Origin: a bacterium
GTDB taxonomy: Bacteria; Acidobacteriota; Polarisedimenticolia; J045
DNA length: 51,739 bases
Direction: 5' to 3'
NCBI GenBank assembly: GCA_021372775.1
Contig: JAJFTU010000196.1
Location: 1 to 51,739, forward strand
Shown here: piece after piece, positions 1-51,739 of the stretch
How the letters are laid out: each line of letters opens with the position of its first letter
How positions within the stretch are numbered: position 1 is the first letter of the stretch
The notes under the pieces: generated by a model
The model's database searches: none
The model's input: the letters and a program-made list of their open reading frames with translations, nothing else
What the model was told of the DNA's origin: nothing
Position numbers and translations under genes: made by a program

Positions 1-1401
1 GAACGCCGGCCCGGCGATGTCGAGGTGCGCCCACGGCCGCTTCGCGTCGGCGAACGTCTCGAGGAACAGCGCCGCGGTGATCGCGCCGCCGAACCGGCCG
101 CCGGTGTTCTTCATGTCGGCGACGTCGCTCTTCAGGCCGTCGCGGTACTCCTGGATCAGCGGCAGCCGCCAGAGCTTCTCGCCCGCGCGCGCCGCCGCCG
201 CGGCGAGGTCCGCGGCCAGCGCGTCGCTGTTCGAGAAGAGACCGCTGCAGTTGTTCCCGAGCGCGACGCAGCAGGCGCCGGTCAGCGTCGCGACGTCCAC
301 CACCGCGTCCGCCTTGACCGTCGTCTTGGCGTAGTCGAGGAGGTCGGCGAGGACGAGGCGCCCTTCGGCGTCGGTGTTGTTGACCTCGACCGTCTTCCCG
401 GCGCGCGTCACGAGGACGTCCCCCGGCTTGTAGGAGCGGCCGGAGACGAGGTTCTCCACCAGCCCGACGACGGCGTGCACCTCCACCGGGGCCTTCATCC
501 GGGCCAGCGCGACGAGGGCGCCGACCGCGGCCGCGGCCCCGCCCATGTCGCACTTCATCGTGTCCATCCCATCGGCGTTCTTGAGGTCGTAGCCGCCGGC
601 GTCGAACGTCACTCCCTTGCCGACGAACGCGACGCGCGCCTTGGCCCGCCCGCGCGGCTTGTAGACGACGTGCACGACGCGCGGCGTCCGCTCCGAGCCG
701 CGGCCGACCGCGAGCAGCGCGTTCATCCCCTCCCGCTCGATCCGCGCCGGCTCGAAGACCCGCGCCCGCGCCGCCGTCCCCGCGACCGCGCGGACGATCT
801 CCGCGGCCATCGTTTCGGGGTAGATCTCGGCGGCCGGGAGGTTGACGACGTCGCGCGCCCACTTCGCCGCCGCGACCAAGGCCGCCGCCGGCGCGAGGAC
901 CGCCGCGCCCGGCCCCTTCGGCCCGACGCAGATCGTCGCCTTGTCGAGGAGCGGCGTCCGCTTCGACGGTTCCGTCAGGAACGGCTCGAAGCGGTAAGCG
1001 CCCAGCGCGAGCCCTTCGGCGACGGCGCGGACGATCTCCTCGACGCCGAGCTTCCCCGCGGCGCGGGGCGGCGCGACGACGAGCGAGCCGACGCGCTCCT
1101 GCTGCGCGAGACGCGCCGCCGCCGCCGCCGCGCGGTGCAGCGTCTCGGCGTCGAGCCGGTCGGCCGCGCCGAGCCCGGCGACGAGCAGCAGCCGCGCCCC
1201 CTTGCCCGGGGCGAGCGGAACCATGAGCGTCTCGCCGCGCGCCCCCTTGTGCCGCCGGCGGCGCGCCGCCGCCTCGTACGCGGCGCGGTCCGCGGCCGCC
1301 GGCAGGGCGAGCGGGGCGCCCTCGAAACGGAACATCAACAGCCCTTCCGCGCGCACGGTCTCCGGCGCGCGGCGCGAGACTTCGATCCGCGGAAGCGTCA
1401 T
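1..1401 (-). CDS. pepA: Leucyl aminopeptidase, M17 family (3' end cut by window)
   Basis: Cytosolic di-metal exopeptidase that removes N-terminal residues from peptides. The ATG is at 1401 and 467 codons are visible; the frame is still open at base 1, so only the extreme C-terminus is missing. Family hallmarks are readable in order: a GKGVTFDAGG stretch, GMDTMKCDMGGA (metal-binding Asp and catalytic loop), and NNTDAEGRLVLAD near the C-terminus, followed by the typical WAHLDIAGPAF ending. The N-terminal half is the poorly conserved M17 N domain. It lies 25 bp downstream of dxs on the same strand, so it is probably the distal gene of a nuoI-dxs-pepA unit. Assignment to M17 is firm; substrate preference is not readable. 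Confidence 0.95.
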   Translation of the reverse strand, partial: MTLPRIEVSRRAPETVRAEGLLMFRFEGAPLALPAAADRAAYEAAARRRRHKGARGETLMVPLAPGKGARLLLVAGLGAADRLDAETLHRAAAAAARLAQQERVGSLVVAPPRAAGKLGVEEIVRAVAEGLALGAYRFEPFLTEPSKRTPLLDKATICVGPKGPGAAVLAPAAALVAAAKWARDVVNLPAAEIYPETMAAEIVRAVAGTAARARVFEPARIEREGMNALLAVGRGSERTPRVVHVVYKPRGRAKARVAFVGKGVTFDAGGYDLKNADGMDTMKCDMGGAAAAVGALVALARMKAPVEVHAVVGLVENLVSGRSYKPGDVLVTRAGKTVEVNNTDAEGRLVLADLLDYAKTTVKADAVVDVATLTGACCVALGNNCSGLFSNSDALAADLAAAAARAGEKLWRLPLIQEYRDGLKSDVADMKNTGGRFGGAITAALFLETFADAKRPWAHLDIAGPAF

Positions 1402-1426
1402 CGTCGATCCATCCTCTGCGCGCCGC

Positions 1427-3391
1427 TCAGCGGCGCAGCTTGTCGAGCAGGCGCGCGGCGACCGCGCCGGAACCCAGGCCGATCTCGTCCAGGAGCTGCT
1501 TGCGCGAGCCGTGGGCGACGAACCGGTCGGGAATGCCGAAGATCAGCGGCGGCGCGGCGAGGGGAATCCCCTCCTCGACGCAGGCCTCGCAGACCGCGGC
1601 GCCGAAGCCGCCGCGGACCGTGTTCTCTTCGAGCGTCGCGACGAGCCGCGCCCCCGGCGCGAGCCGCCGCAGCATCGCGACGTCGAGCGGCTTCACGAAC
1701 CGCGCGTTGACGACCGTCGGCGAGTGGCCGGCGGCGCGCAGCTCCTTCGCCGCGGCCTTCGCCGTCTCGACCATCGTCCCGACCGCGAGGAGCGCGACCG
1801 TCCCGTCCCCTTCCTCGAGCAGCTCCCAGGAGCCGATCGGCAGGACGCGCGGCTCGCGGGTGCGCGGCGCGGGGGAGTTGTCGCGCGGGTAGCGGATCGA
1901 GAACGGGCCGTCGGTCCGCGCGTAGGCCGTCTCGAGCAGGTCGGCCAGCTCGTCGGCGTCCTTCGGCGCGGCGACGACCATCTCCGGGATCAGCCGCATG
2001 TAGGTCAGGTCGTAGCAGCCGTGGTGCGTCGGCCCGTCCGCGCCGGCGATGCCGCCGCGGTCGAGGCAGAAGACGACCGGCAAACGCTGCAGGGAGACGT
2101 CGTGGAAGATGTGGTCGAAGGCGCGCTGCAGGAACGTCGAGTAGATCGCGCAGAACGGCCGCATCCCCTGCGTCGCCATCCCCGCGGCGAACGTCACCGC
2201 GTGCCCTTCGGCGATCCCGACGTCGAAGAACCGCTCGGGGAACTTCTCCTGGAACTTCGGCAGCCCGGTGCCCGGGCACATCGCGGCGGTGATCGCCACG
2301 ACGTCCTTGCGCCGTCCGGCGAGGTCGACGAGCGCGTCGCCGAAGGCGTTGGTGTAGGAGGGCGGCGTCGTCGCGTCGACCGGCTTCGGCGCGGCGAGCG
2401 GCTTCCCCGTCGCCGGGTCGAACGGCGTCACGCCGTGCCACTTCAGCGGGTTCGCCTCGGCCGGCGCGTAGCCCTTTCCCTTGTGGGTCAGGACGTGCAG
2501 CAGCACCGGCTCGCTCGCGCTCCGCTCCTTGACCTTCTTCAGCACGCCGACCAGCGCCGCCATGTCGTGGCCGTCGATCGGCCCGAAGTAGTCGAAGCCG
2601 AGCGCCTCGAACAGCGCGCCGGGAACGAGGGCGCCCTTGACGCTCTGCAGCGTGCGCCGCGCCATCTCCCCGACCGGCGCGCCGACCTTCGGCGGCAGCT
2701 TGCCGAGGACGCGCGCGATCTCCCCCTTCATCCGCTGGTAGTAGGGGTGCGTCGTCAGCGTCGTCAGGTAGTGGGCGACGGCGCCGACGTTCGGCGAGAT
2801 CGACATCGCGTTGTCGTTGAGGACGACGATGAGGTCGCGGTGCGAGGCGCCGGCGTTGTTGAGCGCCTCGAAGGCGAGCCCGCCGGTCATCGAGCCGTCG
2901 CCGATGATCGCCACGACCTTCCGCCCGCGCTCCCCCTTGAGGTCGCGTCCGGCGGCCATCCCCAGCGCCGCGCTCGGCGCGGTCGAGGCGTGCCCCGCGC
3001 CGAAGGCGTCGTATTCGCTCTCGTCCCGCTTGAGGAAGCCGGACATGCCGTCGTACTGGCGCAGCGTCGGGAAGCGGTCGCGCCGGCCGGTCAGCATCTT
3101 GTGCACGTAGGCCTGGTGACCGACGTCCCAGACGAGCAGGTCGCGCGGCGTGTCGAAGACGTAGTGCAGGGCGATCGTCAGCTCGACGACGCCGAGGCTC
3201 GACGCGAAGTGGCCGCCGTGGTGCGCGACCGACTTGATCAGGAACTCGCGGACTTCGGCCGCGAGCTCGACGAGTTCCGGAACGGCCAGGCCGCGCAGGT
3301 CGGCCGGGTCGTTGATCGAGGCGAGCCGCTCGACGCGTCCGCCGTCCTTCGCGTCGGCGCGCGCGCCGCCGCCGACCGCCCCGTCCTCCAT
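1427..3391 (-). CDS. dxs: 1-deoxy-D-xylulose-5-phosphate synthase
   Basis: First enzyme of the MEP isoprenoid pathway: condenses pyruvate and glyceraldehyde 3-phosphate using thiamine diphosphate. 654 aa, normal for the family. The frame is open further upstream, across nuoI, but the ATG at 3391 has a GGGAG Shine-Dalgarno and yields the correct N-terminus (SINDPADLRGL, then HHGGHFASSLGVVELT). The TPP-binding motif GDGSMTGG...NDN is present, and DRGGIAGADGPTHHG of the transketolase pyrimidine domain sits in the second half. The C-terminal transketolase domain is complete. It follows nuoI by 41 bp and precedes pepA by 25 bp. Together with dxr and uppS at 48-51 kb, it shows that isoprenoids are made by the MEP route here. 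Confidence 0.97.
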   Translation of the reverse strand: MEDGAVGGGARADAKDGGRVERLASINDPADLRGLAVPELVELAAEVREFLIKSVAHHGGHFASSLGVVELTIALHYVFDTPRDLLVWDVGHQAYVHKMLTGRRDRFPTLRQYDGMSGFLKRDESEYDAFGAGHASTAPSAALGMAAGRDLKGERGRKVVAIIGDGSMTGGLAFEALNNAGASHRDLIVVLNDNAMSISPNVGAVAHYLTTLTTHPYYQRMKGEIARVLGKLPPKVGAPVGEMARRTLQSVKGALVPGALFEALGFDYFGPIDGHDMAALVGVLKKVKERSASEPVLLHVLTHKGKGYAPAEANPLKWHGVTPFDPATGKPLAAPKPVDATTPPSYTNAFGDALVDLAGRRKDVVAITAAMCPGTGLPKFQEKFPERFFDVGIAEGHAVTFAAGMATQGMRPFCAIYSTFLQRAFDHIFHDVSLQRLPVVFCLDRGGIAGADGPTHHGCYDLTYMRLIPEMVVAAPKDADELADLLETAYARTDGPFSIRYPRDNSPAPRTREPRVLPIGSWELLEEGDGTVALLAVGTMVETAKAAAKELRAAGHSPTVVNARFVKPLDVAMLRRLAPGARLVATLEENTVRGGFGAAVCEACVEEGIPLAAPPLIFGIPDRFVAHGSRKQLLDEIGLGSGAVAARLLDKLRR

Positions 3392-3432
3392 CGCCTCGCT
3401 CCCCGTTTCAGCCTGAAGCAGTCCCGCGTCGT

Positions 3433-3924
3433 TCACTTGGACGCCCACTTGCGGATCCCTTCGCGCGTCCCGCCGATCTCGAGCAGCCGCTCCTTCGGCA
3501 GGACCGCCTCTTCGCGCGAGGCGACGACGAACGTCGCGCGGTCGCTGAGGAAGATCGCCTCCTCGGGGCAGGCCTCTTCGCACAGTCCGCAGTAGATGCA
3601 GCGGAGCATGTTGAGATCGAAGCGGGCCGGGTACTTCTCGACGTTGCTTTCCGGATACTCCGCCGGGACGATCTTGATCGCCTCGGAGGGACAAACGAAC
3701 TCGCACAGTTGGCAGGCGACGCACTTCATCCGGCCGTCTTCGTCGGCCACGAGCGCCGGCACGCCGCGGTACCGCTCGGGCAGCGGCGACCCCTCCTCGG
3801 GGTACTGCCGCGTGACGCGGTCGCCGGGGCGCAGCGCGTGCTTGATCGTCGTCGTCAGGCCGCGGGCGATCTCGGGGAGGTACGCCCGTTCCGCCAAGGT
3901 CATCTTCTTTCGCGGGACCTTCAC
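3433..3924 (-). CDS. nuoI: NADH-quinone oxidoreductase subunit I (orphan)
   Basis: Peripheral-arm subunit of complex I that carries iron-sulfur clusters N6a and N6b on the way to quinone. 163 aa; two complete 4Fe-4S motifs are visible, CVACQLCEFVCPSEAI and CIYCGLCEEACPEEAI, the usual NuoI spacing. The GTG start at 3924 is preceded by GGAGGG. No other nuo gene is in the window: the gene stands alone ahead of dxs instead of inside a nuo operon. Either the nuo genes are scattered in this genome or this is a second copy. It could also be a NuoI-like ferredoxin serving another oxidoreductase, but the region before and between the clusters is NuoI-like. Confidence 0.9.
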   Translation of the reverse strand: MKVPRKKMTLAERAYLPEIARGLTTTIKHALRPGDRVTRQYPEEGSPLPERYRGVPALVADEDGRMKCVACQLCEFVCPSEAIKIVPAEYPESNVEKYPARFDLNMLRCIYCGLCEEACPEEAIFLSDRATFVVASREEAVLPKERLLEIGGTREGIRKWASK

Positions 3925-3938
3925 GCGCCCTCCGCGGC

Positions 3939-3947
3939 CTTATAACA
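3939..3947 (-). promoter_or_regulatory. Extended -10 promoter candidate for nuoI-dxs-pepA
   Basis: On the minus strand the sequence reads TGT-TATAAG, a TGn extended -10 element, 14 nt before the nuoI GTG. No good -35 is seen. The predicted start site falls close to the Shine-Dalgarno, so the leader would be very short. Confidence 0.4.
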
Positions 3948-3987
3948 AAGCCAAGTGGTTCATTTTACCCGCCGCGCGGCGGTCGCG

Positions 3988-4578
3988 TCAACGAAACGCG
4001 GCCGGGCCGCCCTCCGGCTCTCCGGCCGGCGGATCGAGCTGCTTCTCCCACGCCGCGACGACCGCCGCGACCCGCTCCAGCAGCCGCTCGACCGTGCCGT
4101 CGTTGAGGACCGCGACGTCGGCCAGGGCGAGCGTCGCGCGGAGCTGCTGCGCGTCCGGCCGCGCCTGATTCTCCCGCTCCTCGCGGGCGATGAACGTCGC
4201 GAGGTCGGGAACGTCCCCCTCCCGCCCGCGCTCGAGCGCGCGCCGCCAGCGGACCTCCACCGGCGCGTCCACGCCGAGCAGGCGGAAGTCCGGCCGACCC
4301 CGCAGCGCCTCGACCTCGGCCGGGCCGCGGATCGAATCGACGACCGCCCGAGCCGGCAGGCGCGGCAGCGTGCGCGCGGCGAGCGCCCCCGGCCCCTCCT
4401 CGCGCCGCAGCTTCTGGCCGAACTCGATCAGCGTCTCCCGCCCGACGTCGCGCCCGGCGGCGCGCGCCGCCTCGCGCACGATGTCGGAAAGGGAGAAGTA
4501 CGCGTAGCCGCGCTCCCGCAGGAAGTCGGCGACCACGCCCTTCCCCGCCGCGTTCGGACCGGTCAGACCGACGATCAT
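3988..4578 (-). CDS. P-loop nucleotide kinase, archaeal dephospho-CoA-kinase-like (UPF0200-type)
   Basis: 196 aa with a Walker A motif GPNAAGKG at residues 7-14 and the sequence FSLSDIVREAA shortly after. This resembles the adenylate-kinase-like proteins of archaea (UPF0200) more than ordinary bacterial CoaE. The frame also contains DSIRGPAEVEAL (Walker B-like region) and a lid-type stretch REERENQARPDA. The ATG at 4578 overlaps the stop of the upstream GHMP kinase by 4 bp (ATGA), implying translational coupling and a shared job. The substrate is unknown; dephospho-CoA, or a nucleotide or sugar-nucleotide precursor made with the GHMP kinase, are the options. The fold call is firm and the function is not. 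Confidence 0.7.
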   Translation of the reverse strand: MIVGLTGPNAAGKGVVADFLRERGYAYFSLSDIVREAARAAGRDVGRETLIEFGQKLRREEGPGALAARTLPRLPARAVVDSIRGPAEVEALRGRPDFRLLGVDAPVEVRWRRALERGREGDVPDLATFIAREERENQARPDAQQLRATLALADVAVLNDGTVERLLERVAAVVAAWEKQLDPPAGEPEGGPAAFR

Positions 4579-5627
4579 CGCTCTCTCCCCGCGGCGAGCC
4601 GCTTCACGACCAGACCCCGCGCCGAGGGGCGCGCCGACGTCGCCGCCGCCCCGGCCTCGACCAGCGACGCCTCGACCCGCGCGCGCCGCTCCGGCGCGGC
4701 GAGGGCGATCGCGAAGCCGCCGCCCCCCGCCCCGCAAACCTTGAAGCCCCACGCCCCCGCGGCGAGCGCCGCGGCGTTCAGCGCCGCGAGGCGCTCGGTC
4801 AGGACGAGCGGCGACCACTCCCGCCGCGCCGCGAGGTCGGCCTGCATCGCGCGGCCGAGCTTCCGCCAGTCGGCCGCGGCGAGCGCCGCGGCGGCCGAGG
4901 AGCCGGCCCGCGCGACCCGCGCCAGCGCCGTCTTCGCCGCGCGGTCGCCGTCGAGCCGCCGCCGGAACATGTCCCAGTTCGAGGGGCCGGAGCAGCGCGA
5001 CTTCCCCGAATCGACGACCACCAGCCGCTCCGCGAGCGCCGCGAGCAGCGCGTCGTCGAGCCGCCGCACCAGCGCCCCGCCGGGGCGCTGCTCGACGACC
5101 ACGAGCCCGCCCAGCCACGCCGCCTCGTGGTCCTGCGTGCCGGTGGGAATGCCCAGGAGCTGCGCCTCGACGTCGCGGACCAGCGGCACGATCTCGCCGC
5201 GCCGCGCGGGGCGGCCGGCGAGGCGCGTCGCGGCGGCGGCCGCGGCGACGCCCAAGGCCGACGACGTGCCGAGCCCCGAGCCGGCGGCGAGCGGCGAGAA
5301 CGACGTCAGCGTCGTTCCTTCGGCCGGGCCGCAGAGCCGCGCGATCCGTTCGAGGAGTTCGAGCTTTCCGCGCCGGGCGCCGCGGGCGTCGCGCGGACGG
5401 TCGAGCGCGGCGCCGAGGTCGCGCGAAGCGAGGCGCAGCGCGCCGCGCCGCGGCGCGGGGCCGGCGGTCGCCTCGACGCGCAGCGAGAGGGCCGCGGCCA
5501 CGGTGCACGCTCCCTCGTGGAGCAGCCCGAGCGGCCAGAGATCGAGCGTGCCTCCGGCGAGATCGGCCCGCACCGGCGCCGTCGCCCGCCACGTCTCGCC
5601 GCGCCGCGTTCCCGCCGTCGTCGCCAT
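4575..5627 (-). CDS. GHMP-family sugar or metabolite kinase
   Basis: 350 aa ATP-dependent small-molecule kinase. It begins like the family, with RADLAGGTLDLWPL (substrate-binding start motif). The GHMP ATP loop GSGLGTSSALGVAAA is near residue 115, GIPTGTQDHEAAWLGG follows, and GAGGGGFAIAL is the C-terminal glycine motif. It is most like heptose-7-phosphate, fucose or galactose-type kinases; the exact substrate cannot be read. The start has a GGCGGAGGCG Shine-Dalgarno, and a TATCAT -10 box lies at 5648-5653. It overlaps the downstream P-loop kinase by 4 bp. Mevalonate kinase is unlikely because the genome uses dxs/dxr. Confidence 0.8.
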   Translation of the reverse strand: MATTAGTRRGETWRATAPVRADLAGGTLDLWPLGLLHEGACTVAAALSLRVEATAGPAPRRGALRLASRDLGAALDRPRDARGARRGKLELLERIARLCGPAEGTTLTSFSPLAAGSGLGTSSALGVAAAAAATRLAGRPARRGEIVPLVRDVEAQLLGIPTGTQDHEAAWLGGLVVVEQRPGGALVRRLDDALLAALAERLVVVDSGKSRCSGPSNWDMFRRRLDGDRAAKTALARVARAGSSAAAALAAADWRKLGRAMQADLAARREWSPLVLTERLAALNAAALAAGAWGFKVCGAGGGGFAIALAAPERRARVEASLVEAGAAATSARPSARGLVVKRLAAGRER

Positions 5628-5755
5628 CGCCTCCGCCTTTCCCGGGCATGATACCCGCCGCGGCGCGCGCCCCGCCCGTCGTCCCGCCTCGCGGCGCCGC
5701 GGGCGCGAAGAGCGGCCGCGCGGCGCGGCGCGGATCGTGGCGTAGACTCGCCGCC

Positions 5756-6913
5756 ATGGCGCAGAGGCGGCTCAGGGCGGTCTTCGTCGAAACGCATCTC
5801 GGCGGCTCGCACGAGGCGTTCGCCCGCGGCTGGATCGAGCGCAGCCGCCACGACTGGACGCTCCTCGGGCTTCCCGCCGAGCGCTGGAAGTGGCGGATGC
5901 GCGCCGCGGGGCTCGCGCTCGGCGAGCGGCTCGCCGCGCTCCGCCGCGCGCCCGACGTCGTCGTGGCGACGAGCCTCATCGACCTCGCCCACCTCAAGGC
6001 GCGCGCGGCGCTGCCGCCCCGCACCCGCTTCCTGCTCTACCTTCACGAGAACCAGTTCGACTATCCCCGCCCGCGCGGCGTCGCGCTCGAGCGCGGCTTC
6101 GCCATGGCCCACGTCGCCTCGCTCCTCGTCGCCGACGGCGCCGCGATCAACTCCCGCGCCCATCTGAACTCGCTCGCCGACGGCGCGCGGCGCTTCCTCG
6201 GCGAGGTCGCCGCCCCCGCCCCGCGCGGGCTCGCCGCCGCGCTCCGGCGGGTGCGGATCCTGCCGCCGGGGGTCGATTTCGACGGCTTCCCCGCGCCGGG
6301 GCCGCGCCCGCTCGGCGACCCGCCGGCGATCGTTTGGAACCACCGCTGGGAGGACGACAAGCGCCCCGCGGCCTTCGCGCGCCTCGTGCTCCGTCTCGCC
6401 GACGGCGACCGCCGCTTCCGCCTGATCCTGCTCGGCCCGTCGGCGCAGGCCAAGCCGCTGCCGCTCGACCTGATTCGCGGCCGCCTCGCCGACCGGATCG
6501 TCCGCGACGGCGCGGCGGAGACGCGCGCCGAGTACGTGGGGCAGCTCGCGCGCGGCGACGTCGCCGTCTCGCTCGCCGCGCAGGAGAACTTCGGCTACGC
6601 GGTGGTCGAGGCGATGGCCGCGGGATGCGTGCCGCTGCTGCCGGCGCGCCTCTCCTACCCCGAGATCCTGCCCCCCGCGCTGCGCGAGCCGCTGCTCTGC
6701 CGCACCGACCGCGAGACGCTGGCCCGCCTGACGACCTGGCTGCTCGAGCCGCGGCGGATCGAGGAGCTGCGGCCGCGGGTGATGCGCGCCGCGCGCCGGC
6801 ACGCCTGGGAGCGCCGCGCCGCGGCCCTCGACGACTGGGTCGAGCGCGCCGCGCGCGACGCCGCCGAGCCGGCGCGGAAGCGCGCAGAGAGGCCGCGCGC
6901 GTCGAAGGGGTGA
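5756..6913 (+). CDS. tRNA-queuosine alpha-mannosyltransferase-like glycosyltransferase (DUF3524/GTDC1 family)
   Basis: 385 aa GT4-type glycosyltransferase. The N-terminal DUF3524 domain shows ETHLGGSHEAF, LPAERWKWRMR and LYLHENQFDYP, the hallmarks shared with animal GTDC1 (QTMAN), which mannosylates queuosine in tRNA-Asp. The C-terminal half has the GT4 donor-site pattern AAQENFGYAVVEAMAAGCVPLLP (EX7E). The ATG at 5756 is chosen over the in-frame GTG/ATG region further upstream because that extension is low-complexity. There is no Shine-Dalgarno; a TAGACT -10 box ends 7 nt before the ATG, so the mRNA may be leaderless. It is divergent from the GHMP kinase. The queuosine link is by family; the bacterial substrate is unproven. 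Confidence 0.8.
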   Translation: MAQRRLRAVFVETHLGGSHEAFARGWIERSRHDWTLLGLPAERWKWRMRAAGLALGERLAALRRAPDVVVATSLIDLAHLKARAALPPRTRFLLYLHENQFDYPRPRGVALERGFAMAHVASLLVADGAAINSRAHLNSLADGARRFLGEVAAPAPRGLAAALRRVRILPPGVDFDGFPAPGPRPLGDPPAIVWNHRWEDDKRPAAFARLVLRLADGDRRFRLILLGPSAQAKPLPLDLIRGRLADRIVRDGAAETRAEYVGQLARGDVAVSLAAQENFGYAVVEAMAAGCVPLLPARLSYPEILPPALREPLLCRTDRETLARLTTWLLEPRRIEELRPRVMRAARRHAWERRAAALDDWVERAARDAAEPARKRAERPRASKG

Positions 6914-6940
6914 ACGGCCGGACAGGTCCGGCGGGAGGCG

Positions 6941-7417
6941 TCAGGAGGCGTGCAGCGCGCGGCGCCGATAGCTTTCGATCAGCCGCGCGGCCCGCTCCGC
7001 CGAAACGCCGGCGAGACAGAGCGGCGGGATCGCCACCTCCGGCTCGTCCTCGTCGCGCAGCGTGACGACCACGCGGACGAAGAGCCCCGACCCGCGCGTC
7101 CCGACGTCGTCGATCCGCTCCCAGGGGAGGAAGCAGCGCTCGCCGAGGCCGTCGGCGAACGAGAGCCCCGCCCCGTCGAGGACCAGCGGCGGACCGTCGA
7201 GGCGCGAGGCGCGCCACGAGGCGAAGGCGAGAACGCCGAAGACGACGCCGCCGGCCAACGCGACGATCGTCGGCGCGACGACGCCGTCGAGTCCGGACTC
7301 GAACCCCAGCGCCAAGGCGCCCGCGCAGAGCGCGCCGGCGACGAGGGCGCGCGCGAGCAGCGCCCGCCGCTCGAGCGGCGTTTCGAAGCGCGCGGGAAGA
7401 CTCTCGACGGCGTTCAT
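6941..7417 (-). CDS. Small membrane protein with PH-like domain
   Basis: 158 aa. Residues about 20-65 form two hydrophobic helices. The rest is a compact beta-rich domain containing FLPWERIDDVGTRGSGLFVRV, reminiscent of bacterial PH-domain proteins that follow a two-helix hairpin. An in-frame TTG nine bases upstream exists, but it lies in a TATATT -10 box (7425-7430), so the ATG at 7417 is preferred. That box ends 7 nt before the ATG and no Shine-Dalgarno is present, which suggests a leaderless mRNA. It converges with the glycosyltransferase, leaving a 27 bp gap. Function unknown. Confidence 0.7.
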   Translation of the reverse strand: MNAVESLPARFETPLERRALLARALVAGALCAGALALGFESGLDGVVAPTIVALAGGVVFGVLAFASWRASRLDGPPLVLDGAGLSFADGLGERCFLPWERIDDVGTRGSGLFVRVVVTLRDEDEPEVAIPPLCLAGVSAERAARLIESYRRRALHAS

Positions 7418-7463
7418 CGAAGCCAATATAGCGGCCGGCCCCGCCCCGCCGCACGCAATTGAA

Positions 7464-7490
7464 GCGCCGCGCGGAGAAAGAGCGCGGCGC
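7464..7490 (-). terminator. Hairpin downstream of bactofilin gene
   Basis: Nine-base-pair GC stem (7464-7472 with 7482-7490), 9 nt loop, followed on the minus strand by TTCAATT. The U-tract is weak, so this is a terminator candidate only. Confidence 0.35.
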
Positions 7491-7553
7491 CCCCCGCTCG
7501 GCGCCTTTCGGAATCGCCCGGCCGACCGTCGGCGGGGCGTCCGCGCGGCGACG

Positions 7554-7952
7554 CTAGTCCCGCCGCTGGTCGAAGTAATGCACGATCGGCCGGTCGGCGC
7601 GGATCGGCCCGCGGACCTTCGCCCCGTCGCCGATCGAAAGGCGCGTCGCCTCGACCCGTCCCTTGACGCGCGCCGAGGGCCGGATGTCGAGCTGCTCGGA
7701 GACGACGACCGTTCCCTCGACCCGCCCCTCGATGCACGCCGATTCCGCCGTGACCGCGCCGCGCACGAGCCCGCCGGCGAGGACCCGCACCAGCGCCCCG
7801 CTGGTGACCGGGCCGTCCACCTCTCCGGCGACGACGACGGTCCCCGGCGAGTCGATCGCGCCGTGGAAGTGCAGCCGCGGGCCGACGACGGTCACGTCGT
7901 CCCCCCACGTTCGGGCGCCTTGATAGCGGTCGAGCAGCCGTTGCGGACGCAT
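7554..7952 (-). CDS. Bactofilin / polymer-forming cytoskeletal protein
   Basis: 132 aa. The body is a run of short beta-helix turns rich in small residues and valine (for example GTVVVAGEVDGPV, GLVRGAVTAESACIEGRVEGTVVV, ARVKGRVEA), the right-handed beta-helix of bactofilins (DUF583). Such proteins self-polymerise into filaments at the membrane and help set cell shape or localise wall enzymes. The length is normal and it ends with TAG. A TATCCT -10 box (7961-7966) lies 8 nt before the ATG without a clear Shine-Dalgarno. It is monocistronic, with its own hairpin downstream. No LytM peptidase partner is adjacent. Confidence 0.88.
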   Translation of the reverse strand: MRPQRLLDRYQGARTWGDDVTVVGPRLHFHGAIDSPGTVVVAGEVDGPVTSGALVRVLAGGLVRGAVTAESACIEGRVEGTVVVSEQLDIRPSARVKGRVEATRLSIGDGAKVRGPIRADRPIVHYFDQRRD

Positions 7953-8057
7953 CGCCGCAGAGGATAACCCGACCGGCCCCGCCCCGTCCCCGCCGCGCCC
8001 GCGCCCCCGCCGCGCCGGAATTTCCGCCCCCGACGTGCGCGCCGCCGCGAACCGCGA

Positions 8058-8063
8058 TACAAT
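8058..8063 (+). promoter_or_regulatory. -10 box of tRNA-Thr
   Basis: TACAAT lies 31 nt before the mature tRNA 5' end. A recognisable -35 is lacking at 17 nt (GTGCGC). Confidence 0.5.
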
Positions 8064-8094
8064 CCGCGCCGCTTTGCCGAAGAGAGTAAGAAGG

Positions 8095-8169
8095 GCCAGA
8101 GTAGCTCAGTGGCAGAGCAGCTGATTCGTAATCAGCAGGTCGCGAGTTCGACCCTCGCCTCTGGCTCCA
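8095..8169 (+). tRNA. tRNA-Thr (CGU)
   Basis: Complete cloverleaf. The acceptor stem GCCAGAG pairs with CTCTGGC; the anticodon stem GCTGA/TCAGC encloses loop TTCGTAA with anticodon CGT, reading ACG. The T arm GCGAG-TTCGACC-CTCGC is perfect. The 3' CCA is encoded (8167-8169) after discriminator T. It is followed directly by an intrinsic terminator. Confidence 0.96.
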
Positions 8170-8192
8170 GTCACTCCATCGGCATCGACGAC

Positions 8193-8216
8193 GAGCCGGC
8201 CTCCGCCGGCTCTTTT
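8193..8216 (+). terminator. Intrinsic terminator after tRNA-Thr
   Basis: Perfect 8 bp stem GAGCCGGC/GCCGGCTC with a 4 nt loop, then TTTT. Confidence 0.85.
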
Positions 8217-8261
8217 CGTGTCCGGCGCCGCAAGCGGGTCCCGCGGCGCGGAGGATGGCGG

Positions 8262-8582
8262 ATGACGACCTCCGGTTCCCGAGACGCCGCGGACGTCCTC
8301 ACCGGGCTGCTGCGAAAGAAGTTCCGCCGCGAAGACCTGACCGTGCTGAAGATCATCCCCAACGCGGAGGGACAGGTCGTCCTCGTGGTCCAGTTCGGCG
8401 ACCGTCCGGAGCGGGTCGCCAAGTCCCCCGCCCTGACGCTGCTCGCGGACGTCGAGAACGGCGCGGTCTACGGCGGACGCCCGGGAGACATCCTGCCGAT
8501 GGTCGCCGCCGCGTTGACGCAGCCGGACCTGCAGGCGATGGAGCGCGTCGCCCGCGCCAAGCCGGCCTTCAGGAGACGCTGA
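8262..8582 (+). CDS. Hypothetical small protein (106 aa)
   Basis: The frame is open back into the tRNA, but the ATG at 8262 is preceded by GGAGG at 8 nt and starts after the tRNA terminator, so it is preferred. The protein is soluble and mixed alpha/beta: DVLTGLLRKKFRREDLTVLKI, then NAEGQVVLVVQFGDRPERV and GRPGDILPMVAAALTQPDL. There is no signal peptide, membrane helix or cysteine. GC3 is high as in the neighbours, supporting a real gene. It converges with the downstream histidine kinase. I do not recognise the family. Confidence 0.6.
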   Translation: MTTSGSRDAADVLTGLLRKKFRREDLTVLKIIPNAEGQVVLVVQFGDRPERVAKSPALTLLADVENGAVYGGRPGDILPMVAAALTQPDLQAMERVARAKPAFRRR

Positions 8583-8622
8583 TCGCCTCGCGGCCGCGGG
8601 CCGCTACGGCCGGCCGAGGCGA
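8583..8622. terminator. Hairpin between convergent genes
   Basis: TCGCCTCGCGGCCG pairs with CGGCCGAGGCGA across a 14 nt GC-rich loop, with a 2 nt bulge. It has no U-tract on either strand. It may separate the small unknown gene from the convergent kinase gene. Confidence 0.3.
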
Positions 8623-8663
8623 CGACGAGCTGAGCGATCGCGCGCCCGGAGCGCGGCCGGCGG

Positions 8664-10898
8664 CTACGCCCGGTCCTCGTCCGCCTCGGGCCCGCCGCCC
8701 GCAGGCGCCGCGAGAAGATCGGAGACCTGCGCGGCGAGCGTCTGGGCGCTGAACGGCTTCGGCAGGAAGGCGCGCCCCGGGCCGAGGTCGCGCTCTTCGC
8801 CGATCGCGCCGTCGGTGTAGCCGGAGACGAAGAGGACGCGCAGCGCGGCGCCGCGCTTCCGCAGCTCCTCCGCCAGGTCGCGGCCGTTCATCCCCGGCAT
8901 GACGACGTCGGTCACGAGAAGGTCGAAGCTCCCCGCGTCCCGCTCGAAGACCTCGAGCGCCCGCGCGCCGTTCTCCGCCTCGACGACCTCGTAGCCCGCG
9001 CGACGCAGCGCGTCGGCGGCGAAGCCGCGCACCGCCGCTTCGTCTTCCGCGAGGAGGATCCGTCCCGATCCGGTCCGCAGCGGCGCCTCGCCGATCCGCG
9101 CCGGCGCGTCGAGCGGCGCGTCGATCCGCGGGAAGAGCAGCCGGAAGGTCGCGCCGCGCCCCGGCTCGCTCTCGACGTCGATCCGTCCGCCGCTCTGCAC
9201 GACGATGCCGTAGACGGTCGCGAGGCCGAGCCCCGTCCCCTTGCCGCGGGCCTTCGTCGTGAAGAACGGCTCGAAGACGTGCTCGCGCACGTCCGGCGGC
9301 ATGCCGCAGCCGTTGTCCGACACCGCCAGTTCGACCCAGCGCTCCGGCGCCCCCTCGGGCGTCGCCGGCGGGGTCTCGACGTTGCGCGTCGTCAGCCGCA
9401 GCCGCCCGCCGTTCGGCATCGCGTCGCGCGCGTTGACGGCCAGGTTGACGATCGCTTGAGCGAGCCGCCCCTCGTCCACGCGCACGTGGCCGAGCGAAAG
9501 ATCGGGCGCGAATTCGACCGCGATGTTCTCCGGGATCAGCCGGCGCAGCAGCCCGTGGAGCTGGGCGACGACGGCGTTGAGGTCCACGACCCGCGGCGCG
9601 AGGACCTGCCGCCGGCCGAAGGCGAGGAGCTGCCGCGTGAACGCCGCCGCGCGCTGTCCGGCCCGCCGGATCTCCTCCGCGTAGAGGCGCCGCGGATCGC
9701 CCGGCGCGAAGTCGCCCAGCAGGAGTTCGGAATAGCCGCTGATCGCGGTGAGGACGTTGTTGAAGTCGTGCGCCACGCCGCCCGCGAGCCGCCCGACCGC
9801 CTCCATCTTCTGCGCCTGCCGCAGCGCGGCTTCCGAGCGGGCCAGTTCCTCGTGGGCCCGCTCCGCCGCGGCGCGCGCGCGCACCTGCCCCAGCATCAGC
9901 GCGAAGAAGACCAGCCCGACGACCATCCCCGCCACCGTCACGGCCAACGGCAGCCCCGCGAACGGGCGCGCGTCGAACCTCGGGCCGGCCACGACGGCCA
10001 GCGTCCACGGGCGCCCCGCGACCTCGAGCGGCAGCAGCGCCCTCCGCGCGCCGTCCGCGACGCGCGCGCCGCCCGGTCCCTCGTACAGCAGCGCGGCGGC
10101 GTCCTCCGACTTCGCGGCGTAGACGCGGACGCCGAAGCCGAGACGCCGCGCGCGCTCGGCGAGGACCGTCTCCAGCAGATCGCCCGCCCGGAACGGCGCG
10201 TAGACGAACCCTTCGAGGGCCGCGCGCCGCTCCGCGATCGACGCCGGCACGCCGCCTCCCGCGTAGACCGGGGCGTAGATGAGGAATCCCGCTTGCTTCT
10301 CGGGGTCGATCTCCTGCACCAACGTGACGGCGCCGGTCGCCGCGGCGAGGCCGGTGTCGCGCGCCCGCTCCATCGCCTCCCGCCGGCGCGGCTCGGTGGA
10401 CATGTCGAAGCCGATCGCCGCGAGGTTCCGCCGGTCGCGCGGCTCGAGGTAGACGATCGCGTGCGTCTCCGGGCGCGGCGTCGCGGGCCAGATCTTGAAC
10501 GGCTCGCCGCGCGCCGCGCTCATCCGCCGCTCGAGCGCCTCCCGCGGGCCGCGGACGCGCACGGAATAGCCGAGTCCCTGGATCCCCGGATAACGCTCAG
10601 TCAGTTGCAGCCGCTCGGAGAAGCGGCGGAACTCGACCGGATCGACGGAGTCGGAACCGGCGAAGAAGGCCGTCCCCGCCCGCAGCACGGCGACGTAGGC
10701 CTCCATCCGCGTCGCGACGGCGGCCCGCAGATCCCCCGCCGCCGCGTCGAAGCGCGCCCGGTCGCGCGCCTCGCCCAGCGAGGCGGCGTAGAGCCCGGTC
10801 AGCAGCGCAAGTGTCCAAGCGACCCCCAGCACGATCCACGGCGCGGCGACGTGCCGCCGCGCGAGTGGCCGCGGTGCCCTCGGACGGACCAATCCCAT
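8664..10898 (-). CDS. CHASE-domain hybrid sensor histidine kinase
   Basis: 744 aa. Order: membrane helix about 20-42; extracytoplasmic CHASE sensor about 70-300 ([13 protein letters not shown] is typical); second helix about 315-338; HisKA with [10 protein letters not shown] (phospho-His); HATPase with [18 protein letters not shown] and [12 protein letters not shown]-terminal receiver with [14 protein letters not shown] (phospho-Asp) and Lys in LPKPFS. It has no DNA-binding output, so phosphate must pass to another protein. The start is uncertain: the ATG at 10898 has GGAG upstream, but an in-frame ATG at 10955 overlaps the efflux pump stop as TGATG, which would add 19 residues and couple it to the metal efflux operon. 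The CHASE ligand is unknown. Confidence 0.9.
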
Positions 10899-10954
10899 GC
10901 CGACGCTCCGGCGCTTCGACGCCCAACGCGCCCTTGGCGACAGGATAAGCCGCA

Positions 10955-13900
10955 TCACCCGCGCGATGAAACTGGAATTCGGTCCTCGTTTCCCGACCCG
11001 CCGCGCGCCGCGGTTCGCTGTCGCCACAGCTTGTAGACGGCCGGGTAGACGAGCAACTCCAGCAGGAACGACGTCGCCAGCCCGCCGATCATCGGCGCGG
11101 CGATCCGCTTCATCACGTCGGCCCCCGCCGACGTGGACCACATGATCGGGAGCAGCCCCATGAACGCCGCGGCGACGGTCATCAGCTTCGGCCGGGCGCG
11201 CTTCACGGCGCCGTGGACGATCGCCTCGTCCAGGCCGCCCGCGTCGCGCAGCGCGCCGCGCTTCCGGTAGTCCTCGAACGACAGGTCCAGGAAGAGCAGC
11301 ATGAAGACGCCGGTTTCGGCGTCCAGCCCGAGGAGCGCGATCATGCCGACCCACGCGGCGATCGACACGTTGTAGCCGAGCAGCCAGAACAGCCAGACCG
11401 CGCCGACCGCGGAGAACGGGACGGCGAGCATGACGAGCGAGGCCTTGAAGGCGGACTTTGTGTTCGCGAGGAGCAGGACGAAGATCAGCGCCAGCGTGAT
11501 CGGCACGACGATCTTCAGCCGCTCCTTGACCCGGACCATGTTCTCGTACTGCCCGCTCCACTGCAGCGCGTAACCCGGCTTCAGCCGGAGTTCGTTGCCG
11601 ACGAGCTTCTTGGCCTCCTCGACGTAGCCGCCGACGTCCCGCCCGGCGATGTCCACGTAGACGTACCCCGAGAGGAAGCCGTTCTCGTCGCGGATCATCG
11701 CCGGGCCGGCGGCGATCTTGACGTCGGCGAGTTCGCCGAGCGGAACCTGCGCGCCGCCCGCCGTCGGCACGAGCACGCGGCGCAGGCGGCCGAGATCCTC
11801 GCGGAGCTCGCGGGGATACCGCACGTTGACCGGGTATCGCTCGCGCCCCTCGATCGTCGTCGCGATGTTCTCGCCGCCGATCGCGCTCGCGATCACGTCC
11901 TGGAGCGCCTCGATCGTCAGGCCGCGGCGGGCGAGCTGGTCGCGGCGCGGATCGATGTCCACGAAGTAGCCGCCGGTGGTGCGCTCGGCGAAAACGCTGC
12001 GCGTGCCGGGAACGCGGCGCACGATCCGCTCCAGCTTCGCGCCGACCGCCTCGATCTCCCCGAGATCCGCGCCGAAGATCTTGATTCCGACCGGCGTGCG
12101 CACGCCGGTCGTCAGCATGTCGATGCGCCCCTTGATCGGCATCGTCCAGGCGTTCGTCACCCCCGGCATCTTCGTCTTCGCGTCGAGCTCCCCGACGAGC
12201 TCGTCCCGCGAGATCCGGTCGCTCCAGATCGGGCGGAAGAGCGGCTTCAGCCAGTCCGGCGCCCACGACGAGTACCAGCGCCGCTTGGGCCGCCACCGCT
12301 CCGGCGGCTTCAGCACGACCGTCGTCTCCATCATCGAGAACGGCGCCGGGTCGGTGGACGTCTCCGCCCGCCCGGCCTTTCCGAACACCCGCTCGACCTC
12401 GGGAACCGACTTGAGGATCCGGTCCTGCGCCCGCAGCAGGTCCTCGGCCTCGGTCACCGACAGTCCGGGCAGCGTCGTCGGCATGTAGAGCATCGTCCCC
12501 TCGTTGAGCGGGGGCATGAACTCCGAACCGAGCGAGAAGAAGACCGGGACGCTCGCCGCGACCGTCAGGACCGCCGCCAGCGTCACCGCCTTGGGGAAGC
12601 GCAGCGCGAAGCGGCACGCTGGTTCGTAGACCTTGAAGATCACGCGGCTGATCGGATGCCGCTCCTCGGCGTGGTACTTCCCGACCAGCGCGGCCGTGGC
12701 CAGGCGCGCCAGCCAGCGGGGCCGGAACCGGAACGGCTCGATCCGCGCGAACAGCATCCGCAGCGCCGGATCGAGCGTGACCGCGAGCGTCGCGGCGAGC
12801 GCCATCGCGAAGTTCTTGGAGTACGCCAGCGGCTTGAACAGCCGGCCTTCCTGGTCCACCAGCGCGAAGATCGGCAGGAACGCGACGGCGATCACGAGCA
12901 GCGAGAAGAACACCGAGGGCCCGACTTCCTGGAGCGCCTCGAGCCGCACGCGGCGAAAGTCCCCCTTCCCGCCGGAAGCCTGCCAGGCGTGGATCTTGTT
13001 GTAGGCGTTCTCGACCTCGACGATCGCGCCGTCCACCAGCACGCCGATCGAGATCGCGATCCCGGCCAAGGACATGATGTTGACCGTCATCCCGGCGAGG
13101 TACATCGGGATGAACGCCAGCAGGACCGAGACGGGGATCGTGAGGATCGGCACGATCGCCGACGGGACGTGCCAGAGGAAGAGCAGGATCACCAGCGAGA
13201 CGATGATCATCTCGATCTTGAGTTCGTGCGTCAGGGTCCCGATCGCGCGCTCGATCAGGCTCGAGCGGTCGTAGGTCGGCACGATCTCGACCCCCGGCGG
13301 CAGCGACGGCTTCAGTTCCTCGATCCGGGTCTTGACGCTGTCGATGACGTTCAAAGCGTTCTCGCCGTGGCGCATCACGACGATGCCGCCCACGGCGTCG
13401 CCGTTCCCGTCGAGGTCCGAGACGCCGCGGCGCATTTCCGGGCCGAGGCTCACGGTCGCGACGTCGCGCAGCAGCACCGGAACGCCGCCCGGCCCGGCCT
13501 CGACGACGATCCGCTCGAGATCGGCGGTCGAGCGCGCGTAGCCGCGGCCGCGGATCATGTACTCCGCGCCGCCGAACTCGAGCAGCCGCCCGCCGACCTC
13601 GTTGTTCGAACTGCGGATCGCCTTGACGACGTCGCCGATCGGCAGGGCGTAGGCCGCCAGCCGGTTCGGATCGAGGGTCACCTGATACTGCTTGACGAAG
13701 CCGCCGATCGAGGCGACCTCGGCCACGCCGGGGACCGACTGCAGCGCGTAGCGCAGCGTCCAGTCCTGGTAGCTGCGCAGCTCGTCCGCCGTGCGCGTCC
13801 CCGACCGGTCCACGAGCGCGTACTGGTAGACCCAGCCGACCCCCGTGGCGTCCGGTCCGAGTTCCGTCTGCACGCCCGGCGGCAGGCGGGACTGGATCTT

Positions 13901-14242
13901 CGAGAGGTATTCCAGCACCCGCGAGCGCGCCCAGTAGATGTCCGTTCCGTCCTGGAAGACGACGTAGACGTAGGAGAAGCCGAAATCGGAGAAGCCGCGG
14001 ATCGCCTTGACCTTCGGCGCGCCGAGGAGCGCGCTGGCGATCGGGTAGGTGACCTGGTCCTCGACGATGTCGGGGCTGCGGTCCCAACGCGAATAGACGA
14101 TGACCTGCGTGTCCGAGAGATCGGGCAGCGCGTCGAGCCGAATCTCGCGCAAGACCGCCGCGGCGAGGGCGATCAGCGCGGCGACGCCGAGCAGCACGAG
14201 GAACTTGTTGTCCGCCGAAAAGGCGATGATCTTCCGGATCAT
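10955..14242 (-). CDS. cusA: Heavy-metal efflux RND pump (CusA/CzcA family)
   Basis: 1095 aa proton-driven inner-membrane pump that expels metal ions through a tripartite channel. It begins MIRKIIAFSADNKFLVLL; twelve transmembrane helices and two large periplasmic loops are evident. The HME-type helix motif GVLVDGAIVEVENAYNKI carries the proton-relay Asp, and HWxxP-like YPAVYKLW closes the protein. The start overlaps the stop of the adaptor gene by 4 bp (ATGA). Whether the ion is Cu/Ag or Co/Zn/Cd cannot be fixed without aligning the periplasmic Met/Glu residues; the adaptor's CPMHP metal domain leans to the Cus side. The membrane position is certain by family. Confidence 0.93.
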   Translation of the reverse strand: MIRKIIAFSADNKFLVLLGVAALIALAAAVLREIRLDALPDLSDTQVIVYSRWDRSPDIVEDQVTYPIASALLGAPKVKAIRGFSDFGFSYVYVVFQDGTDIYWARSRVLEYLSKIQSRLPPGVQTELGPDATGVGWVYQYALVDRSGTRTADELRSYQDWTLRYALQSVPGVAEVASIGGFVKQYQVTLDPNRLAAYALPIGDVVKAIRSSNNEVGGRLLEFGGAEYMIRGRGYARSTADLERIVVEAGPGGVPVLLRDVATVSLGPEMRRGVSDLDGNGDAVGGIVVMRHGENALNVIDSVKTRIEELKPSLPPGVEIVPTYDRSSLIERAIGTLTHELKIEMIIVSLVILLFLWHVPSAIVPILTIPVSVLLAFIPMYLAGMTVNIMSLAGIAISIGVLVDGAIVEVENAYNKIHAWQASGGKGDFRRVRLEALQEVGPSVFFSLLVIAVAFLPIFALVDQEGRLFKPLAYSKNFAMALAATLAVTLDPALRMLFARIEPFRFRPRWLARLATAALVGKYHAEERHPISRVIFKVYEPACRFALRFPKAVTLAAVLTVAASVPVFFSLGSEFMPPLNEGTMLYMPTTLPGLSVTEAEDLLRAQDRILKSVPEVERVFGKAGRAETSTDPAPFSMMETTVVLKPPERWRPKRRWYSSWAPDWLKPLFRPIWSDRISRDELVGELDAKTKMPGVTNAWTMPIKGRIDMLTTGVRTPVGIKIFGADLGEIEAVGAKLERIVRRVPGTRSVFAERTTGGYFVDIDPRRDQLARRGLTIEALQDVIASAIGGENIATTIEGRERYPVNVRYPRELREDLGRLRRVLVPTAGGAQVPLGELADVKIAAGPAMIRDENGFLSGYVYVDIAGRDVGGYVEEAKKLVGNELRLKPGYALQWSGQYENMVRVKERLKIVVPITLALIFVLLLANTKSAFKASLVMLAVPFSAVGAVWLFWLLGYNVSIAAWVGMIALLGLDAETGVFMLLFLDLSFEDYRKRGALRDAGGLDEAIVHGAVKRARPKLMTVAAAFMGLLPIMWSTSAGADVMKRIAAPMIGGLATSFLLELLVYPAVYKLWRQRTAARGGSGNEDRIPVSSRG

Positions 14243-15564
14243 GGCGCGTCGCCCCGCCGGCCGCCGCCGTCCGCCGCGCCGGCGAGGGCGGCGCGGAGAC
14301 GGGACTCGGAGTCGAGGAGGAAGTTGGCCTTGACGACGACGCGTTCGCCGGCCGCCAATCCGGAGGCGATGCGGGCCTTGCCGTCCGCGCGCGCGGCCAC
14401 GGTCACGCGCCGCGGCTCGAACCTGCCGCCGCCGCGGTCCACGAAGACGAGCCGGCGGGCGCCGGTGTCCACGACGGCCGAGTCCGGAACGACGATCCCG
14501 GCGGCCGGCTCGAGCTGCGCCGCGACGTCCACGAACATCTCGGGCTTCAGCCGAAGGCCCGGATTGGGGAACTCGAACCGCGCGCGGAGCGTGCGGGTCT
14601 CGCGGTCCAGGAACGGATAGACGTAGGCGATGCGGCCCTTCAAGCTCAACGTGGGGTCGTAGGGCGAACTGACGACGGCCGTCAGGCCGACGCGCACGTC
14701 CGGCGCCTCGCTCTGGTAGAAGTCGGCCTCGACCCACACCTTCGACAGGTCGGTCACGGTGAACAGGTCCATCGCCGGGTCGATCCGCTGGCCCTCGTAG
14801 ACGTCCTTCATCGTCGCGTAGCCGGAGATCGGCGCGGCGATCGGGACTGAGCGGCTGGTCGTTCCGGTCCGCTCGAGCCGTTCGACGAAGCTCTCCGGAA
14901 CGTCGAGCAACTCGAGCCGCCGCCGCGCGGCCCGCGCCAACTCCGCCCCTCCTTCGCGGACCTCGGGAATCGCGGACGCGGCGAAGCGGCCGGCGCTCGC
15001 CACCGCGCGGAGGTATTCCTCTTGCGTCGCGAGCAGCTCCGGCGAGTAGATCGTCAGGACGGTCTGTCCGCGCCGCACGAACTGCCCGGTCGAATCGACG
15101 TACAGCTTCTCCACCCAGCCCGAGATCCTGACGTGGATGTGGCGGACCTCCGGCTCCGCGGGGACAACGGTCCCGACGGTGCGCACCTCGCGCCCGATCG
15201 TCTCCAAGGTCGCCGTCGCCGTGCGGACTCCCGCCGCCTCGAGCGCCGCGGCCGATACCTCGATCGGGGCGCGGCCCTCGACCTCGCCCTCCGCGCGACC
15301 CGACTCGCCGCCCTCCGCGCGGCCCGACTCGCCGCCGAGCGCCCGCTTCGGGGTTTGGTCGTCCTTGACCGGCACGAGCTTCATGCCGCAGATCGGGCAG
15401 TCGCCCGGCTTGTCGCTGACGTACGTCGGATGCATCGGGCACTGCCACTTCTCTCCGCCGTGTCCGCCGGCGCCGGAGCAGCCGGCGAAGACCAGCGCGG
15501 CGGCGAGCGGCAACACGACGAGAAGCGTGAGAACGACGAGTCCCTTCCCGCGCCGGCCTTTCAT
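14239..15564 (-). CDS. cusB: Efflux periplasmic adaptor with heavy-metal-binding domain (CusB-like)
   Basis: 441 aa membrane-fusion protein. Residues 1-30 are a hydrophobic export signal ending in a lipobox-like VFAGC, so it is probably lipidated. Next comes a small metal-binding domain, CPMHPTYVSDKPGDCPICGMKLVP (two Cys pairs plus His/Met, given here across a gap), then a low-complexity linker with a duplicated GGESGRAE unit, then barrel-sandwich, helical hairpin and beta-barrel domains (RISGWVEKLYVDSTG, SPELLATQEEYLRAV). The ATG has GGAGAG upstream and overlaps the channel gene stop by 4 bp. It bridges the RND pump and outer-membrane channel and can hand metal to the pump. Confidence 0.92.
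   Translation of the reverse strand: MKGRRGKGLVVLTLLVVLPLAAALVFAGCSGAGGHGGEKWQCPMHPTYVSDKPGDCPICGMKLVPVKDDQTPKRALGGESGRAEGGESGRAEGEVEGRAPIEVSAAALEAAGVRTATATLETIGREVRTVGTVVPAEPEVRHIHVRISGWVEKLYVDSTGQFVRRGQTVLTIYSPELLATQEEYLRAVASAGRFAASAIPEVREGGAELARAARRRLELLDVPESFVERLERTGTTSRSVPIAAPISGYATMKDVYEGQRIDPAMDLFTVTDLSKVWVEADFYQSEAPDVRVGLTAVVSSPYDPTLSLKGRIAYVYPFLDRETRTLRARFEFPNPGLRLKPEMFVDVAAQLEPAAGIVVPDSAVVDTGARRLVFVDRGGGRFEPRRVTVAARADGKARIASGLAAGERVVVKANFLLDSESRLRAALAGAADGGGRRGDAP
15287..15334 (-). repeat. Tandem 24-bp duplication in the adaptor gene
   Basis: Two adjacent 24-nt units (15287-15310 and 15311-15334) differ at one base and encode the repeated GGESGRAE linker between the metal domain and the adaptor core. 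The unit is a multiple of three, so the frame is kept. Confidence 0.8.
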
Positions 15565-16877
15565 CGCGTCTCTCCTTCCGTCGTCGCCGCGGGAGCGGCG
15601 GTCGTCAGCGCCTCGAGCTCCGCCCACGCGGCGAAGAGCTCGCCTTCGCGCCGCGCCAGTGCGCCGCGCGCGTCAAGCCAGAGGTTGAAGTCCTCGATCG
15701 CGGTGGAGAAGGAGCCGCGTCCGTTGAGGTAGGCGGAGCGGGCGGCCTCGAACGCCGCGCTCGTCTGCGGCAGGATCCCTTCGCGGTAACGTTCGATCTG
15801 CGTTTCCGCGCGTTCCTTGTCGGCGGCGAGGCGGGCCGTCTCCTCGCGCAGGGCGGCGCGCTCGGCGTCGAGGTCGCGCCGCGCGGCCTCGAGATCCAGT
15901 TCCGCCGCGCGGAGCAGCGGCGCCTGCTTCTTCGACCGCCGCGCCGGCAACTCGACGCCGAACTTCAGCGTGACCACCGGGTCGAGCGAGCCGCGGTAGT
16001 AGGCCGCCGCCGCGGCCGAGAAGTTCGCCTTGAGCTCGAGCTTCGCCGCCGCCGCCCGCTTCTCGGCGACGTCGACCGCGGCGCGCCGCTCGGCGATCTC
16101 CGCCGACCCGGCCTCGACGAGTTCGTCCCACGCGCCGTCGGGGAACGGCGGCTGGTCGAGCGACGCGAACGGCGCGACCCTGAACCCCGCGCCGCGGTCG
16201 AGCAGCCGCGCGAGCGCCGCTTCCGCCGTTCCGCGTTCCGCCGCGAGGTCGGTGCGCCGTTCCTCGAGCCGCGTCCGCTCCAACTGCGCCTTGACCAGCC
16301 CTTCCTGGTCCCCCTCGCCGACGCGGTAGCGCGAGGCCGCCGTCTCGGCGAGGAGATCGAGCAGCTCGCCGCCCGCGGCCGTCGCCTCGAGTCCGCGGTC
16401 GAGCGCGTAGAGCCGCGCGCAGAGGACGCGCACGTCGCGCGCCACCTGACGCCGCAGTGCTTCGACGTCCACGGCGCGCGCCGACGCCTCGGCCTCGGCG
16501 ACCGCCGCCCGCGCCTCGCGCTTCGCGCGCCGCGAGAGATCCTGGCGGACCTCGACGCCGACCATCGACATCTCGACGCGGCCGACGGTCCAGCCGGGGA
16601 AGCCGGCCTCCGTGTACATCCCCTCGACCATCGGGTCGGCGAGGGCGCCGGCGGGGGCGACCAGCTCCCGCGACGCGGCGAGGCGCGCGCGCAGCGCGGC
16701 GATCGACGGTTGCGCGGCGAGCGCTTCGGTCACGAACTGCTCGACGGACGGCGCCGTCGCCGCGGGCGCGGCCGCCGGCTCCGCGGCCGGAGCGGCGAAC
16801 GACGCCAAGAGGAACGAGAGCGCGGCCGCCGGCGCGAAGAGAGTCGGCGCCGACGTCGCGGATCGCATCGAATGCAC
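15561..16877 (-). CDS. TolC-family outer-membrane efflux channel (CusC-like)
   Basis: 438 aa. A secretion signal of about 33 residues (SFLLASFAAPAAEPA) leads into the long alpha-helical pattern of outer-membrane efflux proteins, with two repeats rich in Ala, Arg and Glu (for example EALRRQVARDVRVLCARLY and ERYREGILPQTSAAFEAARSAY). The GTG at 16877 has AAGGAG at 6 nt and is better than the ATG three codons later. The stop overlaps the adaptor start. It forms the outer-membrane exit duct of the metal pump. Confidence 0.9.
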   Translation of the reverse strand: MHSMRSATSAPTLFAPAAALSFLLASFAAPAAEPAAAPAATAPSVEQFVTEALAAQPSIAALRARLAASRELVAPAGALADPMVEGMYTEAGFPGWTVGRVEMSMVGVEVRQDLSRRAKREARAAVAEAEASARAVDVEALRRQVARDVRVLCARLYALDRGLEATAAGGELLDLLAETAASRYRVGEGDQEGLVKAQLERTRLEERRTDLAAERGTAEAALARLLDRGAGFRVAPFASLDQPPFPDGAWDELVEAGSAEIAERRAAVDVAEKRAAAAKLELKANFSAAAAAYYRGSLDPVVTLKFGVELPARRSKKQAPLLRAAELDLEAARRDLDAERAALREETARLAADKERAETQIERYREGILPQTSAAFEAARSAYLNGRGSFSTAIEDFNLWLDARGALARREGELFAAWAELEALTTAAPAATTEGETR

Positions 16878-16953
16878 GGTCTTCTCCTTTCGCGCGGACG
16901 ACGAAGAACCGGCCCGCCGCGAGGGCGGGCGCGACGCGAGGCGAAAGGAATAT

Positions 16954-17421
16954 TCAGCGACGGAAGGTGCAGAGACTCAGATAGCGCGAACAGCTGTCGC
17001 CGCCCGGCTCTCGGTCGGCGCCGGCGGCTTCGAGCCGCGACTCCGCCCGCGGACAGGCGGCGGCCGGAATCGCGGCGAGCGGAACATCCGGCGCGGAGAC
17101 GGCGGCCGCCTCGTCCCGCTCGGCGGGCGACGAAGGATCGGAGCGCCGCGGGCCGGCGTCGCAGCGGCAGTCGCCGGCGCCGCGCTCCGCTCGTGCTGGA
17201 TCGACGTGGCGCGCGCCACGCTCCGCCCGTCCCCCGTCCGCGCGGCACGCGCCCCGCGGCGCCGCGCCGCAGCAGCGGCAGGCGATCGTCCGGCGCCCCG
17301 CGCGCGCCGCGCTGCGGCCCGTCGCCGAGGACGCCGCGCAGTGCGGCGCCGCCCACCCCTGAAGCGTCAGGAGCGCGAGGACCGCCAGCGCCGCGACGGC
17401 GCGCCGCAGGGACGTTCGCAC
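16954..17421 (-). CDS. Cys-rich secreted protein heading the metal efflux operon
   Basis: 155 aa. Residues 1-25 (RRAVAALAVLALLTLQGWA) form a signal peptide. The mature part holds about nine cysteines in clusters such as CRCCGAAPRGAC and DCRCDAG, and it ends with CSRYLSLCTFRR. A Cys-rich periplasmic protein upstream of a metal pump could be a metal chaperone or sensor, but no known family is recognised. The GTG start is chosen because a -35/-10 pair ends 6 nt before it. There is no Shine-Dalgarno, which suggests leaderless translation. It lies 76 bp upstream of the channel gene. Confidence 0.55.
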   Translation of the reverse strand: MRTSLRRAVAALAVLALLTLQGWAAPHCAASSATGRSAARAGRRTIACRCCGAAPRGACRADGGRAERGARHVDPARAERGAGDCRCDAGPRRSDPSSPAERDEAAAVSAPDVPLAAIPAAACPRAESRLEAAGADREPGGDSCSRYLSLCTFRR

Positions 17422-17427
17422 GCCGAG

Positions 17428-17456
17428 AATATCGGATAGGGTTGTCCGCTTCGCAA
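17428..17456 (-). promoter_or_regulatory. Promoter of the metal efflux operon
   Basis: On the minus strand: -35 TTGCGA (17451-17456), 17 nt spacer, -10 GATATT (17428-17433). The predicted transcription start falls at or next to the GTG at 17421. Confidence 0.55.
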
Positions 17457-17581
17457 TCGAAAAGAACGTCGCGGCTCGCCGCGGGAGCGTCGTCGCCGCA
17501 CACTTTGGACCGGCGGTCCGTCGGCGCCGCGGCTCCTTCATGAAAGCGCCGTTCCGCTCCGCTCGGCGTGGAGGATCGACG

Positions 17582-18223
17582 ATGACCGCTTCCCCGTTCC
17601 GACGCCCCGCGGCCGTCGTTCGCCCCGCGGCCTTCGTCCTTCTTGCGGCGTTCGCCGCCGCCGGCTGCGCCGGCGGCCCCCATCCGTACGACGAAGCCGG
17701 CGGGCTCAGCCCGCGGCTGATCAGGACCGCCTACTTCGACGACGGCAAGGCCCTCTTCGTCGGCCTCGACGTCACCGCCGCCGTCGCCGTGGACGCCGAG
17801 AAGACCCTCCCCTTGGCGCTCGTCCTGGCCAATCGCGGCCCGTCGGGCGCGGCGTTCGACCGCGAGTCGTTCCGGCTCGAGGACGACGGCGGACGCACGT
17901 TCCCGCTTCTCTCCTACGAGGAGTTCCGCGCCCTCTCCCGCGCGACGTCGCTCGACCGTCGGGCGTCGGAGAAGTTCTACGAAGCGGCGGCGCAACGCCT
18001 CGGCCCGGCCGCGGGAGGCGCGAATCCGACGATCCGCGCGGTCCCGTTCTTCGGCGTCGAAACGGCGCGGCGCGACCGCGTGGACATCGCGCCCGCGGAG
18101 TGGGCGCGCGGGATGCTCTACTTCCCTCGCCCCGCCGGCGACCTCGCCGGACGCGTCTTCTCGCTCCTCGTGCGGCCGATCGGGGCGGCGGAGACGATCG
18201 TCGTCAAGTTCCGCTGCGCCTGA
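17582..18223 (+). CDS. Hypothetical lipoprotein
   Basis: 213 aa. The ATG at 17582 has GGAGGATCG upstream; in-frame codons further 5' lack this. A hydrophobic signal followed by AAFAAAGC at about residue 34 is a lipobox, so the protein is probably anchored by a lipidated Cys. The rest looks like an immunoglobulin-like or DUF4352-type domain: LPLALVLANRGPSGAAFDRESFRLEDDGG, followed by a C-terminal strand FSLLVRPIGAAETIVVKF (both shown from a longer run). Its 3' end overlaps the convergent kinase gene by 20 bp. Function unknown. Confidence 0.75.
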   Translation: MTASPFRRPAAVVRPAAFVLLAAFAAAGCAGGPHPYDEAGGLSPRLIRTAYFDDGKALFVGLDVTAAVAVDAEKTLPLALVLANRGPSGAAFDRESFRLEDDGGRTFPLLSYEEFRALSRATSLDRRASEKFYEAAAQRLGPAAGGANPTIRAVPFFGVETARRDRVDIAPAEWARGMLYFPRPAGDLAGRVFSLLVRPIGAAETIVVKFRCA

Positions 18224-20705
18224 CGCCGTCCGCGCATTCGACCCGCGCCTTCGCCAGCGTCTCGGCGACGACGCGCCGCGTCTCCTGGACCGACGACGGC
18301 TTCTGCAGGAAGCCGTCCACGAGGTCCTCGGACATGCCCCGCAGCACGTCGCCGCGGTCGTAGCCGCTGGCGAGCACGAGGGCCGGCGACGGGCGCCGCG
18401 CGCGCAGCTCGCGGCAGACGTCGCGGCCGTCGAGGTCCGGCATCGTCAGATCGACGAGCGCGACGTCGAATCCGTCGGGCGCCTCGTCGAAGCGGGCCAG
18501 CGCGTCGCGCCCCCCTTCCGCCTCGACGACGACGCATCCCGCCGAGCGCAGCGCCGCGGCGAGCGCCTGGCGCACCGCCGGTTCGTCGTCGGCCACCAGC
18601 GCCCGCAGCCCCTTCGGCAGCGTCGCCTCGTCCGGCGCCGGTCCGTCCCCCGGCGCCGCGTCCCGCTGCGCCGGGAAGTAGAGCGTGAAGCAGGAACCGC
18701 GCCCCGGCTCGCTCGTAATGCTCAGTCCGGCGCGGTGGCCGCGCAGGATCCCGAGCATCGCCGAGAGCCCGAGTCCCCGCCCGGCCTGCTTCGTGGTGAA
18801 GAACGGATCGAAGATCCGCTGCAGGACGTCCTGCGGCATCCCGCAGCCGTCGTCGCGCACCTCCAAAACGACGAAGTTCCCCGCCGCCGGCGGCTCGCCG
18901 TGCGGCGGCGCGATCGCGTTCGGGTCGTCCACCCGCGCCAAACGCGTCGCGAGGCGGACCACGCCGTCGCGCCCTCCGAGCGATTCCGCGGCGTTCGTCA
19001 CGAGGTTCATCACGACCTGCTGCAGCTGGGCCGCGTCGGCGCGCACCGCGGGCAGGTCCGCGGCGAGGTCGAACCGCAGGTCCACGTTCTTCGGGATCGA
19101 CACCCCCAGCAGATGCACCATCTCGTCGACGACCTGATTGACGTCGAGCGGCCGCACGCCGAGCGCCGCGCGGCCGGAGTAGGCCAGGAGCTGCCGCGTG
19201 AGCGCCGCCGCGCGGAGCGTCGCGCCGGCCGCGTTGTCGAGATACTCGCGCCCCGGACCTTCCTCGAGCTGCGCGAGGTTGATGTTCCCGAGCACGGCGC
19301 CGAGCAGGTTGTTGAAGTCGTGCGCGATCCCCCCGGCCAGCACCCCGAGGCTCTCCAGCCGCTGCCGCTGCTGGAGGATCCGCTCCGACTGGCGCGCCAC
19401 GGTCACGTCGCGCGACGTCCCGACGATCAGCCGCACGCGCCCCGCGCCGTCGAGGATCGGCACGAGCTGCGTCTGCCAGGTCCGCGGCCGGCCGGAGCAT
19501 TCCTCCGTCTCCTCGTAGGCGATCGACGCGGCGGCCTCGACGCAGCGGCGGTAGTTGGCGGCCGCCCGCGCGGCGACCTCCGGCGGCAGGACATCCTCGA
19601 GACGCCGGCCCGCGACGTCGGCGTTGCCCCGCCCGACCGCCCTTTCGAGCGCGGGGTTGATCCGCTCGACGCTGAAGCCGCCGTCTTGATCGACCGCGAT
19701 CCAGAAGATCGTGTCCGGGGTGTGGTCGCAGAGGGCGCCGAGCAGATCTTCCCGCGCCCGCAGGCTCGCCTCGACGCGCCGCCGCACCTCCGACTCCGCT
19801 TCGAGGTCCCGCGCCCGCCGACGCGAGACCCGCAGCGAACGGACGCCCCAGCCGGCCGCGGCGATCAGCGCGAGGCCGATCGGGACGACGATGACCAGCG
19901 CCCGCCTCAGCACCGCCCAGAACGGCAAGTCCGCCGAATCGAGCGCCGCGAAGTACTTGGTCCGCAGTTCCGCGGCGCGCCCGCTCTCCTTCAGCAGGAA
20001 CAGCCCTTCGTCGAGCGCCGCGAGAAGCTCCGCGTCGCCGCGATGAACGGCGAAGGCGTAGGGATGCCGCGGAATCGGCGCGGAAAGGACCTTCAGGCCG
20101 CGCAGCCCGAGTTCGCGCGCCGCGTACTGCCCGGCCGGCCGCGGCAGGACCGCGGCCTCGACGTCTCCGCGCGCCAGCGCCTGCAGCGCCTCGCGCGAGG
20201 ATCCGGCCGGCAGCGGCGTCGCGCCGTGCGCGTGCAGCCACTCCCACGCGCAGCCTCCCCGCTGCGTGACGACCCCCGGCGAGCGCAGCGCCTCCTCGCC
20301 GGTCGCCGCGCGGCTGTCCCCGCGCACGAAGACGGCGTGCGTCACGAGGGAGTGAGGAGACGTGAACTCGGCGACGCGTTGCCGCGACGGCGTGACTAGG
20401 AGGCCGGAGAGGGCGTCGATCTCGCCCGCCTCGAACCGTCGGCGGACGTCGCCCCAATCCCCGCAGCGGAACTCGACGGCGATCCCTTCCGCCGCCGCCG
20501 CTTCGCGCATCAGGTCGATGTTGAAGCCGACGGGACGGCCCGCGGCGTCGAGGCTCTCGAACGGCGGCATCGAGGCGTCGCAACCGACGACGATGCTCCG
20601 CCGCTCCGCCGCTCCCGCCGCGCCGGCGGCGAACAGCAGCGACGCCGCGACCGCAGCGGCGATTCGCGGCGAAATGACGCGACAGAGTGCCGATCCGCCT
20701 CGCAT
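18204..20705 (-). CDS. BvgS-like hybrid histidine kinase with periplasmic solute-binding sensor
   Basis: 833 aa. Order: signal peptide about 1-33; a family-3 solute-binding domain about 36-255 (SIVVGCDASMPPFESLDAAG, GFNIDLMREAA); a membrane helix about 268-292; PAS about 325-440 (DHTPDTIFWIAVDQDGGF, GTSRDVT); HisKA with GGIAHDFNN; HATPase with NLVTNAAESL, DDGCGMPQ and GLGLSAMLGI; C-terminal receiver with VALVDLTMPDLDG and FLQKP. It probably binds an amino-acid-like ligand and passes phosphate on, since it has no output domain. The ATG has GGGGG upstream and a TATACT -10 box lies at 20734-20739. Its stop lies inside the convergent lipoprotein gene. Confidence 0.92.
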   Translation of the reverse strand: MRGGSALCRVISPRIAAAVAASLLFAAGAAGAAERRSIVVGCDASMPPFESLDAAGRPVGFNIDLMREAAAAEGIAVEFRCGDWGDVRRRFEAGEIDALSGLLVTPSRQRVAEFTSPHSLVTHAVFVRGDSRAATGEEALRSPGVVTQRGGCAWEWLHAHGATPLPAGSSREALQALARGDVEAAVLPRPAGQYAARELGLRGLKVLSAPIPRHPYAFAVHRGDAELLAALDEGLFLLKESGRAAELRTKYFAALDSADLPFWAVLRRALVIVVPIGLALIAAAGWGVRSLRVSRRRARDLEAESEVRRRVEASLRAREDLLGALCDHTPDTIFWIAVDQDGGFSVERINPALERAVGRGNADVAGRRLEDVLPPEVAARAAANYRRCVEAAASIAYEETEECSGRPRTWQTQLVPILDGAGRVRLIVGTSRDVTVARQSERILQQRQRLESLGVLAGGIAHDFNNLLGAVLGNINLAQLEEGPGREYLDNAAGATLRAAALTRQLLAYSGRAALGVRPLDVNQVVDEMVHLLGVSIPKNVDLRFDLAADLPAVRADAAQLQQVVMNLVTNAAESLGGRDGVVRLATRLARVDDPNAIAPPHGEPPAAGNFVVLEVRDDGCGMPQDVLQRIFDPFFTTKQAGRGLGLSAMLGILRGHRAGLSITSEPGRGSCFTLYFPAQRDAAPGDGPAPDEATLPKGLRALVADDEPAVRQALAAALRSAGCVVVEAEGGRDALARFDEAPDGFDVALVDLTMPDLDGRDVCRELRARRPSPALVLASGYDRGDVLRGMSEDLVDGFLQKPSSVQETRRVVAETLAKARVECADGVRRSGT

Positions 20706-20733
20706 TTTCCCCCAACCTGCTGCCTGCACGGAC

Positions 20734-20739
20734 AGTATA
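20734..20739 (-). promoter_or_regulatory. -10 box of the BvgS-like kinase gene
   Basis: TATACT on the minus strand, 28 nt before the ATG. No convincing -35. Confidence 0.4.
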
Positions 20740-20826
20740 GAGACCGCGGGGCCCTCGCGTCCGCCCCTTTTCTTCGCCCGCCCGCCTCGCGCGACGGAGG
20801 CGCGGACGCATCGGGGAGGATCGGCG

Positions 20827-21531
20827 ATGATCACCGTCCGCCGCTCGTCGGAACGCGGCCACTTCGACCACGGGTGGCTCGACACGCGCCACACGTTTTC
20901 GTTCGCGGCCTACCACGACTCGCGGCACATGGGGTTCCGCGCGCTGCGGGTGATCAACGAGGACCGCGTCGCGCCCGGGGAGGGCTTCCCCATCCATCCG
21001 CACGAGAACATGGAGATCGTCACCTACATCCTCGAGGGGGCGCTCCGGCACCGCGACACCCTCGGCGCCGGCGCGGTGATCCGCCGCGGCGAGGCGCAGC
21101 GGATGAGCGCCGGGACCGGCGTCATGCACAGCGAGTTCAACGCCTCGTCGGCCGAGCCGGTTCATTTTCTGCAAATCTGGATCCTGCCCGCGGTCCTTGG
21201 AATCGCGCCGTCGTACGAGCAGCGCGCCTTCGATCTCGAGGCGCGCCGCGGCGTCCTCGTGCCGATCGCCGCGCCGGACGCCGCCGAGGGGGCGCTGACG
21301 ATCCACCAGGACGCGCGCCTCTTCGCCGCCCTCCTCGCGCCCGGGGACGAGGTCTCGCGCCCGCTCGCGCCGGGACGCGGCGCGTGGATCCAGGTCGCGT
21401 CGGGCGAGCTGGAGCTCATCCCCGGCGGGACCGCGCTCTCGGCCGGCGACGGAGCGGCGATCGAAGACGAACCGATGATCGCGGTCCGCGCCCTCGAGGA
21501 CGCGGAGTTCCTGTTGTTCGATCTGGCCTGA
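20827..21531 (+). CDS. Pirin family protein
   Basis: 234 aa bicupin. Pirin signatures are clear: DTRHTFSFAAYHD, FPIHPHENMEIVTYILEGAL with the metal-binding His-X-His...Glu set, MSAGTGVMHSEFNAS, and PVHFLQIWILP. It resembles YhhW-type pirins, some of which have quercetin dioxygenase activity; the physiological role is usually unknown. The ATG at 20827 has GGGGAGGATC upstream. Divergent from the BvgS-like kinase, with 121 bp between them. Confidence 0.93.
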   Translation: MITVRRSSERGHFDHGWLDTRHTFSFAAYHDSRHMGFRALRVINEDRVAPGEGFPIHPHENMEIVTYILEGALRHRDTLGAGAVIRRGEAQRMSAGTGVMHSEFNASSAEPVHFLQIWILPAVLGIAPSYEQRAFDLEARRGVLVPIAAPDAAEGALTIHQDARLFAALLAPGDEVSRPLAPGRGAWIQVASGELELIPGGTALSAGDGAAIEDEPMIAVRALEDAEFLLFDLA

Positions 21532-21609
21532 AGCGCGCGGCGACCTTCGACCGCACGGCGAAGCCGGCGCGTTCGGCGAGGGACGGAAGGGCCGCAGGCC
21601 GGCGTTCCG

Positions 21610-22965
21610 TCAGAAGTTCAGCTTCGTCGTGTAGACGACCTCGAAGCGCAGGAAGTAGCCGCCGTCGGTCCCCGCGTAGAAGTCGCCAGGATTCAGGCTC
21701 TCGTAGAGCGCGTGCCCCTTCCAGCGCGAATTCAGCGTGTAGTCCGCGCGCACCTGCCACAGGTTCCCGCGGTCCTTTCCGGTCCCGAAGATCGCCGACG
21801 GCGCCGCCGGCGCCTCGAAGGCGTTCATCTTGTAGTAGGCGCCGCGCAGCAGCAGGTTCTTGACCGGCGTGATCAGGAACTCGGCCTGCCACATCCCGGT
21901 GTTCGTCCAGTAGGCCGGCCCGCCCTTCTCCGGCACCTGCGTGTAGATGTACAGCTCGCTGTACTTCGGCCAGCGCGAGAACAGCGGATCCCAGCCCTCG
22001 ATCTTGCCGGTCGTCGGGTCGTCGCCCGACATCGCGACGTAGCCGAGCTGGATCGACGGCTTCATCGGGTTGTCGAACACCTTCTTGACGTAGGCGTAGC
22101 CGCCCCAGGCGCGGATGTCCTGCTCGGCCAGTTCGCGCGCGGGGTTGGCGTCCTGCGTTCCCCACTGGTAGGCGAACTCGCCCGTCGCCGACCAGCCGTC
22201 GCCGAGCAGCCGCACGACGCGGCCGCCGAGGGTGTTGATCTTCCGGTCCGGCTGGAAGAACGCCGACGTCTTGGCCCGGATGTCGTCCTTCTCGGTCTTG
22301 TGGAAGAAGTACCCTTCGATCGCGGTCTTGGCGAGGCTCTTGTCGGTGTAGTAGAGGCCGAGCGCCTGCTCGTCCCACTCGTTGAGCCCCTTCGGTCCGT
22401 ACGCCGACTCGTTGAAGCGCGGCAGGTAGGTGTCGCGGCGCGGATCGGAGATCGCCATGAACTCCAAGGTCGACTTCGGCGCGAGCTTGCAGCTGACGTC
22501 GAGGGCGTTGAAGTAGGCGGTGCGGGAGCCGTCGAGCGAGCTGCCGTCGAAGATGACGAAACCCTCGCCGCGCATCAGGTTCTGCCGCCCGAGCCGCGCC
22601 GAGAGCTTGTCGGTGAACTTGTAGTCGAGGTACGCCGTCTCGAAGACCGCCTCGTCCCACTTGAACTCGGTGTCGGGCCGCGTCGCCTTCTTGCTCTCGC
22701 TGTTCAGCCCGACCATCACCTCGGCCTTCGAGCCGAAGTTGATCTTCGACCACACGCGGGTGCGGAACCGATACTGGGTCTTGGAGTCGTAGGTCGCGCT
22801 GTCGTGGTCGGTGATGTTGTCCCACGCCTCGCTGCGGACGCGTTCCTCGACGCCGAACTCGACCTTCGTCCCGGAGGCCGGCGCGGCGGCCGGCGGAGCG
22901 GTCTGCGCGAACGCCGCCGGCGACGCGAGCGCCATCGCCAACACGACTGCGGTCTTTCCCGTCAT
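21610..22965 (-). CDS. Alginate-export-type outer-membrane porin
   Basis: 451 aa. The signal peptide MTGKTAVVLAMALASPAAFA is followed by a short Pro/Ala linker, then alternating amphipathic strands throughout (YRFRTRVWSKINFGSKAEV, AVFETAYLDYKFTDKLSARLG) that end in an aromatic C-terminus (VVYTTKLNF), the pattern of a monomeric beta-barrel. The domain resembles Alginate_exp/AlgE-type proteins, which pass small solutes or polysaccharides across the outer membrane; the substrate here is unknown. The ATG at 22965 has CAGGAGCG upstream. The frame stays open another 87 codons 5' with coding-like codons (see finding), but only this start gives a proper signal peptide. Confidence 0.85.
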   Translation of the reverse strand: MTGKTAVVLAMALASPAAFAQTAPPAAAPASGTKVEFGVEERVRSEAWDNITDHDSATYDSKTQYRFRTRVWSKINFGSKAEVMVGLNSESKKATRPDTEFKWDEAVFETAYLDYKFTDKLSARLGRQNLMRGEGFVIFDGSSLDGSRTAYFNALDVSCKLAPKSTLEFMAISDPRRDTYLPRFNESAYGPKGLNEWDEQALGLYYTDKSLAKTAIEGYFFHKTEKDDIRAKTSAFFQPDRKINTLGGRVVRLLGDGWSATGEFAYQWGTQDANPARELAEQDIRAWGGYAYVKKVFDNPMKPSIQLGYVAMSGDDPTTGKIEGWDPLFSRWPKYSELYIYTQVPEKGGPAYWTNTGMWQAEFLITPVKNLLLRGAYYKMNAFEAPAAPSAIFGTGKDRGNLWQVRADYTLNSRWKGHALYESLNPGDFYAGTDGGYFLRFEVVYTTKLNF

Positions 22966-23416
22966 CTGATCGCTCCTGCCCTCGAACGGCCGGCGCGCCG
23001 GCGCCCGCGATTGGAACGGCGTGTTGCGCCCGACGCAGCGGATCAGGCCCTCTTCCTCGACCAGCTTCTTCCTGCCGGCCAGGTCTTCCTTCGTCGGCGC
23101 GACTTGGTCGGCGAACTCCTGCTCCCGCAGCATCCGGCGGCGTTTCGACTCGCCCAAACGACGGCACGGCGGCAGGTCGATCACTTCGAGCCCGCCACGC
23201 GCCCCGCGCGGCCGCCGCAGTTGATTCTAACCGCGACGGGGCTGGATCTCCCAAAGGCCTCCGCCGAGCGGCGCGATCCCCGAGACGAACCTCGCCGTCC
23301 GCGCGACCGGCGCGGTCTTCCGCGATCCCCGCGGCGTCTTCACCGCGCGGCGCGAGGCGCCGCTCGCCTACCATCCCGAGGACGTGCGCCTCAAATGGAT
23401 CGCCGCGCCCTGCGCG
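22966..23416. other. Intergenic stretch with coding-like relics on both strands
   Basis: About 450 bp without an assignable gene. On the minus strand, 22966-23226 continues the porin frame with strong GC3 codons and a plausible peptide (ADQVAPTKEDLAGRKKL... LIRCVGRNTPF), possible starts GTG 23184 or ATG 23133. On the plus strand, 23231-23416 reads as coding-like (AVRATGAVFRDPRGVFTARR, APLAYHPEDVRLKWIAAP) with no start codon, and then runs antisense into the MFS gene end. Both look like remnants or unrecognised small genes. No RNA gene or insertion element is seen. Confidence 0.45.
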
Positions 23417-24601
23417 TCATGGCGGGGTGAGCGCCCGGCGCTTCGGCCGCAGCAGCGGGCGCAGCGCGACGAGTCCGGCGAGCGGCCCGAGCGCCAGCGG
23501 CAGCAGCAGGAAGCGGGTCGGAAGGAGCGGCGCGAGTTCGTTGAGCAGCTCGATGCTGGCGATCGTCACGCCGAAGCCGACGGCGTTCATCAGCGTCAGC
23601 GTCGTGCCGACCAGTTCGCGCGGCGCGTGCGCCGCGGCCAGCGCCGAATACTGCGGCGAATCGGCGACGACCGCGGCGCCCCACAGCAGCAGGAACGGCG
23701 CGACGACGAGCGGACCGCGCGCCAGCGCGATCGGCGAGACGACGCAGCAGGCGCCCGACGCGGCGAGGCTCCAGATGGCGACGCGCGCGCTGCCTAGGCA
23801 GCGGGTCGCGACGGCGCCGACGCCGCAGCCCAGCGCCCCCGCGGCGACGACGACGAACGAGCGCGACGGCACGTCCGCCGCCGCCGTTCCGGCGCTCTGG
23901 GCGACGACGACCGGCACGAACGCCCAGAAGGCGTAGAGCTCCCACATGTGCCCGAAGTAGCCGAACGCCGCGGCGCGGACGCCGGCCGCGCTCAACTCCG
24001 CGGGGCGCACGAAGAGCCGCTTGGGCCGCGCCGCGCCGGCCGCGGTCGGCTCTCCGGCGAACGCGCCGACCGCCGCGCCGCCGGCCATCGCCAGCGCCGA
24101 GACGGCGGCGACGACGGCCTCCCACGGCAGGTCGGCGCCGAGCGCGCGCAGTCCGTGCGGAAGCGCCGTGCCGAGCACGAGCGCCGCGACGAGCCAGCCC
24201 ATCGCGTGCCCGCGGTCCTCGCCGAACCGCTCGTCGGCGATCTTCAGCGCGACCGGGTATACCCCCGCCAGCGCGATCCCCGTGACGAAGCGGACGGCGA
24301 CAAGCTGCGCGAGCGAGCCGGCCGCGAGGAGCGCGAGGTTCGCGCCGCCCGCCGCGACGCCGCAGCAGAGGAACAGCCGCCGGGACGGGAAGCGGTCGGC
24401 GAGGCCGAGCGCGGCGAAGAGCAGCGTGCCGACGATGAAGCCGACCTGCACGGCGGAGGTCGCGTGCCCCAGCGCGCTCGGCGCGAGCCCCCACGCGCGC
24501 CGCAGGTCCTCCATGACCGCGTTCGTCGCGAACCAGGGCGACGTCCCCGCGAACTCCGCGGCGACCAGCACGACCAGCAGGCGGCGCGTCCCCTTCCCCA
24601 C
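23417..24601 (-). CDS. Major facilitator superfamily transporter
   Basis: 394 aa with twelve hydrophobic helices. The first loop WFATNAVMEDLRRAWGL and the helix 2-3 loop LADRFPSRRLF match the MFS pattern, and GIALAGVYPVALKIADERFG fits helix 4-5. It resembles putative exporters of the YbjJ/CynX-type group; the substrate is not readable. The start is a GTG at 24601 without a clear Shine-Dalgarno, so a slightly different start is possible. It is followed by the relic region and not part of a clear operon. Confidence 0.85.
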   Translation of the reverse strand: MGKGTRRLLVVLVAAEFAGTSPWFATNAVMEDLRRAWGLAPSALGHATSAVQVGFIVGTLLFAALGLADRFPSRRLFLCCGVAAGGANLALLAAGSLAQLVAVRFVTGIALAGVYPVALKIADERFGEDRGHAMGWLVAALVLGTALPHGLRALGADLPWEAVVAAVSALAMAGGAAVGAFAGEPTAAGAARPKRLFVRPAELSAAGVRAAAFGYFGHMWELYAFWAFVPVVVAQSAGTAAADVPSRSFVVVAAGALGCGVGAVATRCLGSARVAIWSLAASGACCVVSPIALARGPLVVAPFLLLWGAAVVADSPQYSALAAAHAPRELVGTTLTLMNAVGFGVTIASIELLNELAPLLPTRFLLLPLALGPLAGLVALRPLLRPKRRALTPP

Positions 24602-24852
24602 CGCGCGAGCCTACCATCGCTTCGCGGCCGCGGCGCCGCGGACGTCGGCGTGATCGAGAGTCGCGCGGCGAGGATCGTCGGCGCGCGAGGCGCAGGTCGC
24701 GGACGGGCGCCGCCGCGTCGGGATAGACTTCCAGCGGCCGCCGGGCCGGCCCGGGAGAATCGCGCCGCCTTCGCTCGCGGAGTCCGTCGGCGGCCCCGCC
24801 CGGCGTCCGTCGGCGCCCCGCGGAGCGACGACGCCGAGGAGACTCGCGGATC
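24602..24852. other. Intergenic region between MFS and P-loop kinase genes
   Basis: 251 bp between divergent genes. A TAGACT-like -10 box lies at 24724-24729 on the plus strand without a good -35. No other structure is recognised. Confidence 0.3.
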
Positions 24853-25368
24853 ATGGCCGTGCTGGTCGTCTTCTCCGGACTACCGGGAACCGGGAAGTCC
24901 TCGATCGCGCGCGCCGTGGCCGCGCGCAGCGGCGCCGTCTGGCTCCGCATCGATTCGATCGAGCAGGCGATCAGGGACGCCGACCCCGCGCGGGGAACGT
25001 TGAACGACGCCGGCTACAGGGCGGCGTTCGCCGCGGCGGAGGACAACCTGCGGCTCGGCCGGGACGTCGTCGGCGACTCCGTCAATCCTTGGATGCGGAC
25101 GCGCGACGCGTGGAGGGACGTCGGCCTGCGCGCCGGCGCGGCGGTTCTCGAGGTGGAAACCGTTTGCTCCGACCTCGAAGAACACCGCCGCCGCGTCGAG
25201 ACGCGGACGAGCGACGTGCCGGGCCTCGTCCTTCCCGATTGGCGGGCGGTGATCGAACGGGACTACCACCCGTGGAAGCGCCGCCCGCTGGTTCTCGACA
25301 CGGCGGCCCTCGGCGTCCCCGCCTGCGTGGACGTCGTCGTCGCGGCGATGGCCCGACTTCGCCGATAG
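24853..25368 (+). CDS. P-loop kinase of the AAA_33 type
   Basis: 171 aa soluble protein. It opens with VVFSGLPGTGKSSIA (Walker A, residues 9-16), followed by WLRIDSIEQAIRDA, the metal/substrate Asp of zeta-toxin/chloramphenicol-phosphotransferase-like kinases. The sequence DVVGDSVNPWMRTRDAW fits the second strand-loop of this group, and the Arg-rich CSDLEEHRRRVETR is a lid segment. It likely phosphorylates a small molecule; the substrate is unknown. The ATG at 24853 has GGAGAC 11 nt upstream. It stands alone, convergent with tRNA-Pro. Confidence 0.78.
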   Translation: MAVLVVFSGLPGTGKSSIARAVAARSGAVWLRIDSIEQAIRDADPARGTLNDAGYRAAFAAAEDNLRLGRDVVGDSVNPWMRTRDAWRDVGLRAGAAVLEVETVCSDLEEHRRRVETRTSDVPGLVLPDWRAVIERDYHPWKRRPLVLDTAALGVPACVDVVVAAMARLRR

Positions 25369-25529
25369 CGCTCGGGCGGCGCGGACCTCCACGTCGCCGG
25401 CGGCGCCTCGCGCGTCGGCGCGCGACGGCCGCGAGCCCGGCGCCGGGCAGAGACTCGACAAATCGCGGTCGCGCCGGCGAGACGCTTCGCGCCCCGATCC
25501 GCAACTTCTCGACGACTGTTTAGGTTGAA

Positions 25530-25606
25530 TGGTCGGGGCGGCCGGATTTGAACCGGCGACCACTTGCACCCCAAGCAAGTGCGCTACCAGGCTGCGCCAC
25601 GCCCCG
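25530..25606 (-). tRNA. tRNA-Pro (GGG)
   Basis: Complete cloverleaf on the minus strand. Acceptor CGGGGCG/CGCCCCG; anticodon stem closing loop TTGGGGT with anticodon GGG, reading CCC. The T arm GCCGG-TTCAAAT-CCGGC is perfect. 3' CCA is encoded (25530-25532). Confidence 0.96.
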
Positions 25607-25657
25607 ACACTGTTCCGGCCGCGGAAGCGGCCGCGACTGCTGTTTCAAGACCGCGGG

Positions 25658-25663
25658 ATTCTA
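25658..25663 (-). promoter_or_regulatory. Extended -10 promoter of tRNA-Pro
   Basis: TGC-TAGAAT on the minus strand (TG at 25665-25666) gives an extended -10 element about 45 nt before the mature tRNA. A TTGATC lies 21 nt upstream, too far to be an ideal -35. Confidence 0.5.
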
Positions 25664-25800
25664 GCACCACTCCGTTGCGCGTGCGATCAACGTTCGCCTC
25701 GCGCGGAAAGGCGCGGCGAAAGCCGTCCTCGCGCCGTCCGCCTCGCGCGGCGAGCGCCGCGAAAGCCGTCTTCGCGCCGCGCATCCGCGACCGCGCGCGG

Positions 25801-27636
25801 TCAGTTGCGCGGTCCGCCCCACAGGTCGTCGCGCGCCGCGTCTTCCCCGGCGTCGCCGCCGTCGAGCGCCTCGTTCGCCAGTTCGTCGAACGCGTCGAGC
25901 ACCGGCGCGTCCGCGGACGCCGCGGCCTCGCCTTCCGCCGCGCCGTCTTCGACCGACGCGTCCGCGGGCGCTTCTTCGTCGGCGGTCTCGGGCGCCTCGG
26001 GCTCGGGCGGTCGCGCCGCCGCCTCGACGAGCGTCGCGACCAACTCCTCCGTCGCCGCGCCGACCGCCGCGAGACGTTCGAGCGCGAAGGCGATGTCCGA
26101 CTTGACGCGCCGCCGCAGCTCGTCGCGTTCCTTTTCCGCCTCGGCCAACAGCGCCTCGAGCGTCGCGCCGCTCTCCTCCGCGTCGCGCGCCCGCTCGATC
26201 GCGTGGGCGTGCTCGTTCTCCAACGCCGCCGCGCGCGCCTCGAGCTCCTCGATCCGCTCCAGCGCCGCGTCCCGCTCCGCGCGCAGCCCCTCGGCCTCGC
26301 GCCGCGCCGCGGGGAGCGCCGCCGCGTCGGCGGCGACCGCCTCGTTGCGGCCGCGCAGCGCCAGCAGCGACTTCTCCAGTTCGCCCAAGCGGGCCTGCAG
26401 CGGCGCGACGTGCGCCGCGCGCCCCTCCGCGTCCGCGCGCCCGGCCTTCTCCTCGGCCAGCGCCGCGGCGAGCCGGTCCCGTTCTTCGGTGGCGCGGTCG
26501 AACTCCGCGGTCCGCTCGCCCAGCTCCGCGGTCAGCCGCTCGGCCTCGGCCTCCAGCTTCGCCGCCCGCGCCGCCGGCTCCTCCAGCGCCTCGCGCGCCT
26601 TCTCGCTCGCCGCGAGCCGCGCCTCGAGGTCCGTCCGCTCGGCCTCGGCTTCCGCCGCGAGCCGCGCCGTCTCGGCCTCCAGCGCCGCGTTCGCCTCGCG
26701 CAGCGGACCGGCCTCGTCCCAGGAGCGGTGCAGTTCCTCCTGCAGGTTGACGATCCGCGTCTGCTGCGTCTCGAGCTCCGCGCGCAGCCCGGCGACCGCG
26801 TCCGCCTGCTCCTCGCGCGCCCGCGCCAGCGCGAGATCCAGCTCCTCGATCCGCGCCTCGGCCTCGGCCAGCTCCTGCGCCTCGTCCGACTTGCGGCCGG
26901 TCTCCAGCGGCTTCAGCCGCTCGACCTCGCGTTCGAGCTCGTGGATCCGCGCGCCGGCCTCGACGAGTTCGCCGCGGGCCGCGGCGGCGTCGGCCAGCGC
27001 CGCGTCGAGACGCCGCTGCGCCTCGCCCAGCTCCGGCCCGCCTTCCGCGCACGACGCCTCGCGCTCGTCGGCCTCGCGCCGCGCGCTCTCGGCCTCCTCC
27101 CGCGACGCGGCCGCCTCGCCGCGCGCCGTCTCGAGTTCCTCGCGCCCGGCGGCGATCTCCATCCGCGCCGCCTCGGCCTCGTCGCGCGCCGCGGCGAGCT
27201 CCGACTTCAGCCGCTCCACCTCGGCGCGGGCGCGTTCGAGCGTCTTCCCCGACATCGTCAGCTTCTGCTCGAGGAGCGTCTTCTCCGCCACGGCGGCGTC
27301 GAGGGCGCGGGCCTGCTCGTCGTCGCGCGGATCAGGTTCGCGCGGCTCGGCGGGCGTCCGCTCGAACGGCAGCGCCGGCGGCTCCTTCTCCGGGAACTGC
27401 CGTTCCAGCGCGGCGCGCGCGTCCTGCAGGCTCAGCCCCTCCTCCTCGATCAGGCGGCGGATTTCCTTGGTGATCTCGACCTCGACCGGGCCGTAGTTCC
27501 GCTTGGCCCCGATCCTCTTGCCGAGCTGCGGAAACTCCGCCTCCCAGAACTTGAGGACGTACGGCTGGATGTCGAGTTCGGCGCAGACGTCGGCCGGACG
27601 GCGGGCGGGCTTCTCTTCGTTGCTGCGGACGGCCAC
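25801..27636 (-). CDS. MerR-type HTH fused to a very long coiled coil
   Basis: 611 aa. Residues 1-75 are a MerR-like winged-helix domain: PADVCAELDIQPYVLKFWEA and FPQLGKRIGAKRNYGPVEVE, with EIRRLIEEEGLSLQDARAAL as the dimer-side helix. Residues about 105-520 are an almost unbroken Glu/Ala/Arg/Leu heptad region (coiled coil), with an acidic Ala/Glu tail at the end (DDLWGGPRN terminus). The GTG start has AGAGGA at 7 nt. It lies 121 bp downstream of ptsI with its own TAGAAT box (27672-27677), so it may be transcribed separately. Normal MerR proteins are 120-270 aa. It could be a DNA-tethering or nucoid/segregation factor rather than a switch; the function is inference. Confidence 0.8.
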   Translation of the reverse strand: MAVRSNEEKPARRPADVCAELDIQPYVLKFWEAEFPQLGKRIGAKRNYGPVEVEITKEIRRLIEEEGLSLQDARAALERQFPEKEPPALPFERTPAEPREPDPRDDEQARALDAAVAEKTLLEQKLTMSGKTLERARAEVERLKSELAAARDEAEAARMEIAAGREELETARGEAAASREEAESARREADEREASCAEGGPELGEAQRRLDAALADAAAARGELVEAGARIHELEREVERLKPLETGRKSDEAQELAEAEARIEELDLALARAREEQADAVAGLRAELETQQTRIVNLQEELHRSWDEAGPLREANAALEAETARLAAEAEAERTDLEARLAASEKAREALEEPAARAAKLEAEAERLTAELGERTAEFDRATEERDRLAAALAEEKAGRADAEGRAAHVAPLQARLGELEKSLLALRGRNEAVAADAAALPAARREAEGLRAERDAALERIEELEARAAALENEHAHAIERARDAEESGATLEALLAEAEKERDELRRRVKSDIAFALERLAAVGAATEELVATLVEAAARPPEPEAPETADEEAPADASVEDGAAEGEAAASADAPVLDAFDELANEALDGGDAGEDAARDDLWGGPRN

Positions 27637-27671
27637 GGCGTGATCCTCTCCGTTGCTCGGTGCTGAGGCAG

Positions 27672-27677
27672 ATTCTA
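27672..27677 (-). promoter_or_regulatory. -10 box for the MerR-coiled-coil gene
   Basis: TAGAAT on the minus strand, 35 nt before the GTG start; no good -35. Confidence 0.35.
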
Positions 27678-27757
27678 GCCCGAGCCGCGCGGAGGCGGCT
27701 GCGGGGAGTTGCGTTCGTGCGGGGCGCGACCGGCTCGCCGGCGCGAACGACGCCGGA

Positions 27758-29539
27758 TCAGGGCCCTTCGGCCGAGCGGCGGCGAGGCGCCGGGGGCTGC
27801 GCGGCGAGGACGAAGCGGAACTCCTCCTCGAGGAACGCGCGGATCTCGAACCCCGAGGGGAGCTTCAGCGCGGCCGCGAGCGAGCGCGCGGCGTCCTCGG
27901 CCGAGGCGGCGCGGAGGGCGGTCCGCACCTTCGGCAGCGCCAGCGGGTTGCACGAGAACTCCCGCAGCCCCAGCCCGAGCAGCGTCAGCGCGCCGAGCGG
28001 GTCGCTGGCCATCTCGCCGCAGAGCGCGACCGGAATCCCCGCCGCGCGGCCGGCGGCGATCGTGCGCTCGAGCATCCGCAGCACGCCGGGGTGCCACGGG
28101 TCGTAGAGGTACGACACGCGCCGGTTGCCGCGGTCGCAGGCCACGGTGTACTGGATCAGGTCGTTGGTGCCGATCGAGAAGAAGTCCGCCTCGCGCGCCA
28201 GGTGGTCGGAGACCATCGCCGCGGCGGGGATCTCGATCATCGCGCCGAGCGGCACCTTGGCGTGGAAGACGAGCCCTTCCGCCTCCAGCGTCGCGCGCGT
28301 CTCCTCGATGAACGCCCGCACCTGCCGCCACTCCTCGACGCCGGAGATCATCGGCACGAGGATCGAGACGTTGCCGTACTCCGCGGCGACGCGCAGCAGG
28401 CCGCGCACCTGCGGGCGGAAGATGTCGGGGCGCGAGAGGCAGAAGCGGACCGCGCGCAGCCCGAGGACCGGGTTCGCCTCGCCCGCCTCGAGCACCTGGT
28501 GGAAGTACTTCTCGCCGCCGAGGTCGAGCGTGCGGATCACGACCTGCCGCGGCCCCGCCGCCTCGGCGATCCGCCGGTAGGCGTCGTAGTGGTCGGCCTC
28601 GTCCGGCACGTTCGGGGCGACGGAGAGGAAGAGGAACTCCGAGCGGTAGAGGCCGACGCCGTGGGCGCCGATCCGCGCCACGGTGGCCATCTCCTCGGGG
28701 AACTCGATGTTGGCGAGGAGGCGCGTCGCCGCGCCGTCCTGCGTCTCGACCGGCCCGTCGGCGCCGCGCGTCCCCTGCCCGTACTCCCGCCACGCCTCGC
28801 GCTCGCGCCGGTAGGCGGCCGCGACGCCCGGCGTCGGGTGGAGGATCACGTTGCCGTGCAGGCCGTCCACGACCAGCGGCTCGCCGTCGCCGATCTTCGA
28901 CGTCGCCCCCTCCACGCCGAGCACGGCGGGGATCTCGAGCGCGTTGGCGAGGATCGCGGTGTGCGAGGTCGGGCCGCCCGCCTCGGTCACGAACCCGACG
29001 ATCCGCGGCTGGTGCAGCCAGATGGCGTCGGACGGCGAGAGCGAGTGGGCGACGATGATCGTGTCTTCGGAGAGGTCGAGCTCGCGCGCGTGCCGGTTCG
29101 CGCCGCCGCCGAGGACGCGCAGCAGCCGGTCCAGCACGTCCTTCACGTCGAGACCGCGCTCGCGCAGCACGGGGTCCTCGACCTGCTGCAGCGCCGCGAC
29201 CATCTTCCCCGCGCTGGCGGCGAGCGCCCACTCGGCGTTCATCCGCTGGTCGCGGATCTTCGTCATCACGTCGCGCCGCAGCTTGCGGTCCTCGAGGATC
29301 GCGAGGTGGGCGTCGAAGATCGCCGCGTACTGCGCGCCGACCGACGTCGCCGTCTGCTCGCGCAGCGCGTGGATCTCCTCCGCGCAGGTGCGGCGCGCCT
29401 GCCAGTAGCGGCGCAGCTCCGCGCGCGCGGCGCCGGGAGCGAGCTGGTAGCGCGGAACGGCGACTTCCCAGCGGCCGACGACGAGCGCCTTGCCGAGCGC
29501 GATCCCCGCGGAGACGGCGGTTCCCTTCAGCGCGGGCAC
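27758..29539 (-). CDS. ptsI: PTS enzyme I (phosphoenolpyruvate-protein phosphotransferase)
   Basis: 593 aa cytosolic enzyme that takes phosphate from PEP and gives it to HPr. The N-terminal phospho-His domain has GGPTSHTAILANALEIPAV with the active His at 193. The PEP-binding TIM barrel has IGTNDLIQYTVACDRGNR and VALCGEMASDP (catalytic Cys). The length is slightly over the usual 570 because of an insertion around residues 265-285 and a basic tail. The ptsH stop is directly adjacent to this start (1-bp spacing). With no sugar permease nearby it probably serves a regulatory phosphorelay. Confidence 0.96.
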   Translation of the reverse strand: MPALKGTAVSAGIALGKALVVGRWEVAVPRYQLAPGAARAELRRYWQARRTCAEEIHALREQTATSVGAQYAAIFDAHLAILEDRKLRRDVMTKIRDQRMNAEWALAASAGKMVAALQQVEDPVLRERGLDVKDVLDRLLRVLGGGANRHARELDLSEDTIIVAHSLSPSDAIWLHQPRIVGFVTEAGGPTSHTAILANALEIPAVLGVEGATSKIGDGEPLVVDGLHGNVILHPTPGVAAAYRREREAWREYGQGTRGADGPVETQDGAATRLLANIEFPEEMATVARIGAHGVGLYRSEFLFLSVAPNVPDEADHYDAYRRIAEAAGPRQVVIRTLDLGGEKYFHQVLEAGEANPVLGLRAVRFCLSRPDIFRPQVRGLLRVAAEYGNVSILVPMISGVEEWRQVRAFIEETRATLEAEGLVFHAKVPLGAMIEIPAAAMVSDHLAREADFFSIGTNDLIQYTVACDRGNRRVSYLYDPWHPGVLRMLERTIAAGRAAGIPVALCGEMASDPLGALTLLGLGLREFSCNPLALPKVRTALRAASAEDAARSLAAALKLPSGFEIRAFLEEEFRFVLAAQPPAPRRRSAEGP

Positions 29540-29540
29540 G

Positions 29541-29810
29541 TCAGCGCTCCTCTCCGAACCGCCCGCCGACGAGCTGCGCCAGCGCTTCCAGCGCCTCGCC
29601 CGCGTCCGGCCCGTTCGCGAGGAGCGTGAGCTGCGTTCCGCGCGGCGCGGCGAGCGTCAGCAGCCCGAGGATCGACTTCCCGTCGACGCAGTCGCCGCCG
29701 CGCACGATCTCGATGTTCGCGCGGTAGCGCGAGGCGAGGTCGACGAACTTCGCCGCCGCCCGCGCGTGCAGCCCGAGCTGATTGACGATCATGACGTTCC
29801 GCTCGGCCAC
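29541..29810 (-). CDS. ptsH: HPr phosphocarrier
   Basis: 89 aa. The active-site His15 is in QLGLHARAAAKF and the regulatory Ser46 in DGKSILGLLTL, so it can be phosphorylated both by enzyme I and by HprK encoded upstream. The gene lies between the EIIA (5 bp away) and ptsI (1 bp away), clearly co-transcribed. Confidence 0.96.
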   Translation of the reverse strand: MAERNVMIVNQLGLHARAAAKFVDLASRYRANIEIVRGGDCVDGKSILGLLTLAAPRGTQLTLLANGPDAGEALEALAQLVGGRFGEER

Positions 29811-29815
29811 CGCCC

Positions 29816-30226
29816 TCAGCCCTCCTGCTTGCCGGCGAGGATCTCGCCGGCGACGGTGATCGCGCCGCGGCCCCGCGCCGCCAGCATCCGGGCGGTCTCG
29901 GCCAGGTCCTTCTGCTCGCGCAGGTTGGTGAACTTGATGACCATCGGCAGGTTGACGCCGGTGACGACCTCGACCTTCCCCGGCTCGAGGAACGTCAGCG
30001 CGACGTTGGTCGGCGTGCCGCCGAACATGTCGGTCGCGATGATCACGCCGTCGCCTTGGTCGAGCGCCTCCAGCGACTCCTGGATCTTCCGCCGGCTGTC
30101 GCCGACGTCGCTGTCCCAGTCGATCGCCAAGCCGGCGATCGCGCCCGGCTGGGCGACGATCCGCCGCGCCGCCGCCACGAGCTCCGCGGCGAGGCCGCCG
30201 TGCGTTACGACCAAGAGGCCGATCAT
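29816..30226 (-). CDS. PTS EIIA component, mannose family
   Basis: 136 aa single-domain EIIA(Man)-type protein. The phospho-His is His9 in LLVVTHGGLA; ATDMFGGTPTNVAL and VEVVTGVNLPMV are family hallmarks. No EIIB, EIIC or EIID is in the window, so phosphate arriving here likely signals to a regulator rather than to sugar transport. It starts 4 bp after the rapZ stop. Confidence 0.93.
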   Translation of the reverse strand: MIGLLVVTHGGLAAELVAAARRIVAQPGAIAGLAIDWDSDVGDSRRKIQESLEALDQGDGVIIATDMFGGTPTNVALTFLEPGKVEVVTGVNLPMVIKFTNLREQKDLAETARMLAARGRGAITVAGEILAGKQEG

Positions 30227-30230
30227 TCGG

Positions 30231-31118
30231 TCATCCTTTCACCCGCTCCGCCTCGCGTTCGACGTCGCGGTGGGTGACGGTCACGGGGAAGCCCGACTGC
30301 GCGAGGAACCGCCCCAGCCGCTCGGCGACCGCCACCGAGCGGTGCCGCCCGCCGGTGCAGCCGACGCCGATGGTCAGGTAGCTCTTCCCTTCGGCGACGA
30401 ACCGCGGCATGACGAAGGCGAGGAGCCCCTCCGTCAGCGACAGATACTGCCCGTAATCGGGCTGCGCTTCCAGATAGCGGTTGATCTCCGCCCCCCGGCC
30501 GTCCTTGCCGCGCAGCTCCGGCACGAAGAACGGGTTGGGGAGGAAGCGCACGTCGAAGAGCATGTCGGCGTCCTTCGGCGGGCCGTACTTGAAGCCGAAC
30601 GAGACGATGTGGCAGTTGAGCGAGAGGAGCAGCGAGGCCCCGGAGAGGGCTTCCTGCACCACGCGGCGCAGCTCGTGCGGCGTCATGTCGTCCGAGGCGA
30701 CGACGCGGTCGGCCACCTGGCGCAGCGGCGCGAGCAGCTTCCGCTCCGCGGCGATCGCCGCGGCCAGCGGGAGGCCCCGCTCCTGCGCCAGCGGGTGCGG
30801 GCGGCGGCTCTCCGAGAAGCGGCGGACCAGCGTGTCCTCGCGCGCCTCGAAGAAGATCACCGTGAGCTGGACGTCCGTCCGCTCGCGCAGCCGCGCCAGC
30901 AACTCGGGGAACGGCTCGAGGTGCCGGCCCTCCCGCACGTCCACGACCATCGCGCCGGACGGCTCGCTCCCCTCGCCGCGCGCCAAAAGGTCGATGAACG
31001 ACTCGGTCAGCGGCACGGGGAGGTTGTCCACCGCGAAGTGCCCCATGTCCTCGAGGCAGCGCAGGGCGAGCGTCTTCCCCGAACCGGAGAGGCCGGTGAT
31101 CACCACGACGTGGGTCAT
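30231..31118 (-). CDS. rapZ: RNase adapter / nucleotide-binding protein RapZ
   Basis: 295 aa. Walker A GLSGSGKT at residues 8-15; C-terminal signature SYLTIGVGCTGGRHRSVAVA. In enterobacteria RapZ senses glucosamine-6-phosphate and directs RNase E to the small RNA GlmZ; in other phyla its role is less clear but it is usually next to hprK and PTS genes, as here. The ATG at 31118 overlaps the hprK stop by 4 bp (ATGA). Confidence 0.95.
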   Translation of the reverse strand: MTHVVVITGLSGSGKTLALRCLEDMGHFAVDNLPVPLTESFIDLLARGEGSEPSGAMVVDVREGRHLEPFPELLARLRERTDVQLTVIFFEAREDTLVRRFSESRRPHPLAQERGLPLAAAIAAERKLLAPLRQVADRVVASDDMTPHELRRVVQEALSGASLLLSLNCHIVSFGFKYGPPKDADMLFDVRFLPNPFFVPELRGKDGRGAEINRYLEAQPDYGQYLSLTEGLLAFVMPRFVAEGKSYLTIGVGCTGGRHRSVAVAERLGRFLAQSGFPVTVTHRDVEREAERVKG

Positions 31119-32089
31119 GGACGCGGCTCCTCGTCCCCGCCTTCGGGCGGGGCGAGCCGGGAGGCGAGCCGCCGCTGCAGGTCGCGCGACGCGTCGTGGC
31201 CGCGCAGCAGCAGCAGCTGGCGGCGCGCCGCGATCTCGACGAGGACGGCCAGGTTTCGTCCCGGGGCGACGGGGATCTCGACCAGCGGGAGCGACTGCCC
31301 GAGCACCGGCCAGAGCTTCCGGTCCGAGCCGAGGCGGTCGCACGGCGCGCTCTCCGAACGGAAGAGGCGGACGACCATCTCCACCGCCTTCTCGTCGCGC
31401 ACGGCGCCGACGCCGAACATCTCGCGGACGTTGACGATGCCGAGGCCGCGCACCTCCATCACGTGGCGCGTCAGCTCCGGCGCGGCGCCGAAGAGCGTGT
31501 CCTCGACCAGCCGGATGTCCACGGCGTCGTCGGCGACCATGCGGTGGCCGCGCGTCACGAGTTCGAGCGCCGACTCGCTCTTGCCCAGCCCCGAGTCGCC
31601 GACGATCAGGACGCCGAGCCCGTAGAGGTCCATCAGCGTGCCGTGGACCCGCACCCGCGGGGCCATGCGCATCGCGAGGTAGTGGGTGCCGAGCTCCATC
31701 ACCTGCGCGGCGGTCGCCTCGGTGAAGAGGATCGGCACGCCGGCGCGGCGCGCCTCGGCGAGCAGCGGCTCGGGCGCCTCGAGCCCCGAGACGAGGAGCA
31801 GCGCCGGCACGGCGGGATCGCAGAGCCGCGCGCAGATGCCGGCCGCGCGCTCGGGACCGATCTCCTCGAGGAAGCGGAGCTCGCTGCGGCCGATGACCTG
31901 CAGCCGATCGACGTGGTAGTACTGGAAGAGGCCGGTCAGGACGAGGCCGGGCTTCTGGATCGCGACGCTGCGGATCGCGCGGTCCAGCCGGTCGCCGCCG
32001 CAGAGCGCGCTGACCGCGAACCGCGGCGCGAGCGCGGCGATGAACTCCTGCAGAGTCGGTGCTTCCCGCTCGTCGGCGCGCGCGCTCAC
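31115..32089 (-). CDS. hprK: HPr kinase/phosphorylase
   Basis: 324 aa from the GTG at 32089. Phosphorylates and dephosphorylates Ser46 of HPr depending on ATP/PPi and metabolites. The N-terminal domain is followed by the P-loop GDSGLGKSESALEL and the family signature EVRGLGIVNVREMFG. A TTG nine bases upstream is in frame, but its only Shine-Dalgarno (AAGGGG) would be 2 nt away; the GTG has the same motif at 11 nt. It heads the hprK-rapZ-EIIA-ptsH-ptsI operon and has a good promoter at 32147-32176. Confidence 0.94.
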   Translation of the reverse strand: MSARADEREAPTLQEFIAALAPRFAVSALCGGDRLDRAIRSVAIQKPGLVLTGLFQYYHVDRLQVIGRSELRFLEEIGPERAAGICARLCDPAVPALLLVSGLEAPEPLLAEARRAGVPILFTEATAAQVMELGTHYLAMRMAPRVRVHGTLMDLYGLGVLIVGDSGLGKSESALELVTRGHRMVADDAVDIRLVEDTLFGAAPELTRHVMEVRGLGIVNVREMFGVGAVRDEKAVEMVVRLFRSESAPCDRLGSDRKLWPVLGQSLPLVEIPVAPGRNLAVLVEIAARRQLLLLRGHDASRDLQRRLASRLAPPEGGDEEPRP

Positions 32090-32146
32090 TTGGCCCAAAG
32101 CCCCTTGATGGACGGACTGTCGTCTGACCGCTGGATCGCCCTCTCT

Positions 32147-32176
32147 ATGCTAGTTTCCGCGCTTCAAATGTGTCAA
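32147..32176 (-). promoter_or_regulatory. Sigma-70 promoter of the hprK operon
   Basis: On the minus strand: perfect -35 TTGACA (32171-32176), 18 nt spacer, -10 TAGCAT (32147-32152). The start site is about 32140, giving a leader of about 50 nt. Confidence 0.7.
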
Positions 32177-32229
32177 GCCGCTGGTGTATCCTGACCGTAC
32201 CTTGACGGGCGGTCTTCCGCCCCTAGCGC
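32163..32229 (+). promoter_or_regulatory. Candidate promoter region of the GAPDH-like gene
   Basis: Two possibilities on the plus strand: TTCAAA-18 nt-TATCCT (32163-32192), overlapping the divergent hprK promoter, or TTGACG-16 nt-TAGCGC (32202-32229) with a small hairpin (GGGCGG tctt CCGCCC) in its spacer. I cannot choose between them. Confidence 0.35.
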
Positions 32230-32282
32230 ACGGCTATGCTTTCGCCCTCGCGCTTAAGGCGTCAGAGGGAGGAGATCGAAAT

Positions 32283-33362
32283 ATGAGCCAAAAGATCGTG
32301 CACATCGTAGGGACCGGCACCATCGGCGAACCGCTCATCGGCCTTCTCGTCGCGTTCAAGGACCAGCTCGGCATCGACGAAGTCACGTTCCACAAGCGCA
32401 CCCCGCTGCTGACCGACCGCTCCAAGGTCGCCAACCTGATCCGCCGCGGCGCGCGCTTCGTCACCGACTCCAAAGCCTTCGACGCCTTCCGCGAGATCGG
32501 CCTCCATCCCGAACTCGAAACGCACGAGGCTCTCGACCGCGCGTCGGTCGTCATCGACTGCACTCCATCCGGCGTCGGCTCCCAGAACAAGGTCGACTAC
32601 TACGAACGCTTCAAGCACAACACCCTCGGCTTCATCGCCCAGGGGTCGGAGTTCGGCTTCGGCAAGCCGTACGCGCGCGGGATCAACGACGCCGCGCTCG
32701 ACCGCGACGCCGACCAGTTCCTGCAGGTCGTCTCCTGCAACACGCACAACGTGTCGGTCCTCGTGCACGCCATCGCGCTCGCCGACGGCGGCCCGTCGAA
32801 CCTCGTCAACGGGCGCTTCGTCTGCATCCGCCGCGCCAACGACATCTCGCAGGACGGCTCCTACGTCCCCGCGCCGGAAGTCGGCAGCCACAAGGACAAG
32901 AAGTTCGGCACGCACCACGCCCGCGACGCCTGGCACCTCTTCCAGACGCTGGGCTACGACCTCAACCTCTTCAGCTCGGCGCTGAAGATCAACTCCCAGT
33001 ACATGCACACGATCTGGTTCTCGCTGACGCTGAAGAACAAGTGCACCGTGGAGGACGTCATCCAGCGGCTGCGCGCCAACGACCGGATCGCCATGACCCA
33101 CAAGAAGTCGGCCAACTCCGTCTTCTCGTTCGGGCGCGACCACGGCCACTTCGGCCGCATCCTCAACCAGACGGTCATCATCGAGCAGACGATCGCCGTC
33201 CGCGAGACCGAGAGCGGCTGGGAAGTCGTCGGCTTCTGCTTCACCCCGCAGGACGGCAACCCGCTCCTCTCCTCGGTCGCCGCGACCTGCTGGTACTTGG
33301 ACAAGGAAACGTACGACAAGCGGGTCCAGTGCCTCGGGCCGTACTTCTTCCCCGAGGTCTGA
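32283..33362 (+). CDS. Type II (archaeal-type) glyceraldehyde-3-phosphate dehydrogenase-like protein
   Basis: 359 aa. N-terminal Rossmann motif VGTGTIGEPLIG; the catalytic-Cys segment is QVVSCNTHNVSVL with Cys152. Other archaeal-GAPDH-like landmarks are VVIDCTPSGVGSQNK, FIAQGSEFGFGK and RRANDISQDG. Classical bacterial GapA (type I) has a different sequence around these points. If active it would oxidise G3P to 1,3-bisphosphoglycerate with NAD(P). The ATG has a strong AGGGAGGAG Shine-Dalgarno, and codon use is extremely biased to C-ending codons, implying high expression. A strong terminator follows. Divergent from hprK. The substrate is inferred; a homologous dehydrogenase with another aldehyde is possible. 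Confidence 0.72.
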   Translation: MSQKIVHIVGTGTIGEPLIGLLVAFKDQLGIDEVTFHKRTPLLTDRSKVANLIRRGARFVTDSKAFDAFREIGLHPELETHEALDRASVVIDCTPSGVGSQNKVDYYERFKHNTLGFIAQGSEFGFGKPYARGINDAALDRDADQFLQVVSCNTHNVSVLVHAIALADGGPSNLVNGRFVCIRRANDISQDGSYVPAPEVGSHKDKKFGTHHARDAWHLFQTLGYDLNLFSSALKINSQYMHTIWFSLTLKNKCTVEDVIQRLRANDRIAMTHKKSANSVFSFGRDHGHFGRILNQTVIIEQTIAVRETESGWEVVGFCFTPQDGNPLLSSVAATCWYLDKETYDKRVQCLGPYFFPEV

Positions 33363-33381
33363 GCCCTTTCCGGGCGTTCGG

Positions 33382-33420
33382 AGAGCCCCCGCCGCGCGGC
33401 CCGCGGCGGGGGCTCTTCTT
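33382..33420 (+). terminator. Intrinsic terminator of the GAPDH-like gene
   Basis: Perfect 15 bp stem (33382-33396 with 33402-33416), 5 nt loop, followed by TCTT. Confidence 0.85.
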
Positions 33421-33445
33421 CGATGCGCGCGCCCGGGTCATAAAC

Positions 33446-33475
33446 GGAAAGCGCCCCGCAAGCGGGGCGCTTTCC
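33446..33475 (-). terminator. Intrinsic terminator of the fab operon
   Basis: Stem GGAAAGCGCCCCGC/GCGGGGCGCTTTCC with a tiny loop, 24 bp past the fabF stop. On the minus strand it is followed by GTTTAT. Stem-internal A/T pairs at the base supply the U side. Confidence 0.75.
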
Positions 33476-33498
33476 AACGAATCCGAACTTCGGCGCGC

Positions 33499-34788
33499 TC
33501 AGTCGAGCCGGCGCAGGATGATCGTCGCGTTGGTGCCGCCGAAGCCGAAGCTGTTCGACATCGCGGCCCGCAGCGGGACCTCGATCCCCTTGTTGGGCAC
33601 GAACCGCTCCGCGGCGAGGCCGATCCCCTTCTCGGGGTCGGCGATCTCCGGATCGATCTCGTCGAGGTTGGCGGTCGGCGGGATCTTGCCGCTCTCGAGC
33701 GCGAGGGCGGTCACGACCGCCTCGAGCCCGCCCGCCGCGCCGAGCAGGTGCCCGGTCATCGACTTGGTCGAGGAGACGTAGAGCCGGTCGGCCGCGGCCC
33801 CGAAGGCCCGCCGCACGGCGCGCGCCTCGATCACGTCCCCCGTCGGGGTGGACGTGCCGTGGGCGTTGACGTAGTCGATCTCTTCGGGCTGCATGCCCGC
33901 GTCGCGCAGCGCGGCCCGCATCACGCGGACCATGCCGTCGCCGTCCTCGCACGGCGCCGTCATGTGGTAGGCGTCGCCGCTCATGCCGAAGCCGGCGAGT
34001 TCGCAGTAGATGTGGGCCCCGCGGGCCTTGGCGCGTTCGAGCTCCTCGACGACGACCAACCCGGCGCCTTCGCCCATCACGAAGCCGTCCCGGTTCTTGT
34101 CGAACGGCCGCGAGGAACGCTCCGGCTCGTCGTTGCGCGTCGAGAGGGCGCGCAGCGCGCAGAAGCCGCCCACGGCGAGCGGCGTGATCACCGCCTCGGC
34201 GCCGCCGGCGACGACGACGTCCGCGTCCCCGTGCTGGATCAGCCGGAGCGCCTCGCCGATCGCGTGGTTGCCCGTAGCGCAGGCGGTCACGGTGGCGCAG
34301 TTCGGCCCCTTGAGGCCGTGGGCGATCGCCACCATTCCGCTGGCCATGTTGATGATCATGCCGGGAATGAAGAACGGGGAAATCCGGCCGGGGCCGCGCT
34401 CGAGGAGGATCTTGTGCTGCGCCTCGAGGAGCGACAGCCCCCCGATCCCGGAGCCGATGACGACGCCGATCCGCTCGCGGTCCTCGGCCTCGAGGTCGAG
34501 CCGCGAGTCGTCGATCGCTTGCTTGGCGGCCGCCATGGCGAAGTGGAGGAAGCGGTCGACCTTCTTGACGTCGCGCGCCTCCATCCACTGCTCGGGGTCG
34601 AAGCCGCGCACCTCGCCGGCGATCTTGGAGGAGAACTTCCCGGCGTCGAAGAGCGTGATCGGCCCGATGCCCGAGCGCCCGTCCATCAACGCGGCGAAGG
34701 TGGCCGCGGCGTCCAGCCCCAAGGGCGAGATCGCCGCGAGCCCCGTCACCGCGACCCGGCGCGCCGTCTTGATCTCGGCGGCGGGCAC
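33499..34788 (-). CDS. fabF: Beta-ketoacyl-ACP synthase II
   Basis: 429 aa condensing enzyme of fatty-acid elongation. Catalytic Cys170 is in TVTACATGNHAIG; the His pair is in NAHGTSTPTGD and STKSMTGHLLGAAGG. The C-terminus is SNSFGFGGTNATIIL. The GTG start lies 3 bp after the acpP stop. It closes the fab run and is followed by a terminator. Confidence 0.97.
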   Translation of the reverse strand: MPAAEIKTARRVAVTGLAAISPLGLDAAATFAALMDGRSGIGPITLFDAGKFSSKIAGEVRGFDPEQWMEARDVKKVDRFLHFAMAAAKQAIDDSRLDLEAEDRERIGVVIGSGIGGLSLLEAQHKILLERGPGRISPFFIPGMIINMASGMVAIAHGLKGPNCATVTACATGNHAIGEALRLIQHGDADVVVAGGAEAVITPLAVGGFCALRALSTRNDEPERSSRPFDKNRDGFVMGEGAGLVVVEELERAKARGAHIYCELAGFGMSGDAYHMTAPCEDGDGMVRVMRAALRDAGMQPEEIDYVNAHGTSTPTGDVIEARAVRRAFGAAADRLYVSSTKSMTGHLLGAAGGLEAVVTALALESGKIPPTANLDEIDPEIADPEKGIGLAAERFVPNKGIEVPLRAAMSNSFGFGGTNATIILRRLD

Positions 34789-34791
34789 GGC

Positions 34792-35037
34792 TCAGCCTTG
34801 GTGGGACGCGATGAACTCGACCGCGTTGCCCACGGTCTTGATCTTCTCGGCCTCTTCGTCCGAGATCTCGATGCCGAACTCTTCCTCGAGGGCCATCACC
34901 AACTCGACGATCTCCAGCGAGTCGGCGCCCAGGTCGTCCTGGAACGACTTCTCCAGCGTCACGGCCGAGGGATCGAGCTTGAAGCTCTTGGCGATGATGT
35001 CGACGACCTTGCCCTGGATCTCTTCGCGAGAAGCCAT
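34792..35037 (-). CDS. acpP: Acyl carrier protein
   Basis: 81 aa acidic carrier. Ser40 in [14 protein letters not shown] is the phosphopantetheine site. The ATG at 35037 has GGAGG at 8 nt; a TTG five codons upstream overlaps that site and is rejected. Confidence 0.97.
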
Positions 35038-35080
35038 CTGTGTTGCCTCCAATGAGGGCGTCCCTTCGGGCGCCCGGAAG

Positions 35081-35854
35081 TCACATGTCCATGCCGCCGT
35101 TCACGTCGAGGACCTCGCCGGTGACGTACGCCGCCATGTCGGACAGCAGGAACGCCACGGACGCGGCGATGTCTTCGGGACGCCCCAAGCGGCCCAACGG
35201 AACCAGGCCCAGCAACTTGCCGCGCTGCTCCTCCGACAGCGCGCGGGTCATGTCCGTCTCCACGTACCCCGGAGCGACCGCGTTCACGGTCACGTTCCGG
35301 GACCCGAGTTCGCGGGCCAACGAGCGCACGAACCCGAGAATCCCCGCCTTCGACGCGGCGTAGTTGGTCTGCCCGGCGTTGCCCATCCGGGCCACGACGC
35401 TCGAGATGGCCACGATCCGCCCGAAGCGGTTGCGGATCATACCCGGAGCGAGCGCCCTTGTCACCACGAACGCCCCGGTGAGGTTGGCGTCGAGGACGGC
35501 GTTCCAGTCCGCCAGCGGCATCCGCATCAGCAGGCCGTCCTTGGTCATCCCGGCGTTCAGCACGACCAGCGGCACGCCGCCGTCGTCCTTCGTCTCCTTG
35601 GCCAGCGCCTCCAACCGCGCGAGGGCTTCGGCCGGCTGCGAGAGGTCGAGCGCGATCCCGCGCGCCTTCCCGCCCTCGGCCGCCGCGATCTCCGCCGCGA
35701 CGCGCGCCGCGGACTCCTCGCTCCGCCCGGTCAGCACGACTTCGGCGCCCGAGCGGACGAGCGTCTCCGCGACCGCGCGGCCGATGCCGCGCGTCCCGCC
35801 GGTGACGAGCGCCCGCTTGCCGGCGAGCCCCGGCCAGCGCATCCCTTCGCTCAC
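35081..35854 (-). CDS. fabG: 3-oxoacyl-ACP reductase
   Basis: 257 aa short-chain dehydrogenase. NADP loop [27 protein letters not shown], catalytic Ser in ISSVVARMG and Tyr/Lys in [12 protein letters not shown]. The GTG at 35854 overlaps the fabD stop (GTGA) and has AAGGAG at 5 nt, so it is preferred over the ATG four codons later. Confidence 0.96.
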
Positions 35855-36828
35855 GCCGTCTCCTTCGCCGCCGCCTCGCCTTCCGCGGCGAGGCGCGCGA
35901 TCGTCTTCTCGAGGTCTTCCGGCTCGAAGAACGGCGCGACCTTCAGCCGGTCGTTGATCCGCCGCGAGAGCCCCGTCAGGACGCGTCCGGGGCCGATCTC
36001 GACCCCCATCGTCGCCGCGTGGTCCTCCTCGAGCTTGCGGCTCCCCTCGACCCAGCGGACCGGCGCCGCGACCTGCTTGATCAGCCGCTCGCGCGAGGCC
36101 TCGCCCCCCATCACCGGCTGGGCGTCCACGTTGGCGACGATCGGGAAGCGCCCTTCGTGGAACTCGACGCCGGCGAGGAAGTTCGCCAGCCGCTCCGCGG
36201 CGGGGCGCATCAGCGGGCTGTGGAAGGGGGCGGACACGGGGAGCGGCACGCAGCGCTTCGCGCCGCGTCCCGGAGCGAGCTGCATGAACCGCTCGACCGC
36301 GCCTGCCGAGCCGGCGATGACGATCTGGTCGGGGGCGTTGAAGTTCGCGGGAACGAGGACTTCGTCCCCCGCCGCCTCGCGGCAGAGTTCTTCCACCGCC
36401 GCGGCGTCGAGGCCGATGATCGCCGCCATCGCGCCTTCGCCCGGCGGGACGGCGTCCTGCATCGCGTCGCCGCGCAGCCGCACGGCCCGCAGCGCGTCCT
36501 CGAGCTTCAGCACGCCCGCGGCGGTCAGGGCCGAGTACTCGCCCAGGCTGTGCCCGGCGCCGACGATCGGCTGCGGCACGCGCTTCTCGAGCACGCGCCA
36601 CGCCGCGATCGACACCGTGAGCAGCGCCGGCTGCGTGTTCCGCGTGAGGCGCAGGTCGCTGTCCGGCCCCTCGAAGATCAGCTTCGAGAGCGGCTCGCCC
36701 AGCACCTCGTCCGCGGTGCGAAAGACCTCCGCCGCCTCGGGCCACGTTTCGGCCAAGGCGCGCCCCATCCCCACAGTCTGGCTCCCCTGCCCGGGGAACA
36801 AGGCCGCCCAACGCGTTCCTCCGCTCAT
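35851..36828 (-). CDS. fabD: Malonyl-CoA:ACP transacylase
   Basis: 325 aa. Opens with FPGQGSQTVGMG; the nucleophile is Ser94 in GAGHSLGEYSAL; the catalytic His is in SAPFHSPLM. Overlaps the plsX stop (ATGA) and the fabG start (GTGA), so it is translationally coupled on both sides. Loads malonyl groups onto the ACP encoded two genes downstream. Confidence 0.97.
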   Translation of the reverse strand: MSGGTRWAALFPGQGSQTVGMGRALAETWPEAAEVFRTADEVLGEPLSKLIFEGPDSDLRLTRNTQPALLTVSIAAWRVLEKRVPQPIVGAGHSLGEYSALTAAGVLKLEDALRAVRLRGDAMQDAVPPGEGAMAAIIGLDAAAVEELCREAAGDEVLVPANFNAPDQIVIAGSAGAVERFMQLAPGRGAKRCVPLPVSAPFHSPLMRPAAERLANFLAGVEFHEGRFPIVANVDAQPVMGGEASRERLIKQVAAPVRWVEGSRKLEEDHAATMGVEIGPGRVLTGLSRRINDRLKVAPFFEPEDLEKTIARLAAEGEAAAKETA

Positions 36829-37898
36829 CGGGCAACTCCCGTCGCCGGCGCCCCAACCCCGGCCGCGGCCGCGGCCGCGGCGAACTCGCCGGCAATTTGT
36901 TCGATCATTCCCCCCGCCACCACGGCCTCGCACACGCGCAGCGCGTTGGCCGTGGCCTTCGCCGAGGAACGGCCGTGCGCGACGACCGCCGCGCGCGCCA
37001 AACCCAAGAGAGGCACGCCCCCGACCTCGGCGTAGTCGAGGCGCCGCCACTGCGGGCGCATCACGCTCCGCAACCACGCCGCGAGCGGCAGCCGCCACGG
37101 GCGGCGCGTCAACTCGCTGCGCAGCATTCCGCCGACCGTCTCGGCGACCCCCTCCGCGACCTTCAGCGCGACGTTGCCGACGAAGCCGTCGCAGACGACG
37201 ACGTCGGCGCGCCCCGACAGAAGGCTGTTCCCTTCGATGTTCCCGACGAACTCGAGCGAGGAGGCGCGCAGCAGCTCCGCCGCCTCGCGCCCGACCTCGT
37301 TCCCCTTCGAGTCTTCCTCGCCGACGCTGAGCAAGGCGACCTTCGGCGAGGGAACGCCGAAGACGCGGCGGCAGTAGTGCGAGCCCATCACCGCGAACTG
37401 GCGCAGGTGCTCCGCCTTGCAGGCGAGGTTGGCGCCGGCGTCGACGATGATCACCCGGCCGCCGTCGAGCCGCGGCAGCGGCGCCGGCAGCGCCGGCCGG
37501 TCCACGCCGCGGATCACGCCGAGGACCGTCTTGCAGATCGCCATCATCGCGCCGGTGTGGCCGGCGGAGACGAAGCCGGCCGCCTTGCCGTCGCGCACCA
37601 GACGCGCGCCGACGTGCAGCGACGAATCGCGCTTGCTGCGGACCGCGGCGATGTGGTCCTCGAAGCCGATGACTTCCGACGCCTCGACGATCTCGACCGG
37701 CGCGTCGCCGGCCTTCGCCGCGGACAGTTCCGGCTCGATCGCCTCGCGGCGTCCGACGAGGAGGACGCGCCGCCCCGTCTCGCGCGCGAAGGCGACGCCG
37801 CCGCGCACGATCTCCGCCGGCGCGTAGTCCCCGCCCATCGCGTCGAGCGCGAGCGCGCGCTCCACGCCGGGGACGACGGACGCCGACGTCTCAGTCAT
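36825..37898 (-). CDS. plsX: Phosphate acyltransferase PlsX
   Basis: 357 aa. Makes acyl-phosphate from acyl-ACP for phospholipid synthesis. Signature ALDAMGGDYAPAEIVRG at the start, FVSAGHTGAMMA, DAGANLACKAEHL and VVCDGFVGNVALKVAEG. The C-terminus has an Ala-rich extension that includes the fabD overlap. Lies 80 bp downstream of rpmF in the classical yceD-rpmF-plsX-fab arrangement. Confidence 0.97.
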   Translation of the reverse strand: MTETSASVVPGVERALALDAMGGDYAPAEIVRGGVAFARETGRRVLLVGRREAIEPELSAAKAGDAPVEIVEASEVIGFEDHIAAVRSKRDSSLHVGARLVRDGKAAGFVSAGHTGAMMAICKTVLGVIRGVDRPALPAPLPRLDGGRVIIVDAGANLACKAEHLRQFAVMGSHYCRRVFGVPSPKVALLSVGEEDSKGNEVGREAAELLRASSLEFVGNIEGNSLLSGRADVVVCDGFVGNVALKVAEGVAETVGGMLRSELTRRPWRLPLAAWLRSVMRPQWRRLDYAEVGGVPLLGLARAAVVAHGRSSAKATANALRVCEAVVAGGMIEQIAGEFAAAAAAAGVGAPATGVAR

Positions 37899-37978
37899 GA
37901 CGCCGCGCGCCCCGGTGCGGCATGCGGCCGCCGCCGGGGGCGCCTTCTGCGATCCGCGGTTTCATCGAGTGGTCGAGG

Positions 37979-38164
37979 TCAGCCGTTCTGCTCGGTCTCG
38001 ACGACTTCGCGCCCCTTGTAGTAGCCGCAGGAGGGGCAGACGCGGTGCGGGAGCTTGAGCTCCTGGCAGTTGGGGCAACGGGACAGCGACGGCGTGGCCA
38101 GCGCGTCGTGGGCGCGGCGCTTGTCGCGCCGGGCCTTGGAATGACGCCGCTTGGGATTGGGCAT
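37979..38164 (-). CDS. rpmF: 50S ribosomal protein L32
   Basis: 61 aa basic ribosomal protein. [20 protein letters not shown] is the canonical start; the zinc ribbon CPNC...CPSCG is intact. The start codon directly abuts the yceD stop (TAA-ATG). Confidence 0.97.
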
Positions 38165-38740
38165 TTACGATCTCCCTGCGGAGGGGTCTTCCCCCGTCCG
38201 CTTCTTAACCAGTGCGTCCTTCAACCGCGCGAGCCCCTCGAAGCGCTCGTCGCCGCCGACCGAAGTGCAGCGGCACGCCTCGCGGTTCAGGTCCGCGCCG
38301 CAGCCGGGGCAAAGCCCGCGGCAGTCGTCGCGGCAAAGCACGCGCAGCGGCAGAGCCAAGTCCACCTGCTCCCGGGCGACCTCCGCGAGGTCCACGACCG
38401 GCCCGTCGAGCGGGAAAAGATCCACCGCGTCGGGGTCGTCGTCCGGGATCGGCTCGACCACCGCCTCGTCCTCCGCTTCCGCCGGCGGCGGAACGAGGAA
38501 GAGGCGGAACCGTTCCCCGAGGGAGAGTTCGACCGGCGCGAGGCAGCGGGAGCAGCGAAGCTTCGCGACCGTCTCGAACTCGGCCGCGAACTCGATCCCT
38601 CGCCGGGTCGGGCGAAGCGTCCCGACCAGCCGCACGGGGCCGCATTCAACATCGTCCCCTTCGTAGGCGAAAGGCGGGACGGCGACGACGCGGTCCAGTT
38701 CGACCCCTCGTGGGTCCAAATCGCTGAGGTCAAACAGCAT
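38165..38740 (-). CDS. YceD/DUF177 family protein
   Basis: 191 aa. Cys-pair motif LRCSRCLAPVEL in the middle and DCRGLCPGCGADLNREAC near the C-terminus, as in bacterial YceD. The family is linked to 23S rRNA accumulation and always sits next to rpmF. The ATG at 38740 follows the transglycosylase stop by 22 bp. Confidence 0.9.
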   Translation of the reverse strand: MLFDLSDLDPRGVELDRVVAVPPFAYEGDDVECGPVRLVGTLRPTRRGIEFAAEFETVAKLRCSRCLAPVELSLGERFRLFLVPPPAEAEDEAVVEPIPDDDPDAVDLFPLDGPVVDLAEVAREQVDLALPLRVLCRDDCRGLCPGCGADLNREACRCTSVGGDERFEGLARLKDALVKKRTGEDPSAGRS

Positions 38741-38762
38741 GGTTCCCCTCGAGGCGCGCGGA

Positions 38763-39473
38763 TTATAGCAGCGCCGCACCCCGGGGCAAACCGGCCCCCA
38801 GGGCGGCGGCCAAGCGGCGGACCTGCGCGACGTAGGCCCGCGTTTCAGGATAGTCCGGAATCCCCCCCGCGCGCCGGACCGCGTCCTCGCCCGCGTTGTA
38901 GGCCGCCAACGCGAGATCGAGCCGTTCCCCCGAGGCGTCGAGCAGGCGGCGCAGGAAGCGCGCCCCGGCGGAGATGTTCTCCTCCGCGTCCCAGACGTCC
39001 CGCACGGCGAGGGTGCGCGCCGTCGCCGGCATCAGTTGCATCACGCCACGGGCGCCCTTGCGGCTGACGGCGAAGCGGTCGAAGCGGGACTCGACGAGCG
39101 CCATGGCGGTCAGCACGGCCGGATCGACGCGGCAGGCGCGGGACGCCTTTTCGATCGCCGCGGCGTGGGCGCCGGCCCGGTCGCGCCAGGTCGGCGCGGG
39201 CGGCCCGACCGGCTCCGCGGCGGCGGGCGGACCGTCCGCCGGCTCGGGGGGCGGGACGTACTCGTCCACGGCGAGGACCGACGCCCGCGCCACTTCGGCC
39301 CGTCCCCCGCCCCGCAGGGTGAGTTCGGCCGACTCGCCGGCGAAGGCGACCTCCTCGACGACGAGCGTGCGGAAGTCGCGGAACGTCACCCGTTGCGCGG
39401 CGCGCGCCTCCCCGCCCGCCGCGGCCAGCGCGGCGAGGGCGAGAGGGAGTAGCGCGAGGGGCGGGATCCGCAT
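38763..39473 (-). CDS. Lytic transglycosylase (SLT domain)
   Basis: 236 aa secreted murein lyase. Signal peptide 1-26 (ALLPLALAALAAAGGEARA). The SLT domain occupies about 105-225: catalytic Glu in MALVESRFDRFAVS, GARGVMQLMPATA, NISAGARFLRRLL and LALAAYNAGEDAV. A Pro-rich linker (about 70-95) precedes it. The start lies 6 bp after the mutL stop with a GAGG Shine-Dalgarno overlapping that stop, so a wall enzyme is built into the mutL-fab operon. Confidence 0.92.
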   Translation of the reverse strand: MRIPPLALLPLALAALAAAGGEARAAQRVTFRDFRTLVVEEVAFAGESAELTLRGGGRAEVARASVLAVDEYVPPPEPADGPPAAAEPVGPPAPTWRDRAGAHAAAIEKASRACRVDPAVLTAMALVESRFDRFAVSRKGARGVMQLMPATARTLAVRDVWDAEENISAGARFLRRLLDASGERLDLALAAYNAGEDAVRRAGGIPDYPETRAYVAQVRRLAAALGAGLPRGAALL

Positions 39474-39479
39474 CGCGCC

Positions 39480-41303
39480 TCAGGATACGCGATCGAACCC
39501 GCGGTCGAGCGCCGAGAGGTCGATCCGCAGCGAAATCACGCGGCCGTGCGGGCAGTGCGACGGGGCGGCGCAGGCGTCGAGGCCGCGCAGGATGTAGTCG
39601 AGCTTCTCCAGCGGCAGCGGCATCCCCTTCCGCACGGCCGAATGGCAGGCGACCGTGGCCAGAAGGTGCTGGAAGAGATCGACCGCCCCGGCGCGGTCCT
39701 CCTCGGCCAGACGCGCCAGGACGGCGCGGAACTCGTCCTCGCCGACGCCGCGGCCGAGGATCGACGGGGCCTCCCGCAGGACGACCGTCGTCGGGCCGAA
39801 CGGCTCGGCCGAAAACCCGATCCGCGTCAGCTCCGCCGCGCGCCGCCCGACCAACTCCGCCGCGGCCGGGCCGACCTCGAGGGTCAGCGGGAAGAGCAGC
39901 CGCTGCCGCGGCAGCGGCCCGCCGTCGAACTGCGCCAGCAGCCGCTCGTAGATCATCCGCTCGTGGGCCACGTGCTGGTCCACGACAAGAAGCCCCTTCT
40001 CGTCCTGGGCCACGATGTAGCAGTTCCGGTACTGGGCGAGGGCGCGGACCCGCGGCGGCGCGGCGGCCGCGCCCGGCCCGCCGGCCGACGCGACGCCCGC
40101 GTCCCAAGCCGCGGCGGCCTCGCCGTCGCGGAGCGCCGTTCCGCCCGCTCCCGAGACACCGGCGGGTCCGTCTTCGCCGGGCGCCGTCCCGCCCGATCCG
40201 GCGAAGGCGGCGGGCGCCCACCCGGCGGCGAAGACGCCCTGCGCCGACCCGTCGGGTCCGCCGTCGGCCGAAGGCGGCGCGCTCCAGCGTCCCCCGCCGA
40301 AGTAGGGAATGGACGCGCGGCGCCCCAGCGCCTTCGCCAGGGCGTCGAGGATCGCGGCGCGGATCTCCGAGGGGCGCCGGAAGCGGACCTCCGACTTCGC
40401 GGGATGGACGTTGACGTCCACCTCGTGCGGCGGCAGCTCGAGATAGAGCGCGACGACCGGGAAGCGGCCCGGGGGCAGCAGGTCGCGGTAGGCGTCGTTG
40501 ACAGCCCGCATCAACACCGGGTCGCGCACCGGGCGGCGGTTGACGAAGAGATGGACGCCGTCCCGCGTCGGGCGATGGACGTCGGTCCGCCCCGCCCACG
40601 CCCGCACGACGATCTCGCCCCGGTCGTGCTCGACCGGGGTGAGTCCCTCGGCCCAGCGCCCGCCGAGGACGTCGGCGAGGCGCGCCCCGGGGTCGGCCGC
40701 CGGCGGCGCGGCGAGCAGATCCCGCCCCTTCTGGCGCAGCTTGAAGCCGACCTCGAAGCGGGCCAGGGCGGCCCGCTGCGCGGCGGCGAGGCAATGCTCC
40801 AGTTCCGTCCCCGGCGCCTTGAGGAACTTGCGCCGGGCGGGGATGCCGGCGAAGAGGCCGCGCACCGCGACGGTCGTGCCGGGGGCGCGCGAGGCCGGCC
40901 CTTCCTCCAGCCGCTCGCCCCGCTCGACGACGACGCGCGAGCCGGCGTCGCCGCCGCGCGGCCAGGTCACCAGCTCGACGCGCGCCACGGCCCCGATCGC
41001 CGCCAGCGCCTCGCCGCGGAAGCCGAGCGTCCGCACGGCGTCGAGGTCGGCGCCGTCCTGGATCTTGCTCGTCGCGTGCCGGGCGAAGGCGAGCGCGGCG
41101 TCCTCGGGCGCCATCCCCGAGCCGTCGTCGGCGACCGAGACGAGGTCGATCCCCCCCGTCTCCAGGTCGACGTCGATCCGTCCCGCCCCCGCGTCGAGGG
41201 CGTTGTCGATCAGTTCGCGGACGACCGCCGCCGGCCGCTCGACGACCTCGCCCGCGGCGATCCGGTCGGCGAGGGCGGGCGGCAGGACGTGAATCCGGCC
41301 CAT
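39480..41303 (-). CDS. mutL: DNA mismatch repair protein MutL
   Basis: 607 aa. The N-terminal GHKL ATPase has RIAAGEVVERPAAVVREL, ADDGSGM, TRTLGFRGEAL-type FRGEALAAI and GTTVAVRGLF. A Gly/Ala-rich linker (about 345-420) joins the C-terminal domain, which carries DQHVAHERMIYE, ACHSAVRKG and CPHGR: the three endonuclease-site motifs, so this is a nicking MutL of the non-MutH type. The first motif has Val where Ala is common. The ATG has GGAGG upstream. It appears to head the long operon down to fabF. No mutS is in the window. Confidence 0.96.
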   Translation of the reverse strand: MGRIHVLPPALADRIAAGEVVERPAAVVRELIDNALDAGAGRIDVDLETGGIDLVSVADDGSGMAPEDAALAFARHATSKIQDGADLDAVRTLGFRGEALAAIGAVARVELVTWPRGGDAGSRVVVERGERLEEGPASRAPGTTVAVRGLFAGIPARRKFLKAPGTELEHCLAAAQRAALARFEVGFKLRQKGRDLLAAPPAADPGARLADVLGGRWAEGLTPVEHDRGEIVVRAWAGRTDVHRPTRDGVHLFVNRRPVRDPVLMRAVNDAYRDLLPPGRFPVVALYLELPPHEVDVNVHPAKSEVRFRRPSEIRAAILDALAKALGRRASIPYFGGGRWSAPPSADGGPDGSAQGVFAAGWAPAAFAGSGGTAPGEDGPAGVSGAGGTALRDGEAAAAWDAGVASAGGPGAAAAPPRVRALAQYRNCYIVAQDEKGLLVVDQHVAHERMIYERLLAQFDGGPLPRQRLLFPLTLEVGPAAAELVGRRAAELTRIGFSAEPFGPTTVVLREAPSILGRGVGEDEFRAVLARLAEEDRAGAVDLFQHLLATVACHSAVRKGMPLPLEKLDYILRGLDACAAPSHCPHGRVISLRIDLSALDRGFDRVS

Positions 41304-41439
41304 GGGACGCCTCCACGAAATGAGGTTATCCTCGACCGTCCGTCGAGCCAACCGCGCCTCCGGCGCGCAACGTTCCGGGCCGGCAAACCGAACCGTTCCC
41401 TTTCGTAAACTAGGCCAATTGGGCACGAAGGGGGTTCGT

Positions 41440-41456
41440 CGCGCCAAAGTGGCGCG
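41440..41456. promoter_or_regulatory. Inverted repeat upstream of the sigma-54 promoter
   Basis: CGCGCCA-aag-TGGCGCG, perfect 7-nt arms, 40 bp upstream of the -24 box; a CCAATTGG palindrome lies at 41415-41422. Either could bind an activator or the divergent mutL regulator; no family can be named. Confidence 0.35.
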
Positions 41457-41495
41457 CGCCGGAGTCGGTTTCCGGCGGTTTCGGGCCGTTTTCGC

Positions 41496-41511
41496 TGGCA
41501 CCTCACTTGCA
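41496..41511 (+). promoter_or_regulatory. Sigma-54 (RpoN) -24/-12 promoter
   Basis: TGGCACCTCACTTGCA matches the sigma-54 consensus TGGCAC-N5-TTGCW at every core position, with correct GG-to-GC spacing. The predicted start is about 41522, 30 nt before the ATG at 41552. It requires an enhancer-binding ATPase not encoded in the window. Confidence 0.8.
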
Positions 41512-41551
41512 TAAAGAGGGGCAACCCCCTTTTCCATAGCGAGGACACGAG

Positions 41552-41911
41552 ATGTACATCCCTTGGCTGCTCAAAGAGAAGTCGCTCGACGATTTCGTCG
41601 ATCACGACGGCGAAACGCGCCTGTCCCAGCTGATGGAAGATCCCGGCACGGCTCGGCCGGAAGAGGACGTGTACAAGAAGGAGCTGGTCCAGATCACCCG
41701 TCAGGCGCTCGAAGAGCTGCCGGAACGGGAGCGTCTGATCCTCCTCAAGCGGTTCGGCGTCATGGGCAACGACGAGATGACTCTCGAAGAGATCGGCAAG
41801 ATCTTGGGCCTGTCGCGCGAACGCGTCCGCCAGCTGGAAAAGGAAGCCAAGATGAAGCTCCGCGAGCGGCTGGGCACCCTCCGCACGCAGCTTCAGCTCA
41901 ACCTTGGCTGA
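41552..41911 (+). CDS. Stand-alone sigma-70 region 3.2/region 4 protein
   Basis: 119 aa. Residues 10-40 (SLDDFVDHDGETRLSQLMED, then a DPxxDPEE-like stretch) resemble the region 3.2 'finger' that enters the RNA polymerase active-site channel. Residues about 46-108 are a full region 4 with ALEELPERERLILLKRFGV and the -35-binding helix-turn-helix MTLEEIGKILGLSRERVRQL. Regions 1, 2 and 3.0 (-10 recognition and melting) are absent, and the upstream DNA does not encode them. The ATG has GAGG at 8 nt. It is monocistronic, with a sigma-54 promoter upstream and an intrinsic terminator downstream. It may act with a separate region-2 protein or modify the housekeeping holoenzyme; this is inference. Confidence 0.82.
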   Translation: MYIPWLLKEKSLDDFVDHDGETRLSQLMEDPGTARPEEDVYKKELVQITRQALEELPERERLILLKRFGVMGNDEMTLEEIGKILGLSRERVRQLEKEAKMKLRERLGTLRTQLQLNLG

Positions 41912-41934
41912 GCCCCCCCACAATTGAAGACCGC

Positions 41935-41962
41935 AAGGCCCGCCGTCCGGCGGGCCTTTTCA
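41935..41962 (+). terminator. Intrinsic terminator of the sigma-region-4 gene
   Basis: AAGGCCCGCC/GGCGGGCCTT, 10 bp stem, 4 nt loop, then TTCATTT on the plus strand. Confidence 0.85.
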
Positions 41963-41984
41963 TTTCGCCCCGCCCCGCCGCGGC

Positions 41985-43367
41985 TCAGCGGGCCTGGCTG
42001 TGGCGGACGAGCTGGACGTCCTCGTAGTAGTTGAACCCGGCGTCCATCTCCGGCGTGTGGCAGGACGTGCAGTTGGCGATCGAGATCTTGCCGTAGGGCC
42101 GCGCGGGCTGGCGGACGTGGTCCGCCGCCGGGCCGTGGCAGGCCTCGCACGAGACGTCGAGCAGGTGCGGCGACGCGCCGGGGTCCGCGAACCCGCCCGC
42201 CTGCCCCCAGCCGGTGACGTGGCAGGCGGCGCAGCGGGGCGAGAACGACCCGCGGCGGGCCAGCGTCTGGTAGGCCTTGGCGTGCTCGGTGCCGCGCCAC
42301 TCCTTCACGATCGGCTCGTGGCACGGCAGGCAGGCGCTCGGGCCGAGGAAGGTGCGCGGCCCCTCGGGACGCCCGCGGCCGCGCCGCTCGAGCTCGCGCG
42401 CCCGCGCCAGGACCTCGGCGACGAAGCTCGTCACGGTCGGCTCGGCCGGCACGTCGGCGGAGAGGCTCGCCACCCGCGCGCCGATGTCCGGAATCGACGA
42501 CGGTCCGCTGCGATGGACCTCGACCTGGCCGACGTAGCGTCCCTCCCCGCCGGCGTAGACGATGAAGGTCGTGCCCTCGGCGATCGGGCCGGGGGTGATC
42601 CGCCCGCCGTGCGCCCCGAGGATCAGGTCGATCCCCGGCACGCGGCGCGCGAGGAACCGCGCGTCCTCGACCGGCAGGTCGGTGAGCAGGACGGTCATCT
42701 GGGTCGCGTCGCGCCCCACGTAGCGCTGCAGCGCCAGCACCGGGTCGATCGTCTCGACCGCGTCGCCGTCCGGCAGCGGCAGCCTCATCGCCGGGTTGTG
42801 GCGCACGACGCTGAAGACCGCGAACTTGATCCCGCCGAGGCGCACCACGGCGTTCGGCGAGAGCCAAGGCGCGCCGTCGCGGGCCCGCACGAGGTTCGTG
42901 GCGACGAACGGGAACTGCGCCGCCTCGGCGATCTGCTGGAACAGCTCCGCGCCGAGCGCGAGCTCGCGCTCCCCGACCCCGGCGGCCGCGTAGCCCATGA
43001 GGTTCATCGAGTGGACGATGGCGCGGGTCCGCAGCTCGCCGGCCGGGCCCGGCGCGTCGGCGAAGTCGCCCGCGTCGAGGACCCCGACCGCCGTCGTCGG
43101 CCAGCGCCGCCGCAGTTGATTGACGAAGCCGGCGCGGCGGTCGATCCCGCCGCCCGGCGCGCGGGCCAGCCCCGGATCCTCGAGGCACCCTTTGACCCCG
43201 CCGGTGAAGAGGAGCACGGCGTGCGGAGGCGCGCCGGCGGCGAAGGCGCCGCCGCACGACAAAGCGAGCGCGCACGCGGCGCCGAACCAACGGCGCCGCG
43301 ACCGCCCCGCTGCGCCGCTGGCGAGGTGGGGCGCGGGGCGCTTGCTCTGCACGGCGAAGGCGATCAT
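41985..43367 (-). CDS. Metallophosphatase-like protein fused to tetrahaem cytochrome c
   Basis: 460 aa exported protein. A basic N-terminus with hydrophobic core (WFGAACALALSCGGAFAAG) directs export. About 50-300 resembles a 5'-nucleotidase/UshA-type metallophosphatase (VLDAGDF, ILGAHGGRI), but the usual GNHD motif reads GVGERELALG, so catalysis is doubtful. About 335-455 holds four haem sites: CLPCH, CAACH, CEACH and CTSCH, similar to cytochrome c554-type proteins. It probably carries electrons in the periplasm; the role of the first domain is unclear. A good promoter lies at 43391-43419. It has GAGGA before the ATG. Divergent from maf. Confidence 0.85.
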   Translation of the reverse strand: MIAFAVQSKRPAPHLASGAAGRSRRRWFGAACALALSCGGAFAAGAPPHAVLLFTGGVKGCLEDPGLARAPGGGIDRRAGFVNQLRRRWPTTAVGVLDAGDFADAPGPAGELRTRAIVHSMNLMGYAAAGVGERELALGAELFQQIAEAAQFPFVATNLVRARDGAPWLSPNAVVRLGGIKFAVFSVVRHNPAMRLPLPDGDAVETIDPVLALQRYVGRDATQMTVLLTDLPVEDARFLARRVPGIDLILGAHGGRITPGPIAEGTTFIVYAGGEGRYVGQVEVHRSGPSSIPDIGARVASLSADVPAEPTVTSFVAEVLARARELERRGRGRPEGPRTFLGPSACLPCHEPIVKEWRGTEHAKAYQTLARRGSFSPRCAACHVTGWGQAGGFADPGASPHLLDVSCEACHGPAADHVRQPARPYGKISIANCTSCHTPEMDAGFNYYEDVQLVRHSQAR

Positions 43368-43390
43368 CGCGGTTGGGTTCGTCCTCGGTC

Positions 43391-43419
43391 AGAATAGGCC
43401 GGCGCCCCAAGGCGCGCAA
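43391..43419 (-). promoter_or_regulatory. Promoter of the cytochrome gene
   Basis: On the minus strand: TTGCGC (43414-43419), 17 nt spacer, TATTCT (43391-43396), 24 nt before the ATG. Confidence 0.6.
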
Positions 43420-43435
43420 AGAAAGGGTCGGGAAC

Positions 43436-44041
43436 GTGAATCAGGCCGCAAACGCCGCGCCGCTGCTGCTCGCTTCCGCCTCGCCGCGGCGCCGCGAACT
43501 GTTGCGCCGCGTCGGGTTGCCGTTCGAGGCGACGTCCGTCGCGATCGACGAGGCGCCGCTCCGCGGCGAGCGGGGCGCCGCCTGCGCGCTCCGCCTCGCC
43601 CGCGCGAAGGCGGCGGCCGCCGCCGCGCTCCGTCCGGGCCGGCACGTCCTCGCCGCCGACACGGTCGTCGTCGTGGGCCGCAAGGTGCTGGGCAAGCCGC
43701 GCGACGCCGCGGAGGCGCGCGCGATGATCGAGCTGCTGGCCGACCGCTGGCACGACGTCGTCACCGGCGTCGCGCTCCGCGCGCCCGACGGCGCCGAATG
43801 GTGCGAGGCGGCCCGCACGAGGGTCCGCTTCGCCCCCGTCGCGGACGACGAGATCGAGCGCTACGTCTCGGGCGCCGAGCCGTACGACAAGGCGGGCGGC
43901 TACGCGCTGCAGGGCGCGGCGGGCTGGTTCGTGGAGGAGATCCGCGGCTCGGCGAGCAACGTCGTCGGGTTGCCGCTGGAGGTCGTGCGACGGCTCGCCG
44001 CCGCCGCCGGCCTCGCCGGCCCGGCGCTCGACGGGCGCTGA
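43436..44041 (+). CDS. maf: Maf-family nucleotide pyrophosphatase
   Basis: 201 aa. The opening LLASASPRRRELLRRVGLPF is the Maf signature; AADTVVVVGRKVLGKPRD and YDKAGGYALQGAAGWFVEEI are the other conserved blocks. It hydrolyses dTTP/UTP or modified nucleotides (house-cleaning). The GTG at 43436 gives the best match; in-frame codons upstream fall in the divergent promoter. It converges with gcvH. Confidence 0.93.
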   Translation: MNQAANAAPLLLASASPRRRELLRRVGLPFEATSVAIDEAPLRGERGAACALRLARAKAAAAAALRPGRHVLAADTVVVVGRKVLGKPRDAAEARAMIELLADRWHDVVTGVALRAPDGAEWCEAARTRVRFAPVADDEIERYVSGAEPYDKAGGYALQGAAGWFVEEIRGSASNVVGLPLEVVRRLAAAAGLAGPALDGR

Positions 44042-44045
44042 GGAG

Positions 44046-44077
44046 AAAAGCGGGCCCCGCCGCGAAGCGGGGCCCGC
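44046..44077 (-). terminator. Intrinsic terminator of gcvTH
   Basis: GCGGGCCCCGC/GCGGGGCCCGC, 11 bp stem, 6 nt loop, followed on the minus strand by TTTTCTCC. It also lies 9 nt past the maf stop, so it may serve both directions. Confidence 0.8.
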
Positions 44078-44082
44078 GCAAT

Positions 44083-44472
44083 TCAGTGCGCCGCCTCCGC
44101 GAGGTACTTCGCGTAGGCCGCGTGGTCCATCAGCCCCTTCAGCTCGGCGGGGTCGGCCGGCTTCATCATCACGAGCCAGCCTTCGCCGATCGGGTCGTGG
44201 TTGACGCTGTCCGGGGCCGAGTCGAGGCCGGGGTTGATCTCGACGATCTCGCCGGCGACCGGCGCGTAGACCTGCGCCACGGCCTTGACCGACTCGATCT
44301 CGCCCATTTCGTCGCCGGCCTTCACCGAGCGGTTCGCCTCGCCCATGTTGACGTAGACGATGTCGCCCAGCTCGTTCTGCGCGAAGTCGGTGATGCCGAC
44401 GCGCGCCAACTCGCCCTCGACGTGCAGCCACTCGTGGTCCTTCGTGTACAGGCAGTCTTCAGGCCGCGGCAT
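44083..44472 (-). CDS. gcvH: Glycine cleavage system H protein
   Basis: 129 aa lipoyl carrier. Lys63 in EIESVKAVAQVYAPV is the lipoylation site; YTKDHEWLHVEG and NELGDIVYVNMG are typical. Shuttles the methylamine group between P, T and L proteins. It follows gcvT by 25 bp; gcvP is not in the window. Confidence 0.96.
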   Translation of the reverse strand: MPRPEDCLYTKDHEWLHVEGELARVGITDFAQNELGDIVYVNMGEANRSVKAGDEMGEIESVKAVAQVYAPVAGEIVEINPGLDSAPDSVNHDPIGEGWLVMMKPADPAELKGLMDHAAYAKYLAEAAH

Positions 44473-44497
44473 GCGGACCTCCTTCTTGGCTCGTGGG

Positions 44498-45631
44498 TTA
44501 CTGCTTCTTCTTCTTGGGACGCGTGTAGAACGGCAGCGGGACGACCTCGGCGGGCAGGCGCCGGCCGCGGACGTCGATCTCGAACGGCGTGCCGGGCTGG
44601 GCGGCGGCCGGCGGCAGGTAGGTCATGCCGATCGCCTTCTCCACCCAGGGCGCGAACGTCCCGGAGGTGACGGGGCCGACGACCTCGCCGCCGACGAGCA
44701 CGTCGGCGCCGTGGCGCGCGATCCCCTTCCCCTTGATCTCGAAGCCGCAGCGCACTCGCTTGAGGCCGGCTTCCTTCTGCGCGGCCAGCGGCGCGCGGCC
44801 GAGGAACTCGGGCTTCGTCCAGTCCACGACCCACTCGAGGCCCGCCTCGAGCACGGTGTGCTGGTCGTCGATGTCGTTGCCGTAGAGCGGCATCGCCGCC
44901 TCGAGCCGCAGCGTGTCGCGGGCGCCGAGGCCGGCCGGCATCGCGCCGAACTCCTTGCCGGCGTCGAGGAGCGCGTCCCACAGACGGCCCGCGTCCTCGT
45001 TCTTCACGAACAGTTCGTAGCCGAGTTCGCCGGTGTAGCCGGTGCGCGCGGCCAGAACGTCGCAGCCGGCGACCTTGCCCACCGCGAGGTGGTAGTACTT
45101 CACGGCCAGCGCGTCGAACCCTTCGGCGAGGCCTGCGACGATCTTCAGCGCCTTCGGCCCCTGGAACGCGAGCAGCGCCGTCTCGTCGGACAGGTTGACG
45201 AGTTCGACGTCGAACCCCTTCGCCTGTTCGTTGAACCACGCCCAGTCCTTGGCGAGATTCGAGGCGTTGACGACGAGGAGGATCCGCTCCGCGGAGACGC
45301 GGTAGGCGATGAAGTCGTCGACGAACGTGCCTTGGGGCGTCGTCAGCGCGGTGTACTGGGCGCGCATGTCGTCGAGCGCGGAGATGCGCGACGGCGTGAC
45401 GTGGTCGAGGAAGGCGCCGGCGCCGGGGCCGCGCACTTCGAACTCGCCCATGTGGCTGACGTCGAACAGCCCGGCCGCGGAGCGCACGGCCTTGTGCTCT
45501 TCGATGACGCCCGTGTACTGGACCGGCATTTCCCAGCCGGCGAAGGGGACGAGCTTCGCGCCGAGCTTGGCGTGGCGCTCGTAGAGCGGGGTCCGCAGCA
45601 GGCTCCCGCCGGTGGCGTTTCCGTTGTCCAT
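44498..45631 (-). CDS. gcvT: Glycine cleavage system T protein (aminomethyltransferase)
   Basis: 377 aa folate-dependent enzyme. LLRTPLYERHAKLGAKLVPF, GLFDVSHMGEFEVRG, ARTGYTGELGYELF and GLGARDTLRLEAAMPLYG are all present; the Lys-rich end RPKKKKQ is a little unusual. The ATG at 45631 gives the normal N-terminus. A promoter lies at 45734-45763 and a ~95 nt GC-rich leader with a CCCGCC/GGCGGG hairpin precedes it; no glycine riboswitch core was seen. Confidence 0.95.
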   Translation of the reverse strand: MDNGNATGGSLLRTPLYERHAKLGAKLVPFAGWEMPVQYTGVIEEHKAVRSAAGLFDVSHMGEFEVRGPGAGAFLDHVTPSRISALDDMRAQYTALTTPQGTFVDDFIAYRVSAERILLVVNASNLAKDWAWFNEQAKGFDVELVNLSDETALLAFQGPKALKIVAGLAEGFDALAVKYYHLAVGKVAGCDVLAARTGYTGELGYELFVKNEDAGRLWDALLDAGKEFGAMPAGLGARDTLRLEAAMPLYGNDIDDQHTVLEAGLEWVVDWTKPEFLGRAPLAAQKEAGLKRVRCGFEIKGKGIARHGADVLVGGEVVGPVTSGTFAPWVEKAIGMTYLPPAAAQPGTPFEIDVRGRRLPAEVVPLPFYTRPKKKKQ

Positions 45632-45733
45632 TCCCGACCTCTGCGCGTTCCCGCCGGGGAGGCGGGATCGAGTGGCACGCGGGGCCGCGGGTCCGGGAGG
45701 GCCGGCGGCCGATCGACGAGCGGGTGAGGTCGG

Positions 45734-45763
45734 ATCGTAGCACCCGACGCGCGGGCGCGGCAA
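45734..45763 (-). promoter_or_regulatory. Promoter of gcvT-gcvH
   Basis: On the minus strand: TTGCCG (45758-45763), 18 nt spacer, extended -10 TGC-TACGAT (-10 at 45734-45739). Start about 45727. Confidence 0.6.
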
Positions 45764-45806
45764 CGCGCGCGGCCGCGCGCCGCGCGCCGCGAGGCGGCGG
45801 CGCCGG

Positions 45807-46403
45807 TCAGCGCCGCCGCCAGCACCGCGCGGCGCGGTCGTAGCAGAGCACGCGGACGCGCGCCCCGCCCCCGGCGACGACGACCGCGCAGAGAGAATCT
45901 CCCCCGTCGCCGACGAAAACCGTTCCGGGGGTGGCGTGGCCCTCCGGATCGAAGACGAACATCCGCGCCGCGCCGCAACGGACCGGCGCGTCCCCGCGCC
46001 GCACCGCCGCGCCGCCGGCCGGATCGGGGAACGAGTCCCACGCCGGAAGCGCGATCCGCGCCCCTTCGGCCTCGGAGGCGAGCGTGAAGGGCGGACCGGA
46101 CGGATCGCCCCCCGATTCGACGCCGCGCCGCGTCACGCCGTCGCGGCCGCCGTCCGCCGCCTCCCGCAGCGGCTCGCTCGCCGCGGCCGGAAAGACGAGC
46201 GCCGTCTCGCGGTTCTCGGCGACGGCCCGCGCCGCGAGGCCGGAGAGGCGCGCGGCGAGCGCCCGCGCGCCGGCCTCCGCGACGCGCCCCCCCGCGGCGG
46301 GCGCGAGGCCCGCCGCGGCGACGCCGCAAACCAGCGAGAAGACGGCCAGGGCCTGCAGCAGCTCGAGCAGCGTGCGCCCCCCGTCGCCGCGCCGAAGCGT
46401 CAC
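45807..46403 (-). CDS. Type IV pseudopilin-like protein (GspH/FimT type)
   Basis: 198 aa. Near the N-terminus GG-RTLLELLQALAVFSLVCG is a class III prepilin signal: cleavage after Gly, Glu at +5, then a hydrophobic helix. The rest is a beta-rich globular domain with MFVFDPEGHATPGTVFVG close to the GspH/FimT C-terminal pattern. Probably a minor pilin for type IV pili, secretion or DNA uptake. The GTG at 46403 overlaps the stop of the ComEA-like gene by 4 bp (GTGA). Confidence 0.72.
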   Translation of the reverse strand: MTLRRGDGGRTLLELLQALAVFSLVCGVAAAGLAPAAGGRVAEAGARALAARLSGLAARAVAENRETALVFPAAASEPLREAADGGRDGVTRRGVESGGDPSGPPFTLASEAEGARIALPAWDSFPDPAGGAAVRRGDAPVRCGAARMFVFDPEGHATPGTVFVGDGGDSLCAVVVAGGGARVRVLCYDRAARCWRRR

Positions 46404-46735
46404 TTCGCCTTCTCCTTCGGCGCGCCGATCGTCAGCCGGTCGCGGATCTTGGCGAGCATCTTCGGCCCGACCCCCTTCACGGCGAGGAGGTCGTCCACCT
46501 TGGCGAACGGGCCGTGTTCCTGACGGTAGTCGATGATCCGCTTGGCCAGCGCGGGGCCGATTCCCGGCAGGCTGTCCAGCTCTTCGGCCGAGGCGGCGTT
46601 GACGTCCACCGGCCCCGCGGCGACGGCGGCGGCCGCGGCGGAGGCGCCCTTGCGCGAGGCGCCCGCGGAGGCGTCCTGCGGGGCCGCGGCGAGCGCGGCG
46701 AGAACGAGAGCGGCGACGACCAGCAGCTTCTTCAC
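46400..46735 (-). CDS. ComEA-like helix-hairpin-helix DNA-binding protein
   Basis: 111 aa. Signal peptide KKLLVVAALVLAALAAAPQDASA, an Ala-rich linker, then two HhH motifs: VDVNAASAEELDSLPGIGPA and FAKVDDLLAVKGVGPKMLAK. ComEA proteins bind incoming DNA in the periplasm during transformation. The GTG at 46735 has GGGAGGACAC upstream. It is coupled to the pseudopilin gene. Confidence 0.85.
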   Translation of the reverse strand: MKKLLVVAALVLAALAAAPQDASAGASRKGASAAAAAVAAGPVDVNAASAEELDSLPGIGPALAKRIIDYRQEHGPFAKVDDLLAVKGVGPKMLAKIRDRLTIGAPKEKAK

Positions 46736-46896
46736 GTGTCCTCCCTTCGGCGCCGCGTCGCGCGCGGCGCCCGCCGGGAGGAAACGCAAGGGGCGTGCCG
46801 CGCGGAGCGGCGCGGACTTCCGGCGCGCCGCGCCCCGCGTTCGTCCGCCGGCAGACGGACGCCGGACGGACACCGGACACCGCGGACGACGAGCCG

Positions 46897-46990
46897 CGCG
46901 CCGCGGACGTGCGAGCCCGCGACACGCCGCACGCGCAAGGCCCTCCGCGCCGCGGACAAGCGAGCCCGGGGCGCGCCGAACGCGCGAAAG
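46897..46990. repeat. Imperfect tandem repeat, ~50-bp period
   Basis: Unit 1 at about 46897-46940 and unit 2 at about 46947-46990 share CGCGCCGCGGAC, GCGAGCCCG and C(A/G)CGCCG(C/A)ACGCGC in the same order. Confidence 0.5.
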
Positions 46991-47018
46991 CCCCGGCGGC
47001 GGGCGTCGGGGCTTTCGC
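46984..47018 (-). terminator. Stem-loop downstream of rseP
   Basis: GCGAAAGCCCCG/CGGGGCTTTCGC, 12 bp, 11 nt loop, 18 nt past the rseP stop. No U-tract on the minus strand, so termination is uncertain. Confidence 0.5.
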
Positions 47019-47036
47019 GGCGAACGGGACGAAGCG

Positions 47037-48473
47037 CTACTTCGCGGGCTGCGGACTCGGCGTCGGCGCCGGCGCGGGCTTGGCCGGCGCCGCGGGCGCG
47101 CTCGGCGCGGCGGGCTTGGCCGGCGCTTCGGCGGCCGCGGCCGGCGGCGGCTCGCGCCGCCCGAAGATCTTCCCGATGTCCTGGAAGATCACGACCGCCG
47201 CCAGCGCGAGGAGCAGCACCAAGCCGATCTGCAGAATCCGCTCCTTGACCACCAGCGGCAGATCGCGGCGGACCGCCCCTTCGATCGCCAGAATCGCCAC
47301 GTGCCCGCCGTCGAGCACCGGCAGCGGCACGAGGTTGAAGATGCCGAGCTGCAGCGAGATGAAGGCGATCCAGGCGACGAAGGCGACGAACCCCGCCTGC
47401 GCCTGCTCGCGCGACGCGCGGGCGATCTCGATCGGCCCCGACATCACGCTGAGGCCGACGTCGCGCTTGAGCAGCGCCCCGATCGTGCGGAAGAGGAACC
47501 CCGCCTGTTTCCAGGCGTACTCCCCCGACTGGAGCGCCGCCTGACCGAAGGAGTAGCGCACCAGCCGCCGCGCGGCGCCGACGGAGATGCCGATCATCCG
47601 CGACGCGCCCTTCTGCTGCGGCGCGACGTCGATCGTCATCGTCTTTCCGCCGCGCTCGACCGTCATCGCCACGGTCGCGCCGCCGGCGTTGATCAGCTTG
47701 CTGACCGCCTCGATCCCGGCCGGCGCGCGCCCGTCCACTTCGAGAATCCGGTCCCCCTTCGCTAGGCCGGCCTTCTCGGCGGGAGCGCCCGGCACGACGT
47801 CGCCGACGATGATCGGGATCCGCGGCCGCACGCCGTCCCAGCCGGTGCCGAAGCGCGGATGCGCGGCGACGGCGACGCGCGCCTCGACGCCCTTCCCGCC
47901 GCGCCGCAGCCCGTAGACGACCTCCTTGCCCGGGTGGAAGATCAGCTCGGTCTCGTAGTCGTCGATCGAGTCGATCTTCTTTCCGGCGAGCTCGACGATC
48001 ACGTCCCCCGGCTGCAGGCCGGCCTTCTCCGCCGGCGAGCCCGCCTCCGTCCGCTCGACGACCGGCGGGCCGTCCGGCAGGTCCGGCACCTCGGTGCCGT
48101 GCATGAACAGCCCGGTCCAAAGCACGAGCGCGAGGACGACGTTCATCGCCGGCCCGGCGAGCATCACGATCAGGCGCTGCCAGCGCGGCTTCGAGGTGAA
48201 GAACTTCGGGTCCGGCGCCTTGTCGTCCTCCGCGCCGAACTCGCCCGACATCTTGACGTAGCCGCCGAGCGGGATCGCCGCGAGGCGGTAGTCGGTTTCG
48301 CCGCGCTTGAAGCCGACGACCCGCCGCCCGAAGCCGAGCGAGAAGACCTCGACCCGCACGCCGAACGCCTTCGCGGCGAGGAAGTGCCCGAACTCGTGGA
48401 TGAAGACGAGGATCCCGAGGACCAGCACGAAGTAGAAGGCGGTGGCGAGGAAACCGACGAGGGCGCTCATCAT
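47037..48473 (-). CDS. rseP: Site-2 intramembrane metalloprotease RseP
   Basis: 478 aa. Zinc motif HEFGH at residues 26-30 in the first helix; PLPVLDGGH carries the third ligand. Two PDZ domains lie between (AGSPAEKAGLQPGDVIVEL; GAPAEKAGLAKGDRILEVDG). The last ~45 residues are a Pro/Ala/Lys tail not typical of RseP. Cleaves anti-sigma factors and signal peptides in the membrane. The ATG overlaps the dxr stop by 4 bp. Standard uppS-cdsA-dxr-rseP order. Confidence 0.95.
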   Translation of the reverse strand: MMSALVGFLATAFYFVLVLGILVFIHEFGHFLAAKAFGVRVEVFSLGFGRRVVGFKRGETDYRLAAIPLGGYVKMSGEFGAEDDKAPDPKFFTSKPRWQRLIVMLAGPAMNVVLALVLWTGLFMHGTEVPDLPDGPPVVERTEAGSPAEKAGLQPGDVIVELAGKKIDSIDDYETELIFHPGKEVVYGLRRGGKGVEARVAVAAHPRFGTGWDGVRPRIPIIVGDVVPGAPAEKAGLAKGDRILEVDGRAPAGIEAVSKLINAGGATVAMTVERGGKTMTIDVAPQQKGASRMIGISVGAARRLVRYSFGQAALQSGEYAWKQAGFLFRTIGALLKRDVGLSVMSGPIEIARASREQAQAGFVAFVAWIAFISLQLGIFNLVPLPVLDGGHVAILAIEGAVRRDLPLVVKERILQIGLVLLLALAAVVIFQDIGKIFGRREPPPAAAAEAPAKPAAPSAPAAPAKPAPAPTPSPQPAK

Positions 48474-49636
48474 CGACTCGGCAGGGCCGCGAGGATCGCG
48501 CGCGCGGCCTCGCGCGCCCGCCGGTCGGCGGACAGAACGTCCTCGAGCTCGACGATCGGATTCGTCGGCTCGCTATCCAAGACCCGCTGCAGAAGCTCCG
48601 GAATGTCGAGGAACCCGATCCGCCCGTCGAGGAACGCCCGCACGGCGACCTCGTCGGCGGCGTTGAGCCGCGCCGGCGCGTCGCCCCCCGCGGCGAGCGC
48701 GTGGTAGGCGAGGTCGAGGCAGCGGAAGGCGTCGCGGTCGGGCCGCTCGAACGTCAGCGAGCCGAGCGCCGCGAGATCGAGCCGCGCGACGACCCCCTCG
48801 AGGCGCTCCGGCCAGGTCAGCGCGTACTGGATCGGATGGCGCATGTCGGCCGCGCCGAGCTGGGCGATGATCGAGCCGTCCTTGAACTCGACCATGCTGT
48901 GCACCGCGCTCTGCGGGTGGACGAGCACGTCGATCGACGACCCCGGCACGTCGAAGAGCCAGCGGGCCTCGATCACCTCCAGCCCCTTGTTCATCAACGT
49001 CGCCGAGTCGATCGTGACCTTCGGCCCCATCCGCCACGTCGGATGGCGCAGCGCCTCGTCGGCGGTGACCGACGCCAGCTCCGCGCGCGTCCGCCCGCGG
49101 AACGGCCCGCCCGAGGCGGTGAGGATCAGCCGCCGCACCTCGCCGCGCGCGCCGGAGCGCAGGCACTGGTGGATCGCGTTGTGCTCGCTGTCCACCGGCA
49201 GCAGGCGCGCCCCGTTGTCCTTGACCGCGCGGACCATCAGCTCGCCCGCGGCGACCAGCGTCTCCTTGTTGGCGAGGGCGACGACGAGCCCCGCGGTGGC
49301 GGCGGCGAAGGTCGGCACCAGCCCGGCCGCGCCGACGATCGCCGCGACGACGATGTCCGCGCCGCAGCCGACCGCGACCTCCGCCGCGCCGTTTCCGCCG
49401 ACGCGGATCTCCGGCGCCTCGGCGCCGAGCCGCGCGCGCAGGTCGGCCGCGGCCGCGTCGTCGGCCACGGAGACGGCGACCGGACGGAAGCGCTTGATCT
49501 GTTCCGCGAGCAGGTCGGTCCTGCGGCCGGCGACCAGCCCCGCGACCTCGAACGCCTCCGGCTTGCGGGAGACGACGTCGAGCGTTTGCCGGCCGATCGA
49601 GCCGGTCTAACCGAGGATGACGAGGCGTTGCGGCAA
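48470..49636 (-). CDS. dxr: 1-deoxy-D-xylulose 5-phosphate reductoisomerase, interrupted by an in-frame TAG
   Basis: Full-length reading is 388 codons from the TTG at 49636 (AAGGA Shine-Dalgarno at 9 nt), the normal Dxr size. It converts DOXP to MEP with NADPH. Codons read LPQRLVILG-(TAG)-TGSIGRQTLDVV: the stop at 49607-49609 replaces the Ser of the NADPH-binding GSTGSIG motif (TCG to TAG, one base). The rest is intact: ALANKETLVAAGELM, PVDSEHNAIHQCL, LTASGGPFRGR, IDSATLMNKGLEVIEA and HPQSAVHSMVEF. Starting downstream (for instance GTG at 49468) would remove the cofactor loop. A sequencing error or recent mutation are the main options. TAG is a normal stop elsewhere in the window. Confidence 0.9.
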
Positions 49637-49761
49637 CGGAATGGTCCTTGGCGGCGCGCGGGCCGGCCGCGCGGCGGATTCGAATTGTACCGGGGCGCGC
49701 CCGCCCTCGCCCGATCGCTTCTCGCGGCGACGGCGCGCGTCCGGCGCGCCCCGCGGCGCGC

Positions 49762-50574
49762 TCAGTGGAGCAGCAGCCGATCCCACCAGTAGACGACCGG
49801 CGCGGCGAGCAGCAGGCTGTCCAGACGGTCGAAGACGCCGCCGTGGCCGGGCAGCAGCGCGCCGGAGTCCTTGACCGCCGCCCCGCGCTTGAGGAGCGAC
49901 TCGGCCAGATCGCCGACCACGCCGACGACGCCGCCGACGACGGCCATGCCGATCGCGTGCCCGAGCGGCAGGTCGCGGAAGAAGGTCGCCCGCGCGCCGA
50001 GCGCCCAGACGACCGAGCCGACGATCCCCCAGAACGCCCCCTCCCAGGTCTTCTTCGGCGAGATTCCGGGGGCCAGCTTGTGCCGGCCGGTCAGCTTGCC
50101 GCCGTAGAGGGCGAAGGTGTCGCCGATGTAGACGATTCCGGCGAGGAGCAGGATCAGGCAGCGGCCGCGGGCGACCGCGGCGGCGTCGAGCCCCCAGGCC
50201 AGCATCGCCGCCACGTGGCCGAGCGACAGCCCGATCCACAGCATCGGCAGCAGCGTCCCCGCGATCCGGTGCATCCCCTCTTCCGGCCGCTGCGTCGGCA
50301 TCAGGGCGCGGGCGAAGAGCAGCAGCGCGAACGTCGCCAGCGTCATCGCCACCGGCTGCGCGGGACAGATCATCGCCGCGATCAGCGCGAGCGTTCCGGG
50401 GTAGAGCACCTCGCGCCACGGCGCCATCCCGATCCCGGCGAGGATCCGCCGCACTTCCTCCGACGCGAGGACCGCGCCGACGCCGATCGCCGCCCAGACC
50501 GCCGGCGGCGGGGCGAACCAGACGAGGACGATGACGAAAGCCGCGAGGGACAGGCCGGTCAGGAGTCGCTTCAC
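49762..50574 (-). CDS. cdsA: Phosphatidate cytidylyltransferase
   Basis: 270 aa multi-helix membrane enzyme that makes CDP-diacylglycerol. The complete family signature is at the C-terminus: SLLKRGAAVKDSGALLPGHG, then GVFDRLDS. The GTG start overlaps the uppS stop (GTGA). 125 bp separate it from dxr. Confidence 0.96.
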   Translation of the reverse strand: MKRLLTGLSLAAFVIVLVWFAPPPAVWAAIGVGAVLASEEVRRILAGIGMAPWREVLYPGTLALIAAMICPAQPVAMTLATFALLLFARALMPTQRPEEGMHRIAGTLLPMLWIGLSLGHVAAMLAWGLDAAAVARGRCLILLLAGIVYIGDTFALYGGKLTGRHKLAPGISPKKTWEGAFWGIVGSVVWALGARATFFRDLPLGHAIGMAVVGGVVGVVGDLAESLLKRGAAVKDSGALLPGHGGVFDRLDSLLLAAPVVYWWDRLLLH

Positions 50575-51404
50575 GAATCGAGCCGCCGCGGGCCGCGGGC
50601 CGCCGCCGGACGCGCCGCGCCCGTCGGCCCCACGTTGCCGAAACGGCGTTCGCGGCGCTGATAGTCCGCGATCGCCTGAAGGAAATGAACGCGCCGGAAG
50701 TCGGGCCACAGGACGTCGGTGACCCACAGCTCGGCGTACGCGATCTGCCACAGCAGGAAGTTGCTCAGCCGCAGCTCGCCCGAGGTGCGGATGAGGAGGT
50801 CCGGATCCGGCAGCCCGCCGGTGCTGAGCCGCGCCGCGAGCGCCGTCTCGTCGATCGTCCGCGGATCGAGCCGTCCCTCGGCCGCGTCGCGCGCGAGGGC
50901 GCGCGCCGCCTCGACGATGTCGCCGCGCCCGGAGTAGGAGAGCGCGACGAGGAAGGTCAGCCCGGTGTTGTCCTTCGTCCGCTCCTCGGCCGCGCGCAGC
51001 GAGGCGCGCAGCTTCGGCTCGAGGTCCTCGAGCGCGCCGATCGCGCGGAAGCGGACGTTCCGCCGGTGGATGCCGTCGAGCTCCTTGGCGAGATACTCGC
51101 GGAGCAGGGCCATCAGGCCCCGCACCTCGGCCGGCGGACGGGACCAGTTCTCGCGGCTGAACGCGTAGAGCGTGAGGACCTCGACCCCCAGCCGGACCGA
51201 GACGTCGAGGATCTCGCGCACCGAGGCGATCGCGGCGCGGTGCCCCGCGATCCGCGGCAGGCCGCGGGCCCGCGCCCAACGGCCGTTGCCGTCCATGATC
51301 ACGCCCACGTGACGCGGCAGCGCGGCGAGGTCGATCGCCTCCAGCAGCGCGGCTTCGTCCGGCGCGTCGGACGCCCGCCCGTCGGCGCGGTCGCTCGTCG
51401 TCAC
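50571..51404 (-). CDS. uppS: Isoprenyl (undecaprenyl) diphosphate synthase
   Basis: 277 aa cis-prenyltransferase that supplies the wall carrier lipid. VGVIMDGNGRWARARGLPRI holds the catalytic Asp38; YAFSRENWSRP, IRTSGELRLSNFLLWQ and AELWVTDVLWPDF follow. The GTG at 51404 has GGAGGG at 7 nt; an ATG 12 codons upstream is less well supported. It uses isoprenoids made by the dxs/dxr route. Confidence 0.95.
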   Translation of the reverse strand: MTTSDRADGRASDAPDEAALLEAIDLAALPRHVGVIMDGNGRWARARGLPRIAGHRAAIASVREILDVSVRLGVEVLTLYAFSRENWSRPPAEVRGLMALLREYLAKELDGIHRRNVRFRAIGALEDLEPKLRASLRAAEERTKDNTGLTFLVALSYSGRGDIVEAARALARDAAEGRLDPRTIDETALAARLSTGGLPDPDLLIRTSGELRLSNFLLWQIAYAELWVTDVLWPDFRRVHFLQAIADYQRRERRFGNVGPTGAARPAAARGPRRLDS

Positions 51405-51493
51405 GTTCGGCCCTCCGCAGTCCCGAGGCGAGGATACCATCCCCCGCCCGTCGCCGCGCCGCCCCGCGCCCGCGGCGCCGCCGTCGCGTCCGG

Positions 51494-51739
51494 TCACTTC
51501 AGGATCGTCTCCGGCTGGACGACCTGCAGGTCGGCGCAGGCGCCGAGATACGCGTCGAGGAACGGCTTGTGCGCCGCGCCGTAGATCACGAGCACGCGCT
51601 TGCCGACGTAGCGCGCCGTCAGGGCGCGGATCCGCGCCGCGATCTTGAGGTTCCGGTTCTCCCAGAGCGCGAGCCGGCCGCGGTCCGCCCCGCTCTTCAG
51701 GTGCGCGCGCAGGAAAACGCCCCACTGCGCGTCCACGTC
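51494..51739 (-). CDS. DUF5694/TraB-like protein, C-terminal part (cut by window)
   Basis: 82 codons visible, open to the window edge. The pattern RNLKIAARIRALTARYVGKR, then VLVIYGAAHKPFLDAYL resembles the end of DUF5694 or TraB/GumN-type proteins (RN..IA.....G.RVLV..GAGH). The N-terminal part lies outside the window, so the call is tentative. Confidence 0.5.
   Translation of the reverse strand, partial: DVDAQWGVFLRAHLKSGADRGRLALWENRNLKIAARIRALTARYVGKRVLVIYGAAHKPFLDAYLGACADLQVVQPETILK

Follow-up and report, generated by a model that had tools for sequence, protein, structure and literature searches.

A stand-alone sigma factor C-half is encoded behind a conserved sigma-54-type promoter in the window, the whole 51,739-nt stretch of DNA that was analyzed (GCA_021372775.1, genome G000, contig JAJFTU010000196.1, forward strand 1-51,739). 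The conserved C-half behind a sigma-54 switch, together with an N-half in two families that carries the same type of switch where it is readable, points to a two-piece, signal-switched sigma factor. We lean, somewhat beyond even, toward a sigma-54-driven C-half that joins RNA polymerase and completes the N-half as a two-piece sigma in f6 and f10, two families other than that of the window (f1). The evidence is sequence-based throughout and comes mostly from metagenome assemblies. The features of the locus are as follows.

41411 to 41427, plus strand: a weaker second palindrome, TAGGCCAATTGGGCACG, candidate activator site, 29 bp from the first in the window.
41440 to 41456, plus strand: palindrome CGCGCCAAAGTGGCGCG, lying 56 nt upstream of the -24 element, candidate activator site, kept in 9 of 9 same-family loci.
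41496 to 41511, plus strand: -24/-12 element TGGCACctcacTTGCA (equal to TGGCACCTCACTTGCA), matching TGGCAC-N5-TTGCW throughout; predicted transcription start at about 41522.
41542 to 41545, plus strand: AGGA, likely ribosome-binding site read from the sequence, 6 nt ahead of the ATG.
41552 to 41911, plus strand: stand-alone sigma C-half, 119 aa, ATG start (ORF call, Pfam, NCBIfam, alignment, AlphaFold), consisting of the N-terminal MYIPWLLKEK, the region 3.2 finger (about residues 11-35), region 4 (residues 52-105), and a C-terminal tail.
41935 to 41958, plus strand: intrinsic terminator, a computed stem-loop of 10 pairs followed by the T-rich TTCATTT.

Sigma70_r4 is the sole Pfam domain above the cut-off in the C-half (residues 52-105, E 3e-19). 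Pfam finds no region 2, so the protein is not a complete sigma-70 factor of groups 1-4, and it lacks the receiver domain that is fused to a sigma-like domain in PhyR-type proteins. The best NCBIfam match is RpoS, which scores far below the RpoS cut-off and aligns only at the C-terminal model positions 177-275. In alignments, the segment preceding region 4, SLDDFVDHDGETRLSQLMEDPGT, matches the region 3.2 finger found in RpoS/RpoD-type sigma factors. A first-pass annotation of this DNA had described a 119-aa protein with only a finger and region 4 and without region 2, on which Pfam and NCBIfam agree. It placed the gene behind a TGGCAC-N5-TTGCW sequence matched at every core position, which is seen at 41496-41511, and ahead of a terminator, which was recovered as the 10-pair stem-loop just beyond the annotated span of 41496-41911.

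In the AlphaFold model of the C-half, region 4 is predicted with confidence and the finger is disordered, which is to be expected of a finger modeled apart from polymerase. The best short PDB matches to the model are region 4 of sigmaA, including the complex with -35 DNA (1ku7, rmsd 1.7). Residues R89, E90, R93, and Q94 align with the -35 contacts of sigma-70 and are invariant in 19 orthologs, which favors a promoter-reading role for the C-half. Alignment shows that the HTH of region 4 is invariant and that the finger segment is kept in all orthologs. An invariant HTH would also suit a simple DNA-binding regulator that recognizes -35-like sites and represses or activates from there, outside RNA polymerase, but the finger has no DNA-binding role and is never lost, and we regard this explanation as very improbable. 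The end of the C-half (window 41890-41911) is FSL[A/T/S], conserved in most f1 and f7-f10 members, and could be a protease recognition tail. Two further short or chimeric proteins with region 4 and without region 2 are encoded in G000 at C360:3169-3372 (L007) and C402:8019-8225 (L005); one is a 144-aa open frame with a finger-like segment, and the other has a different N-terminal part.

Stand-alone orthologs of 117-119 aa with a conserved start codon occur in 32 of the 41 genomes of the window's class. A profile search of 396 Acidobacteriota genomes confined the stand-alone members to this class, within which families f4, f5, and f12 have none. The locus is conserved in f1, f8, f9, f10, and f11, where the C-half gene is divergent from mutL and the downstream order is a lytic transglycosylase gene, a DUF177-like gene, rpmF, plsX (in some), and fabD onwards. 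Within f1 the C-halves are 87-93% identical, compared with 53-57% for the neighboring MutL, and dN of about 0.03-0.08 against dS of about 0.6-1.9 gives a dN/dS of about 0.05. Thus, the C-half is under strong purifying selection. In a tree built from finger and region 4 sequences, 28 C-halves form one clade (82/93) that is sister (95/90) to the RpoS-like sigmas of the class; the clade support is moderate because there are only 101 columns. The C-half therefore traces back to the C-terminal portion of an RpoS-type factor. Its full-length sister (for example, G000 C33:4968-5663) shares the same finger and region 4, but has regions 2-4 and no sigma-54 promoter.

These comparisons bear on two other explanations. 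The missing region 2, and nothing else, speaks for a truncated relic or a mis-called ORF of a full sigma gene, and we give this almost no credence. No region 2 lies upstream of the C-half ORF, the gene has its own promoter and terminator, and orthologs persist in nine families at constant length with a dN/dS near 0.05. A local truncation or pseudogene was rejected on the same grounds, since the C-halves form a single clade whose sister is the full-length RpoS-like sigma. Full-length sigmas in relatives, which the first-pass annotation would have taken as a sign of truncation, were not seen at the orthologous genes; the homologs are stand-alone and of the same length. The second explanation is a decoy, in which the C-half would mimic region 4 of the RpoS-like sigma, draw off an anti-sigma factor or adaptor, and free the RpoS-like sigma by a PhyR-like logic. 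The sister relationship fits a decoy, as does the presence of the RpoS-like sigma in nearly every genome of the class. Against it, no anti-sigma factor was identified, the DNA-contact residues and finger are retained, and f4, f5, and f12 have the RpoS-like sigma without a C-half. We consider the decoy improbable.

The -24/-12 element of the window C-half begins 56 nt upstream of the ATG as a perfect TGGCAC-N5-TTGCA. The window genome contains 6 matches to TGGCAC-N5-TTGC versus 5 in the reversed control, so a match in a single genome is not above chance. Conservation places the element above chance: GG-N10-GC is present in 30 of 30 orthologous promoters from nine families (f1, f2, f3, and f6-f11), which are related by descent and are not independent trials, against a background of P = 0.0013 per 68-nt window (about 0.9 Mb of the same genomes, both strands). 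These 30 promoters come from the 32 genomes with an ortholog, with those of G003 and G006 left out. The background pools for the site statistics include the promoters themselves, which makes the estimates conservative. The conserved form is [TCG]GG[CT]A[CGT]-N5-TTGC, located 40-60 nt from the start codon except in L094 (107 nt), and it stays in place even though the C-half proteins diverge to about 40% identity. Lack of conservation of the element would have counted against the first-pass reading, and the reverse was observed. The -24/-12 element is absent from all 14 full-length RpoS-like genes of the class that were compared. Second, more divergent C-half copies (L096, L108, and L109; about 61-66% identical) are without a -24/-12 element.

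The promoters carry conserved palindromes upstream. All nine same-family (f1) C-half promoters have a palindrome of the TGCGCCAnnnTGGCGCA type 56-59 nt before the -24 element, and in eight of the nine a second, weaker palindrome lies exactly 18 bp further upstream; the window differs, with 29 bp. The combined pattern (palindrome, 30-60 nt, GGCAY-N5-TTGC) gave 8 matches in 12 genomes of the family and 0 in the reversed control, with 7 of the 8 at the C-half gene and 1 at a flgB promoter. A weight matrix was built from f1 only and then applied to the other families. Palindrome pairs were found 30-32 bp apart in most f8-f10 promoters (about -145/-114 to -187/-156) and 29 bp apart in f3 and in one f2 promoter. 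By this matrix there is no good pair in the f6, f7, and f11 C-half promoters, where sites are weak or absent. The palindromes are usually paired and their spacing is family-specific, as would be expected of enhancer-binding protein sites, and they are read as candidates for such sites. The half-site TGCGCCA is presumably akin to NtrC-type sites, a likeness that we take as a lead only.

The flgB promoter match (L167, G023 C69:6402-6468) has the same palindrome and -24/-12 layout and lies beside a gene for a response-regulator-type enhancer-binding protein; it reflects either chance or a related activator. A palindrome with a -24/-12 element is also present in L343 (local 2956-3033; G034 C1:1212455-1212532) ahead of a signal-peptidase-like gene and of an ORF that may encode a short peptide, and may be a second target or a chance match. 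A whole-regulon search of 41 genomes with a looser palindrome and -24/-12 pattern returned mostly noise at about the control level.

Following the suggestion in the first-pass annotation, rpoN (PF04552) was sought and was not found in the G000 assembly, even though its stated completeness is 99.6%. The gene is present in 38 of the 41 class genomes, and G000 encodes 16 strong sigma-54 activators with enhancer-binding protein AAA domains. The missing rpoN is probably an assembly or binning gap. A position just beyond the left end of the window was considered because rpoN lies 40-70 kb from the C-half gene in several genomes; this was dropped because synteny with G014 stops near window position 25,800. 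No conserved activator gene adjoins the C-half gene or the RpoS-like gene, and the activator was not identified from gene neighborhoods.

Candidate partners for the C-half were found in six genomes of two families, f10 (G032, G033, G034, G035, and G036) and f6 (G026). These N-halves are sigma proteins of about 260 aa that contain regions 1.2-3.1, stop just ahead of the finger, and have no region 4, and the N-half terminus coincides with the beginning of the C-half. They belong to a different sigma lineage than the C-half, their genes are unlinked to the C-half gene, and no conserved neighbors were found at their loci. The clearest case is the closed chromosome of G034 (f10), where 70 of the 74 listed region 2 places were checked and 1 ends before the finger. 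This N-half has 257 aa, in which regions 1.2 and 2 and one half of region 3 are followed by a natural stop, and no region 4 remnant was found downstream in any frame. The G035 N-half (L377, G035 C144:7877-8530) has an intact-looking promoter and a 26-residue in-frame gap around region 1.2/2.1, which is either decay or an assembly error. Several extra full-length group 2-like sigmas are encoded in f10 genomes (L335, L336, L337, and L338), and the N-halves may derive from this expansion.

The f10 N-halves carry promoters of the same type as the C-half. All five f10 N-halves, including that of G035, have [CT]GGCCC-N5-YTGC shortly upstream, at 28-52 nt in the genes with a clear start; the G026 N-half begins off its contig, and the promoter counts cover the five f10 genes only. 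None of six full-length paralogs checked has a -24/-12 element. The G034 N-half promoter contains TGCGCCAAATTGGCGCA, a palindrome identical to the consensus of the matrix built from f1 C-half promoters. The match is strong in G033 and only moderate in G032 and G036, and the upstream-site statistics for two N-half promoters come from simple shuffles (P about 0.005).

The window genome gave a different result. The first-pass annotation had raised a split sigma with a region-2-only partner in the same genome, and no such protein was found among the 18 region 2 ORFs of the incomplete G000 assembly; every intact one carries region 4. Two of the ORFs are fragments of a single ECF gene that is broken by contig ends, and another is an ECF with a degenerate region 4. 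Candidates fetched with an N-half profile from the other f1-f5 genomes either were full-length or ran off a contig end. A separate region 2 protein exists in f10 and f6 and was not seen in the window's genome or family; the idea of a split sigma gained complementary halves, five of them with a readable -24/-12 element, and lost its local partner. C-halves are found in nine families and recognized N-halves in only two, which means that the general partner cannot be an N-half.

This distribution lends some weight to the best rival, which concerns the window's own family in particular: a competitor or anti-sigma factor that holds the polymerase site for regions 3.2/4, so that region 4 of RpoD or of the RpoS-like sigma is displaced. 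It would lower or redirect their transcription under a sigma-54 signal, and an N-half would be unneeded. N-halves are unrecognized in 7 of the 9 families that have a C-half, and the conservation of the finger and region 4 and the strong conservation of the C-half as a whole also speak for a competitor. In contrast, invariant -35-contact residues are needless for a pure blocker, and N-halves with sigma-54-type promoters are left unexplained. We judge a competitor possible but unlikely.

The two-piece sigma reading can be set out in steps. An activator bound at the upstream palindromes would answer some signal, and sigma-54 RNA polymerase would transcribe the C-half gene only then. The C-half would join RNA polymerase in trans, its region 4 docking on the beta flap and reading the -35 element and its acidic finger entering the RNA-exit/active-site channel. 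On its own, region 4 usually has only a weak affinity for core polymerase, which counts against this step. Other points against the reading are the different lineage and unlinked loci of the N-halves, the missing rpoN of the G000 assembly, the lack of an identified activator, the weak or absent palindromes of f6, f7, and f11, and the moderate palindrome matches of two N-half promoters. In f6 and f10 the C-half would complete the N-half (regions 1.2-3.1) to form a two-piece sigma factor. In the window's family it may work with a resident sigma by taking the region 4 site, or its partner may be unrecognized or unassembled. A more specific version is a mosaic sigma-70-type factor, made of an N-half of one lineage and a C-half of the RpoS lineage, with the break between the sigma3 domain and the finger and with both halves switched by one enhancer-binding protein through sigma-54. 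We hold this version as a serious but tentative proposal, somewhat short of even. If it is true, the activity of the assembled holoenzyme would form an AND gate under a single sigma-54 signal, and in genomes that lack the N-half the C-half could work with other sigmas.

Among cellular two-subunit sigmas, the literature searched yielded only SigO-RsoA (PMC8103513). It has region 4 and region 2 on separate proteins; here there is likewise a region 4 protein and, in two families, a distinct region 2 protein. The SigO-RsoA halves are smaller proteins whose genes share an operon, whereas the genes here are unlinked, most genomes have only the C-half, the split separates region 3.1 from region 3.2 in sigmas of the group 1-3 type, and both types of half have sigma-54-type promoters. 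Phage T4 gp55/gp33 pairs a region 2 sigma lacking region 4 with a separate flap-binding protein, and the T4 flap binder is not a region 4 homolog and does not read -35 DNA. The T4 pair resembles the system described here in its division of labor between a region 2 sigma and a flap binder and differs in that the HTH of the C-half is intact.

The first-pass annotation did not recognize a sigma-54 to sigma-70-fragment cascade. Cascades from sigma-54 to a complete sigma-70-family factor are already known. In Borrelia burgdorferi a sigma-54 promoter that needs an enhancer-binding protein drives a complete sigma in the RpoN-RpoS cascade (PMC3037356), and Pseudomonas hrpL is sigma-54-dependent and also encodes a complete sigma factor (PMC5263251). 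Those systems share with the C-half a sigma-54 promoter driving a sigma-70-family protein, which here is also of RpoS descent. They differ in that their products are complete, whereas the C-half lacks region 2 and no -24/-12 element precedes the full-length RpoS-like genes of the class. The unusual part is the half sigma as the product. An RpoS-descended half sigma under class-wide sigma-54 control with complementary halves in some families has no prior description in the open-access literature searched.

Cellular split sigmas are known from essentially one example, and here a half sigma is kept through most of a class, behind the kind of promoter that otherwise serves only tightly gated genes and with natural complementary halves in some families. 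The C-half is a natural test of which sigma domains need to be on one chain and of whether the finger and region 4 are able to work when supplied in trans. It also bears on the ways in which a sigma-54 signal can reach sigma-70-type promoters when no complete new sigma factor is made.
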